64,000 bases of DNA, from positions 87,258,620 to 87,322,619 of the forward strand of contig NC_073313.1 of the NCBI RefSeq assembly GCF_027595985.1, given 5' to 3'. Origin of the DNA: Sorex araneus. Taxonomy: Eukaryota; Chordata; Mammalia; Eulipotyphla; Soricidae. The number at the start of each line of letters is the position of its first letter. The stretch's first letter is position 1. Positions 1 through 64,000 of this stretch are shown here, piece by piece. Under the pieces are notes generated by a model, which ran no database searches, was not told where the DNA came from, and saw only the letters and a program-made list of their open reading frames with translations. The translations under genes and the position numbers were made by a program.

Positions 1-10
1 GCTTTTCTTC

Positions 11-200
11 TTTTTGCTTTTTGTCTTGGGTGCGGGATTGGGGGGCACACTTGGCTGTACTCAGGGCTTACTCCTGGCACTGCACTCAGAGATTACTCCT
101 GGTGGGGCTCTTGGAACCATATGTAATGCTGGAGATGGAACCCGTGTTTATTGTATGCAAGGCAAGTGCCCTATCCACTGTGTTATCTCTGCAACCTCAT
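11..200 (-). mobile_element. Shrew tRNA-headed SINE (type 1), near full length
   Basis: The element reads in reverse: a T-rich tail, then the body with 'attactcctggtggggctc' and 'accatatg', then the head 'gcaaggcaagtgcc' and a decayed box A complement. Divergence is moderate, so it is not a recent insertion. Confidence 0.85.
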
Positions 201-374
201 TGTAACTGCTTTCACAAAGGGAAGAACAGACATGCTGTGTTAATGCAAGGAGTAGAAACTGCATGCTCATAAAAGTGGTTCTTTTCACTGTTCTTTTCTC
301 ATAGACTGTGAGAGGAGGTTACTTTAGAGGTGCATGCAAATCTCACTGGAACTGCTACGGAGTTGGTCCTCTGG

Positions 375-552
375 AATCTACAGAGGATAGGGAATCAGAG
401 ACAGAGTTTGGATCCCAGTTTGGCCACTTCCTGAAGGACATTTGTACAAGTGAACTTTGCCCCTGAGGGCATTTTTTAGTCTTTAGTTTCCTTAAGTGTA
501 AAATGGGGACAGTCATAACTCCATCGCATGGTGTTATGACGGTAAAGACACC
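375..552 (-). repeat. MIR (ancient mammalian SINE) fragment
   Basis: The order 'gtttggatcccagtttggccact', then 'agtttccttaagtgtaaaatgggga', then 'gttatgacggtaaagac' follows the MIR core in reverse orientation. Divergence is high, as expected for a mammal-wide relic. Confidence 0.7.
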
Positions 553-1315
553 TGTTCATGCCCATTGGCCAGCCAGATTCTTGGGTGCCGACCCTATGGG
601 CTAGTGTTGGATGGGATTCATAGTCCTCCCTGCACACTGGAGCTCATCGGGCCAGCTCATGCTTCCCAAACAGACCCAGAGAAACCAGGCAAACTGGAAA
701 GACTTCTGCTGCCAATGTGATGATCTCGGTCCCCTTCTCACCTCGGTCAAGCAAAGGTCACCTGTAGCTGCAGGGCTGCTTCCAGCCTGCCAAGTGACTT
801 AAGATTAATGGAGAGCACACTTTCACCCCGAAGGCAGGGAAGTGGGTATGACTTGTACCCCCAGGACAGTTTCACCCAAAGGGGGACAGTATCTGTGGAG
901 ATGCACTTCCCTCAGCCCTGCCCTCCAGAGGGACAAACTTGGAGCATATTACCTCCCGCCCCCCAAGTTCCTCAGCCAGTCTCCAATGCCACACCTTTCC
1001 TCCTGCTTTCTAAGTCTCTTCACTGGTTCCTCTCCCTGTCTCACCTTCTGTCCTCCCCAAGCGCCACGAGGGGGCGGGTGAGGGGGAGGGAACCTCCCCA
1101 CCTAAAACAGTCTTTGCCTCTCAGCCTGCTTTTGTGGCATGTGTGGGAAACCCCAATGAAATCACATTTTCTATCTTCTGCACTTTACACCAGAGCCAGG
1201 TGGCCAAGGAAACAAGAGCGTGAGAACAGTTCATCACAAAAGAAGTGAATTTTTGGAGAAGGCTACCAACCGGACATCTGTTTTCAAAGCGCTTTCTTTC
1301 ACCTACATCCTTGTT
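553..1315. other. Unassigned single-copy-looking sequence
   Basis: No exon, pseudogene or repeat was recognised. Open frames of 60-146 codons overlap each other in several frames without splice context, and their composition is not protein-like. Confidence 0.5.
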
Positions 1316-1319
1316 ATTC

Positions 1320-1440
1320 AAAGCATGGCCCAGCAGCCTGGGCATCACCTGGGAGCTTGTGAGAAATGCAAAGGCACCCCTGGCTGGCTGAATTCAAATC
1401 TGCATTTTAACAAGCTCTCCAGGTGGTTGGGGGCAGAGGG
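1320..1440 (+). repeat. MER5A-like DNA transposon relic (hAT-Charlie)
   Basis: The stretch 'gggcatcacctgggagcttgtgagaaatgcaaa' followed by 'gcattttaacaagctctccaggtgg' matches the recalled MER5A consensus, with an internal deletion. Confidence 0.65.
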
Positions 1441-1861
1441 TTTCAGATGCGCCCCTCCCCTGCCTATATCATCTTTCTGTACTCTCAGGGAGGTCCCTGA
1501 GGAGGAAGTGGGTGGAATAATAGCACCCCTCGCCCCAGCGTGCCCTCCTCTCCCCCACCCACCACAGCATACAATTCACCTGGAACTTCAGTATGTGGCA
1601 TCATTTGGATAGAAGGTCTTTGCAGAGGGAATTTGTTGAGTCTGAGTGGAGCAAAGCAGCCCTATGGCCAATGATGAGCGTCCTCATAGGAGAACCAGAG
1701 GCACAGAAGGCAGCGGCATTGGCAGAAATGAAAGTGATGGGACCATAAGCCAAGGAGCACCCGGAGTGCCCAAGAATATGAAAGGGCAAGAAAGGAGCCG
1801 CTACTAGTGACTTTGGAGAAGGGGGGTGGTGGAAGACTAATGGACCTTTTTTTTCCGGCAA

Positions 1862-2003
1862 CGTTCAGGGTTATTCCTGGCTCTGCACTCAGGAATTACT
1901 CCTGGCGGTGCCTGGGGGACCATATGGGACGTTGGGAATCAAACCCGGGTCGGCCGCATGCAAGGCAAGCGCCCTATCCGCTGTGCTATCGCTCCAGCCA
2001 GAC
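1862..2003 (-). mobile_element. Type 1 SINE
   Basis: The reverse-strand copy lacks its distal tail. Box B complement 'tcaaacccggg' and head 'gctatcgctccagcc' are well kept, so this is a relatively young copy. Confidence 0.88.
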
Positions 2004-2080
2004 TGCTGCACCTTGATTAATGTCTTCCAGCCCCCCCAAATATGAGAGAATAATTACTGTGTAATTTTTAAATTTTTAAA

Positions 2081-2182
2081 TTGGGGCCACACTGTGGATC
2101 ATTCTGGCAGGGCTCAGAGGACCAAACCAGGTTGGCTGCATGCAAGACAAGTACCTTACCTATTGTACTAGCACTCTGGCCC
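2081..2182 (-). mobile_element. Type 1 SINE, degenerate and internally deleted
   Basis: Only 'ggccacactgtggatc', 'aaaccaggttggctgcatgc' and the terminal 'ctggccc' survive. It is the first of three SINEs in a row. Confidence 0.65.
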
Positions 2183-2214
2183 AATAATTACTGTTTTAAG
2201 AAATTTTATTTACT

Positions 2215-2372
2215 TTGTGGCTACAAATGGCGATGTTCAGGGCTTTCTCTTAACCTCTGTGCTCAGGGATCACCCCTGGCAAGGTCAAAGGGACCTATGC
2301 AGTGCCAGGGATTGAACCTGAGCAAGCTGCATGCAAGGCAAATGCCTTCCCTACTATACTATCTCTCCAGAC
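2215..2372 (-). mobile_element. Type 1 SINE, old copy
   Basis: The same order of body and head motifs is present with many substitutions ('gattgaacctgagcaagctgcatgc', 'actatctctccagaccc'). Confidence 0.72.
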
Positions 2373-2423
2373 CCATTTCTATGTTTTTATTTTTATTTAT
2401 TTACTTTTTAAATTTAATTTAAT

Positions 2424-2592
2424 TCTTTTGCTTTTTGAGTCACACCTGGCATTGTACAGGGGTTAATCCTGGCTCATGCACTCAGGAATTACTCCTGGTG
2501 GTGCTCGGGGACCATATGGGATGCTGGGAATCGAACCTGGGTTGGCCGCGTGCAAGGCGAACTCCCTACCCACTGTGCTATTGCTCCAGTCT
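2424..2592 (-). mobile_element. Type 1 SINE, full length
   Basis: It runs from the 'ttttgctttttgagtcacacc' tail junction to 'gctattgctccagtc', with an intact box B complement 'atcgaacctgggttgg'. Confidence 0.9.
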
Positions 2593-3445
2593 CTGTTTTT
2601 ATTTTTTAAAGTCACCAAGTGGGTGTTGCTTTGTTCTGGCAATCCTGGGAAAAGAAAACACCATTCTTGCAGGTTCATACACAGGCACAAAAGTGGCAAA
2701 GCCAAGACTCAACCTAGGCTAAGTATCTTGTGCCCTGACATGGGCACCAGGCACGGCAGTGGGTGGTGGGCGGGGGTCCCCAGCAACCCCTCCAGTGTCC
2801 TGTTTCTAGTCCTTCCCCAATTTACAGGGGTCTCCAGGACTGGAAAGAATGTTCAGAGACCTGTGGTCAGGTGTGGAGATGTATGGGAACTATGGAAGAT
2901 TAAGGGCAGTTGGAACAACAGCCCTAACGCTAGATGAGGGACTAGCTCACGAGAGACTAACTCAGCTGTTTGCTTGCGAAATGAACCGCACAGAACCAAG
3001 GTGGGGAAAGTGAACTTGACAGATGTTCTGACGGAAACCAAAAATTGGAGTAGGTGGGTGGGTGGTTTAAGTGACCTTCAGCTCAGCTGGGGCTGGGGGC
3101 AGGATACTGTATCAAGAAACATTGCCTTCAGCTGCTGGGAGAGAAAAGGCATGCACTCCAGCCGTGGGGAATAGCGTAACTCAGCTGTTCACACCGGCCT
3201 GGGAGGCCCCATCAAATTGAGGGGTGAGGTGCCACTTTTTAAAGAAGACTGCGAATGAAAGAGTGTTTGGGGGTGCTCAGAATGGGGAGGAGTCTGAAAT
3301 GCAACAATGAAACTCTTTGCTCTTCACTGATTGTCCCTGATGGAACAGAGACTGGGGTGGTTAGGTAAGACAGAGGCGGGGTCTGCTTGCCCTCAGGAAG
3401 CATACATCCTGCTTGGCAATGTACCTGGGAAGCACATATGATCTA
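2593..3445. other. Unassigned intergenic sequence
   Basis: Nothing recognisable was found. The short open frames here have no splice context or family resemblance. Confidence 0.5.
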
Positions 3446-3622
3446 TTTTTGGGGGGCGGGGGAGTTAGAAGGTCACACCCAGCGTGATCAGGGTTTACTC
3501 CCGGCTCTGCATTTAGGAACCATACTGGCAGTGCTCACGGGGCCATATGGAGTGTCAGGGATCAAACCCAGGTTGCCACATGCAAGGCAAATGCTCTACC
3601 CACTGTACTATCACTTTGGCCC
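3446..3622 (-). mobile_element. Type 1 SINE, old copy
   Basis: Diagnostic pieces are 'tcacacccagcgtgatcagggtttac', 'ggatcaaacccaggttgcc' and 'ctatcactttggccc'. Confidence 0.78.
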
Positions 3623-4237
3623 AGCACATATGTTCTAGATTTTTAAAAAGCATCCAAGTGTTTCAGAAGAGTTCAGAATGCAGGATGACAGGAACAATTA
3701 GCCAAATAGCCAGACCTGCCTGGATCGGGGCAGGTTGGCTGGCTTGAGTGAACAACTGTATTTTCAGTTTTGACCCAATTTATGTTTCTCCTTCCCTCCC
3801 TCACCCCCTTTCCTTTTCCCTTGGTTATTGCAATGTGCCAGGAGTCACCTACTTGGTTGTAGTGCATGGCAGATGCAGGGATTGTGCTGAGACATGGAGA
3901 GCTGCACCGGGGATCACGTTTGCAACGTCACACAGGCAACTCCTGCATTCTCCCACTGAACTACATCACCTAGCCTCTTCGCCAATTTAGGAAAAGTGAA
4001 CAAAAGTATTCCCTAGGGGACCAGTGCCTCTTTGAAAGGAGGTCAACAGGTTCAAAGGCCCTGGGGCACGTTTGAAGACCAGGGAAAGGAGTTGTATTAA
4101 GGGTTGTTTGTGGTGTGGTCAGAGTCTGCCAATATTTTGTCCATATTATAAGGAATAGGTGGAAGAAGAGCAAGAGTGGGTTGAGTGTCTTGGAAGATAA
4201 ATCAATGGTTTAAGAGTTTAATAAGTGCTTATTTCCT

Positions 4238-4343
4238 GTTCTGTGCTCAGTGATCACTCCTGACCATATGGGGTACTGTGGATCAAATCCTGGTTGGCTT
4301 CATGCAAGGCAAATGTTCTGCACACTGAACTCTTACTCCAGCC
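4238..4343 (-). mobile_element. Type 1 SINE fragment
   Basis: The body starts at 'ctgtgctcagtgatcactcctga' and the head ends at 'cttactccagcc'. A stretch in the middle of the element is missing. Confidence 0.7.
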
Positions 4344-4457
4344 TCTATGGACTGCAGTACCTAGGACTGAGTGATGGACCTCATCACTCACATATTGAGC
4401 ATGTGATTGGAACCCTGTGCTGGGGCACAGGCATTTCTGGCTATTGTGAAGTGTATC

Positions 4458-4706
4458 CCTGTATCACTGTATCACTGTCATCCCCGTTGTTCATCAATTT
4501 GCTCGAGCAGGAACCAGTAACGTCTCCTTTGTGAGACTTGGCGTTACTGTTTTTGGCATATCGAATACACCACGGGGAGCTTGCCAGTCTCTGCTGTGCA
4601 GGCGGGATACTCTCCGTAGCTTGCCGGGCTCTCCAAGAGTGGCAGAGGAATCGAACCCGGGTCGACCGCGTGCAAGGCAAATGCCCTACCCACTGTGCTA
4701 TGGCTT
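4458..4706 (-). mobile_element. Shrew type 2 SINE (same tRNA head, different body)
   Basis: In reverse orientation it starts with CACTGT-type repeats, then 'catcaatttgctcgagcagg', 'gttactgtttttggcatatc', 'ggtagcttgccgggctctcc' and a conserved tRNA-like head with 'gaatcgaacccgggtcg'. Apart from the head it has nothing in common with the type 1 body. Confidence 0.85.
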
Positions 4707-5040
4707 GCAAGTAATTATAGTGGTGGTGGTGGTGATGTTGGGGTTCAAGGAGACAATAATTTTTTTGCATTGTTGGGGTTTATACTGGGTGTTGTGAGGC
4801 ACTGGGGATGGAATCCAGGGCCTCACACGTGTAAGACGCATGCTACAACACTGAAGTACAGTCCTAATCTTCAAGAAAATTTTAAATTAACCATAAAATG
4901 CAGAATTTGAGAGTAATGAATTAGTTAGGACAGCTCTAACTATAATATCATCACTCACACATTATCATAACTCTCCCTTTGGTTCAAGATATTTTTAAAT
5001 TGGGTTTATTAAAGCATAATTTATCTGCATTAAAACTCAC

Positions 5041-5262
5041 CCTCAAAGGGAGAGAAGGAAAGTGCCTGCTATAGAGTCATAGAGGCAGGCTGCAGGGGTG
5101 GGGTGGAGGGAAGGAGAGTGGAGTTATTGGTGGTGGGAAATAGACACTGGTGGAAAATGGGTGTTGAATCATTGTATGACTGAAACCTGCTCATGAACAG
5201 CTTTGTAGCTATATATCTCACAGTGACTCAATTTAAAAAATTAAAATTAAAACAAAAATAAA
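5041..5262 (+). mobile_element. Solitary shrew L1 3' end
   Basis: It contains 'gacactggtggaaaatgggtgttgaatcattgtatgactgaaacc' in sense, followed by 'cagtgactcaattt' and an A-rich tail. Only 3' UTR sequence is present. Confidence 0.7.
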
Positions 5263-5337
5263 ATAATCTTTAAAAACCCCCTCATCCTCAAAACACGCCT
5301 TGCAGCTGACCAAAGTTTAAATTCTCCACAGTATTTG

Positions 5338-5430
5338 TTCCCCTGAGCACTGCCTGGGGTCACTACTGAGCTAAAAGCTAGGAGTATCCCCTGAGCACTG
5401 CTGGGTGTGGTCCCCTACAAACAAAACAAA
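5338..5430 (+). mobile_element. Type 1 SINE, 3' half only
   Basis: The tandem phrases 'cccctgagcactgc' and 'cccctgagcactgctgggtgtgg' lead into an A-rich tail. The Pol III head is missing. Confidence 0.6.
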
Positions 5431-5520
5431 ATACAATTCACCCTCTTACAGGTAAATGTCCAGTGAATGAGTTTCTGGTTTTTTAGAAATTGGTGAAAAG
5501 TTTATTGAAAAGTAAAAGAG

Positions 5521-5690
5521 TGGATCTAGAGATAGTACACTGGGTAACTCACTTGCCTTGCACACAGCCAACTCGTTTGATTGCTGGAACCCCATATAGT
5601 CCCCCAAACCCTGCTAAGGATTAATTCCTTTGAGCAGAGTCAGGAGTAAGCCTTGAACACTGCTGGGTGTGGCAAAAAAAAGAACCGAAC
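5521..5690 (+). mobile_element. Type 1 SINE
   Basis: Box A region 'agatagtacactgggtaa', box B region 'gtttgattgctgg', body 'ggagtaagccttgaacactgctgggtgtgg' and a short A-rich tail are all present. Confidence 0.82.
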
Positions 5691-5869
5691 AAAAAGAAAA
5701 GTAGAGAGAGAAACTCTCCAGCTGGGGAGGAACTTAGTATAGGACTAAGTTCAATGAATGGGTTCTATCAAATGTATACAATTATGTAACCACTACCACA
5801 TTATAGCTGGGAAACCTTTCTATCACCTCTACAAGTTCAAAACAGTTCTCTGAAGTTTATCACGGGGAC

Positions 5870-6030
5870 ACAGGGAACTCAGGGAATGGGTGGGGTGGGG
5901 GGGACACTGGGACTGTGGTGAAGAGAAGTGGACATTCTGGTGGAGGCTGTGGTACTGGAATGATTTATGCAAGAAACCCTACCATTAACAGTATTGTGAA
6001 TCACAATGCCCAAAATAAAATAAAATAAAT
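5870..6030 (+). mobile_element. Solitary L1-like 3' end, divergent subfamily
   Basis: The text 'ggacattctggtggaggctgtggtactgg' to 'acagtattgtgaatcacaatgcc', then (AAAAT)n, resembles the 3' end found again at 42430-42530. Confidence 0.55.
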
Positions 6031-6714
6031 TTTTTTCTGTACCTTCCATTTTTTACTGTTTATTTTCAAATAATTATAGACTTGGAAGAAGTGATTTTTT
6101 TTTGAAAACAGGAGAGTCGGTGTATGTACCCTTAGCAGAGCTGTCCCCAATGTGCCTTATATAAATTCAGTGAAATGACATAAGTTCTATAGGATATGCT
6201 AAACTACAACCCTTATTTATATTTCATGAGTTCTTCATACACTCATTTGTGTGCACATGTTTGTGTGTCTGCATGTGATCATATCATTTGTATAGTTCTG
6301 CAAAACTAGCACTATAAAGAAACTCCCTGGAGCTATTCATTCAGTCACACCCATCCTACCCCCACCATCCATCACTTCTTCTCCACAACCATCCATCACC
6401 CTTGGCAACCACTAATCATGGGCTTTCTTGCTGAATTGTCTTTTAATTAGAAAATAAATTGAAAAATGAATTCACATCAGAAAATTCAAAATAATTCAGA
6501 TAGTGGGAGAACTCCTTGACACTCGTGATCTTAGTTCCTTTCTGAGCATAATGACTGTGAGGACTTTGCATAGCCTAAGCTTTTGTTTATGGCAGTTACA
6601 TACAGTGACTAATTTAGTTTTATTTCATTTTACACTATTGTTCTTTGAGACAAGGCAAAACTAAATGGCATTTGGCAGGCACTCCCAGTTTGATACTTCA
6701 TACATGCATACCAA

Positions 6715-6815
6715 TCCTGACGGTGCTCAGGGCACCATGTGGTGCTGAATTGAACTCTTGGCTCACTGCATTGCAAAACAAGTATTCCGACCCTTCAAGC
6801 TATCACCCTGGCCCT
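6715..6815 (-). mobile_element. Type 1 SINE, old fragment
   Basis: 'ctgacggtgctcagggcacc' and 'ctatcaccctggccc' bracket a diverged box B region. Confidence 0.6.
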
Positions 6816-7295
6816 ATGATGGCCAGTTTTATATATCAACTTGACTGGGATAAAGAATGTCCTGATTGAACATATTTCTGGGTATGCCTTTGAGGGTATT
6901 TCTGGATGGTATTAGCATTTGAAATGATGGATTTAATAAAGGAGATCACCCTCCCCAAGATGGATGGACATCATTCAATCCATTGAAACCTTGAATAGAA
7001 TCAAATGTAGTGGGAGGAATCCTTCTTACCTGCCTCCCTAAACAGGACCATTAATTGACTTCCTTTTGCTCTTTGTCTGATACTTAGACCACTGGCTCCC
7101 CTGGTTCTCTGACCGGGAGAGCCAATTATCTTATTATACCACCAGCTCTCCTATTTCTCCAGTTTGTAGGTGGCAGATTATTGAATTTCTTGGACTCCAT
7201 AATCCTGTGACCAAATTCCTTATAGCAAATTGATGTATCGGTATACCTCAATCTCTCTATGTTATTGGTTCTGTTTTTCTGGACAACCTTGATTA
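6816..7295 (+). repeat. Ancient mammal-wide dispersed repeat
   Basis: The beginning 'ttttatatatcaacttgactggg' and the end 'tattggttctgtttttctggacaaccttgattaat' match a common ancient mammalian repeat whose consensus I recall. I do not assign the family name. Confidence 0.5.
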
Positions 7296-7407
7296 ATGTA
7301 CATATAGCACATACATAACAGGCAGAGGTCCTATAACTATAGAAGTGCATGGTTGTGTGTTCAACATATATATTTCATCATACCTATTTTCCACATCTAG
7401 ATTTTTG

Positions 7408-7578
7408 TTTATTTATTTATTTATTTATTTATTTATTTTGGATTGAGGACCATACCAATAGTCCAAGGGGGACTACACCTAATAGTCCTGGGCAATCATA
7501 CAGTGCCAGGTATTGAACCCAGGACTCATATATGCAAATCACATATGCCAGCCCTTTGATGCATCTCCCTAGTCCCCA
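7408..7578 (-). mobile_element. (TTTA)n tract plus old type 1 SINE
   Basis: A (TTTA) tetranucleotide run at 7408-7438 lies where the A-rich tail of the reversed SINE should be. The SINE follows with 'cagtgccaggtattgaaccc' and 'atctccctagtcccc'. Confidence 0.6.
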
Positions 7579-9930
7579 GTTTGGCTTTTTAAAGCTTAAC
7601 TGTATGTCGTAGATAGCATTCTATATTTACACATTTATGCCTACTTCCTTTAAAAGAAATCCCTGCATAGCATGCCATACTATGATTGTACTATAATTTG
7701 GTTAACCAGTCCTCTGCTGGTGGGCACGTAGGGTACTTTCAGTTTTGCCTTATTACAAACAATGCTGCTATTCCCTGCCTTTGTGCATGTGTGCAAGAAC
7801 ATCTCATAAACTAAGCAAAATGATGGTTTTCTAGAGTGGGAAGGAGAGGGGTAAAGTTTCCGATGACCAACAGAGAATTTCCCCAAACCTTAACGTGACA
7901 GTGAATCCATCTGGCATGTGTCCATTCCGGAGGCTGACAACTGCTGTGCTTGAGGATGTTGGCAGTTCCATTAAGCTCTGGGGGTTTGAGATACTCCAAC
8001 TTAGCCAGGGTTATATCACATGACCAGAATTGCCTCTCTGGTCTGCTAACTACTGGGTCTACATTCTGCCTCAGCCAACAATTAGGTTCCACAAAAATAA
8101 AAGAGCCTCAGGCCGTCTTTATTTTTGGAAAACCATGTATTGTTTTGATTAAAGATGTTTTCACTTAATGCTTCCCAGTACATGCCACCCCTGCACAATA
8201 GATATGATGGAACCAAGAAGTAAAAGATCTCTTCTCTAGCAGTAGAGGTGGCAATGAATCCATTTTCATCTAAAAAGCTAAAAGAGTAAGTAACTCAGAC
8301 AAGATTTGTAGAGCTAAAATAGTAGCCTAACCAAAAAAAAAAACCTATATGACTGGAGAATATATACAGAATCCGCTTTTTCAGATTGACAGCTCTTTGG
8401 GTGCAAATAGACTAGGGACATTGGAGCAGGGTAGGGTGGCACTATTAGTTCCATGTCAAAACTACTTGTTTAGGCCGAACCCACCCACTGTAAAAACAGG
8501 TATGTTGATCCTCTTGGCTGTGCCTGCCCCTCCCCTGCCTCAACCCTGGCCCCCCACCCGAATGGAGGCACATGCCAAGAACCGCCCTCCCCTGCCGCTG
8601 TCCCCAGAGCGCTGAACCTACCCACTCCTCCAACAGGTGTATGGACCCCCTAACATTGCCTCCCTGCATCTACCCATCACTGCATACCTTATATATCTCT
8701 AACCACAAAACCATGCAGACACTAAGCATCCACACAAAGAAGTTTCTGTGTCTGCACCCCACATATTGGGCACTAGTTAACCCAGACCCCATATATCTTT
8801 ATGCATAAATAAGCCACTGTAACACACAAAAGATAGATCCATTGCAGGGGCACAAAGTACAATAACATGGGAAAAACTCCAATATGCAAAGGTCACGATG
8901 GTAAAACAACACAGAAACCCACCAGGCTTAATGATTGAAGTTGCTAGCCCAGATAAATCAAACAGTAATATTCAACTATATAACCTTTCTGATAAGGAAT
9001 TAAAAATGGAGCTTTTAAAATTTTAATTTAACTAAGAAGCTCAGAGAAGCAATGGAACATACTACTGTTAAAACACAAGAGGATAGGAGAGCAAAAGTGA
9101 GGAAAATGCAAATAAAAATATAAGCAGAAATAAAACACTTGGTACGTAAAATGAAAAACTCAGTGGCCTCAGCAACAGGGTAACAGCTGCTGAGGACAGA
9201 ATCAGTGAGCTCCAAGATGAGGTGCAGAGAATATCCAGACAACAGTAGAAAATGGAAAAAAAGCCTCAAAATAAACCAGATGTCAAGAGAAAATCAGGAT
9301 GAAGCCAAGAGGAATAACATAAGAATCATTGAAGTTCCAGAGGGACAGGAAGAAAACCCCAGTGAAGAAGAAACTGTCAAAGACATAATTGCTAAGACAT
9401 TCCAAGAGCTGAAGAGCACATGTGACCAGATTTAGGATGCCTGAAGTGTACCAGTTAAAAGAAATCCAAATAAAAATACTCCAAGATACATACCGATCAG
9501 AATGACAAAAACCATAGACACAGATAAAATTCTGAAAGCAGCAAGATCTAAGAAAGAAATTGCCTATAAAGGAGCATCCTTAAGATTTACAGCCGACTTA
9601 TCTGATGAAACCCTCAGGGCCCGAAAACAGTGGTGGGATATAGTGAAAAAAACTCAATGAAATAAACACCTCACCAAAAATACTTTAACCAACTAGACTC
9701 TCATTCATATCAGAAGGAAAAACAGAGTTTCACAAACAACAACTCAGGAGCTTCATAGACCCAAAACCATGGTTATGAGAACAAGTAAATGGGCTACTTT
9801 AAGACAGGAAAAGCCCCTCAAATACACCAAACTGTGGCAGAAAGATTGGACAAAACCCCATAACAATAATCTCTCTCAATGTCAGTGGGCTAAATGTACC
9901 AATTAAAAGAGATGGAATTAAACCATCCTC

Positions 9931-10194
9931 AAAAGTAGATAATGGACCAAACATGATGACCTGTCAGTGTCTGTGTTGCAAGCCATAAAGTCTAAAAATA
10001 GAGAGAGAGTATAGGGAATATTGTCTGCCATAAAGGCATGGAGAGGGTAGGAAAGGGGGAGGGTATACCAGGGATATTGGTGGTAGGGAATGTGCACTGG
10101 TGGAGGGATGGGTGTTTGATCATTGTGTGATTGTAACCCAAACATGAAAACTTGTAACTATCTCATGGTGATTCAATAAAATTTTTAAAAAGAC
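9931..10194 (+). mobile_element. L1 3' end inserted into the ORF2 relic
   Basis: A complete shrew L1 3' UTR ('aaagtagataatgga' through 'ctcatggtgattcaataaaa') interrupts the host endonuclease reading. The host resumes with 'gtggcaagatggatcagaaaattgaac'. Confidence 0.8.
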
Positions 10195-13181
10195 ACAGAG
10201 TGGCAAGATGGATCAGAAAATTGAACCCAACATTCTGCTATCTGCAAGAGACACATCTGAACAGTCAGAGCAAACACAGATTCAAAGTCAAAGGCTGGAA
10301 TGCAATTCTACAGTCACTACCTCAAAAAAATTGGGGTGGTCATTATGGATGGTATCAGATCACATTGATTTCAGACTGAAGAAGGTCACAAGAGACAATG
10401 AAAGTCATTTTCTATTGGTCAAAGGACCTGTACATCAGGAAGAACTTACACTCCCAAATGTAACTTACACTCTAATGAGGGACCAGCAAAATACTTAAAA
10501 CAACTACTCATAGACTTGAAGAAAGACATTGATAGCAATACAACACTAGGACATACTTTAACTTGGGAAGAAATGGAAGAAAGAGGCTTAGTAGATATAT
10601 ACAGGACATTTCATCCAAAAGGGTGAATATGCATTCTTCTCAAGTGTTCATGGGACATTCTCCAAGATATACCACATGCTGGGCCACAAAACATACCTCC
10701 ATAAAACTAAGAAGATAGAGATTGTATCAACAATCATCTCAGACCATGATGTGCTGAAAATAGTAGTGAATCATACACACAAACAAAAAATCAAATCAAT
10801 CACCTGGAAATTAAATAGCTCACTATTGAACAATGAGTGGCTTAGAAAGGAAGTCAAAGAGGAAACCAAAAGATTCCTGGAAACAAACAAGAATGAAGAC
10901 TTGAGTCACCAGAACTTATGGGACATGGCAATAGCTGTGTTAAGAGGAAAGTTTATAGCCCTACAAGCATTCCTCAGAAAGGAAGAGTGAGCCCACGTAA
11001 GTAACCTAGTCTTACAGCTCAAGATCTTGGAGAATGACCAATAAAAGGAGCTCAACTCAGGCATGAGGAAGGAAATAATAAAACTTAGAGCAGAAATTAA
11101 TGAGATGGAAGTAAAAAAATAGCAATTCAAAAGATCAATAAAACCAAGAGCTGGTTCCTTGAGAAAATAAACAAGATTGATAAACCTCTAGGAAGACTCA
11201 CAAAGAAAGGGAGAGAGAGAACCCTAATTAACCAAATAAGAAATGAAAGGGAAGAAATCACAACAGAAACTACAGAAATTCAAAGGATAATGAGAGATTA
11301 CTTTGAGAATCTTTATGTCACGAAACAAGAAAAACTTGAGGAAATGGAAAAATTCCTTGATTCATGTAGCCTCCTGAGGCTGAACCAAGAAGACCTGGAG
11401 TACCTGAACAGACCTATCACCATTGAGGAAATTGAAATGGCAATATAAAGTCTCCCTCCCCAAAAAAGAGTCCGAGATGGATTCACTAGTGAATTCTTCC
11501 AAATCTTTAAAGAAGACTTATTCCCAATGCTTTTTAAGCTTTTTCGGGAAATTTAAGAATCAGAAACACTTCCAAACAGTCACTATGAAGCAAATATCAC
11601 CCTGATACCAAAAGCAGACAAAGACACCACAAAGAAAGAGAATTACAGCCAATATACCTGATGAACACAGAAGCAAAGATCCTCAAGAAAATCCTAGCAA
11701 ACAGAATCCAACGACTCATCAAAAAGATCATACATCATCACCGAGTAGGATTCATCTAGGGGTGAAGTATGGTTTAATATTCACAAGTCAATCAACATTA
11801 TCCATAATATCAATAAAAAAGATAAAAACCATATAATCATATCAATAGATATAGAGAAAGCATTTGACAAGATCCAGCACACGTTTATGATGAAAGCTCT
11901 CAGCTAAATGGGCATTGAAGGAACTTTCCTCAATATAATCAAAGACATCTACCAAAAAACCCACAGCAAGCATCATTTTCAACACGGGGAAACTAAAAGC
12001 CTTCCCTCTAAGATCGGGGACAAGACAAGGTTGCCCATTCTCGCCACTCCTATTCAATATAGTACTGGAAGTTCTGGCCATAACAGGCAAGAAAAAGATA
12101 TTAAGGGCATACACATAGGAAAGGAAGAGGTCAAACTATCACTATCTGTGGATGATATGATACTATACTTAGAAAAACCTAAAGACTCTACAAAAACGCT
12201 CCTAGAAACAATAGGTTTGTACAGTAAAGTGGCAGGCTACAAAATCAACACCCAAAAGTCCTTGGCTTTCCTATATACAAATAGTGAAAGAGAAGAAATC
12301 AAAACACTTCCAAAAGATATTTAAAAAGCATTCTCATTCACAATAGTACCTCAAAAAATCAAGTAAAGTACCTTGGAATCAGCTTAACTAAAGGAGAGAA
12401 GGACATATACAAAGAAAATTACAAAACACTACCACAAGAAATAAAAGAAGGCACTAGGAAATAGAGACACATCTCCTGCCCATGGATTGGGAGGATTAAC
12501 ATTGTAAAAATGGCAATACTCCCCAAAGCATGATACAGACTTAATGTGGTCCCTATAAGGATACCCATGGCATGCTTAAAAGAAATAGACAAAACACTCC
12601 TGAAATTCATATGAAACAATAAATCCCCACAAATACTAAAGCAATCCTTGGGAAAAATAAGATGGGTGCCATTACCTTCCCCAAATTCAAACTACATGAC
12701 AAAGCAGTAGTAATTAATACACCATGGTATCGGTCTAGAAACAGATCCGCAGACCAATGAAACAGAGTCGAATATTCTGTCACAGACTCTCAGATATATG
12801 ATCACTTAATCTTTGATAAAGGAGCAAGAAATGTGAAGTGGAACAAGGAAAGCCTCTTCAACAAGTGGTGCTGGGAAAACAGGAAAGCTCCCTGCAAAAA
12901 AATGAGCTCTGACCTCTGTCTAATGGCAGGCAAAAAGATCAAAGTGGATTAAAGATCTCAATATCAGACCTGAATCCATAAGATACATGGAAGAAAATGT
13001 AGGCAGAACCCTCCAAGACATTGAAGATAAAAGTATCTTTAAGGATGAAACACCACTGGCCAAGCAAGTGAAAACAAACAAAAAAATGGGACTACATTAA
13101 ACTAAGAAAGTTTTGAACCTCAAAAGAAACAGTGACCCAAATACAGAGAGAGCCCATGGAATGGGAAAGAATATTTACCCA

Positions 13182-13422
13182 GGACTGGAGTGATAGCACA
13201 GCGGGTAGGGCATTTGCCTTGCATGCGGCCGACCTGGGTTCGATTTCTCTGTTCCTCTCAGAGAGCCCTGAAAGCTACCAAGAGTATCTAGCCCCCATGG
13301 CAGAGCCTGGCAAGCTACCCGTGGAGTATTCGATATGCTAAAAACAGTAACAACAAGTCTCACAATGGAGATGTTACTGGTGCCCGCTCAAGCAAACCAA
13401 TGAACAAGGGACAACAGTGGAT
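13182..13422 (+). mobile_element. Type 2 SINE inserted in the L1
   Basis: This is the clearest sense copy in the window. Box A 'tagcacagcgggtaggg', box B 'gggttcgatttc', body 'gcaagctacccgtggagtattcg', end 'ctcacaatggagatgttactgg'. The related L1 at 19316 lacks it, so its limits can be read from the empty paralogous site near 19385. Confidence 0.9.
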
Positions 13423-13621
13423 CTGATAAGGGATTAATATCCAGGATATAAAAGACACAAGTAGAATTGTACAAGAAAAAAACCTCCAACCCCATCAAAA
13501 AAATGGGGAGAAGAAATGAACAGAAGTTTCCTCAAAAGGAAGAGGCACAAATGGCCAAGAGGCATATGAAAAAATGTTCTACATCACTAATCATCAGGGA
13601 GATGCAAATCAAAACAACATG

Positions 13622-13776
13622 TCTGTTTTGTTTTTGCTTTTGTTTTCGTTTTTATTGGTAGTGGAATATGGGCACTGGTGAAGGGATGGGTGTTTAAACA
13701 TTGTGTAACTGAGATATAAGCCTGAGAACTTTGTAACTTTCCACTTGGTGATTCAATAAAATAAATTAAAAAAAAA
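13622..13776 (+). mobile_element. Second L1 3' end inserted in the L1
   Basis: The text 'gggcactggtgaagggatgggtgtttaaacattg' to 'gattcaataaaataaatt' and A11 replaces host ORF2 sequence that is present in the paralog at 19590-19640. About 80 bp of host was lost or the insertion was imprecise. Confidence 0.75.
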
Positions 13777-14664
13777 AAGAACGAGAACAACCAGTGTTGG
13801 CACAGATGTGGGAAGAAAGGGACTCTTTTTCACTGTTAGTGGGAATGCCTACTGGTCCAGCCTTTTTGGAAAACAATATGGGTATTCCTTCAAAAACTAG
13901 AAATTGAGCTTCCATATGACCCAGCAACACTGCTTCTTGTAATATACCCTGAAGATGCAAAAAAAAGCACAGTAGAAATGACACCTGCACCTGTATGTCC
14001 ATTGCAGCACTGTTCACAATAGCCAGGATCTGGAAACAGCCCAAGTGCCCAATAACAGACAACTGGTTAAAGAAACTTTTGTACATCTACACAATGGAAT
14101 ACTATGCAGCTATTAAAAAAGATGAAGTCATGAAATTTGCTTCTAAGTGGATGGTCATGGAGAGTATCATGCTAAGTGATATAAGCTAGAAAGAGGACAG
14201 ACATAGAGTGACTGCACTCATTTGTGAAATATAAAATAACGTAATATGAGACTGACACCCAAGGACGGTAGAAACCAGAGCCAGGAATATTGCTAAATGG
14301 TTGGAAGCCTGCTTCATGAGCTAGGGGAGAAGGCAGCTGGAGTAGAGAAGGGATCACTAAGTCAATGATGGTTGGAGGGATCATTTCAGGTGGGAGATGT
14401 ATACTGACAGTAGATAAAGGAGCAAATGTATATGCTCTCAGTATCTGTATTGCAAATCATAATTCACAAAAGTGGAGAGGGAGTATGGGGGAAATTGTCT
14501 GCCATAGAGGCAGTGGGAGGGTTGGATGAGGGCTGTTGAGGATATTGGTGGTGGCAAATGTGCACTGTTGGAGGGATGGGTGTGACTTAAAACTCAAACA
14601 TGAAAGCTTTGTAACTATCTCACAGTGATTTTATAAAAAAATTAAAACTCAAATGAGAATACTT

Positions 14665-14871
14665 AGTCATTGTCACTCTCTTCCCATTGTCCATCGATTT
14701 GCTCGAGCGGGCACTAGTAATATCTCCATTGTGAGACTTGTTGTTACTGGTTTTGGCATATCGAATACGCCATGGGTAGCTTGCCAGGCTTTGCCATGCG
14801 GGCTAGATACAGTTGGTAGCTTGCTGGGCTCTCTGAGAGGGCCAGAGGAATAGAACTCAGGTCGGCTGCAT
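14665..14871 (-). mobile_element. Type 2 SINE, head truncated
   Basis: It runs from 'gtccatcgatttgctcgagcgggc' to 'aatagaactcaggtcggctgcat', where the head breaks off. It sits directly behind the L1 A-rich tail. Confidence 0.82.
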
Positions 14872-15480
14872 AAGTATTTTTTAAAAACTACTTGTTGAAT
14901 CTCAGCTCCTACCTAGAATGAGTCCTTCAAAAACTCAGAGGTGGCCATATTGCAGAGCCCTGCCCACAAAGATTCTACTATGTGTGCTCAAGGAACGGCT
15001 GGTGGTCTGTACCAGTGTACCAGTTACAAAGTCATTCTCCCACTGGATCATCAACTCTTTGGAGTCTACAAGCTATTAAGTAAAGAAGCATCAGTTCAAG
15101 GAAAGAAGCAAGTATAAGAATTATGAGTGTTTTAGGTTTTTAGAAGGTAGAAAGGACACATTTTTGATTTCATATTGTAGAAGTGGGGAAACTGAGGACC
15201 ATCGGAGTGAGTGAGAGGCTTTCCTTCAGTATATCAAATTGGTTAGAGAACTAGAGCAAGGACCCTGGTTTCCTGATCCCCAAACAGATGCTCTGACTGA
15301 TTTTACTATTACTCTTATGTGACTGCCAGAACCTTGTGCTCAGAACCTGATCTGCTCCTGTGCCCATCTGGAAGAGACACTGCACTATCATCAGCATTCT
15401 CTCCTTTCCTATGGTGGCAGAAGACATATCATTCTGAGGTTTAGTGACCCTGATAAAGATGAAGAGGACAGCTCAGCCAC

Positions 15481-15650
15481 AGAGACTAGAGATAGTACAG
15501 GAGCAAGTCTAGATTGCCTTGTTTGTGATCGATCTCAGTTTAATCCCTGGCACCACTTATGGCTCCTTGACTACCACTGGGAGTGATTCTTGAGCCCAAA
15601 GCCAGGAGCAAACTCTGAGCACCACTGGGTGTAGCCAAACAACTAAAACA
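15481..15650 (+). mobile_element. Type 1 SINE, diverged
   Basis: Box A 'agagatagtacaggagca', box B region 'cagtttaatccctggcacc', then 'gagcaccactgggtgtagcc' and an A-rich tail. Confidence 0.75.
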
Positions 15651-16930
15651 AAGCAATAATAATACCAATTTAGAGTCTTAAGTTCCATATGTAGAAATCC
15701 ACAATCGTTGGTCATACTGTCCTTAACCAAATGTAGAGCAGCTTTTGGCCTATAAAACACACAAGTGCTTTCTCTATGCTTTGAATGTTGGCAATGTGAT
15801 ACTTGTGATTGTCATAGGTGTCTGTACAGAGCTTTAAGAAAGAGGTTGAAGACAAACTCAGGTCAAAGGGCACCAGAGAAGAGAGCAGGTCACCCTAGGT
15901 AGGGTCTGATGACAGCCAAAGTACAAAAGGGAGACAGCAAAACATTTGTTCTGAAGAGCCTGGAGAGCCCTGCTGTTGAGCAGGTTTATGTGAGGGGAAA
16001 TTAGAAAGTAAGACTGCATTGGCAGGTACTATTTCCACAAGATATTTGCAACAATATCTCCTATCCTACTTGGACTTTTGACAATGTGACTCTGACATTC
16101 ACCACTCTGAATGTCGGTGATATGGTCTTCCCTCAGCCCCCTGAAGCTGGAAAGGTTCATGTCTATGGCATAATTAAAGATAGGTGACTTCCAAGGTTAT
16201 ATCATAGGAAGAGATACAGGTTCCACGTTGCTTGCTGTGACATGTATTGCTCAAGTCTGAGCATTTCCATTTGTTCAATAACCTGTGTTATGTGATTTTT
16301 TTCAATTGCTACCATGCCATGAGAGGAAGTCAAGTCAGTGCACATGATGTATATCTCCAAAACTACATGGAGCAAGAGGTGTGTGTGTTTGTGTATGTGT
16401 CTCCAAGAGGTTCTAGTGCCATCCTGCCATCATCCTCACACCCAACTATTCCAGTTCCAGTCACTCTCTGATTGCATGCAGCCTGATGAGAAACTGACAC
16501 AGATTCCTCAGCTTCCCAGCTGAACATTTCCTGAATTCCTCACCTGCAAAGATGATGGGATGCAATAAAATGAATCCTGTTGCCATAAATCACTAATGTT
16601 AGGAGTATTTTTGTACATAAACAAATACATGAAGTTGGTACACACAAAGTAGTATTGTGCAACAAGTAGGAGGTTGGGAGTCAGGAGACAGATGTTCCTA
16701 AGATTGCTAGCAACTATTTGGCTTTGAGCAGAAAATTTCTTTCAGGGCCACAATTTCACTATTTGTGAAAAAGCAAACTACAGGATGGTTTAGAAAACTC
16801 TAGTTCTAAAAATTCCTTTGTGATGATAAGAGATGAGAGAAGTTGGAATTTTATCCTTAGGTAATAGGAAATCATTGAGCAGAAGCAGAGGAAATGTACT
16901 GAGAAAGGGTTATAGAGATAAGAATAAGGG
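15651..16930. other. Unassigned intergenic sequence
   Basis: Moderate A+T, no coding signature. I see no repeat family with confidence in this stretch. Confidence 0.5.
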
Positions 16931-16931
16931 G

Positions 16932-17080
16932 GTGAAGCACTAGAGTGATAGCACAGTGGGCAGGGAGAATGCCTGGCATGTGGCCAATTTGGGTTTGGTT
17001 CCCTGTACTCCATATGGTCTCCTGAGTACCGAGCCAGAAGTAAGCCCTGAACACTGCCAGGTAATGTCCAAAAACCATAA
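16932..17080 (+). mobile_element. Type 1 SINE with purine microsatellite tail
   Basis: Box A 'gatagcacagtgggcaggg' and box B 'gggtttggttccc' are visible. The element ends 'gaacactgccaggtaatgtcc' and its A-rich tail has expanded into the GGA array that follows. Confidence 0.82.
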
Positions 17081-17082
17081 AA

Positions 17083-17210
17083 AAGGAGGAGGAGGAGTAG
17101 AAGGAGGAGGAGGTGGTGGGGGAGAGGAGGAGAAGGAGGAGGTGGAAGTGGAGGAGGAGAGGGAGGAGGAGAAGGAGGAGGAGGAGGAGAAGGAGGAGGA
17201 AGAAAGAAAA
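17083..17210 (+). repeat. (GGA/GGAGAA)n purine tract
   Basis: About 125 bp of nearly uninterrupted purines on the + strand. It creates artificial frames rich in E/G on one strand and P/S on the other. Confidence 0.95.
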
Positions 17211-17587
17211 AACATATGTGGGGGAAGACAGAGCTGGTGACCCATACTACTTTTTTCCTCTCACCCATCCTGCAAGGTGAGCATTAAGGAGATAAGGAAA
17301 TCCCTCAAGGAGATATTCAACAGAAGGAGGGGCAAACTGAGAATATAAGATACAGGCAAGACTATGGATTGAGTTCAGAGCTAAAATCTGCAGGAATGCC
17401 AAAGAAGCTCTTTGAAGGGCCCTTCCCTCTTCTGACCTTTCCCATCTTAGACTCACAGTCTCTGCCTGAAGCATCATTTACAGTCAGGTATTGGTGAACA
17501 AGGAACAGATTCAGAGAAATATGCTGTTAAGTGATTTTATTGCTGTGTACCTGTTATGGAGTGTACTTACGTAAATCTATGACATAC

Positions 17588-17770
17588 CAGGGTTGGAGCA
17601 ATAGCATAGCAGGTAGGGCATTTGCCTTGCACGCGGTCGAACCTGGGTTCAGTTCCCAGCATCCCATATGGTCCCCTGAGCACTGACATTTGTAATTCCC
17701 CTGAGCAGAGCCAGGAGTAGCCCCTGTGTATCACCAGGTGTGACCCAAAAAGCAAAAAATAAAAAATAAA
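17588..17770 (+). mobile_element. Type 1 SINE
   Basis: It has 'ggttggagcaatagcatagc', 'gaacctgggttcagttccc' and a terminal 'gtgtgacccaaaaagcaaaaaa'. A small internal duplication of 'cccctgagca' separates the body halves. Confidence 0.88.
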
Positions 17771-17862
17771 CCATAAACCAAAAGAAAAATCTATGGCATA
17801 CCTAGTCTGTACAATAATGACCACCTATATGTTGTCTCTCACTGGTCAAGCATGAGCATGGG

Positions 17863-18027
17863 GAGGCTGAAGTGATAGTACAGTGGGTATGGCATTTGCC
17901 TTGCAGGAGGCCATCCCAGATTTGATACTTATCATTCCATATGGTCCCTTGAGACCACCGGGAAGTGATCCTCATGCGCAAAACCAGGAGTAAGTCCTGA
18001 GCATTACTGGGTGTGTCCCTACCCCCC
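17863..18027 (+). mobile_element. Type 1 SINE
   Basis: Box A 'gatagtacagtgggtatgg' is intact, box B is weak ('agatttgatactt'), and the body ends 'gagcattactgggtgtgtccc'. Confidence 0.83.
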
Positions 18028-18029
18028 AA

Positions 18030-18900
18030 AATACCACCACCCCACCAAAACCAAAACTATGAGCATGCAAATATGATTAGATTAATGAAATTTCTCTGTT
18101 CTCTCTTCCATGTGGGATGTGCTGTTTTCCCACCTCTGGACAAACCCACACAACCTTATTTAAGTGACCTTAGTAGACATTATATGTGTGCCTATTGTTC
18201 AGATGTTGGAGGCTCTGGGTAATAATTACCACAGAAGCTGAGTTCAGGCAATAAACCAAGGAGAATGATTCTGGTGACTTCCATTGTATCTTTCCTGGGT
18301 CTTCACAGAACAATGGAGCCCAGGCCCTATTCTATAATTTTTAGGCTTTGAGAATGAACTTGGATTCTTTGAGAATTTGGGATCTGCAATGGAATCTCCA
18401 AACTACTCTCTGTCATAGAGAAGTAGTCCTAGCTCTGGTCTCGGGGTGGTCCTTTAGGAAAGCAATGGACAGGCTGGTGCCAGTGGGGATGTGTAGATTT
18501 TCTTCTTAGCAACAAAAGGAGTATTGGAAGGGCCAAGAGGTTCAGAGATTCTCTCAGCTGGCTATTTTACTCTGCTCCTAGAAAAATTCAGGCAGCCTGG
18601 TTTCCTGGATACATTTTGCCTGCAGTCTGTGGCTAACACCTCCCTCTGAGTGAAAGGGAGATGTGTTTCTGGAACACTCAAGGGGAAGAGTTGGCCTTTT
18701 CCACACTACTCCTGACAAAGCTTCACAGGCTACTTAGAGGGTTGCAAAAAAGTAGAGGGCTGCAGCTGAGAAGGAGTTGCAAGAGTGCTGGGTGACCAGA
18801 AAGGTGTGAAATGGGCTCAGCTGTCTGGCCAGAGCTGTATATTGTCTTCTCTGGAGATAGTTCATGGGAGAGCTGGACTATTTGAAGATCTCTTCTCCTA
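18030..18900. other. Unassigned intergenic sequence
   Basis: No gene or repeat recognised. Base composition is ordinary and frames are short. Confidence 0.5.
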
Positions 18901-18904
18901 CATC

Positions 18905-19045
18905 TATGATAATACTTTCTAACATTTGTTGAGCCCTTAGTATAAGCCAGGAAGTATTCTCAGCCTTTTACTTAGATTATCTTATTAAATTCTTCACACA
19001 ACTTTATGAGGTAGTTATAACTATGATTAAACCTATTCTATTTAA
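18905..19045 (+). repeat. MIR fragment
   Basis: The run 'taacatttgttgagcccttagtataagccagg', then 'cttattaaattcttcacacaac', then 'tgaggtagttataacta' follows the MIR core in sense. Confidence 0.8.
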
Positions 19046-19061
19046 TTAATTCAGTGTTAGT

Positions 19062-19221
19062 GTTTGAATCACACCCAGCAGTGCTCAGGAGTTACTCCTG
19101 GCTCTGTACTCAAGAATTACTCCTGGCAGAGCTTGGGGAACTATATGTGATGCATGAGATTGAAGCCTAGTTGGGTGTGTGCAAGGCAAGCACCTTACAT
19201 ACTGTACAGTCTCTCCAGTCC
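19062..19221 (-). mobile_element. Type 1 SINE
   Basis: 'tcacacccagcagtgctcagg' to 'cagtctctccagtcc', with a diverged box B complement. Confidence 0.83.
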
Positions 19222-19315
19222 ATAATAACCACTATTTTAGAGATTAAATAATAATCATTTAGCTCTGCAGATACCTCACACCCCTGCCAAAAAACTTAAG
19301 TAAGATATAAAGCTA

Positions 19316-20500
19316 GTCCTCAAAAGAAACAGTGACCAAAATACAGGGAGAGAGCCCATGGAATGGGAAAGAATATTTACCCACTATCCATCTGATAAGA
19401 GATTAATATACAGGATATACAATACACTAGTAGAATTGTACAAGGAAAAACCCTCCAATCCCATCAAAAAATGGAGAGAAGAAAAGAACTGAAGCTTCTT
19501 CAAAAGAAGAAATACAAATGGCCAAAAGGCACATGAAAAAAATGCTCTATATCACTAATCATTAGGGAAGTGCAAATCAAAACAACAATGAGATATCATC
19601 TCACACCAAAGAGACTGGCACACATTCAAAAGAACTAGAATATTAACCAGTGTTTGTGCGCATGTGGGGACAAAGGGACACTCTTTCACTGTTGGTGGGA
19701 ATGCCAACTGTTCCAGCTTTTTTGGAAAACAATATGGGCTTTCCTTCAAAAACTAGAAATAGAAATTGAGCTTCCATATGACCCAACTTCAGGGAATATA
19801 CCCTGAAGATGCAAAAAAAAGCACAATAGAAATGACACCAGCACCTGTATGTTCATTCTAGCATTGTTCATAATCTGGAAACAACCTGAGTGCCTGAGAA
19901 CAGATGACTGTTTAAAGAAACTTTGGTACAACTACCCAATGGAATACTATGCAGCTGTTAGGAAAGATGAAGTCATGAAATTTGCATCTAAGTGGATGGT
20001 CATGGAGAGTATCAGGCTAAGTGAAGAGTCAGAAAGAGAGGGACATAGAACAACTGCACTCATTTGTAGAATATAAAATAACATAATATGAGACTGATAC
20101 CCAATGACAGTAGACACAAGGGCCAGGAATACTGCTAAATGGTTGGAAGCCTGCCTCATGAGCTGGGGGAGAAGGCAGCTGGAATAGAGAAGGGATCACT
20201 AAGTCAATGATGGTTGGAGGGATTTGGAAGAGGAGATGTATGCTGAAATTAAATAAAGGATCAAACGTGATAGCCTCTTAGTATCTATATTACAAACCAT
20301 AATGTCAAAAATTAGAGAGAGAGTATGGGGAAAATTGTCTACGAGAGAGTCAGGGCAGGGTCGGAAAATGGGGCATACTGGGGACATTGGTGGTGAAGAA
20401 TGTGCACTGGTGGAGGGATGGGTGTTTGATCATTGTATGACTGAAACTCAAACATGAAATTTTTGTAACTGTATCTCACAGTGATTCAATAAAAAATAGA
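19316..20500 (+). mobile_element. 5'-truncated L1 (ORF2 C terminus and 3' UTR)
   Basis: It starts inside ORF2 at 'cctcaaaagaaacagtgacc', equivalent to position 13120 of the longer L1. It keeps the 'MEYYAAVRKDEVMKFASKW' end near 19940-19995 and finishes with 'cagtgattcaataaaaaa'. Closely related to the 8.4-14.6 kb element but without its nested insertions. Confidence 0.9.
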
Positions 20501-20689
20501 TATAAGCTAGTAAATGGCTCATCCATTATTATGAATATTGAGTTTGGCTCAAGATAGCCACACTTAGGCACTAGACCTTACTAGTTGGCTTACTAGACTT
20601 ACTTGGCTACTTTGTCTCAGCCTCTGGGATTGTCCTTTGCAGTGTCTGTTCCAAGCTTGTCCTCTTGTAACTTACCTAATGCTTTGCAT

Positions 20690-20900
20690 TATATATTAGC
20701 CACCAGTTTACTGAGCACACGGATTGTGTTAAGCACATTACATGGTTTGTTTAGTATCATCTTCACAATGACCCTGTGGAATAGGTAACTCTGCTACTTC
20801 CATTCTACGGATGAAGAAACTGGAGCTCCAAGGGTGGACTAATATGTTTAAGGTCTAGCCAGTAAAACAACAAAGCCAGGATTTATATTTGAACCAAAAG
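20690..20900 (+). repeat. MIR
   Basis: 'tttactgagcacacggattgtgttaagcac', 'atcttcacaatgaccctgtgg', 'ggatgaagaaactggagctccaa' and a terminal 'ccaggatttatatttgaacc' give most of the MIR consensus in order. Confidence 0.85.
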
Positions 20901-20969
20901 GGTAGCTTATTCTAAACTCTAAGTACACATTTTATTCATGTATTCATGCAAACACAATTTTCTCCTAAA

Positions 20970-21300
20970 ATTTGTTTGTGGAGGATTTTGGACCACAACT
21001 GATGGTGCTCAGGGGTTACTTCTGGCTCTGTGCTGAGTAACTTTTTTTTCCTTTGGGGTTTTTGAGTCATACTGAGCTGTGATACTACGGGCTCTATGCT
21101 CAGGGATCACTCCTGGCAGGCTCAGAGTATCATGGGGTGCTGGCTGGTCATCTGCAAGCCAAGTGCCCTGCCCACTGTACTATCTTTCTGGCTCCCAGAA
21201 TCACTTTGACAGTGCTTGGGGAACCAAATGTAGTGCCAGAAATTGAACGAGCGCATGCATGGGAAGCGTCTTAACCCCACCACAATCTCTCTGCACCCCT
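20970..21300 (-). mobile_element. Type 1 SINE split by another type 1 SINE
   Basis: The outer element is 20970-21042 (tail and distal body) plus 21198-21300 (proximal body and head, ending 'acaatctctctgcaccc'). The inner copy at about 21043-21197 starts 'cctttggggtttttgagtcat' and ends 'tttctggctccc'. Both lie on the minus strand. Confidence 0.75.
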
Positions 21301-21576
21301 ACATAAATTTTATACTTTATCTGTCATATACTGGAGACACAGATTGGCTGGAAATACTTCTGTATTTGTTTGGCAGAGACACAGACTGGAAATATCTCTG
21401 TATTTCTGAATCTATCTCTGCAGCTTGGATTGTTCTCTAGAACTACAGACTGATGAATCCAACTTCTTGTTTGACATTACAACAGGCCCTTCAATAATGT
21501 CTTTTCCTTCAAGATAGTTTCCTTATAACATTGATGAGAAGAAAAGAAATCCCTGCTTTTGTCCCTTTGATTTGTT

Positions 21577-21721
21577 ATGGGGCTTCACACAGTGGTGCTC
21601 AGGGCTTAGTCCAGGCTCTGCACTCAGGCAGCCTTGGGGGACCATATAAGTTGTTAGGGATTGAACTGGGTCATCCGCATGCAAGGCAAATGCCTTATTC
21701 CCTATACTATCGCTCCAGCCC
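21577..21721 (-). mobile_element. Type 1 SINE
   Basis: 'cagtggtgctcagggcttag', 'gattgaactgggtcatccgcatgc' and 'actatcgctccagcccc' are clear. Confidence 0.83.
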
Positions 21722-22214
21722 CGAAATCCTGGCTTAAAGTTAAATGAAAAGACTTTATTCAAGGACTTTATTTCATTATAAGTCATTTCACTTCAAGTTG
21801 CAGTTTCCAAGAACTTATCAACAAGGTTTAAGGAGAACTTTCTGTACTAGCTTGAACACATTCAAAACAGATCTTTAAAAAAAGTATACCTAAATGTATT
21901 TTGAATAAACATTTTATTTTAAGAGTATTTGCATAGCTTTCATTTGAAAATATTTTGATGATGGAATATCAAGGCATGATTGGACTTCTTATTTTAAAAT
22001 TGAGGTATCATAATTGACAATTTTGTTAATATCAATACCATTGGCCATTCCATGTTACTGCATCATTTCCACCCCTAGAGTGCCAATATTCCTCCACCAC
22101 TGTCCCCTGGTCTCTTCTCATTTCCCCATACCAGAACAGAACTCTTGATACTTTTGCCAAATTTGCTTTTCCAAAATACTTCCCTTTTTTTAAATTTTGG
22201 ATCTAACTTCTTTT

Positions 22215-22545
22215 TTAAATTTTTTTTAAAAAAATTTATTGAATCACCATGAGATAGTTACAAGCTTTCATGTTTGGGTTACAATCACACAATGATCAAA
22301 CACCCATCCCTCCAGTAGTGCACATCCCCACCACTGATATCCCGGATATACCCCCTTTTCCCACCCTCCTCCTGCCTCCATGGCAGACAATATTCCCCAT
22401 AATCTCGCTCTACTTATGGGCATATGGCTTGCAACACAGACACTGAGAGGTCATCATGTTTGTTTCATTATCTACTTTCGGCATGCACCTCCCATCCCAA
22501 CTGGTTCCTCCAGTCATCATTCTCTTTTCCATAAGTGGCACTAGT
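22215..22545 (-). mobile_element. L1 3' end (3' UTR), reverse
   Basis: It begins with the complement of the A-rich tail and 'ttgaatcaccatgagatagttac', continues through 'caaacacccatccctcca' and ends near 'ctcttttccataagtggcac'. It extends further into the UTR than the other solitary 3' ends. Confidence 0.85.
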
Positions 22546-22549
22546 TTGA

Positions 22550-22640
22550 CTCCTGGCAACTTATAGAGTCCTCTTAACACCACTAGGAACTGGGAGTAAG
22601 ACCTGAACACTGCCAGATGTGGCTTCAAAACTCAAAAAAA
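22550..22640 (+). mobile_element. Type 1 SINE, 3' half
   Basis: 'tagagtcctcttaacaccactagg' to 'gaacactgccagatgtggc' and A-rich tail. The head is absent. Confidence 0.6.
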
Positions 22641-23454
22641 GCCACACACAGAGAGAGATATCTCTTGGTGGCCTTCTCGTGTGGCTGGAACTTAGCCTAG
22701 AGCCCTGCCCTCAGCAGATGCTCAGCCAACAAATGTTGAAAGAGGAATCTGACTTGACATGGGAAGTTCTTTATGTGCCATAAGAGTAAAGTGAATAGTA
22801 CAGGTTCCCCAAGGCATCGAAGGGAAGGCTGCTTCTGAATCAGTGGACACCCTTCTTCTTGAACTTCAAAAGAGATCTTGAGTGGGGTATAAGCGATATG
22901 GCTCAAGAGGAAGGGCACATGTCCACAACATGCAAGTCATTGAGTTTGATCCCCAGCACTGAGTAGCCCTGTGAGCACCAGTGGTGTAGCTCTGGTGGTC
23001 CGGAGACCTGAGGGGTCCAGCTTTGCAGAAAATGCTCTGTCCCCAGCACTGCTAGTATTGGCCCCTGTAAAATGAAAGAACTTTACCTGAGTGGACTTGA
23101 AGCTGAGGATGATTCCCACCAAGAAGGCTATGAATAGCATTAATCCGAAGTCCTAGTGCTCTCAGGGCCCTAGAGCTAGAATTCAGGGTGGCTTTATGAG
23201 CTTGGATGTGGGCAAAATTGCATCTCTCTAGCACTTCCCCTAGTCTTGAATGCAGGTAACAAATCATCACAATAGCAGAGTTCCCATGATTTTTGCCACC
23301 AACAGAAATCACATATGCTTTCATATCACATTAGAAAATTCCTTAAAATATCAGTCCACATCTAACCAGGCTGAAATTATGAGACTGCTAGATCTTATCA
23401 TTTGGCATGCTAAAAATGAGGTACATATTATTGTTTCGATTATTTATTTGTTTG

Positions 23455-23577
23455 TTTGTTTTGCTTTTGAAGGGCCACACCTGGCGGTCCTAGGGAGAAC
23501 TTGCAGTGCTAGGGATTGAATCCAGGCTTCCTGCACTCAAAGCAGACACTCAGTCTATTGATCTGTCTTCTCTGGCC
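23455..23577 (-). mobile_element. Type 1 SINE, shortened
   Basis: 'ggccacacctggcggtcc', 'agtgctagggattgaatccagg' and 'ctgtcttctctggcc'. About 40 bp of the distal body is missing. Confidence 0.65.
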
Positions 23578-23579
23578 AT

Positions 23580-24150
23580 CACAAATTTTTTAATTCTTAT
23601 CGATGACAGAGGGATGAGGGGCATCAAGCCAGCACTCAGTTGTTTGAGTTGCATGAGCACTTGCTTGTGGCACTCTGTATCCTAATTCATGGTGCCTTCA
23701 AGATTGTGCTCTGAGTATACAAATCACAAATTGTAAAAAATAGGTTGCTATCTTGATTTAAGTATAATTGATTTCTTTTTGTACAACCCCCTGGATTTTA
23801 TTTTAGCTTTTAATAATTCTGAGAAGGGGGCCATGGGCTTTATAAGCCTTCTACAGCTCTGCGTTGTGGGGACATGTGCAACACACAAGGTCAAACGCCA
23901 CTTGTTAGAGCATGCAAAAACTTCCTAGCTTACCTCTTTCAAGAAAACCATTTTTATTAACAGCTGCAAGCCTAAGTGGCCAGTATAGACACCTGCTAAT
24001 CATTCCTGGGTGGGGGAACTTTCTACCAACAGTCTCACTTTCTATTGTGATGATATATATAAATTAATTGTCAAATGAGTAGTAGGTCCAGTGTGAGGGG
24101 TCTGCCTAGCACATTCACCATTCCCCCACCCCCCACCACTACCTAGTGAT
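23580..24150. other. Unassigned intergenic sequence
   Basis: Nothing gene-like. A C-rich run with CCCCACC is at about 24124-24139. Confidence 0.45.
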
Positions 24151-24174
24151 AATTTATCTTTTGAATTTCTGATA

Positions 24175-24412
24175 AATGTTTTCCTGATCGATATCCTATC
24201 CTACTTTGTTTCTCTCTGTGCACATAAAATCAGATCCTTTCCTTCTTAGCACTCATCCAATTGTACAATTGTATTTGTTTTGGCAATTAATTGATGATTG
24301 TTCATATCCATGACTGTCAGCTCCATGCCTAAGCAATTTAATGCTGAATCTGCAGTAGCTAGCACAGTACCCAGCACAAAATGACTCAATGAATACTTGA
24401 GGATTGACCAAG
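24175..24412 (+). repeat. L2 (LINE-2) 3' end
   Basis: 'catgactgtcagctccatgcc', 'ctagcacagtacccagcac' and 'tgactcaatgaatacttgagg' match the order of the L2 3' terminus. Confidence 0.7.
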
Positions 24413-24631
24413 TATGAGGTAAGATGAAGTACTTGAATCCACATGGACCAATAATATTTTTTTGATCAACTGAATTCTTAATTTTGGTCATAAACTGAAC
24501 TTTACAGTTGGGCCCAGATGGAATCAATGTTCTTGGCTTAAGCATAAGCACCTCCTCACAGATAACGGGAGAAATGGCTCTCAATTCTAACTCTTTATTA
24601 TAATCACCCTCAGAGCTTAATTATTATCATT

Positions 24632-24780
24632 GTGAGGGCATGCCCAGCAGCACTTAGGGATCACTCCTAGCTCTATATTTGGGGAATCATTCCTGGGGGT
24701 GTTCAGGGGATGATGTGGTGCAGGGGTTGGAATCTCCTATAGTCAAAGCATGTCTCAAGCCTGTTGATTCTCTCTCCCAC
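24632..24780 (-). mobile_element. Type 1 SINE, old copy
   Basis: 'catgcccagcagcacttaggg' to 'ttgattctctctccca', with a heavily diverged head. Confidence 0.65.
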
Positions 24781-24812
24781 AGAGAGCTTAATACATCAAA
24801 ACGCCCAACCTA

Positions 24813-24985
24813 GTCTGGAGAGATAGTATAGTGGGTAAGGAACTTGCCTTGCACATGGCTGATCTGGATTCAATTCCTGGCACCAAATATGGTCTTTTGA
24901 ATTCTGTCAGGAGTGACTCCTGAGCACAGAGCCAGAAATAAAATCTGAGCATTGCTTGGGAATGACCCAGAACCCCACCACACAC
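24813..24985 (+). mobile_element. Type 1 SINE
   Basis: Box A 'gagatagtatagtgggtaagg', box B region 'ggattcaattcctggcacc', body 'gagtgactcctgagcacagagcc'. First of a same-strand pair. Confidence 0.85.
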
Positions 24986-25003
24986 CGAAAAAAGAAAAGC
25001 TCA

Positions 25004-25178
25004 GGGACTGGAGCAATAGTACAGTGGGTAGGCGTTTGCCTTGCATGTGGCCAACCAAGGTTCTATTCCCAGCATCCCATATGGTCCTCTGAGCACCACC
25101 AGGGGTGATTCCTGAGTTCAGAGCCAGGAGTAACCCATGTACATTGCCAGGTGTTACCCATAAAGAAAAAAAAAAGGT
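25004..25178 (+). mobile_element. Type 1 SINE
   Basis: Better kept than its neighbour: 'ggactggagcaatagtacagtgggtagg', 'ggttctattcccagcatccc', terminal A-rich tail. Only about 18 bp separates the two copies. Confidence 0.88.
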
Positions 25179-25224
25179 CAACCCACCCTAGGCCAGTTAA
25201 ATCAGAATACCTGGGGGTGGGTTT

Positions 25225-25600
25225 GATTTAGTTGACCTTTTCTCCAGCTTTACTGGGGTATGATTGACAAATATAAAGACATGCATTTCACTTGTAGAAC
25301 ATGGTTTTTAAAGGTGTACCAAGTGAGTTAATGTATGTATACATTGTGAAATGATTACACCATGAAGTTAACACATTTATCACCCCACCTAGGTGCCATG
25401 TATGATGAGAACATTTAAGATCTACTCAACTCCCAGGAGACTTTAACGAGCAGCTACAATAAAGCTCAATTATTCTATCCCTTGCTGCTCCCAGTGTGGT
25501 CCAGGGCAGCAGCTGCATCCCTTGGGAGCTTTTGTCAAAGGCCCAGTTTTAGTCTTCACTCAGAGCTTCAAAATCATAATTTTCATTTAGGCAGAATGGG
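25225..25600. repeat. Ancient L1 3'-end piece followed by a MER5A-like relic
   Basis: 25225-25450 contains 'ctccagctttactggggtatgattgacaaa' and 'tacattgtgaaatgattacacc', typical of old L1 3' ends in reverse. 25490-25600 has 'gtggtccagggcagcagctgcatccc' and is MER5A-like. Confidence 0.55.
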
Positions 25601-25616
25601 TGGGGTTGGGTGGATT

Positions 25617-25772
25617 GAGTGACACCCATCAGTGCTTAGGGCTTACTTCTGGCTCTGTGCTCAGGGATAACGTTGGTCGACTGGGGAGACCACATGCAAT
25701 GCCAGGACTAGAACTGGGAAGGGCTGCATAGCAAGGCAGGGCCTTAACCCCTGTGCTATCTCTCCAGCCAGA
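25617..25772 (-). mobile_element. Type 1 SINE
   Basis: 'tgacacccatcagtgcttaggg' to 'gtgctatctctccagccag'. The box B complement is partly deleted. Confidence 0.75.
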
Positions 25773-25987
25773 GTTTTTATTTAACGAGTACCCCCAAGTG
25801 ATCTGTCCAAGTGAGAGGCAAGAACCCCAGAACTTCTCTGTGTTCCCAGGTTTCAGTGAAATGTGTGAGCAGCGTGGAGGTGAGGGGAGGGTGTGCAACC
25901 CTTCACTGCTTCTCAAGTGCCAGCCTAAGGAATACCGGGCTTAGAATTTTGTCAGCTTGGTGGGTTGACATCCTGGTGTAGATACTG

Positions 25988-25994
25988 TATAAAG
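25988..25994 (+). promoter_or_regulatory. Candidate TATA box ahead of a CpG-rich segment
   Basis: TATAAAG lies about 30 bp before the start of a CpG-rich stretch, a spacing expected of a TATA-dependent start near 26015-26025. No known gene is attached, so function is inferred only. Confidence 0.35.
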
Positions 25995-26009
25995 AAGGTC
26001 TTAGGCTGC

Positions 26010-27050
26010 ACAAAGTCCTCCTTCTGCGCAGTGGACGACGAAGCAGAGCAACGGGCTCCGTTTCCTCCGGGTCTAGCAGACTATGTCGGCTTAAGAGCCC
26101 CGGTCTGACGATCGGGAACAACAGAACACAGGACGCCTCACCAGATTGTGCTGCGGCTCTGCATCCGCTGAAGGTTAAGCCCTAGCCGCGACTGAGAGCC
26201 GGCGCTGCAAGCGGTGGGACTTGCTTCCAGGAGTGGATCTCTCAGCCACTGTCCCGCAACTCCCTCCACCACCAGCTCCTCATTCCCCAGGCCCTCCGCC
26301 TTGCCTCCAAACACTGCGATCCGACGTGCTCCAATGCTATTACAGCTTGAATTTCTGAAGGGCAGCCCAGTTCTGGCCCGAAGCCCTGCTCCTTCATGCT
26401 GGACCGGGCCGGGTGGGTAGAAGTGGGGCTCCCAGGTCCTAGGGGTCTCAGTCTGCAGCGACCCCTATCTAGGGGGGCGGAGCCAGCTGGCAAGCCTCTT
26501 GGGGAGGGGGGCATGGGGCCCTCCTCATTCTAGCTAATTGAGGCCCCAAGTCCCGGTGTTGCGGTGCTGAGGACCAATCTAGGGCAACTGCCCTACACCC
26601 TCACAGTCCCGGGTCAGTCAAGCCTGCGGTCACTGCCCTGAGCTGCAGCCTACCGGTCTGGTCGGGGTTTTCCGCCAGCCAGAGAAGCTCACAGCTATAA
26701 TGCTGCAGCCGAGGAGCAGGGGCAGAAATCTGACCCCGGCCTGGGTGACAGAAAACAGAGTGTTCCTTTAGGTAAGTGGGATGAGTGTTTCTTGAAAACT
26801 AGAGTTTGCAGAAAGCCACCTGTCAGGTCCCGGCCCTCCCTTCCAGCCCACCCGGAGCGAAAGCCGTTTCAGGTCGCGGTGCCCAGGAAGCAGACCCTAG
26901 GGAGCCAGCTGTTTGCTGCTCAACTGAAAGCAGAGTCCTCTGAGGACACGCCCCAGCAGCTGGGTGTGGACTGCGGCTGCCTTTGACCGTATCTGGGCAA
27001 GCAAATCCATTTGCCGTCTTTGAAAAGGCGTTCAATCTCCTTTCTTGAAA
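26010..27050 (+). promoter_or_regulatory. CpG-rich segment with possible non-coding first exon
   Basis: CpG dinucleotides are frequent (for example at 26020-26130, 26160-26230 and 26300-26480) in otherwise CpG-poor flanks. An optimal splice donor AG|GTAAGT is at 26770-26777, so a first exon of about 26015-26771 is possible. No open frame in it resembles a known protein. It could be a promoter of an unannotated long non-coding RNA, an upstream APLN promoter about 26 kb away, or an orphan CpG island. Confidence 0.4.
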
Positions 27051-27356
27051 GTCAACTCTTGAAAGAAATATGGACCTACACGTAGTCCTGTGCTGGGATA
27101 TTCAGCAGTCACTCTGGGGGCTTCCCTCTCCAGCCTTCATCTCAGCTGTGATTCCCTGGGCTGGAGCCTGGGGTCCGCAGTATACCTGGGACCTTCGTGA
27201 ACTCACTCACACCCATGATCTTCCTCTTGTTCCTTTAGCTTCTTTTATTCGTTTGTCTCAGTCTTCTTGATTCATCTTTCATCCCTATTTGTTGCACCTC
27301 TGTCTCTTCTGTGATCTTTCTCTTTCAATAAAAAAATGCCTATGCAATACAGGTAC

Positions 27357-27580
27357 TAAGTGACCATAAGCAACCATCATGTTTGGTCCACAGCCTACTT
27401 TCAGCGTGCATCTCCCATCCAGAGGGAGCCCTCCAACCATTATTTACTTAGTGGTCCCTTCTCTATCCCAGGCACTGGTGGAGGGATGGATACTCAAACA
27501 TTGTATGACTGAAATGTAATTGTAATCACGACAGTTTGTAAGTCTGTATCTCATGGTGATTCATTAAAATAAAAATAAAA
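27357..27580 (+). mobile_element. 5'-inverted L1 3' end (twin-priming structure)
   Basis: 27360-27471 is L1 3' UTR in reverse ('catcatgtttggtccacagcctactttcagc'). From 27473 the same UTR continues in sense ('ggcactggtggagggatgg' to 'catggtgattcattaaaat'). The switch point is near 27472. Confidence 0.75.
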
Positions 27581-27639
27581 CACCTAGGCAGTTACTGAGT
27601 ACTGTCATGGTCAACCCCAGCCATAAGAAAATGCCAGTC

Positions 27640-27790
27640 ACTAGAGTTGAGTTCTCACAGTCCTGGAAGCTGGAAACTGGAGATCTTGGCTTGCAGATGG
27701 TCGCTTTCTCACTGCATCCTCACATATGGAGGGAGAGAGAGAGGTAGGCAGACAGACAGAGAAGCTAGTATGGGAAAGGGACAGAAATTT
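27640..27790 (+). repeat. Ancient mammal-wide dispersed repeat fragment
   Basis: 'gttctcacagtcctggaagctggaaactgg' and the following purine-rich 'catatggagggagagagag' resemble a widespread ancient repeat. I do not assign a family. Confidence 0.4.
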
Positions 27791-27999
27791 AGCTCAGATA
27801 GGCCACAGTCCTATGGTCACAGTCCATTCATACAGTTACGTGTTTCTGTGGAAGGGACACAAATCAGGCCTTTGCAAGCCCCCACAGGCATTGCTTGCTC
27901 CCTGGAAATTATAGCAGTGGGGATATTATTGAACTGTAAACAGTTGTGACCAGTTGAATAAAATGTAAATAGAAATGTGGTAGGAGAACAGGACAGGAG

Positions 28000-28330
28000 C
28001 AAATGGAAGCTGCAAGAAATCAAGGAGGGCTTGATAGGAGAGGTGACTTTGTCAAAGAAGAGAGCAATGACATTTAAGCCAAGAGAATAGTCTAAGAAAA
28101 AGCATAGAATTGGAAAAGGGCTGGCCTGCTTGATAAGATTATATAAGGTTCTGTGGTGCTGCCAGTGAAGCTGTATAGGATTGATGGGATGCTGGAGGTG
28201 CAAATTGGGGTCATTCTCTGAAGGGCTGAAGCAAGAGATAATGGTATTAGCTAGGATAGGAGCAATGGGGATGGAAAGTAAAGGCAGGATGAAGGACTGG
28301 GAAAAAAACTGAATGATGGAATGAGAGAAG
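28000..28330 (-). repeat. Probable L2 relic
   Basis: 'ggagaggtgactttgtcaaag', 'gggctggcctgctt' and 'gatgctggaggtgcaaa' have the texture of L2 3' sequence in reverse. This explains the 188-codon open frame on the minus strand (27817-28383) without needing a gene. Confidence 0.45.
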
Positions 28331-28438
28331 CCAGGAATAGAAGGTGATTTATGAATTTTCAGTGTAAGGATTGCACCATTCAATTAAATTCCTAAGAAGA
28401 ATAGGTATGAGATGGAGTGAGATCAGAAGTCATGAATA

Positions 28439-28612
28439 TGGGGTTGGAGAAATAGTACAGTGGGTAAGCTGCTTGCCTTGCACACGACTGACCCAGGTTC
28501 GATCCTCAGCATGCCATATGGTCCTCCATGCACCACCAGGAGTAATTCCTGAGTACACAGTCAAGAGTAACTCCTGAGCATTGCTGACTGTGGCCCCAAA
28601 ACAAAAAAACCA
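28439..28612 (+). mobile_element. Type 1 SINE
   Basis: Box A 'aaatagtacagtgggtaag', box B 'caggttcgatcctcagc', body 'aggagtaattcctgagtacac', A-rich tail. Box B matches the Pol III consensus. Confidence 0.9.
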
Positions 28613-29059
28613 AAGAGTTGTGAATGTGAACTATCTTTGAGGACATCTTAAAGGAATAGTCTGGATGCTGGAGGGTAAAGTCGGAATGCAACAAACTTTA
28701 TGTAGGTTTTTGAACTCATGTGAGAAAACTATCTGGTGTTGGGGAGGGAACCATACCAAATTATTAGAGGGAAAAGTGCTCAGAAGTCACATGGGACTGG
28801 AAATAAATAGTGCTGGTTCCTAAGCAGCTAAAATTTGGGCACTGACTAGCAGTGGTTTTCAACTGTTGTCCACAATAGTTGGTCTGAGAAATTTCCTGCT
28901 AGTTCAAAGAAAATTTTTTGCCAATAAACATGTGATATGCCTAGAAAACTTCAAAAAATTGTACACAACTGGATTTACAAAACAGGAGAAGAGAGATCAC
29001 TCTGTGTGATCTGTTTGTTTGCTTTTATGGGGGGTTAAAGCTGGAGCTGATGCTTTAGG

Positions 29060-29188
29060 AATCCCAGGGTTTGATCCGTATAGATGGCATGGTCCCCCGA
29101 GGACTGCCAGGAGTGGCCCCTGAGCACTGTACCAGGAGTATCCCCAGAGGATCACAGGTGTGTTCACCCCCAAATAAATAAAATAAAT
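29060..29188 (+). mobile_element. Type 1 SINE, head diverged
   Basis: 'gggtttgatccgtatagatgg' is the box B region. The body carries 'aggagtggcccctgagcactg' and the tail is (AAATA)n. Confidence 0.7.
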
Positions 29189-29194
29189 TCTCCA

Positions 29195-29780
29195 GTAAAT
29201 CTTATAGAGGTGAAGACTACACCATCTGGAATAAAATAGACATTGAAAGGGATTAATGGAGGATTAGACTTTGCAGAAGAAAAAACTAATTTACCTGAAT
29301 ACATAATTATAGAGACATACAAAAATGAAAAATGAAACACACATAGAGAAAAGAATAAAAAAGGAACAGGGCATTGGTAAGCTGCAGGAAGAAATTCAAG
29401 TTTCCCGATATAACTATAATTGGAGTCCCAGAAGAAAGAAAAGAGGCAGGAGTGAGCAGGAAAATGTTTGAAGAAATAATGGCCAATTTTGTTTCCAAAC
29501 GTGATGAAAATGCTAAGTCCAGAATTCCAAGGAACTCAGCAAACTCTTAATACAAGAAACATAAAGAAATCTATATCAAGATAATCATAATCCTATAGTT
29601 CAAAAACGGTGATTAAAGAAAACATCTTAACAACAACCGGGGAACAAAAGACATGCTATATTTAGAGAAATAAAGATAATATTCCCCATTGTAAACAATG
29701 CTAGCCAATGGTTCACACTCTATTAAAGTACTTTAAACATCCAAGGATTCTATATCAGACAAAAATAGCTCCCAAGAAAT
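29195..29780 (+). repeat. Ancient L1 ORF1 fragment
   Basis: 'attggagtcccagaagaaag' and the following 'aatttgtttccaaacgtgatg'-like text correspond to the IGVPEG region and C terminus of ORF1. It is much older than the shrew L1s at 8-20 kb. Confidence 0.65.
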
Positions 29781-30089
29781 GAAGGCCAAGTGTCTGGGGG
29801 TGTGAACTATTGATAAAGTGCATGCTTTGCATATATGAGAACCTGGGCTCAAGTTCTGGCAGCACCTCACATTGACAAGTACAATCCCCCACATCATTGG
29901 GTGTGACTCTTGATACCGTTACGTATAACCCTACTATCATTACCACTACCACCATAATAAAAAGATGGCCAAATAAACATATGTGAGTCACATAAAAGAT
30001 AACTCATCATCAACAGACCCATATTATATAAAAGGAAGTTGCTAAGGATGAAAATCTGGATGTGTTTGAAGAAATAACACCAAGAGGTC

Positions 30090-30425
30090 AGGAAGATAGT
30101 TCAGCTCTCAGGGCTACACGTCTTGCACTGGGGTATGTGCCTTGCACATGAAGGGATCTGAGTTTGAGTTCTGGCATTGCATGGCTCCTTGAGTATCACT
30201 GGCTCTGGAGTCCCCCAGCGTTTAATTTTTCATTTTGTATGCCTTTCTAATAATGTATTCAGGTAAATTAGTTTTTTCTGCAATATCTAATTCACTATTA
30301 ATCCCTTTCAAACACTGCTGGGTCTGGCCATGATAGCCTCCAGTACTGCAGGTTCCAAGCATAGCACCATATCTTTTACCATGGGCATTGCTGGGAATAA
30401 CCTCTGGACCCCAGGAGATAGGCCC
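30090..30425 (+). mobile_element. Old SINE split by an inverted ancient L1 piece
   Basis: SINE-like text at 30090-30218 ('gaagatagttcagctctcagg', 'ctgagtttgagttctggca') and at 30310-30425 ('acactgctgggtctggcc') brackets 30219-30309. The middle is the reverse complement of 29247-29331. Confidence 0.5.
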
Positions 30426-31081
30426 CTCCTGTCAAAAGAGAGAGGAAAGAATAACAGAAATAATAGCTACACAGTAAGTATATCAAATTAAAAATATGTT
30501 TATATCTCAGATACTGTGTATTCAAAAAATATGAAAAGAATCGTGGCACTCTCTCACCACCTGCATTCGGTGATCTGGGGCCGCTTCTCTCACCCCGGAT
30601 GGCTCATGGCAATGAGCAGACGAAGGAAGAAATGAGGGCAAGGTTGGTTGGTGATCAATTGCAGTTTCTTCCAATCTAGTATCCCTCTGCCTCCTTCCAG
30701 TCTCACCCACTCCCATATTCCTCCTCCTTGTGCCCACTCTACACTCTACAGCCTTCATTATACAGCAAATCATGAAGGGTTGGGTGTAGCAATTACACAT
30801 AGGAGTGGTTATATGATCAACAGATATAAAGTCCTTACCTCAGGGGAAGCTTCTTCTAGGATAAATTCTCATCCAGTCAGGTGATCCGCTTAAGGGTTAA
30901 ATACCATCTAGGGGTACATTTCTCCTTTCCTTAGTCTAATAATCATTTAAACATTCATCTTATTTCTACTTCTTAATATTGGTCATTTTGTCTGGATACA
31001 GTAAGAGATATATTAAGCTTATAGGGTGGTTCTTCTGGGGACATCTCGCAATAGGTCCCAGACTACAATCCTCAAGCCAGA

Positions 31082-31340
31082 TTCACTGTATCATTGTATC
31101 TCTGTCATTCTGTTGTTCATCGATTTGCTTAAGTGGGCACCAGTAACATCTCCATTTGTTCCTGTCGCATGCTAGTGTAGCCTGATAGCATATTTGGGGC
31201 TCTTTCAGGATCAGGGGAATGAAGACCGTCGTTGTTACTGTTTCTGGCATATTAAGTACATCATGGGTAGTTTGCCAGGCTCTACTGTGCAGGTGGGATA
31301 ATCTCAGTAGCTTGCCAGGCTCTCTGAGAGGGACAGAAGC
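31082..31340 (-). mobile_element. Type 2 SINE, long subfamily
   Basis: In place of the short 'cattgtgagacttg' link of other type 2 copies, it has an extra segment (about 31158-31218) with 'ggggctctttcaggatcagggg'. The same feature is seen at 43815. The tRNA-like head is lost. Confidence 0.75.
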
Positions 31341-31468
31341 TTTGGGGGAGGCCTCTAATCACCTTTACAGGTGTTCCCAGTCTACCGAATATAAGCTTTT
31401 GGTCACTGGCATGTTGTAATGATCTGTACACTGACAAACACGAACCTGCCTGCATCTCTGGGCAGCAC

Positions 31469-31672
31469 CTGGGACATCTGTGGCCTCAGGTTGATCTCCT
31501 TGAGGTTGATGGAGTGCGCCTAGAGATTATTGAGCAGCTGGCAGAGCAGGACCCTATCGAGGAGGGTCTGTGCCAGGTCGAACACCTGTGCCGAGTCCCA
31601 GGTCACCCAGTGGTTGGCTGACAGCACCCCACAGTGGATGAGCCACTGTGCGCACTGCCGCCATGGCTCTAT
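31469..31672 (-). pseudogene. VAV3P: VAV3 exon 1 pseudogene (genomic copy)
   Basis: The minus strand encodes 68 codons matching the start of VAV3, a Rho/Rac guanine-nucleotide exchange factor, at the N-terminal part of its calponin-homology domain. Recognisable runs are 'CAQWLIHC', '[19 protein letters not shown]', 'LCQLLNNL' and 'AHSINLKEINLRPQMSQ'. The initiator ATG has become ATA (31670-31672), and a TAG stands at 31520-31522 after LLNNL. Beyond the last codon comes GTGCTG, a splice-donor-like sequence, and no exon 2 text. The copy therefore carries intron DNA and is not a processed cDNA copy. VAV1 and VAV2 fit less well than VAV3. The 'P' symbol is my label, not an established name. Confidence 0.85.
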
Positions 31673-32520
31673 GTCTGATGGCACTGTGACTCGGTCCAGC
31701 CGGGGCAGGCGGTGACACTGCGGCCACCGCTGTGGTTTCTCTGTGCCCTGCCGACACCATTCTGTCCAAATCTTGCAAAACAGCCAGTGATGTCCATCAG
31801 GAATCACGTGTAGAGTTCCAGCAGATGTCATGCGTAGAGTTCCATGCCTGGCGTTCAGAGCTGTGCATTGTCTAAGGTGAGATGGTGAGTTGGTTTCAGG
31901 AGAGTGAGAAGGGTTCAGGCAGTGTAGGTGCCACCTTGCCTCCAATCAAATATGGTGTGGTAATTATGGAAAATGAGTAGGTAGTGTCTTATGATGTGTT
32001 ATGCAGCCACAAAATCAGCCATGCAGTTTAGGAATATGTTCACTCATATGTGAAGCTCAGCCTGAGTGTATGGAAAGCAGCCTGGAGCGTGGCAGCGGTT
32101 GTGTTGTAAAGGTTGGCTGCCGGGGCTGTGTCCCGTGGGACAGGGAGGGCTCTCACCCATCGCACTCTGAGGCGCCCTGAGTGAAAAAAGCCTGGCGCAG
32201 AGTCCGGTGGCATGATTATGGGGGCCTCATTTTATGCTCCCTTCTGGGAGAAGCAGCCATGAGTTCTGGATGGTGGCCGATGAGGAGATTATCTGGCGCT
32301 GGCAGGAGGTGGCTTATGGGCGTGATCCCTGGGCACAACGAAGACTGGGGGAAGCAGACAGAGGATCTCTGCTCCTGGGTCCTGTTGAGCCCAGAGTCCA
32401 AGGTCACAAAGTTCCGTATTACCTGAATTCTGTGGGACTTCACTCATATGAGGTCAGATTAGTCCTTCCTAACCTTAGCAGGGTCCTTATTCAGTCTTTT
32501 CTCTTTTGATCATAGCATAA
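31673..32520 (-). other. Possible upstream part of the VAV3-derived duplication
   Basis: GC-rich DNA continues upstream of the VAV3 exon copy (31673-31790 and 32090-32450), as expected for a 5' UTR and promoter carried along. I cannot confirm homology by eye, and the outer limits of the duplicated block are unknown. Confidence 0.35.
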
Positions 32521-34055
32521 TTTGTCCATGACCGTGCTCTTAACTTATAGTTAAGTTTTATGGCACTTAGCCTGTCCCATTTCGATGCCAGGGTAGCTTA
32601 CAGCTTGCCCTGGGTCCATCCAGTCCCTTTGTCTGAACCCTGCTTTTGTGGTGTTAGGAACTAAGGGGAACTGAGGCTTAAGTCAAGTAAATATGACAGA
32701 TGCCCAGGAGTAAATATTATTCAGAGTCAATTAACTCCCAAATTACAAAAACATAGCATTAACTGACTTATTGTGTCTATACAGAAAGGGCATTGCTCTA
32801 AAGTAAACTGTACAAAGGACACAAGGGAAAGAGAAAAGCAATATTTCACTTACAAATGCAAAATTAGAATCCTTAGAAGAATCTGACCTTACAAGTCACA
32901 GGGTATGATTTGGGAATAAAACTGATTCACAGAAAGGAGACATAGAGCACAGAGGAGAGGTTAAAGATACATGCAGAGGAATGGGTGTGCCTCGGAGCAC
33001 TGTGATGGGTGTAACCCAATAAACCTAAACTCTATGTGGCAGGGGTGGAGGAGAAAGGATGAACTATTGTTAAACCTAAAATGTTTCAAACTATATTCCA
33101 ACAGATAGTGTGCTAGGTAAGTAAAAGAATTAATATTGAAAAATGGGCTTTATAACATATGTAAATATAAAATGTATGACAACAGTAGAATAAAGATTGT
33201 GAAAGAGGAAAAGAGCACAAACTTGTAAAGTCATAGTATACTACTGTATATATGTATATGTGTAGTATGTGTGCTATTTCACTTGAAGATCTACTGAGAT
33301 CTTTAAAGATCTTTACTATAAATGTAAGTGTCATACTAAAATAACAGTCATAGTTGATAAACCAATAAATTAAAAAGAATTTTTAAAGGGAGCAAAGTAT
33401 AGAGGGGCAAACAGAAAACAAATAGTAAAATGATAGGCTTAGACAAACCTTATCAATAACAAATGACAGGCAAATGGCTTAAATATGCAAATATGTAAAT
33501 ATACAATAATATTAAATATTACTCAGAGAGTTATAGATTGGAAAAAGTAAAAACTAATCATATGCTACTTTATGATATTTAAATTATAAAATTAGAAATA
33601 GAGTTAAAAATGTAAAAGCATGGTAAAAGATAAACTATTCTAAAAATAATTGAAGGAAATTTGGAATGGCAATATTAATATAGGTAGATTTATTTAAAGT
33701 AAAATTTATTATCATAGATAAATATTTATGCAACTAAAGACAAAACTTTATATCTATATATTCTATCTATATATCTTATTTCCTAAACTCAACTGATAGT
33801 ATTCTAAGATTTGAAGGGATAACTCACCATGCTATGTAATTGCCAAAAATCAACCCATAAAAGGATGCCCAACATAATTATAGGGAAATGTAAATTAAAT
33901 CACAATCAGGAAACACTTTCTTCGAGTTTCTGGGTGCTGGTGACATTTTCTTTAGTGGGAGTTGGTTTTTAATCCTTTAAAATGCATTATTATTATTATA
34001 TGAACTGTGTATACTTGTATTATGTATCTATTATACAATGAAGAACTTCAAATGT
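32521..34055. other. A+T-rich intergenic sequence
   Basis: Very A+T-rich, with stop codons in all frames. No repeat family recognised with confidence, though decayed L1 is likely in the last part. Confidence 0.45.
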
Positions 34056-34493
34056 AAAAAGTAGCATCTAAAAAAATAAAGACAAAACTTTAAAATTCAC
34101 AAAGAAAAATTCATAGAACTGCAAGTAGAAACAGAACACCATTGAGTTGATATTTATCTCTCTACAAGTAGAACAAGCAGCAAAGTAATAGCATAAATAA
34201 CACCAACAACAAACTTGATCTAACTGACACTTATAGAACTCAACTCAAAAATAATTGGATAGATATTCTTTTCAAAAGTGAACAGCACATTTATCAAGAC
34301 ACAATTTTCTGGGCTTAAAAGAAGTCTCAAAAATATTAAAGGGACTCAAGTTATACAGAGATATTCTCTGTTTGTAATAAATTTAAATTAAAAATAAATT
34401 ACAGAAAATTTGATGGAAATTTCCCACTTTGGAAATATCCAGAAATGGAGTGAAAACATCTAAATAATCTACAGGGTGAAGAAGAAATCAAGG

Positions 34494-34652
34494 GGCTGGA
34501 AAGATAGTTCAACGGGTTAGGTGCTTGCTTTTTCTGACCTGGCTTTGATCCCCAGCACCCCAAATGGTCCATGAAGACAAGGAATTATTCCTCAGCACAG
34601 AGCCAGGAGTAAGCCTTGAGCATAGCTGGGTGTGGTCCAAAAACAACAAAAA
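34494..34652 (+). mobile_element. Type 1 SINE
   Basis: 'ggggctggaaagatagttcaacgggtt', box B region 'ggctttgatccccagcacc', body to 'gcatagctgggtgtggtcc' and A-rich tail. Confidence 0.85.
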
Positions 34653-34808
34653 AGGGGGATGAATAGAAGTCATTGGCCGGGGTGGGGGGATGAAGAATAG
34701 CAACACTGGTGGAGGGAAATTGACACTGGTGGTAATATTGGTGTTGAAATGTTGTATGTCTAAAACTCAACTGTCAATGACTTTGTAAATCATGGTTCTT
34801 TAATTAAA
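34653..34808 (+). mobile_element. Solitary L1-like 3' end, second 3' type
   Basis: 'gacactggtggtaatattggtgttgaaatg' to 'gtaaatcatggttctttaatt'. The terminus 'atcatggttcttta' differs from the common 'ggtgattcaataaa' and recurs near 63545 and 41930. Confidence 0.65.
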
Positions 34809-36699
34809 CACAAATTATGTAAACTTAGAAAAAAGGGGAAGAAACCAAAAGAAAATTTACAAAGTCTATTACTAATTAATAAAAAGACACTTGTTAATAA
34901 TGTAACATATTAATTAATCTAATGTAACAGAATTTGTAGGGTGTCACTAAATACCTAGCTTCAAAAAGAATGAGGATCTGAAATAAGTGATCTTCACTTC
35001 TATTATAAGAAACCAGAGAAACCCAATGATGTGGCCCAGTGGTAGGGTGTCTATTTTGTAAGAATGAGGCTGTGAAACATCCCACATCATCCCAGAGGCA
35101 CTGCTGCTGTGATTCCCAAGCACCACAGTGTGCAATCTCTGGCACACCACAACCAAATGCCTGCCAAGTATCACAAGCAAGTGCAACCACCAGATACCAT
35201 GACAATGACAACAAAAGAGAAGAGAAGGGAGGACCGAGGAAGCTAGAGAAAGATGAACAAATTAAACCCAGAGTATGTAGAAGAAGGGAAACAATAAAGA
35301 GCAGGGCAGAAATAGAGGAAATAGGAAAGACATAAACAATAGAGAGGATAAATGAAGCCAAAAGCTGGCTCTTTGCGATCAATAAAATTGACAAATCTCT
35401 ACTCAGACCATGAGAAAAAGAAGAAAGAAGACATAAATTACCAACCTGAGGAATGACAGAGGTGATTTAACTACAGACTATACAGATAATAAAAGGATAC
35501 CAAGGGAATATTTTGAACAACTTTCTGATAATAAATTTGGCAACATAGATAAAATGAAAATATTTCTAGAAAGGCGCAAAATACAAAAAGTTTACTCAAA
35601 AAAAAGATGTTCAGGGTATATAGTCCTGCAGTATAGCATTTGTCTTGTATATGTGAGACTGTGGGTCACATCTTTTGCACCACACAGTACTGTGACTAGC
35701 TCTTTATAAAGGAAAATAAACTTATATTTAAATACCTTACTATAAAGGTAACTTCAAAACCCAATGCGATTCACTGGAATATTTTATGAACCATAAAAAA
35801 TAATAGCAATTCTATACAAAATCTTCCAGAACGGTAAAGTGAAGGAAACATTTCCCTGTTAATTTTATGTTTGTTATCAATAATTACCAGATAGCAAAAC
35901 TAGAAAAACACATAACAAGAAAACTATAGATTTTCTTGTTATGTCTAATAGATAACATGCTCTAATAGCTCTCATGATATGGATGTAATTATTTTTAGCA
36001 AATTAAAATGACTAATGCAATTAAAAGGCAAGGTTAGTTTACCATTAGGAAATCAAGCAACGTGACTCATAATCTCATCTCAATAAAAAAAAACATATAA
36101 CAATCTTAATAGATGAAGAGAAAATTGGCAAAATCCAACACCCATTCCTAGGGAAAACTTTTGGTAATCTAGGACTACAAAGAAGGAAACTTACTCAACT
36201 TTTTGAAGTGTATTATGAAAAACTTATAACCGACATAATACATAAAGATCTGCTATTGAATTCCTTTCCCCTAAGATCAGGAGGACTAAGGGGATATGTT
36301 TCCCTATTTGAAATTTTACTGGAAGTCCTAGCCAATGCAAAAAGTGTAGAAAATGAAACAAAATCCATCTAGATAGAAAAGGATGAAGATAAATCATATT
36401 TATGTGCAGATAATATGATCATGCATAGTATAAAATGTGATCTCCAAGAAAGTGATTAGAATTAATAAGTGACTTTATCAATATTTCAGATTATAAGATC
36501 AATACATACAAATCAATTTTATTTCTCTATACTAGCAACAATCATGTAAATGGAAATAAAGTTTAAAATTCTGTTTATATTTCAGTGAGGGAAAGAATAG
36601 TCAGTTCAACATATGGTGCAAGGGAAAATAGATATCCATATGTAAAAGAATCAAGTTGATATCCTTCCCACTCATTACAGAAAAATTAACTCAAAATAT

Positions 36700-36780
36700 A
36701 TCATCACTGTATAACTATCATCCTGTTGCTCATTGATTTGCTTGAGTGGGCACTAGTAACGTTTCCATTCATCTCTATAT
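36700..36780 (-). mobile_element. Type 2 SINE, distal end only
   Basis: 'catcctgttgctcattgatttgcttgagtgggcac' is the distal part of the type 2 body in reverse. Confidence 0.7.
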
Positions 36781-37122
36781 CATAGACCTAAAAAATAAAA
36801 ATACAAAATTATTGGAAGTAAAGATAGATTCTTTTGTAAGAAGTCATTGATTCTCAGTGATGACACTGGAATAATATGCACCCAAACCAAGGCACCAAAA
36901 ACACAGTACAACCAGAGACTTGATAGACAAATTGGTCTGTATCAGAATTTTTTTTTAAAGATCCTTTTTTGCACTAAAGGATACTGTTGCAGAAGTCAAG
37001 AGTCCTCACACAGAACAGGAGAGAATATAAATCATATATCTGATAAGGGTCTAGAATTCTACAATATAAAATAATACTTATAGTTCAACAATGAAAAGAC
37101 AACTTAAGTAAAAAGGGCAACT

Positions 37123-37213
37123 AAGGGGCAGAGAGATATTACAGGGCTTAAGGCACTGCCCTACATGTAGCCAACCACTGTTTGATCCCCAATCACTGCC
37201 ATTAGTGATCCGT
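37123..37213 (+). mobile_element. Type 1 SINE, head half
   Basis: 'ggggcagagagatattacagg' to 'gtttgatccccaatcactgcc', then truncated. Confidence 0.6.
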
Positions 37214-37319
37214 TTTTTAAGTTCACAAATGACAAAAAGAGTTTGCAGATTTATTTCTACCATTTTTTACTATTCTTAAATATATTTTTATTACTAACTT
37301 GTACCTTTGGCACACACTG

Positions 37320-37322
37320 CAT

Positions 37323-37365
<43 letters not shown>

Positions 37366-37500
37366 TGCAAAGCTGTTCATCACTGGGTTCCAGCCATACA
37401 ATGTGTATATCAGAACTTAGCAAAGTGTATACTTCTTTCACATGCCATGCAAAATTTTACAGGTTTCTACATGTTGGTTACATATCAATAAAGCTGCATG
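37320..37500 (-). repeat. (TTTA)n array and L1-like 3' end
   Basis: About 11 TTTA units at 37320-37366, followed by 'gcaaagctgttcatcactgggttccagccatacaatg'. The latter resembles the reversed L1-like 3' end at 55075, so the array is probably the expanded tail of that element. Confidence 0.6.
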
Positions 37501-38790
37501 CACAAGGCAACCAAAAGAAGTGGGTATTTGAACAAATGAGCTTCAAGGTCTTTCTAGTTTCAGTTCTATGCCACTTATTAGATGGAAGCCTTTCGTGGAA
37601 GTACTGTTTTGTACTAGGATGCCCAAATTATTGAGAAAAAAGGAAATTTGTTAGGATTGTTCAGACACATACTTTTGTGTTTCACCTTTCTGCAACTGTG
37701 TAGTCAGAGCCTAAAAAAACCCATTGGAATGATGGAGCAGGCACGCTCACCATCAAGGCAGTGGGAAGACATCCAGGTCAGAGGAGGAAACTGGGGAAAT
37801 GACAGCCTAATGAGCTCGGCTCCTTCTAATTTCTTCAAGTCTATGATTCAGAGGATTGGCTTGCCATGGACATTCCAGACCAGTGAGGCATCTCAGGGCC
37901 ATGAATGCAGAGGCATCCCAGGGGAAAACAATGGAAGACAAGATGGAAATGAGAACTGGCCTTTTTAGGTCTCTTGACCCAAATGCAAGGAGCTAAGAGG
38001 ATATGGAGGAAGAGGTGGAAGTGCTCCTTCCCTGCAGGAAAGGAGATTATGACTTGATGGGGTCTGGGGAAATCAAATATAAGAAACTGAAGACCTGGAA
38101 TGTCAAGCCTCCAGGGATACCTTTTAGATAGACGTGCTAGAGAAGTTGGAGAAAGGCGGAGATACCCTCCCCGCCTGTTAGCAGTGAAAGCCAAGAAGGC
38201 AAGGAAGAGAATGAATGAACAGCCAAGAGGCACGCTTCAAAGTCATTTGTCAGCTGGGCAGTGCTTTAAGCCAGTGCCATGGCTGATGGATCACCTCACG
38301 GGAAGCAGCAGTAGAGATGGATCCAACACAGGATGCTGTCACCCTATCCTCAGTTTGCACCTGGAGGATACTTTAAAGGAAGACAATCAAAACCCTAAAT
38401 GCCCTAGTGACTCTAGGCAATATTTACACCTGAGAAGGATGGTATTTTCTCCTTGATTCCAGAGGGTGATAAGTTATGAGCTTCAAGCCTGATGCAGGGA
38501 GTTGAGTGTCCTTGTAATTTTATCCTGCACAGCAGAGCCACAGAACCTCTTGTCCAGAGGAATGCAGACCTCAGGTTTCCTTGCTCATCTCTACTATCAT
38601 TTCTTTGGCCGAAAAGTCTGGCTATATCAGTCAGGATCATAATGGTATCTTAAATTCATAAGGTATCTCCCCGATTTATCATGCCCATTTGTTTCTAATC
38701 ATCTCATTGCTATTTTTATTTTTGTGATAAAGCTGTTATTTCTCTTATATTATAGAAGAGGAACTTGAGGGATTAGACCTCAGCTGTTCA
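37501..38790. other. Unassigned intergenic sequence
   Basis: Ordinary composition. Frames up to 130 codons overlap on opposite strands and resemble nothing known. Confidence 0.45.
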
Positions 38791-38794
38791 GGTT

Positions 38795-39300
38795 AATTGA
38801 TTCATATATTTATTCAAATCATAATCAAATACCCACTATGTCAGACACTGACTAGGTGCTAAAGACAATGATTAAATCAACCCTTGTTGTCATGGAGTTC
38901 AATGTAATTGAAGGCAGGGCAGAGAGAGATATTAATTCAGCACGAGTCTAATTGCAAACTATGAGAGATGCAATTAAAGGGCAATCTCAGCCAGTCTGGA
39001 ACAGTAAAAAGCAGCTCTTGAAGGGGAGTTATTTGACATTAGAGTTGAGTTCATAGATGATGGGCATTAGCTGGGAGAAGTCAGAGAGTTTTTCAAAAGG
39101 AGGGAAGAGTATTGCCAAGATTCTGTGATTGGAAGTGGGCGAGAGGCAAGAGGTGACTGTGAGTTAGAGTAGGCAGAGATTTTTGGACCAGAGTCATAAT
39201 TAGGATCTTGATCCTACGAGTCATGGAAAACCACAGATTTTTCGATTACAGTGACTATGCTGGTTGCTATGGTGAACGAAGTGTAAGAAATCGTGGGGTC
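38795..39300 (-). repeat. L2 relic
   Basis: 'tttattcaaatcataatcaaatacccactatgtcagacac', 'gtcatggagttcaatgtaat' and downstream 'catggaaaaccacagattttt' follow the L2 3' region in reverse. Confidence 0.65.
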
Positions 39301-40017
39301 TAAATGAGGATGAGACGACAGAGAAGTGTACAGATTTGAGAGATATTTGGAGGTGAAATTGACAGAAAGTTTATGACCTTTCAGTTTCACCCGCAGGGAT
39401 GGGCATGGAGGTAGTGGGGTACAGTGGGATCAGTGGTGTCTCCCCCCTCTTCCAAGGACAAGTCCACATCTTTAGCCAGTGGAACTGGTGAATGTCACCT
39501 TTGCAGATGTAACGTTTACAAATGTAACTAAGAATCTAAAACGGCTATCATCCTAGATGATCCACAGGGACCAATTCAATGATAACTGTCCTAAGAAAAG
39601 GAAGACAAAGGGTGATCACATAGACAAGAAAATAATACAACCCCAGAATGCCTCAAGCCATAAGAAGCTGAAGGAGACAAGATGAGACTTCCCCTTCGGT
39701 GCAGTGCTTGCTCATTAAGCTTTGCTGCTTCCTGGAGGTGACCCTTCTGTTAGTCTATGGTGCTTGCACACATGGGTGCCAGGGACCACAGTCTTGAGTT
39801 GTGGCACTCGCACCCTTTCTGATTGGAATGCTGACCTGCGAAGCTGCTTTGGTGCTCATACACATGTCCCCGGGGGGAGGGGATCAGAAACACATCCTTC
39901 AGTCGCACACACACAGCTTTGTGCCAAAGATCACACCTCTTGTGGAGGCACTTTTGCTTTAGGACCCCAAACACCAGAAATGTCAAAGACGAAAAGTAAA
40001 CAAAAACAACCAGTATT

Positions 40018-40260
40018 GGAAGGATGAGTACTTGATCATTGTATGACTGAAACTCAAACACGAAAGTTTGTAAACCTCTAACTACCTCACGGTGATTCAC
40101 TAATAAAAACAACAACAACAAAAAAACAACCAGTGTTGGAGCAGATATAGGGGGAAAAGAACCCTCAACCTCTGCTGGTGGGAATGTCCACTGTTTCAAT
40201 CTTTTTGGAAAACAAAAGAACACTCCTCAAAAATTGAGAACTGAAGTCGATGTTCCAGTT
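40018..40260 (+). mobile_element. L1 3' end followed by an L1 ORF2 fragment
   Basis: 40018-40115 is a solitary 3' UTR end ('cttgatcattgtatgactgaaac' to 'ggtgattcac' and an AAC-rich tail). 40125-40260 is ORF2 C-terminal text ('aaccagtgttggagcagatatag', 'tctttttggaaaac'). Confidence 0.7.
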
Positions 40261-40530
40261 TTACAGACTCATGATTAAATCTCAAGCGGCAAAATTTCTT
40301 GGATGCACTGGTACCCAGCTCAGAATGCTGGGGCACCCTCGGGAGCAGGCCAAGTCCTCACCCTGCCGAAGCCTCATCAGCTACACTATCACCCCAACAG
40401 CTGCTGTCATGCCTATCACCCTATTCCACCACCACAGCTCTGAGGAGACGCCAAACTGCCAAAATTTTCAGCTGTGGTGGAGAGAAGAGAAGGATACAGA
40501 AAAAAGATTCCCATAAGTCTTTTTACAAAG

Positions 40531-41028
40531 ATGACACGGAAAGCCAAGAGGCTGCCCTTCCCAAAGCTGAAGGCAAAGCCAAAGGCCAAGAAAGCAGTGC
40601 TGAACAGCGTTCACAACTACAAAAACGAGGCATATCCCCCTCCTTCTAAAGACCCTAAACACTGCAGCTTGAGAAGGCAGCCCAAATATCCTCGGAAGAG
40701 CACCCCCAGAAGGAACAAGTTTGACCATTATGCCATTATCAAGTTCCCTCTGACCACTGAGTCAGCCAGGAAGAAGACAGAAGATAAGACACTTGTGTTC
40801 ATTGAGGAAGTTAAGCTCAACAGGCATCAGAATAAACAGGCCGGGAAGCTCTATGACATTGATGCGACCAAGGTCAACACCCTAATTAGACCTGATGGAG
40901 AGGAGAAGGCACATGTTCGGCTGGCTCCTGACTATTCCGCCTTTGCATGTTTCCAACAAAAATGTGATCATATAAATAGACCAGCTGGTTAATCCTAAAT
41001 ATGATTTTTTTTTTCACCGTAAAAAAAG
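40531..41028 (+). pseudogene. RPL23AP: RPL23A processed pseudogene
   Basis: An intronless copy of ribosomal protein L23a mRNA (60S subunit, peptide-exit-tunnel rim). Unmistakable runs are '[11 protein letters not shown]', '[15 protein letters not shown]', 'TLVFIEEV' and '[11 protein letters not shown]'. The N-terminal tail is scrambled compared with the normal Ala/Lys-rich tail. Near 40942-40948 one base is missing, so the last residues run out of frame until a stop near 40991. The 3' UTR ('ccagctggttaatcctaaatatg...ttcaccgtaaa') and a short A tract at about 41020-41027 support retroposition. 'P' marks pseudogene and is not an official name. Confidence 0.93.
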
Positions 41029-41279
41029 ACAGGCATATAAGGAGAGACACAGAGAATAGAACAATACAGCTCCAAAGTCAAAGCCTTCAAGAATTGCTGA
41101 CAACCACTAGAGAATTACGGAAGAGGAAAGAAAGGATTCTTTCCTTGCTGCTTCAGAGTGGGAATCGACTTGCCACACCTTGATCTCAGACTTTCAGCCT
41201 CCAGAACTAAGAGAGACTAAATTTCTATTTTAAGGCCCAAGTTTGGCATACTAGATTATGGTTTCCTCAGAACTAAACC

Positions 41280-41620
41280 CCCTTCTGAGCACCAAGTAAA
41301 ATGTGATTGGAAATCCTGAGCGGGGAGGGAGATGCACGCTGAAAGTAGACTAGAGACTCAACATATGATGGCTACTCAATACCCCTATTGCAAACCACAA
41401 AACCCAAAAGGAGAGAGAGAGAGAACAAATTGGAATGCTCTGCCACAGAGGCGGAGCGGGGTGGGAGGGATACTGGGTTCATAAGTGGTGGAGAATGAAC
41501 ACTGGTGGAGGGATGGGCTCTCAAACATTGCATGAGGGAAAAACAAGCACGAAAATGTGTGAATCTCTAACTGTACCCTCACTGTGACTCAGCAATTAAA
41601 AAATAAATTATTAAAAAAAA
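41280..41620 (+). mobile_element. Solitary L1 3' end, third 3' type
   Basis: 'gtaaaatgtgattggaaatcctgagc', 'ggagaatgaacactggtggagggatggg' and the end 'ctgtaccctcactgtgactcagcaatt', with an A-rich tail. It matches the 3' UTR of the element at 42990-43645. Confidence 0.8.
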
Positions 41621-41814
41621 GAACTAAAACCCCTTCTATCATATATCTAATATCAGCATTTTACAAACTTTTCGACTCAATAGTGAGTAATTTTCCCTAC
41701 AAACTCAGATGCATCAAACTAGATGCATGTCAAGGAATGACAGAGCTAAATATTCAAGCTTGAAATTGTGAAACCCAAACTTTAATAACCAGATATAAAT
41801 AGTGCCCGTCAAGA

Positions 41815-41950
41815 TGGCAGACTGGGGCTGAGGTGGGGGATTGGAGAGGGAATCTGGGAACACTGGTGGTGGGGTTGGTGATGGAACAATGTATGTTAAA
41901 AACCCAACTATGAATAACTTTGTAATTCGTGGTGCTTCATCAAAATATAG
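41815..41950 (+). mobile_element. Solitary L1-like 3' end, second 3' type
   Basis: 'gggaacactggtggtggggttgg' to 'taactttgtaattcgtggtgcttcatca', related to 34653-34808. Confidence 0.6.
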
Positions 41951-41984
41951 TTTTGGAAAGAAAAAACCTAATCAAACTCAAAAC

Positions 41985-42533
41985 ACTTGATTTTAAGAAT
42001 TGAACTTTCATATGACCCAGCAATTCCACTTCTTGACATCTACCCCAAGGGCTCAAAAACTCTTCTCAGAAAAAAAAATGTGTTCCAATAATTCATTGTA
42101 GCACTCTTCACAATAGCCAAAATCTGGAAACAACCGAAGTATATGAGAACAGATGACTGGATAAAGAAACTATGCTATCTAGACACAATGGAATACTACT
42201 CAGCTATAAGGATGAATTCATGCAATTTGCAGCTACACGATGAACTGGAGAGTGTCATGCTGAGTGAAATCAGCCAGAATGGGAGACAGATAAAGAAAGA
42301 AGCTTAGTAGGAGGATAACAAATGGCCTAAGGCAACATTCTGAAAACTTGTGTTTACCATGGAAGTAAGATGGTTAGGGGTGGCAGGGGTAAGGGGATAT
42401 TGAGACAGGGAGAGTATAGTGAGAGGGGATCTTGAGACAATGAGAGAGTGAAACGAACACTGGTGGGGGTCTCCTGTTGGAATGCTGCATTCATGAAGAC
42501 CTATCATTGACAGTACTGCAAAATTGTAAACCA
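41985..42533 (+). mobile_element. 5'-truncated older L1 (ORF2 end and 3' UTR)
   Basis: ORF2 C-terminal text 'catatgacccagcaattccac', 'cacaatggaatactactcagc' and a 3' UTR ending 'acagtactgcaaaattgtaaacc'. The 3' UTR differs from the common shrew L1 end. Confidence 0.8.
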
Positions 42534-42786
42534 CTGTGACTGTCACTGTCACTGTCATCCCATTGCTCATCGATTTGCTCGAGCGGGCACTAGTAATGTC
42601 TTCATTGTGAGACTTGTTGTTACTGTTTTTGGCATACTGAATACGCCACAGGTAGCTTGCCAGGCTCTGCATGCCAGTGAGATATTCTCTGTAGCTTGCC
42701 AGGCTCTCTGAGAGGGGCAGAGGAATTGAATCTGGGTCGGCTGCATGCAAGGTGAATGCCCTACCCGCTGCGCTATCTCTCCAGCT
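42534..42786 (-). mobile_element. Type 2 SINE, full length, reverse
   Basis: Opens with (TGTCAC)n at 42536-42557, then the complete body and a head ending 'gcgctatctctccagc'. The flanks 'aaaccactgtgact' (just before) and 'aaatcactgtaact' (just after, 42788-42801) look like a slightly diverged target-site duplication. Confidence 0.9.
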
Positions 42787-42989
42787 CAAATCACTGTAAC
42801 TAAAATTTTTTTTAAAAAGAACCAAAAACTGTAATGATATTTACCATCATAACAGGTAAATGCCTTGGGGAAAAAATGGAAAGAGTGCCAAGAAGTGAGA
42901 AGTCAAGGCACTAGGTGTTGTCAAGGTTATGACCTATGTGGTGATTTGTGTCCACTTCTAATGATTTAGATTTCAGGTCATGCAAAACT

Positions 42990-43645
42990 GATCAAGATTC
43001 ATCATCATCTGACTGGTTAAAGAAACTTTGGTACATCTATACAATGGAATACTATGCAGCTGTTAGAAAAGATGAAGTCATGAACTTTGCATATAAGTGG
43101 ATCAACATGGAAAGTATCATGCTAAGTGAAATGAGTCAGAAAGAGAGGGACAGACATAGAAAGATTGCACTCATCTGTGGAATATAAAATAACAGAGTAG
43201 GAGACTAACACCCAAGAATAGTAGTATATAATACAAGGAGGTTGGCTCCATGGATTGGAAGCTGGCCTCACATGCTGGGGGAAAGGCAGCCCGGATAGAG
43301 AAGGGGACACCTAGTAAAATGTGGTTGGAGATCCCGCGCAGGAAGGGTGATGCATGCTGAAAGTAGACTAGAGACTGAACATAATGGCCACTCAATGCCC
43401 CTATCGCAAAATACAACACCCAAAAGGAGAGAGAGAACAAAATGGAATACCCTGCCACAGAGGTGGGGTGGAAGGGGGACGGGATTGGAGGCTGGGAGGG
43501 ATACTGGGTTCATTGGTGGTGGAGAATGGACACTGGTGGAGGGATGGGTTCTCAAACATTATATGAGGGAAACACAAGCATGAAGATGGGTAAATTTGTA
43601 ACTGTACCCTCACAGTGACTCACTGATTAAAAAAATAAATAAAAT
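42990..43645 (+). mobile_element. 5'-truncated L1 (third 3' type)
   Basis: It starts in the last ORF2 codons ('tgactggttaaagaaactttgg') and keeps 'MEYYAAVRKDEVMNFAYKW' near 43048-43104. Its 3' UTR ends 'ctcacagtgactcactgatt' and an A-rich tail, followed directly by an (ATC)n array. Confidence 0.85.
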
Positions 43646-43657
43646 TTTAAAATGAGA

Positions 43658-43711
<54 letters not shown>
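43658..43711 (+). repeat. (ATC)n microsatellite
   Basis: About 17 near-perfect ATC units. It corresponds to the simple-repeat end of the reversed type 2 SINE that follows. Confidence 0.95.
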
Positions 43712-43712
<1 letters not shown>

Positions 43713-44420
43713 CATTGGTTGTAGAATTTCTTGAGCGGTCTCAGTAACGACTCCATTCGTCCTAGCCCTGAGATTTTAGAAGCCTCTCTCTACTCGTCCT
43801 TCCCAATGATGCCACATTGGAGGCTCTTTCAGGGTCAGGGGAATGAGACCCAGCTTGTTACTGGTTTGGGCATATTAATACACCATGGGGGCTTTGCGAG
43901 GTTCTCCCAGGTGGGCAGGAAACTCTCGGTAGCTTGCCAGTTTCTCCCAGAGGGAGAACTAGGCTATAAGATGTCTTCTAGGAGCTTGCTTTTAAGTCTC
44001 TGGATGCTGGCTGTTGATGGGAATTACACGGTTGGGGGGGGGGCAGTCCCTGGATGTGACCGCCTAGCTACTGGGAAATGGGAAATCTGGGCGGAGGAGG
44101 CCCAGTCTCAATCTGAGGAGGCCCAGTCCCAATACGAGCAGTCTTGGAGGTCTCAGCCCCGGGTCCCACAAACCTGGATTCCTCTGTCGGTACCTTCATG
44201 CGTGAGGCTCGTCCGAACGTGTGGAGAGGGGCTTGAGCATGGCTGTGGCTAGGCTCTGGAGGTCTTCGGCTGCCGGGAGCTCTGCTTGGGGCGGGAAGGG
44301 AAGCTGGAGCCCATCCCCTCTGAGGGGCCCCAGGGAAGACAGCCAGGCGTGTGGGCAAGAGACTCTCTGTGTCGCTCTCTCCTGGGAGATCAAGATTATC
44401 CCTCTCATATTGACCTGGTA
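43712..44420 (-). mobile_element. Composite element: long type 2 SINE body plus GC-rich module
   Basis: 43712-43960 is a long-subfamily type 2 SINE body ('ggaggctctttcagggtcagggg', 'ggtagcttgccagtttctccc'). In place of the tRNA-like head, the sequence runs into a GC-rich block to about 44400. This block contains a tandem 'gaggaggcccagtcycaat' (44094-44112 and 44115-44133). Whether the GC block belongs to the element is uncertain. Confidence 0.5.
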
Positions 44421-45025
44421 ATCTCAGCGCTTTAAGCCCATAACCGAACTGGTCATAGACTCAACACCTAGTCCTTAGCAGTCTTTGCTCAGAGCCTGCA
44501 CACAAACATACTAGATTTGACATGGCATTATCTCCCATCTAAGTCTAGAGGAGATAAGCCAGCAAAGCACAGGAAGAAAGGTTTACTGGTCCAGGAAGCT
44601 TGATGATATGCCTGCTGCTTTGGGAGTGGCTGTCCCAGCTCACAGGGTCTTGCTGCCTGAGGAAGTAATTGACTTGCCTTCCCTGGGAGCACAAGCATAT
44701 TTATAGACCCAGAGGAAAGGAAGGATGGAGGCTCCTGGGAAACATCATAGAGGATATGCAACGGAAGCAAGACTACTCTGAAAGACAAACTAGAGGAATG
44801 GCTCTGGGAGAGACCAAAGCATGGGAAGGAATTGGGCATGATGCAGAGAAAGGTCGCGACTCTATGGGACTTGAGGTGGAGGCAGGAGCAAAAGAGCAGT
44901 TCATCACCTTGAACAATTCCTTTTAGGCCCAAGCCTGCTAGTGACCAGCTGACTCTGAGGAGACTATTGAAATATAGAGCTAAAGAGAATACAAGGGATA
45001 AAAACTTCCCTTGCTGATCCCTTTT
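44421..45025. other. Unassigned intergenic sequence
   Basis: No recognisable gene or repeat. The long minus-strand open frame here runs into the adjacent SINE and GGAA array and is not credible as a gene. Confidence 0.45.
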
Positions 45026-45029
45026 CCAT

Positions 45030-45528
45030 ATGCAGCTGCATAGAGTCTGCCGAGCACCTCTAGGAGTGACTCCTGGACACAGAGATAGGAGTAAGTCCTG
45101 AGCACAGCCAAATATGTCCAAAGCCAAAAAGGAAGGAAGGAATAAAGGAAGAAAAGAAGGAAGAAAAGAGGGAGGGAGGGAAGAATAAGAGAGTAGGAGG
45201 GAGGGAAGAAGGAAGGAAGGAAGGAAGGAAGGAAGGAAGGAAGGAAGGAAGGAAGGAAGGAAGGAAGGAAGGAAGGAAGGAAGGAAGGAAGGAAGGAAGG
45301 AAGGAAGGAAGGAAGAAAAGAAGAAAGGAAGGAAGGAAGAAAGGAAGAATGGGCTTGCCTTTTACAGTACACCAGATTGTACTAGGAGTGACTCCTGGAC
45401 ACAGAGATAGGAGTAAGTCCTGAGCACAGCCAAATATGTCCAAAGCCAAAAAGGAAGGAAGGAAGGAAGGAAGGAAGGAAGGAAGGAAGAAGGAAGAATG
45501 GGCTTGCCTTTTACAGTACACCAGATTG
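45030..45528 (+). repeat. Tandem duplication of a SINE 3' part with (GGAA)n
   Basis: Unit 1 (45061-45379) and unit 2 (45383-45528) share 'taggagtgactcctggacac', 'aagccaaaaaggaagg' and 'gggcttgccttttacagtac'. They differ mainly in microsatellite length: about 220 bp of GGAA-rich repeat (45130-45350) against about 45 bp (45450-45495). Confidence 0.92.
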
Positions 45529-45628
45529 GGTGCTTGTCTTGAATGTGGTTAACCCAGGTTTGATCCCTGATTGCAGAGCCAGGAGTAAGCCCTGAGCACT
45601 GCTGTGTGTGGCACTAAAACAAAAAAAG
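45529..45628 (+). mobile_element. Type 1 SINE remainder
   Basis: 'ggtttgatccctgattgcagagccaggagtaagccc' and 'gagcactgctgtgtgtgg'. This may be part of the same SINE that was broken by the tandem duplication upstream. Confidence 0.65.
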
Positions 45629-46004
45629 TAGAAAAGTGATATATGAGCCCAAAGAAGTAAGAATCAAATCTCCAAGTATCTTTGGGATGTTCCTGGTAAC
45701 CTCGAGTCATTTGGACCTGAGCACTGAACTGTCAAATAGGCAAACATAGCTTCCAAGTGTACTGAACAAAGAGGGATGGGCCCTACATATTTTTAAAAAG
45801 AATTTGGGATATGGCTTAAAGGCCAAGTTCAATCCCCCTCAAACACTGGTTATGGCCTCCAGCATCACTAGACTCAACCATTGAACCATCAGACCTGTAC
45901 CTGACCAAGTATCACTGGGGTTGACCACCCAAGGCCCCACTCCAGCATCACTGAGTGTGATCTCTGCCAAAAAATTCAGAACAGAACGAGAGTATGTTTT
46001 GAGA

Positions 46005-46130
46005 TTAGGCAGACCTGAGAAAATTAATATGTTAGCCTCAGATTTTTCATCTGTGAACTGGGGTAAGGAATAGGACCTTTTAATAGGACCATTTAATCTT
46101 CATTGGTGTGAAGATTAAATGGGTTAACAT
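46005..46130 (-). repeat. MIR fragment
   Basis: 'gcctcagatttttcatctgtgaactgggg' and 'gtgtgaagattaaatgggttaa' match the MIR core in reverse. Confidence 0.75.
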
Positions 46131-46206
46131 GTAGGGCTGGAGGCCAGAACATAGTTTAGTGACTCAGAATATCTGGTCTGCAAAGGTAAGGTCAAAGTTT
46201 CAGTCC

Positions 46207-46403
46207 CTGGGCTGGAGAGATAGTACAGAAGTAGGGTGTTTGCCTTATACGCAGTCAACCTCAGTTCGATCCCCAGTACCATATATTGTTCCCTGAGTAC
46301 TACCAGGAGTGATGTCTGAATGTGGAGGCAGGAGTCAGCCCCAAATCCAGCCAGGTTTAGTACCAAAACAAATTTTTAAAAAGTAAAAAAAAATTAAAAA
46401 TAA
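46207..46403 (+). mobile_element. Type 1 SINE
   Basis: 'gggctggagagatagtacagaagtaggg', box B 'cagttcgatccccagtacc', body to 'ccagccaggtttagtacc' and a long A-rich tail. Confidence 0.85.
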
Positions 46404-46809
46404 GAGTTCAGTCCCTGGTGCCATCACATGCATGGCACAATCTTAGTGGCATGTAGCATCGCTGTCTGCATCCCTCAGCTTTCAAATCAATTCCTGGCTG
46501 CACTGTGTGTGAGCATAGTAATTAAGGGGGTGCAACCCTGGGGAGCACCCACTGGAGACAGAGTGCAAGCACCATATCCAGAAAGTGAGTACATATGTGA
46601 GCGCTGTAGCAACTCCTAGCTGCAGTAGCACCACCCCTAAGGGATTGCAATCCTGAAAACAGCAACCTGATAATGGGACTCCAGTGAGCGCCACAGCTAA
46701 ATGTTTGAGCATCAGAGCCAGGCCTCTGTGTGACCCCGGTCATCACAACAGCAACAGAAGAACAAAAAAAAAGGCATGGGGGTGTGGGGAGGGGAGAACA
46801 AAGCCCATT

Positions 46810-46905
46810 GGGGACAGAGATGAATGATCCCAGTGGCTGAGCACATGCCTTAGCCTGTGCAAGTCCCTGAGTTCAGTCCCTCGTACCTCATACCCCCTCC
46901 CCAAA
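46810..46905 (+). mobile_element. Old tRNA-derived SINE fragment
   Basis: 'gatcccagtggctgagcac' and 'gagttcagtccctcgtacc' give box A/B-like spacing. It may be an older relative of the type 1 family. Confidence 0.4.
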
Positions 46906-47334
46906 TGAACAGCACTTGACACGTTACGCTCAATAGACAAGCAGAGGGCAATGGGCTGATTGCTCTTAGAGCTTACAGTGGCTGACTTGCAGGGTGAAGG
47001 GGTTGCAAGTTGCTAGTGAGAACCCCTTTCTGAACCGACTTTGAAGCAAGGTGAGATTTAGGTGGCCTAGCCAAATTAAAGTCACTAAAGTGGCTCCTTG
47101 CTCCAAAAGGGTAGAGCTTGGTACTGCCTTGTGGGTCAAACCTTATCTCCAGAAGATCCCTGTTCAAGTGAATACCTTCCCTGGGAGGCGAAACCTCAAA
47201 CCACTATCACTATTTAACTTCCTGGATCTGGTGTATTCATCAGATTAGCTCCTGCAGAAATTGGTGCTTGGGGGGAAATCAGCACTTTTGACCTCTACTA
47301 AGGCAGGTGTAAAAAAGAACAGGGCAAAGATAGA

Positions 47335-47560
47335 GCTTTGGGATCAGAGAGATAGAGCAGGGCTTGGGCTTGCATTAGAAGTTAGATCCAGGGCATCGCT
47401 GAGTGCAGTCCTGGAGACACCAGAACACTGTAGGGGTGCCCCTGGTAATTATTTGGTTTTGCATGACCAGAGCACCACTGCATTTACAGGCTTGAGCATT
47501 GAACTGCCAGAGAGTTGGCTAAAAATTGTTAGAAGGGGCCCCCAGGACTCCTGAGCATCA
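47335..47560 (+). mobile_element. Old SINE with a different body
   Basis: The head 'gatcagagagatagagcaggg' is type 1-like. The body has 'gcttgagcattgaactgccag', which recurs in diverged form at 45870-45895. It may be an older family. Confidence 0.45.
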
Positions 47561-47624
47561 TTTGATAAGTGATTTTCCGCCCGCCCTTCAAAAAAATACA
47601 GAGCCTTTCCTTGATTGATATTTG

Positions 47625-47757
47625 TGCTACATCTTGTGGTCTTCAGGGACTAGTCCTAACAGTGTTCAGGGAACCACATGGTGCTGGGGACAGATCCTGG
47701 AGAGCCTCCTGTATGCAGAGTATGTGCTTCAGGTTGTTGAAGAATCTCTCCGGCCTC
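47625..47757 (-). mobile_element. Type 1 SINE, old copy
   Basis: 'tcttcagggactagtcctaac', 'accacatggtgctggggacag' and 'gaatctctccggcctc'. Confidence 0.65.
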
Positions 47758-47879
47758 AGACCCTTTCCTTCTTGACCTAGGGAGGTCAGACACCAAACCC
47801 CAAAGTTGGGTTTAGGGCACATCACAAAGAAGAGAAAACTAGCATTGAATGAATAGCTATGGTGGACTGGTGATGGCGA

Positions 47880-48040
47880 TAATTACTTTATGTGCATTAT
47901 CTCATATAAGCACCCAGCCAGAAGAAGGTAGATCCTGTTACTAGCCCCAATAGCAGAAAGAGAAACCAAGGATTAGTGAGGGTAAATAATATTTCCCAAG
48001 GTCACACAAGTACAGAATGAGATCCAAGTGATGAATTCAG
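47880..48040 (+). repeat. MIR
   Basis: 'tttatgtgcattatctcatataagc', 'aaaccaaggattagtgaggg' and 'ttcccaaggtcacacaag' follow the MIR core in sense. Confidence 0.8.
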
Positions 48041-48416
48041 TTAGCTGCACTTGCAAAAGTTGCCTTCTTCCCAATATACCAATACTTTCTAAGACCCAGA
48101 AGATGATAAATTGGATGAGTCAAATGCAGAGCAGTGGATGGCAGCGATGACCCAGGATCCTAAGATGCTACACAGCACTGATGAGGGTGACAAGTCCGAG
48201 GCTGGCTTCTCATAGGTCACTACCTCATTTTGGTCCCCTCCTCCCCAATGCAGAATTCTGCCCCTCTCCCTAAGTTTTCTGCTAACTTGAAGGGAAACAG
48301 CTGTGGTCCCTCATCACAGACCGAGCCTCATGTACAACAGTGCTTGCTGCCTGGGGCAGGAGAATGGGTATTGTTTCATGTGCCCTCTCTGCCCCCCCAA
48401 CCCTTTCTGCTAATCT

Positions 48417-48592
48417 TTTTTTTTTTTTGCTTTTTGGGTCACACCCAGAGATGCTCAGGGGTTACTCATGGCTTTGCACTCAGGAATTACTCCTGGCGGT
48501 GCTTGGGGGACCATATGGGATGCCAGGGATCGAACCCAGGTTGGCCGCGTGCAAGGCGAACGCCCTACCCACTGTGCTATTGCTCCGGCCCC
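48417..48592 (-). mobile_element. Type 1 SINE, young, with target-site duplication
   Basis: A complete reversed copy with poly(T) start, intact box B complement 'atcgaacccaggttgg' and end 'ctattgctccggcccc'. It is flanked by a perfect 12-bp duplication 'tctgctaatctt' at 48406-48417 and 48593-48604. Confidence 0.95.
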
Positions 48593-49379
48593 TCTGCTAA
48601 TCTTTAACTTAATAGTGTCCTCTTCCCATACAGAGTTGTTTCGGGTTTTTGCTTTGTCTGTTTTTTTTTTTTTGTCAGCAGTTGTTTATGTCTTCAACAA
48701 GCAATTACTGAGGACCATCTATGTGCCCAGCATCCTGCTAGGTGCTATCATTCCAGTGACCTAAAAGTCTGGTGGATGGAAATTGGTCATTTGAATATAG
48801 TACTGAAGTATGTGGACACCGACACGGGGTTTCAGAGTGAGCAAACATAGTCATAGTCCTTGTCTCCATTGCAGAACAGAAATATGCTCACTGTGGCCCC
48901 TCTCTGTAGGCTCATAGGGCACTGTGCGCTGAGAGAGCTCAGATGCCTCGCAAGGGTAACAGTTGATGAACTGTCCACTCCTAGCTGTTGTGAAAGGGCA
49001 AAGTCACCCTGGGCAAATAGAGGAAGACAAGAGATATACAAAAGGAAGAAGACATGGTTTGGGACTTGGACTAGCAAAAGGGCAGCATTTTGGTAAAGAT
49101 AAAAGAAGGGGTTAATTAAATCCTGAGTGTCCTAAGGGTGCAGTTCTTTAAATTTTGTTTTAAAAGCCTGTCCTCTGTTTACTGAAGGCAAGCCTCTGCT
49201 TACCTTTCACCTCTATTGGTTTTCTTTTGTATCTTTCCCCTTATGTCTTGCAGACTAGGCAAGGTAAGGAAAAATGAATATAAACTGAGGAGAAATGAAT
49301 GAGTTTTTCATTCTAAGTTAACACTATCTATGACACTGTCCATTACAAGTTCCATCCATGACTGAAGGAAGGTTTTAGT

Positions 49380-49500
49380 TTGTGCTGTTCAATACAGTGA
49401 CCACTAGCCACATGTGGCAAATGAACAACCAAAGTGTGGTCAGTGCAACAAAGTAACTTCCGATTTCAATTATTAGCTTATGACTAGCTTACGTTATAGA
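49380..49500 (+). repeat. Ancient DNA-transposon relic
   Basis: 'tgttcaatacagtgaccactagccacatgtggc' matches the start of a common mammalian non-autonomous DNA transposon. I do not assign the family. Confidence 0.5.
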
Positions 49501-49741
49501 ATTTCACGAGTTTACTTACCTTTCGATGTGTAAGATTTATACACCTCCAGATGTACGTGATTCTTAGCACTATCAAAGTTCCCCTGCCATGCCATGCCAT
49601 TCCCAAAATGACTCCTTAACTCATTTTCTCCCACCTTTCCCCTTTCCCTACACTTAAACAATAGTTTCACCTGACTTGGTGTTTTGTTGGGTTATTTTGC
49701 CAGGTTATTTGTTCTAGTTATTCAAGGATTTTTTTTTTTGT

Positions 49742-50125
49742 TTAGCATCAAAAAAAATCGAAAGAGCTATATTAGGAGTATCACATCTCACTCAAGTGAG
49801 AGAAGGAATCCGGAGTTCTGGCCTCCGTCGACAGTCAAGAATCAGGGATGCTATATCGTTTGCCAAGGCATCAAAAATCAGATGGGCTGGTCATGTAATG
49901 CAATTCAGAGACGACCACTGGACTAGAGCTGTTACCGACTGGATTCCACAGGATGTCAGAAGACCGCGTGGCCGACCACCAAGTAGATGGTCAGACTTCT
50001 TCGTCAAATCCCTGAATGAATGATTTGAGGCTCTTCTTGTTCCTGGAGCAAGCAAATATCGTTGGACTATACTAGTACGCGACAGAGACAAATGGAGACG
50101 TTACTAGACTATCTTGCAGGCTCAT
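49742..50125 (+). mobile_element. RTE-type LINE, 3' end, resembling nematode RTEs
   Basis: A nearly open frame from about 49745 to 50104 encodes the C-terminal tail of an RTE-clade reverse transcriptase. Readable motifs are 'IERAILGVSHLTQVREGIR', 'SKIRWAGHVMQF', 'WTRAVTDWIPQDVRRPRGRP', 'PSRWSDFFVKSLNE' and 'RDRDKWRRY' before a stop at 50105-50107. One internal TGA (50021-50023) stands where the family usually has Arg, consistent with CGA to TGA decay. The copy is 5'-truncated, losing endonuclease and RT. The motif set is typical of nematode RTEs rather than BovB. From memory, an RTE of this kind (RTE1_Sar) was reported in Sorex araneus as a horizontal transfer involving parasitic nematodes (Dunemann and Wasmuth, Mobile DNA 2019). 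Confidence 0.88.
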
Positions 50126-50309
50126 CCACTTTATTTTATATTTAGCATATTGGAAAGTATAACTCTAAACACTTAGCAAATAGGCCACCCATATTTCCAT
50201 AGTAAATGTGTAAGTAATATGAATACTTCTATTAACTTAGTCATGGGAGCACTCCTGGAGGCTCACAGGGTTGCTCAATCAGGAGCTGAATTTGCGTCAT
50301 ATTTCCTCA

Positions 50310-50490
50310 AAATAACTGGGAAATGATTGAGTGCCTATTTGCACAGGCAGTGCCTGTACATACATTATCTCACTTAGTCCCAGCCCCAGCCTTGAGTGGG
50401 AGAAGGCTGAGATTCTTGAAGACCCAGAAAAATTAAGGTCCTCTCATAGAAAGAATTAAGGCTAGAGACCAGGAGTTCATGCTCCGCCCC
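50310..50490 (+). repeat. MIR-like relic
   Basis: 'gattgagtgcctatttgcacagg', 'acattatctcacttagtccc' and the following 'agaaaaattaaggtcctctc' fit a diverged MIR in sense. Confidence 0.6.
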
Positions 50491-50499
50491 ACCCCTGGG

Positions 50500-51655
50500 G
50501 CTAGAAGACTCTTTCCAGGGGAAGAGTACAGAGGAAAGGACCTCCTGCTAATAATGCTCGCTGCTCACAAACCAGGCCTCCTGGATGAAGAGAGGAGCTT
50601 CCTTCCATTACTGCCTTGTTCCAACTGAACTGTGGCTAAGGGGGCCATAGGCTGTTAACAAAATAACAGCTGTATTCCTATTCTGCTACGCTGGCCTAGG
50701 CAATGGTAGGTTTTTGCAAATTCAAAATGATATCCTTGGATCAATGGGCACCTTGGCGCCTTTCTAGGTCTGCAGATGCCACAGTGAACAAAGCGAAGCT
50801 CCCTCCCCATGGGGCTGAGAACGACGGTGGAGGGAGGGTGGTAATAAAGAAATGCTGTGTGGCACCAGATTGTTCTCCCATCTCAAAGATTGTTAATACA
50901 TAACACGACCTTTTGTGTCATTTATGTCACATAGCCACATAGTCTGATGTCTCTTTTTGTGCGAATCTGATATTTGTCTTTCAAGCCAACAGCCTGGCTG
51001 GCTGAAATGCGGAAACACCTTCCCGTGGAGTCTTTTAACGAGTGTTGAGTGCCACCTAGGTGCAGAGTCCGATACTGGGGATTTGGCGAGATCCAGAGGA
51101 ATGAGAATGCAGGGTACTTACTGCCTTGGGGGCCGAGGTGGTTCCAGTGTTATGGAAAAGGTGATCCCTTCTTTTGGGACCTCTGCTGGGCTGCAGAAGC
51201 TAAAGGTTTGGTCTGTGAAGGCCAGCGCCCCAAAAACTGCTTCAATCCCCAATTCAATCTCCAATTCCCAAGTGGGAATTCTAAGTCCGTAAGAGACGAA
51301 TCCGGCCTTGATTCTCTGGGTTTGGGTAAACTGGGACCATCTCACAGTGATGAGAAACTAGAAAGAGGCTGATAAAGGAGTTTCAGAAAACCCCACTACC
51401 AGCGACCAGGAGGGAACCCAGAGAGGACCCTTTTGGGATATTGCTTTCCTAGGAGGTCTTCCCAAGGAGATGGACTTGGAGGGGCTGTTACAAAAAGAAC
51501 TCGAGGGCAGTATTTGGAGGATGGAGACGTCGCAGGTGGAAGATGCCTTCTAGTTTTGTGGAGGTGCGGAGATTTGGGGGCTGCTAGGAAAAATGGGTGC
51601 GCTGACCAATTTTAAGCAGCCTTGTCCTACAGAAGTAACCGAGTGCACCCCAATT
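50500..51655. other. APLN upstream flank, repeat-poor
   Basis: This is the longest stretch without obvious shrew repeats outside the gene, directly upstream of the CpG island. It may hold proximal enhancers, but no specific element is identified. Confidence 0.5.
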
Positions 51656-52129
51656 GAGGACATACAGAGAGAAGGGCTGGGGTGCCGGGGGCGGGGGCGA
51701 TCTGGCCAAGCCGCTTGTGTCTTGGGGAGAAAAGGAGAAAAGAGCGGGTCAGAGATCCAGGGCGGGGAGGTACGGGAGAGCGGGCAGGGTCCTTCCTGGA
51801 GATTCCGGGTTTCTTGACAGCCCTTCAGGGGGCGAGGGGAGAAGGGGTTAAGTGTGCCCCTCCACCGCCCCCGATGCTTCCTGTGTTTGAAATCCTTCAG
51901 GTTTCAAAACCCCCTCTGGCCGCGGTCCAGGCGGGCATTGTCCGGGGAGGGGTTGTGGGCCGGCTCAGCGGCCGGGCAGCCTTTGTTGTGGGGCCACCTC
52001 CAGATTCCCTCCCGCGCCCCGGGCTGGGGCTGCCGAGTGCGTGCCGGGAGGGGGGCGGCGCGGGCGGCTCGCTCCCTTCTCCCTCTTCCTGCTCCCCCCC
52101 CGCCCCCCGCCCTCCAGCCCTCCGATGAC

Positions 52130-52135
52130 CACATG
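52130..52135 (+). promoter_or_regulatory. E-box CACATG in the APLN core promoter
   Basis: CACATG is an E-box about 370 bp before the ATG. From memory, the human and rat apelin promoters are regulated by USF factors through an E-box; whether this is the orthologous site is not established here. Confidence 0.4.
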
Positions 52136-52503
52136 ACCAAGTGGGCTCGCGGCCAAGCCACACGCTACTACAAAATGCAGCCCCTGGCGTGAGCGGGGAG
52201 CATTTTCGCTGGCACCGCCACCGGCAGTTCGGGCCGCGACCCGAGGCGCGGCGACAGGAGCCTCGCCGAGACGCCTGAGAGAGGGGCCAGCTGGGTGGCG
52301 CTGCCCCGCGCGGCGAGCCAGGGAGGCTGCAAGGAAGAGGAGGCGGCGGGGCCAGCAGCCTGCCGCGCGGCGTGGGCGCCCCCGGGAGCGACGCGAGCTC
52401 AGAGCCTCCCCGCTTCGCGCCCCCCTCGTGGCCTCCCGGCCGCCTGCGCTCGCGCCCCCCGCTGCCCCCCAGTTGCTAGGGCCGCGGCGGCCCCAGGAGC
52501 AGC

Positions 52504-52570
52504 ATGAATCTGTGGCGGTGCTTGCAGGCGCTGCTGCTGCTCTGGCTCTCTCTGACCGCCGTGTGTGGAG
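52504..52570 (+). CDS. APLN: APLN coding exon 1: preproapelin signal peptide
   Basis: Apelin is the secreted peptide ligand of the G-protein-coupled receptor APLNR (APJ), acting in heart, vessels, angiogenesis and fluid balance. This exon encodes residues 1-22 plus the first base of Gly23: a short N region (MNLWRC), a Leu-rich hydrophobic core and a cleavage-type end (TAVCG). It is followed immediately by donor GTGAGT at 52571. Human preproapelin begins almost identically (MNLRLCVQ against MNLWRCLQ). The ATG lies inside the CpG island, is followed at once by the hydrophobic signal core, and the phase-1 splice joins in frame to exon 2. Joined coding length is 231 nt including the stop, a 76-residue precursor. 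Confidence 0.96.
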
Positions 52571-52842
52571 GTGAGTGCGCGCCCCCCGGCTCGTCCGCCC
52601 CGTCGCTGGCCGCTCGCCGCCTCCCAGGGAGCCGCCACGCGCCGGGCTGCCGGCCGACGGGGCGTCCCGGGGGCCCGGTTTCGGGGCCGAGCTGGTGGCG
52701 GGGTGGCGGGGTCTGGCAGAGCGTGTGGGGGGGAACCGCTTGCTCCGGGAGGGCATCCCTCGCCCGACGCCTGTCGGGTCTGGGCACTCCTCTCGCAGTC
52801 TGAGGAAGCGGGCGCTCCCCGCAGGTTCCGCGGCCCGCGCCC

Positions 52843-52848
52843 CACGTG
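52843..52848 (+). promoter_or_regulatory. CACGTG E-box / hypoxia-type site in APLN intron 1
   Basis: The palindrome CACGTG contains the HIF core ACGTG and lies 273 bp into intron 1, inside the CpG island. From memory, a functional hypoxia-response element has been mapped to the first intron of human APLN, so the location is suggestive. Orthology has not been aligned. Confidence 0.45.
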
Positions 52849-54481
52849 GTGCAAGGAGCCCCGCTCCGTCCCCCTCGTGGGTCAACGCAGGGGACTGGCC
52901 AGGACCCCCCCCCCGGCTGGCCTTGAAGATCTACTGGCCCTGGGAAGTGAGGAGCCGCCTGGCCCCTTTCGGGGTTCGCCCAGCCACTGGGGCCGCTGGA
53001 ACCAAGTTGCAGACGTGACACTTGTTGCATAGGAGGGAGCGCGTGGCGGCGGCATGGAGACCAGCTGTTGATCCTTAGCGCCCCTTCAGTGAGCAGAGGC
53101 AGGGGGCCAGGTTCTGTCTGCTGTGCTCTGTGCTCTGTGCTCTGGACTCCCGTGCCCAAGATCCTCCTCTCAGCCTCCCCCTTCCCTCTGGCTTAGTTCC
53201 TGGATGTTCTGGCTCGAGGCACACTCCCCTTCCCCCCACCCAGGCTGGGCACGCTGCATCTCACCCTCATCTCCAAACCACAAAGCAAGGCAAGCAAGGC
53301 AGGACCCGACACCCCCCTGCCAGCACCACACCTTCCACCTGGCAATCCTTGGCACCAGGTGCTCTCTGGCCCTCCCCATCCCGATCCCCACCCAGTTCCT
53401 GTGTGCCCTCACTTGCTTCCTGGGGCAGTTGGCACAGTCCTGTGATCTGGCTGTCACTGCAGCCTTACCTGGCATCACCAAGGGCGACCGGGAGGGCTAA
53501 TACCAGAGTGGGGGAAGGAGAGACCGAGAAAGTGTTTCCTCTCTGCTCGAGGAAGAGCACAGGGTTCTATTTGGTTCTGACCTGTCGGGACAGGACCATC
53601 CTTGGCAGTACAGAAGCTTCCTGAGGGACCAAGCCAGGTCTCAGTTCCCTGTCATCAGCTACCTTCTTTCTCAATGCTGTTGCCTTTGGTCCTGCCCTGG
53701 AAGGTGCCCTGCTTGGGTCCGGTACCACCTGCTTACCTGAGGCCCAAGGAGTCAACCTCCACCTTGGAAAGAGGTGGACAGGGTTTTTCCCCCCCAGACA
53801 CTCTTGTCTGGCAAGCTATGTTGGAAGAGAGCAAGGAAGATGATTGAAAGACTCCACAGGGGCCTGACCCTGGGGTCCTACCCTGTGGTGAGGGGAACAA
53901 GACACACCCACATGGCAGGTCTGTGGGCTTCAGTCCAAGACGGCGCCTTCGGGGAGGAAAGAGTGGGTGTAGTGAGGGCCTCTCAGAGGAAGATGGGGCT
54001 TCCTGGTTGGCATACTTGGTGCTACCCTAAAGTTATAGAGAGACCCTTGGCCTTCTGTCACCCCCGCTCTGACTGTTTTAAAGTCCAGCTGTTGGGGCTG
54101 TATCGGTAAGAGGGAAAGCTGGTTTCCAGGGAGAGGGAACACTGTGTCTGACCCAGATCCTGTTGTGTCTTTAATCCCCCTGTCAGCCTTAGTCTGACTT
54201 CATCCCTGATTTGGGTCATTTCCACAGCCCTCCCACTGGGCTGCAAATACTAGAAACTACCAAGGCACCCCTTACCTTCTGCACCTGGCAACCACACCCA
54301 CCATGTTCTACTCCTCCTGCCAGCTCTCCTGGGTCAGGAAACAGGAGCCCAGAACCACTTTGCCCTTGACTCAGACTTACATGTTCCCCCCAGCAGAGTT
54401 CCTAGGTTCCCGGGCTTCAGCCCCATGTTTCCTCCCAACACACTTTATCTCCACTTGGAATATTCTTCACCCCCCCAAGCC

Positions 54482-54484
<3 letters not shown>

Positions 54485-54528
<44 letters not shown>
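54485..54528 (+). repeat. (CA)n microsatellite
   Basis: About 21 uninterrupted CA units in APLN intron 1. Confidence 0.97.
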
Positions 54529-54531
<3 letters not shown>

Positions 54532-54619
54532 TGCCTCTGACCTGGAATACACTTTGCTCTTCTGAGTCTGAGAGCTACTGGGTCAGAGCCAAGTATCCCT
54601 TAAGGTTTGTCTGAGTACC

Positions 54620-54728
54620 TCTCCCTCCCTTCCTCCCTTCCTCCCTTTCTCCCTCCCTTCCTCCCTTTCTCCCTCCCTCCCTCCCTTCCTCCCTTCCTCC
54701 CTCCCTCCCTCCCTCCCTCCCTCCCTCC
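54620..54728 (+). repeat. Pyrimidine tract (CCCT/CCTT)n
   Basis: About 109 bp of pure C/T, mixing CCCT and CCTT units. It lies about 90 bp beyond the CA repeat. Confidence 0.96.
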
Positions 54729-55074
54729 AGCAACAGTCACATCTATATTGGTAATGTGAGGACAGCCTACTGTACCCCTCCCTTTCAGAAAAGGCCTCCT
54801 CCACTTCAACCCCAATCCCTTAATGCTGAGTACCCATGTAACCTGAGTCAAGCCTCTTGGCAGCCAAGGACTGTAGGCCAGTGCAGTGCTGGCCCAGGCT
54901 GCCAAAGCCTGTTGTGTCCGAGCAAAGGCTGGCATGGGGACACCACTCAGGGCACTGGGGTGAAAGGCTGGGAAGCCAAAAGCTGGCTACTTCATTCCAG
55001 AAACAGGACACCTCAGAGTTGAGGAGGGGACCTAGCTAGTGGGGGCCCCCACCCAGAGCATGCCAGTGGGCTTT

Positions 55075-55205
55075 TAATTTTATTTTTTAAACTATTTTAT
55101 TGAATAAATGTGAGATAGACCCGTACAAAGCTGTGCATGATTGGATTTCAGTCATACAGTGTTCCAACAACCATCCCTCCACCAGAGTACATTTCCCAGT
55201 AAGTC
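55075..55205 (-). mobile_element. L1-like 3' end, reverse
   Basis: 'ttattgaataaatgtgagatag', 'cagtcatacagtgttccaac' and 'catccctccaccagagtacattt' mirror the shrew L1 3' UTR in reverse orientation. Confidence 0.72.
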
Positions 55206-55539
55206 CCAGGACAGGCCAGACAGCTAGCATGGCTGGTTCCAGGGGAGGCGGGCATGTTCCTGAAAAGTGGCTCTGGACATTGGAGCCACGTTTGTGGTTG
55301 GGGCTGTGGGAGAATCAAGCTCCATTTCTCTGCTGGTGCCTGATGTGTTCTCCAAGCGCTCCGCAGCATCGAGCTCCAGGCCCTGCAGGGATTCTTGGCA
55401 GAAAGATGCCTCAACTTCCTTTTCAGTGAAAAGAGTTGAAAAGAAGTACTTTAACAATTGGAAGAGGCCCTCATTTCTACCTGGGATTTTTTTTGGGGGG
55501 GAGGGGTTATAGTCCGCCTTCTGTGGGGATGAGACCTGT

Positions 55540-55709
55540 ACTTTTGCTTTTTGGGTCACACCTGGAAATGCACAGGGGTTACTTCTGGCTCTGCACTCAG
55601 GAATTACCCCTGGAGGTGCTCAGGGGACCATATGGGATGCTGGGAATTGAACCTGGGTTGGCTGCATGCAAGGCAAACGCCCTACCCGCTATGCTATTGC
55701 TCCAGCCCC
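55540..55709 (-). mobile_element. Type 1 SINE with target-site duplication in APLN intron 1
   Basis: A complete reversed copy, flanked by 'gagacctgt' at 55531-55539 and 55710-55718. Its tail 'cttttgctttttgggtcacacc' and head 'ctattgctccagcccc' are intact. Confidence 0.94.
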
Positions 55710-56452
55710 GAGACCTGTGTTTCTAAGGTGGCCCTTTGGACAGATCAAGCTGTGTTTTCAGGTGTCAGCTTATCGGAGGGGTGAGCCAGACTCAAAAGGA
55801 GGCAACAGGTGGGGGGCGAGATCAGAATGCAGAAGGAAGACTGAATCCACTCGGAGGGATGCAAGATGCCAGGGGTTCTCCTGGGCCGGCTGCTCTCTAG
55901 GGCTCAGCTGAGTGCTTGGGGCAGTTCCTGGCAGGCCCACAGCCTCTTGTTTCCCTGGCCAGCATCTGAGTTATGGTCCTGTTTCCCCCACTGGCTCTAG
56001 GCCTACACTCCTACCCTTCACCCCCAGCCAGCCCTCCCTTGGCACAGCTGCCTGTACCCCCAGTCTTGGGCGGTGAGCATTTGATGATACGCTCTCCACC
56101 CGGCCCTTTGCCTCGCTTCTCCATGTCTCATGTAACCCTGGTGTTGCTGCCTGCACCACTGCCTCACCCCCAGCAGTTGGAAGAAGCAAGACCTCCTTCC
56201 CCTTTTCAAGGCCCCTGGCATCTTCCCTAGCATCCCACCCTTTCAGCAGAGTCCAGCAGAGTCCTTAAGACCTGATACCGACTCCTCAACTGTCTCATGC
56301 CTATTGAGCAGGCACAGCCTAGGGGCACCCCAGAGCACAGGGCTTTGTGAATGAAGCTTCTCTCTGCCCAGTCCCTTTGCAGATGGTCCCCAAGGGTAGC
56401 CTCCACTCCTTTTCTCTGTGTATTCCCACTGCTCCAAGCACACAAATGGAAG

Positions 56453-56575
56453 GCCAGGGAGATGGCTGAAGGGACTGAAGCATATAATCTGCATGTGGGA
56501 GCCCTGGGTCTGGACCCCAGGTACCACATGGTCCCCTGAGCACTGCTGGGAGTGATACCCCTCCTTAGCATCACC
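56453..56575 (+). mobile_element. Type 1 SINE, old copy
   Basis: 'ccagggagatggctgaaggg', 'gggtctggaccccaggtacc', 'gtcccctgagcactgctggg'. Confidence 0.65.
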
Positions 56576-56878
56576 GGCCTGCGCATAGCTCAGGGTGCCA
56601 TTGGGGGAATGCCTTCTTAAAAGAAAGGTCTTCAAAGTGAAAATGTCCTTCGTGTTTAAATTCCTATTAGGTGATGGCTGGAAAGGGTGAGTGGGAGGAG
56701 GGACTGTGTACACATGCATTGTGGGATGTCCTTTGGTGGAGGGGAGGGTGTGGGAGTGGGTAGGAAGGAACCTAAGAACCAACCTGCCTACCTGCCTGCC
56801 TTTGGTCCTGGAGGAGAAGAAATACCTAGGAACTATGTGCAAGTGAGCAGGAATGACCAGAGTCAAGGAGGGAACAAG

Positions 56879-57034
56879 AGGGGCTGGAGCAATACATTTG
56901 CCTTGCATGTGGCTGAGCCAGGTTCAATCCCTGGCATCCCATAGAGTTCCCTGGGCACCACCAGGAATAGATCCTGAGTACAGAGCCAGAAGTAACTCCC
57001 CTTGAGAATCCCCAGGTGTGCCATCACCCAAAAG
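56879..57034 (+). mobile_element. Type 1 SINE
   Basis: 'aggggctggagcaata' is followed by a deletion of most of box A. Box B 'aggttcaatccctggcatccc' and body are well kept, but the loss in box A makes it unlikely to be transcribed. Confidence 0.83.
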
Positions 57035-57967
57035 GTGGAATCAAGGACGGGGGAATAATGGAGTCAGGGAGATGGCAAAGGAGAACCCCCCCCACCGGAA
57101 GATGGTGTGGGGAGGCAGGCCACCAGCCAACAGTGGGGATGATATGGAAACTGTGAGCTAGAAGTGGTGGTGGGATTGCTGGAGGAATGGAGGCAGAGCT
57201 CGAGAATAGGGATGGAGCTGAAGGCCAGTCTGCTGGAGGGGGAGTCGGGGGATGGCAGAGAAACCAGAAGTCCAGGCACTGGCCTCCGAATCTACTACTA
57301 CAAGCCAGCCCCATGCTGGGAGTTACACAGCATGCCCCGCCTACCTCTCCCTCAGTGAGAGCTCATCCACACAGGCACCTTCTCTGTCCTTATGACTAAG
57401 AGCATCCAGCACCACTTCGATTCTGTTGAAGCTGCAGCGTCACAAGGCATTTACACTAAACCAGATGTGGATAGATGTATCAAGGAGCCCCTGAACTCTT
57501 CTACTCTCAGTCAGATGTGAGCAGATAGATGCTAAACATGCCTCCCCTGCTGCCACCATCCCTATGTAAAAGAAGCTAGCTAGGGTTGGAAAGGACCCAG
57601 GAAGTGGCCTTGGCGATGCCAATACTCAGGTTCCTCAGCCTCCAGAATAGAATGTGGCTTCCGGGGACCATTCCGCCATTTGCGCACTCACTCATTAATG
57701 CAGTCTTTATTGGACACTCCCTGTGGTATCAGGCTGAGGAGAACTGGGTGTAAGGTACGTGGAATCAGAGACCTCCTCCCCAAGCCCTGCCCCACCCACA
57801 GGGAGGCCACATGAGCAAAGTAGGAGATGCCTAAACACCAATGAGATGCCCAGGGGAGACATCTGGCACACTCAAAAATGGGCCACCTGTGTCTCAGAAG
57901 ACTGTAGGAGGATTGTGACAGGGAGCACAAAGTTTGCTCTTACAATGCTTCAGAGAAAGGAAAAAAG

Positions 57968-58137
57968 AGAGGCTGGAGAGATAGTGCATTGCTTTGCATG
58001 CGGCCAACCCTAGTTTGAATCCTGATACCATACAGGGTTCCCTGAAGTACATCCAGGGGTGACCCCTGAGCGCAGAGCCAGGAGTAAATCCTGAGCACTG
58101 CCAGGTGTGGCCTCAAACGGCTCCAAAGGAAAAAGAA
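57968..58137 (+). mobile_element. Type 1 SINE close to the exon 2 acceptor
   Basis: 'gaggctggagagatagtgca', box B region 'agtttgaatcctgatacc' and 'gagcactgccaggtgtggcc'. It ends about 470 bp before coding exon 2. Confidence 0.85.
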
Positions 58138-58610
58138 AAGGGACAACTAAGGCTTTTGCCACTCTCTGTGGATAACTGATGGGTGCATGGCATTGTGTCA
58201 TTCACTTCGTTGGAATGTGTGTGAAATGTGTTCATCAGTTTCAAGGGTGATATGGGGGTGTGGGTTGTCCCTGCTGTGCCCTAGTCAAGTATGGGCATAA
58301 TGTCTCAATTTTTTACCCCCTCACATTGTTGTGTTTGTGCCTGCCAGAAATGTGGGGGCACTGTCAGGTATTTGAATCCCAGAAGCGCAGCTAACCAACT
58401 ACTTACATTGCAAGATGAGTACTGAGTCCTCTTTGTCCCACGACAGTGACAGACTGGCAAGTGATTCCGCAGGAGGGAAGCTAAAACCAAAGAAAGGCTG
58501 TGCCTTTCACTCTGCCTCACGCAAGGATTGCCTCTCCCAGGGGTCTGTGCTCTGTGACCTATGTCCACGGGCACCACCTTCCTATCTAACTGGACTGATC
58601 CTTTCTGCAG

Positions 58611-58774
58611 GACCTCTGATGCAGCCTTCTGGCCGGAAAGGGTTGCAGGAAGGCAACGTCCGCGCAGCACAGCCCCGAGGGTCGAAGAACGGACCAGGGC
58701 CCTGGCAGGGAGCTCGGAGGAAGTTCCGTCGCCAGCGGCCACGCCTCTCCCATAAGGGCCCCATGCCTTTCTGA
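58611..58774 (+). CDS. APLN: APLN coding exon 2: apelin prohormone and mature peptides
   Basis: The exon opens after 'tttctgcag', completes Gly23, encodes residues 24-76 and stops at TGA 58772-58774. The C-terminal active peptide, apelin-13 (QRPRLSHKGPMPF), is identical to the human form and is preceded by the basic cluster ARRKFRR that defines apelin-17 and its processing. The spacer between signal peptide and apelin-36 is poorly conserved: compared with recalled human sequence it has lost acidic residues (for example GRKGLQEG where human has DGNGLEDG). One residue is missing just before the apelin-36 region, giving 76 rather than 77 residues. Apelin-36 starts AAQPRG here, LVQPRG in human. 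The reading frame is intact, so the gene looks functional. Confidence 0.97.
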
Positions 58775-58779
58775 AGCAG

Positions 58780-59429
58780 GTACTTGACTCTGGTCAGTGG
58801 GCAATCTAGGAGGAGCCAGGTGGGGATAGCCTGGAAGCAATGGTAGTGCTCCTGCTTGTTACTGGGCGGCCACCAGCAGTTACAAGTCACTGCACCATGC
58901 CATGGAGGGGCTTCCAGATACCGCATGCAAGTCTTCCATCTTTTGCACTGAGGACCCAGGCCTAGGGCCTGACATTCTCCTGTCTTCCCAGACTTTGAAT
59001 ACTGGTTCCCGTTCCACATGGAACTGAACAAACTTTACCGAGCAGAGATAGGGCAGGGGCTTAATTAGCTGGAGAGAAGTGCCCCAGGGTCCAAGTGTCT
59101 AGTATGAATCCTCAGCAGAGAGGGGAAGAGAGGCAGAGAGTTTGGGAGTGGGGGCGAAGAGCATGGTGGAAATCAGGAGACTGGCAACCATGGTTGTTTA
59201 GAGCTGTGTGGAAAAAGAGAAAACTCAAAGATGGCCGCACCCAAACCCGAAGCCGAAGCCTGCTCTGGAAGCCGGGCCTGCTGCTCTCCCTGCAGTCAGT
59301 ATAGGGCCACCTTGGAGTTGAAGTTGAGGCTGGTGGGAAGGAGGTAATGAGGACTGTGTCCTATTCTGTCTTGCATATTGTCTTTGACCCAAGACCTGCC
59401 ATTGACTTCCTGTCTTTTTGTCTCTTTAG
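58780..59429 (+). other. APLN: APLN intron 2 (within the 3' UTR)
   Basis: The donor CAG|GTACTT follows the stop codon by 5 bases. The acceptor 'ttttgtctctttag' is at 59429. A 3'-UTR intron right after the stop agrees with the three-exon layout recalled for human APLN. Its position is close enough to the stop that it should not trigger nonsense-mediated decay. Confidence 0.8.
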
Positions 59430-60224
59430 GACTGAAGGGGCCCCCAAGTGCCCGCCCCCACTTGATTCTCTCAACTCCATAGATTGGTCTGCTTCTCTGG
59501 AACCTTCGTCTAGACGCCGCTCATCTTGTACCTGTCCTAGCTGCGGATGGCCCCAGCTCTTCTCACCCACCAGCCTCACAGAATGGCGTGGCCTGGCCCA
59601 TAGAGTCCAGATGATTCCTTTTCTCACACAAGGATTCCTGGAGACCTTCTTCATGTCTGCAACTGACTTTCAAGTCCCCATACCCGGAGGAAGGCCACCC
59701 TTCTTCTCCCAAGCCACTCCCTGTTCTTTTCTCCGCTGCGTGTATGGGGAGGGTATGGGAGGGATGGAGTCTCCTGTCTTTGGAGGGCTCCTCTAGATCC
59801 AGCCTAGCCTGTCAGTGTGACCCTGTGCCTGGTCTCAGAGGGAACTGCCGCCATAAGCGGTGGGAGATTGATTATCGGGACTGGGGTATTGGGGTGCAGT
59901 CTGGGTGTTTTGGGATCTATTGGAATGGGGGCTTTGCACTGTGGGGAGGGGAGGGGTGAAGCAATGGAAAAGAAGAGGAAGAAGCGCTGCTGAGGCCTCT
60001 TTCTCATTCCCCTTGTGGAAGAGGCATAGGAGAGGCCCTGGAGGACTGTTACTTCTCTTACCTCACTGTGTGTCTCCTGATACTCCCCTCGCTCACACTA
60101 CCCGCCCCCACCACTTCTAGTTGCAAGCATGGCTCAGGAGGAGGGGAGGGTGTTGGGTCTGAAGGGGCTCTGTACCCTCTCAGGGGCAAAAGCCAAGCAG
60201 GAGGATTGTTTTTGCCAAGAATCA

Positions 60225-60370
60225 CAGAGTCTCAGAGCCAAAAGGAACCTTGGAGAGCACTTAGCCCTGCCTCCTTAGGCAAACTCCTGTGGAGAGAGGC
60301 CTGGAGAGGGATAGTGACCAGCTCAGGGTCACTAAAGAGCCTGAAGGAGGACCCAAGCCTCCCAGCTGCC
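60225..60370 (+). repeat. MIR-like fragment inside the APLN 3' UTR
   Basis: 'gagccaaaaggaaccttggagagcactta', 'gagaggcctggagagggatagtgaccagctcagggtcac' resembles a MIR-class SINE in sense. Confidence 0.55.
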
Positions 60371-61410
60371 ACTTGATGATCTCTTCCCTCTTGATGATGC
60401 CTTTTCCCAACATATTAAGTGCCTTTTCCCCCGAGCTTGGGGTTGGGAATGACTGGGGAACACTAGACAAGCTGGCTGTGTACCGCCTCATGGTAGGGGA
60501 GGGGCCACCTTATTGCCACCTCCTTGGCCTGCCTCTCCGCTGATCCATTCCCTGACCTGACTGGAAAGTTCTAGAACTGACCAGTGCTGCCCCCCGCCTC
60601 CACTTCTTGCAGCGCTTCCAGAAGCCGGGTATTTTCACAGGCCTCAGTTCCTGGTTTGGAGGAGCCAGGAGGAGCCTTCCTTTCACCTTGACTGCACCTG
60701 TTTTCCCAGTCTCCTTTCTTTGGGGGCAGGAAGAGGAATGAAGTCAAGGAGAGAAGGAAGGCAGGGCAGGCGGGAAAAGAGGAAGGAAAGGAAGGGAGAG
60801 AGGGCAGAAGAAAGGAAAAAGGAAAGCTGAGAGAAAGTGTTGGTCTGAGCAGGCTTCCTACTCAGAGACCTTCCAGAACAGAGAAAGGGGAACCCAAGCG
60901 CCAGATGGCCATCTATTTATAAGTGGGGCCTGGGGGGGTCAGGGCCCCTTGAGTCCCACTGCACCCCAACATTTGCCTACCTGCCTCTGCCCTTCCCTCT
61001 GCTGCTGCTAATGCTACTGCTCTTGCTGCTGGTGCTGCGGACACCCACCTCCCACACCCCTCAGACTCCAGTGGGGGCTGGCCAGTGTCCAGAAAAGCCT
61101 TTTTTCACCACTGATGTCTCTGCCAGGGACTGGGCCCTTTCTCCCCCCCCTTCTCCTCTCTGCATCTCTTGCCTCGTCATCCCGCCCAACCCCACGGGAA
61201 GGGGGAAAGAGGACAAAGGGGATGGCCAGGACACAGGGCAGAGGAGGCCAGTAGGTGGGCTGTTTTATTTAAAGTGGTTGTGTATGATTTTTATTCTAAT
61301 TTATACAAAGATAGTAAGGCCCCTTTCAGTAAAAAAAGTGAAATGTGTCCCCTTCCCATAATTGTGTTCACTGTGTTTGTGAAGGTTGTTCTGTGTAAAT
61401 ATGTCTTTAT

Positions 61411-61416
61411 AATAAA
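61411..61416 (+). terminator. APLN: APLN polyadenylation signal AATAAA
   Basis: Canonical hexamer in 'ctttataataaagaattg', with cleavage expected about 15-20 bases later. It is the only AATAAA at the end of the A+T-rich block. Confidence 0.88.
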
Positions 61417-62143
61417 GAATTGAAAGCTGACAATTCACCCTTACTCTTGGAGGTCATGTTCAGCTATCCCCTGAGACCCAAGATTGTCCCCATGTCCACA
61501 TAGGACACGTGCAGGGGGTTAAGTGCCCACATCCCCACTTGGTTCCAGATCAAACAGCCTCAAACCAACTAGGCACAAACTCATAAAAGCAATCTCTATG
61601 CCTCGCAGAAGGCTCACATAAAATGCAGTTCACTTGGAGGTGTGCGGCATCAGTTTGGGTGTCCTCATGTTTGCGGGCCATGTTATTTCAAGAATTTTAA
61701 AAAGGCAACTCTGTAAAGAGCATCCTGGTTAAAGGTGGGATTTCAACAAAAACTTGTTTCATCTCTTTGGCGGGTGTCTTCTACTTTTATCTACTCTGAA
61801 ACACTTTCAGGACTTTTTTTTAGCCAGTTTGCCTTTCTCGAAACCTGTTATGTTTCCTACAATAAATACATTTGGCCATGGCTTTGTATGTACCATTCTA
61901 TGTTTCACAACATTGAGTTGCTTGATGAATGAGATATCCTGAAAAATAAAATACAAGGAATTCAATACAGTTCTGCCCCCATCTGTCTCACTTCTTCCCG
62001 CCTGTTGTCAAAATGACAGTATCTTGCAGAACAGAAAGGAACATCAGGTCTATGCTAATTTAATTAATTAATTCATTAGATGCACACAGGCATACCCAAT
62101 ACAGAGTAAACTCCAGCAAGAGTGATCCAAAAAGTGCATTTGA

Positions 62144-62318
62144 GGGGGCTGGAGAGATAGTACAAGGTAAGCGTTTGCCTTGCACACAGCCAACCCAAGT
62201 TTGATACCTGGAACCCAGTATGGTCACCTGAGCCCCAGCAGGAGTGATCCCTGAGCACACAGCCAAGACTAATCCCTGAAAACTGCCATGTGTTTCCCCA
62301 AAACAAAAAATAAAACCA
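62144..62318 (+). mobile_element. Type 1 SINE
   Basis: 'gggggctggagagatagtac', box B region 'caagtttgatacctggaacc', body 'aggagtgatccctgagcacac', A-rich tail. Confidence 0.88.
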
Positions 62319-62398
62319 AACCGAAATAATTCACTTGGTAAATCTTCTGGATAAGTCTATAGATCTGACAAGTATTTACTGATTAAAATGATGCATTC

Positions 62399-62556
62399 TT
62401 TGGGTTTGGGGGCCACACCCTATAATCCTTAGCTCACTCTGCACACTGAATCATTCCTGGTGGTGCTCAGGGGACCATATGAGATGCTAGAGATCGAACC
62501 CGGATTATCCATGTGTAACACAAGTGACCATACCCACTGTACTATCTCTCCAATCC
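62399..62556 (-). mobile_element. Type 1 SINE
   Basis: 'tttgggggccacaccctata', 'agatcgaacccggattatcc' and 'ctatctctccaatcc'. Confidence 0.82.
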
Positions 62557-63491
62557 CTAAAATGATGCAATATGAAAGGAAGTGCCTTTGGCCAAATTTG
62601 GTTAAATGTCACAAAATCACAGAAGATAAAATAGAAAAGCCCATGCACAGGCATTCTAATCATTGATAAAATGCTGCAGGTTGTGACATAATTTTTTAAC
62701 AATCATCTTGCTTTAATAAAATTTAAAAAACAAAAAATACTACAGTATCTAGGCAGTACCTTTTAGAAAAATGCAGCACAAAATGCCTCCTTTCAAAATT
62801 ACTACTTTGAATTTTGGCAAACTGCTTGAGAGGAACTGGTTTTGAACAAGATTTGGGCAGGCTGACTTTATGCTGACTGGTTTCTTGTACAAAGGTCAAC
62901 AAAGACAATGTGTTAATGAATGGAAGGGGGGTGAGTGCATTGAGGGGGGAGGGGAACACCGCTGGAAGATATGGTATTGAAGAATTATCGTAGGCATTAA
63001 ACCCTAAAGTTTCATCACTTTGCAAGCTCTAATTTCTCACAAACCAAGAAGTGAGTGGTGCCACACAAGCCACGAAATACTGAACCTTAAGCCTTCCCCA
63101 CAGGTCCTTTATTGAAAAATTTGCCACTCTGTGATTTGAAACACTAAAGGCAATGTCCTAGACATAGGTTTGGCTGTTGAAGTCCAAGGAAGTCATGAGG
63201 GGAAGTCTGTAGTGAGTGTTGACCAATATGTGGGGGAAACTGGCTTTTCAAAGGAGCCCTGGTGAGGCCTTCCATGGCAGAGAGCATGGGCAGAGGTGGG
63301 TGGGGAGGGGCTCCAGAGGAATACTGGACCGTAAGTGTATACCTTTCAGAGTTCTTTTAAAAAATCATCTCATTTTGTTGTCTTTGCCAGTGGTATCAGA
63401 TCATTGAAGATGCCTTTAAGGTCCAAATCTTATATTTTATATTTATATTTTCCACAATGTATTTTCGAATTTCTGACTTTTGTGTTGTCAC

Positions 63492-63580
63492 TCAGGGTGC
63501 AATTGGTGTTGAAATCTTATATACCTAAAACTCAGCTATCAATAACTTTGTAAATCACAGTTCTTTAAATAATTTCTTAA
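63492..63580 (+). mobile_element. Solitary L1-like 3' end, second 3' type
   Basis: 'ggtgcaattggtgttgaaatc' to 'gtaaatcacagttctttaaat', sharing its terminus with the copy at 34653-34808. Confidence 0.65.
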
Positions 63581-63629
63581 AGCGAAAAAAATCAACTCAT
63601 TTTACTCTCCGAAGAACTAGGCCACCCTG

Positions 63630-63735
63630 ACCCCAATCTCCATTTTACAAATGGGAGAACAGGCTAAGAAAGGCAGAGTAACTTGCCTAAAGGCTCGAAG
63701 CTAATGAATATTAAACCTAGAATGTGGTCTTCAAA
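63630..63735 (+). repeat. MIR fragment
   Basis: 'ccattttacaaatgggagaac' and 'gagtaacttgcctaaaggct' are the MIR core in sense. Confidence 0.75.
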
Positions 63736-63769
63736 CCCTAAAATACAGGCTCATGTCACAGTACTCCAA

Positions 63770-63945
63770 TAGGGCCTGTGACTAGAGAGAAGATGTAAGT
63801 GAAAGTCTCTATTTACAGTTTGGTTGCTGGCACCAAACTGTGAATAGAGACTATATGGTTCCGAGGGTCCAGCAGGAGTGATCCAAGAGTGCAGATCCAA
63901 GAACAAGCCTGAGCACCATCCATATGCCCCCCTCCCCCCAAATAA
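63770..63945 (+). mobile_element. Diverged type 1 SINE containing a hairpin
   Basis: The head 'tgactagagagaagatgta' and body 'ccagcaggagtgatccaagag', 'gagcaccatccatatgcc' are SINE-like. Between them, box B is altered by a 20-bp inverted repeat at 63805-63851. Confidence 0.55.
63805..63851 (+). repeat. 20-bp inverted repeat (hairpin) with 7-base loop
   Basis: The left arm (63805-63824) and right arm (63832-63851) are complementary at 19 of 20 positions, and the exception would be a wobble or mismatch pair. The loop is 'tgctggc'. Confidence 0.9.
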
Positions 63946-64000
63946 CAAAGGATAAAAAGAACTTACTTCACTCACAGTTCGTTTCTGGGCTGTAAATCTT

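Follow-up and report, generated by a model that had tools for sequence, protein, structure and literature searches.

A short, damaged piece of an RTE-type retrotransposon lies close to APLN in the genome of the shrew Sorex araneus, which raises the question of where its family came from and what else in this genome that family may have moved. The original prediction had singled out this piece as a fragment of a probably horizontally acquired element. Here we follow it from its own locus, i.e. a continuous stretch of 64,000 nucleotides (87.26-87.32 Mb of a 374-Mb contig) referred to below as the window, to its relatives in the whole genome assembly (2.41 Gb in 65 contigs), to the SINEs that end in a related tail, and to a composite element that contains the first exon of a host gene. 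The coordinates of all features discussed are collected in table 1.

Table 1. Features of the 64-kb window; positions are counted from its first nucleotide.
Feature	Position	Strand	Remark
SINE copy with RTE-derived tail	4456-4701	-	same tRNA-like head as 13185-13419
SINE with tRNA-like head and RTE-derived tail	13185-13419	+	head judged by eye
SINE copy with RTE-derived tail	14673-14871	-	
Full-length copy of the 862-nt composite retrotransposon	31083-31943	-	
RTE-derived 3' tail of composite	31083-31182	-	
VAV3 exon 1-derived part of composite	31467-31730	-	shares 85% identity with the genome's VAV3 exon; ends at splice donor
Leader of composite	31743-31943	-	
Isolated RTE-type tail	36703-36783	-	
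SINE copy with RTE-derived tail	42549-42784	-	same tRNA-like head as 13185-13419
Longer related SINE	43690-43990	-	RTE-like tail variant with terminal (GAT)n, by eye
TTTAGCAT, left half of target-site-duplication-like repeat	49741-49748	+	
RTE-family LINE fragment, C-terminal end of ORF	49757-50107	+	truncated at 5' and 3' ends
In-frame TGA	50021-50023	+	same in 16 of 29 aligned relatives
In-frame TAG (second stop)	50105-50107	+	27 of 29 relatives have G as the middle base (TGG)
Non-RTE sequence (33 nt) where the family has its terminal tail	50108-50140	+	
TTTAGCAT, right half of target-site-duplication-like repeat	50141-50148	+	
APLN (context)	52504-58774	+	start codon near 52504; apelin C-terminus 58733-58771

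Results

Identity and state of the fragment upstream of APLN

The C-terminal RTE motifs quoted in the original prediction all lie in one reading frame (49748-50104), and the start codon and apelin C-terminus of APLN bear out its placement of this gene about 2.4 kb downstream of the fragment. APLN is X-linked in mammals, and its location on a contig of 374 Mb is in keeping with the fused X of S. araneus. Within the interval that had been assigned to the fragment (49742-50125), an RTE-type LINE is indeed present, but it is confined to 49757-50107 and truncated at both ends, with an incomplete 3' end. Upstream, the homology to the family, as seen in alignments to relatives, stops at an A-run before position 49757, and the 5' limit is ambiguous within this run (49749-49756).

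Instead of the single stop codon that had been noticed, the frame contains two. The TGA is not a private lesion of the window copy, since it is the commonest codon at this position among the relatives, with CGA found in eight of the 29. The impression of few lesions holds in so far as the window copy differs from the consensus of these relatives by 23 substitutions over 350 sites and by no indel (K2P 0.070), but the copy is farther from this consensus than each of the 29 relatives, for which K2P ranges from 0.029 to 0.064 with a mean of 0.048, a comparison biased towards low values because the relatives were the best of 40 listed, had been picked by similarity to the window copy and themselves formed the consensus.

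The fragment itself falls short of the reverse transcriptase domain: its 93-aa piece gave no Pfam hits and its peptide no matches in the PDB up to an E value of 1, and an Rfam scan of the window gave none at the gathering score. The open frame of one relative (locus L027; 407 aa), which continues through the region of the fragment, matches the Pfam domain RVT_1 (2.9e-17) as well as PDB structures of the R2 and LINE-1 reverse transcriptases. These matches support the view that the fragment comes from a non-LTR LINE, one whose features are of RTE type. Its assignment to the RTE clade rests on the motifs and the tail, RVT_1 being indicative of a LINE and not of RTE in particular.

An abundant RTE family with a tandem-repeat tail

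A DNA search of the shrew's own genome with the fragment yielded 7,882 first-look candidates, and all 40 that were scored matched; the 39 matches other than the window copy are 90-92% identical to it, most of them over window positions 49756-50105. A 30-mer from the coding part occurs at 9,377 places in the genome at two mismatches or fewer, with none for the reversed control. Copies of the family are truncated at variable 5' positions, and the consensus of the relatives ends in AAGTGATACAAGTGA, i.e. in a short tandem repeat and not in poly(A), with the tail present in all 29. Given such a high copy number, along with the location of the fragment on a chromosome-scale contig that carries APLN, the RTE is not a stray contaminant. 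Outside this genome, relatives were sought in a viral contig collection, where a protein search gave seven pattern stretches, none of them confirmed, and a DNA pattern gave none; there were likewise none among other genome contigs or among phage records. One locus of the family (L069) contains two RTE 3' ends in tandem (L069:3569-3779 and L069:3951-4545), the first of which is 79-83% identical, over as much as 211 nt, to the 3' ends found at five further RTE loci.

An aberrant 3' end flanked by an 8-bp repeat

Downstream, the homology of the fragment to its family ends at 50107, whereas all 29 relatives go on for about 50 nt into the terminal tail. Aligned to the family tail, the window copy scores 7, as against a shuffled 95% level of 10 and scores of 28-48 for the 29 relatives. 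The 33 nt that stand in place of this tail were considered as an alternative family tail, which was rejected since in the genome the segment 50106-50260 matches itself alone, with no second place. On either side of the fragment and these 33 nt lies the octamer TTTAGCAT, and these two occurrences are the only ones on the + strand of the window.

From the sequence, we take the fragment to have inserted with its 3' end already aberrant. Its 5' truncation and the flanking 8-bp repeat are observed, and the process behind them would be target-primed reverse transcription, in which the family tail was perhaps lost via a chimeric RNA template or a template switch of the reverse transcriptase, leaving the 33 foreign bases behind. 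Switching to other RNAs has been reported in LINEs, those of RTE type included, according to the available portions of PMC4476161. A later deletion is a live rival, to which we give somewhat less than an even chance: an ordinary, tailed RTE insertion would subsequently have lost its tail together with the right flank, and the 8-bp repeat would be a coincidence. The presence of the tail in every one of the 29 relatives fits such a history, and so does the finding that an equal or longer match arises in 86 of 5000 random placements. That the repeat directly adjoins the 5' breakpoint, and that the octamer is so rare on this strand of the 64 kb, speaks for the aberrant insertion instead.

SINEs that end in an RTE-derived tail

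When the fragment was compared with the window by BLAST, a match was found at 31142-31180 on the minus strand (85% identity), within the terminal part of a repeat in which the final 100 nt represent an RTE tail. Related tails are located at 4456-4530, 13364-13419, 14673-14730, 36703-36783 and 42549-42606, and four of them terminate a SINE with a common tRNA-like head. The longer, related SINE with its (GAT)n ending suggests that there is more than one type of RTE tail in the shrew genome. In the window, there are 24 places with the SINE head, four of them in the RTE-tailed copies of table 1, which means that most copies of the head are without this RTE tail and that this SINE moves also without it. 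Genome-wide, a 22-mer from the SINE body is found at 173,099 places at one mismatch or fewer, and a 37-mer joining the SINE body to the RTE tail at 68,852 places at two mismatches or fewer, with zero counts for the reversed controls of both.

Shrews possess a tRNA-type SINE termed Sor. Its head may be identical to the one observed in the window; Sor is treated in PMC7279448 and PMC8466645, the available passages of which give no Sor sequence. The combination of a tRNA-type head with the tail of an RTE LINE is also the arrangement of Bov-tA with BovB and of other RTE-SINE pairs in Table 1 of PMC3747384, as far as the accessible rows go; the difference is that the LINE partner in the shrew very probably is the one reported to have been horizontally transferred. 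No pair from Sorex appears in the mammalian SINE/LINE rows of that table in its accessible form.

A composite retrotransposon containing VAV3 exon 1

A genome search with the repeat at 31083-31345 gave 9,001 first-look candidates; 40 of these were scored, and every one matched. Many of the best 30 copies, including that in the window, align far upstream of this interval, and once this was seen the possibility of a plain SINE was rejected. These 30 copies, i.e. the best of 40 listed and picked by similarity to the window copy, constitute the sample used below, and a consensus of 862 nt was built from 19 of them. It consists of a leader, VAV3 exon 1 up to its splice donor, a middle block, a SINE body and the RTE tail, in this order. 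The leader consensus holds a two-unit 24-nt repeat (GGAACTCTACGCGTGAT...) and begins with GGAGGCAAGATGGCG, which we take to resemble the 5' end of L1, so an origin of the leader from there is possible.

In one frame, the consensus reads as the start of a Vav protein. This frame matches the Pfam domains CH (9.9e-07) and CAMSAP_CH (2.3e-12), and in the PDB the best of three matches is Vav-3 (E 7.4e-39), followed by two chains that bear the name proto-oncogene vav. Searching the genome at the protein level gave 2,791 candidates, and all 150 that were scored matched. The best is an open exon with 96% identity (C8:57892325-57892528, matched to residue 68), which we take to be the VAV3 gene, and the remaining 149, among them the window copy, show 76-87% identity. 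Homology between gene and composite consensus begins about 57 nt before the ATG and ends in all eight longer composite loci at positions 1703-1707 of L075, the locus of the gene exon. There, exon 1 ends with CAG at 1704 and is followed by GTAAGG, and the composite goes on with an unrelated block. Since the VAV3 part is cut off exactly where the gene has its splice donor, it points to a spliced RNA as the form in which it was captured. The idea that a functional peptide is translated from the VAV3 ATG was rejected, the consensus having ATA for ATG and the window copy an in-frame TAG; with ATA as its start codon, the reading frame of VAV3 is probably just carried along.

Some copies of the composite, including the one in the window, continue upstream into a second shared repeat (31944 to at least 32014 on the minus strand); this long form accounts for eight of the 30 copies. 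Part of this upstream sequence recurs in the RTE locus L010, 66-258 nt past the RTE match, with 85% identity over 193 nt.

Copy number, mobility and age of the composite

A 30-mer across the VAV3 junction occurs at 1,065 places in the genome (control 0). A leader 30-mer occurs at 527 places and a middle-block 30-mer at 1,536, so that counts rise from leader via junction to middle block as 5' truncation predicts, a gradient that is confounded by the CpG content of the patterns, with the leader pattern having the most CpG. As a divergence of 11.2% would, under a simple model, let about a third of all copies match the junction 30-mer, we estimate about 3,000 copies (roughly 3,200) in the genome.

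In the sampled copies, the 5' ends are truncated at varied points and the 3' ends of all 30 lead into RTE-like GTGATACA repeats. A flanking repeat of 7 bp or longer was found for eight of 22 copies, as compared to 22 of 462 mismatched flank pairs, and 14 of the 22 are without such a repeat. This test left out the eight of 30 copies in which the upstream sequence is the shared long form, and the 22 include one locus (L032) that is a neighbouring SINE and not a composite.

Between the composite and the RTE consensus from 29 copies, 87 of 96 tail positions are identical. The mean divergence of the sampled composite copies, L032 again being counted among them, is K2P 0.112 (0.065 at non-CpG sites), and that of the sampled RTE copies is 0.048 (0.027). 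At an assumed 2.2-4 x 10^-9 substitutions per site per year, these values correspond to about 16-30 million years for the composite and 7-12 million years for the RTE, where the selection by similarity biases both samples and the rates lack a calibration in shrews.

Discussion

The published case of a shrew RTE shared with parasitic nematodes, to which the original prediction referred, does exist in the literature and was described correctly there. According to the available portions of PMC6542046, RTE1_Sar is found in nine species of parasitic nematodes besides S. araneus, with the shrew consensus closest to that of Heligmosomoides polygyrus (80.1% identity). Like RTE1_Sar as described there, the family in the window is an RTE-type LINE that is abundant in the shrew genome, and it very probably is RTE1_Sar, with the name and the transfer resting on that paper in its available portions. 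The window fragment then is an ordinary, doubly truncated, dead copy of what very probably is the published element. Could it instead be a vertically inherited mammalian RTE, i.e. BovB or another vertebrate RTE, without any horizontal transfer? We consider this very improbable, even if the same portions of PMC6542046 state that confidence in the location of the RTE1_Sar clade is low and that landscapes and copy ages gave no confirmation of the direction of transfer. They also report no significant hits in reads from hedgehog, solenodon and mole and an occurrence in one mammal only among those searched, which, together with the closeness to a nematode consensus, argues against vertical descent; so does the youth of the copies sampled here (mean K2P 0.048 for 29 copies chosen for similarity).

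If other SINE/LINE pairs are a guide, an RTE reverse transcriptase should recognize the RTE terminal tail, and there are two non-autonomous passengers that carry such a tail, the very abundant SINE and the VAV3 composite. The latter would have arisen by splicing of VAV3 exon 1 to a block further downstream that ends in a SINE body and an RTE tail, and it is most likely that the RTE lineage copied both SINE and composite in trans. For the movement of the composite, target-primed reverse transcription by an RTE of the fragment's lineage is the best-supported reading, where with tails identical at 87 of 96 positions, and with no RTE subfamily identified that has the exact variant of the composite, the engine may be a sister RTE. 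It is unlikely that the composite was mobilized by L1 or represents a dispersed segmental repeat, with the RTE tail being a passive relic of the SINE contained in it. Such a history would be compatible with the spread of the SINE head also without a tail, and with a leader start that resembles the 5' end of L1. Yet the 3' ends run into RTE-like repeats and not into poly(A), 5' truncation combined with flanking repeats indicates individual retrotransposition, and the junction matches, among those listed, are spread over each of the contigs C1 to C12. On the whole, we are fairly confident that a dead, RTE1_Sar-like fragment lies upstream of APLN and that the RTE lineage copied both the RTE-tailed SINE and the VAV3 composite. 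The further proposition that a retrotransposon derived from worms became the copying engine for a shrew SINE and for an SVA-like element with a VAV3 exon, at some three thousand sites, seems to us evenly balanced between right and wrong.

The SVA family of retrotransposons is made up of an Alu-like part, a VNTR, a SINE-R and a poly(A) tail, and a variant in hominids carries a spliced-in first exon of MAST2. The shrew composite probably is an SVA-like, exon-capturing retrotransposon moved by the RTE lineage. Like SVA, it is a non-autonomous composite with a spliced host first exon—here joined at the splice donor to a retrotransposed 3' part—a SINE-derived part and a LINE-compatible 3' end, and it exhibits hallmarks of LINE-driven movement, i.e. 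target-site repeats well above the mismatched pairs and variable 5' ends. It appears not to be a member of the SVA family itself, since its 862 nt end in an RTE tail that follows a shrew SINE body. Moreover, the gene concerned is VAV3, the tail is of RTE type instead of poly(A), the host belongs to a different order of mammals, and no VNTR is seen beyond the two-unit repeat of the leader.

The VAV3 composite with its RTE tail is the notable part of these findings, and the fragment adds one locus to a published case. In the open-licence papers searched, VAV3 does not appear with Sorex, nor is there a paper linking VAV3, a retrotransposon and the shrew; the accessible parts of this literature that deal with shrew SINEs or with composites describe neither an RTE-tailed shrew SINE nor such a composite. 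The main text of PMC6542046, in its available portions, contains no word beginning with 'SINE' and no VAV3. Repbase or Dfam may already have entries for the SINE, and even for the composite.

If our reading is correct, the role of a LINE gained by horizontal transfer went beyond its own multiplication: it provided a tail for 3' recognition both to an abundant SINE and to a composite that spreads an exon of a host gene along with its splice donor. With the composite copies about twice as diverged as those of the RTE (0.065 versus 0.027 at non-CpG sites), the passengers may provide an independent and older clock, which may date the arrival of the RTE in the shrew, a point left unsettled by the published landscape in the available portions of PMC6542046.
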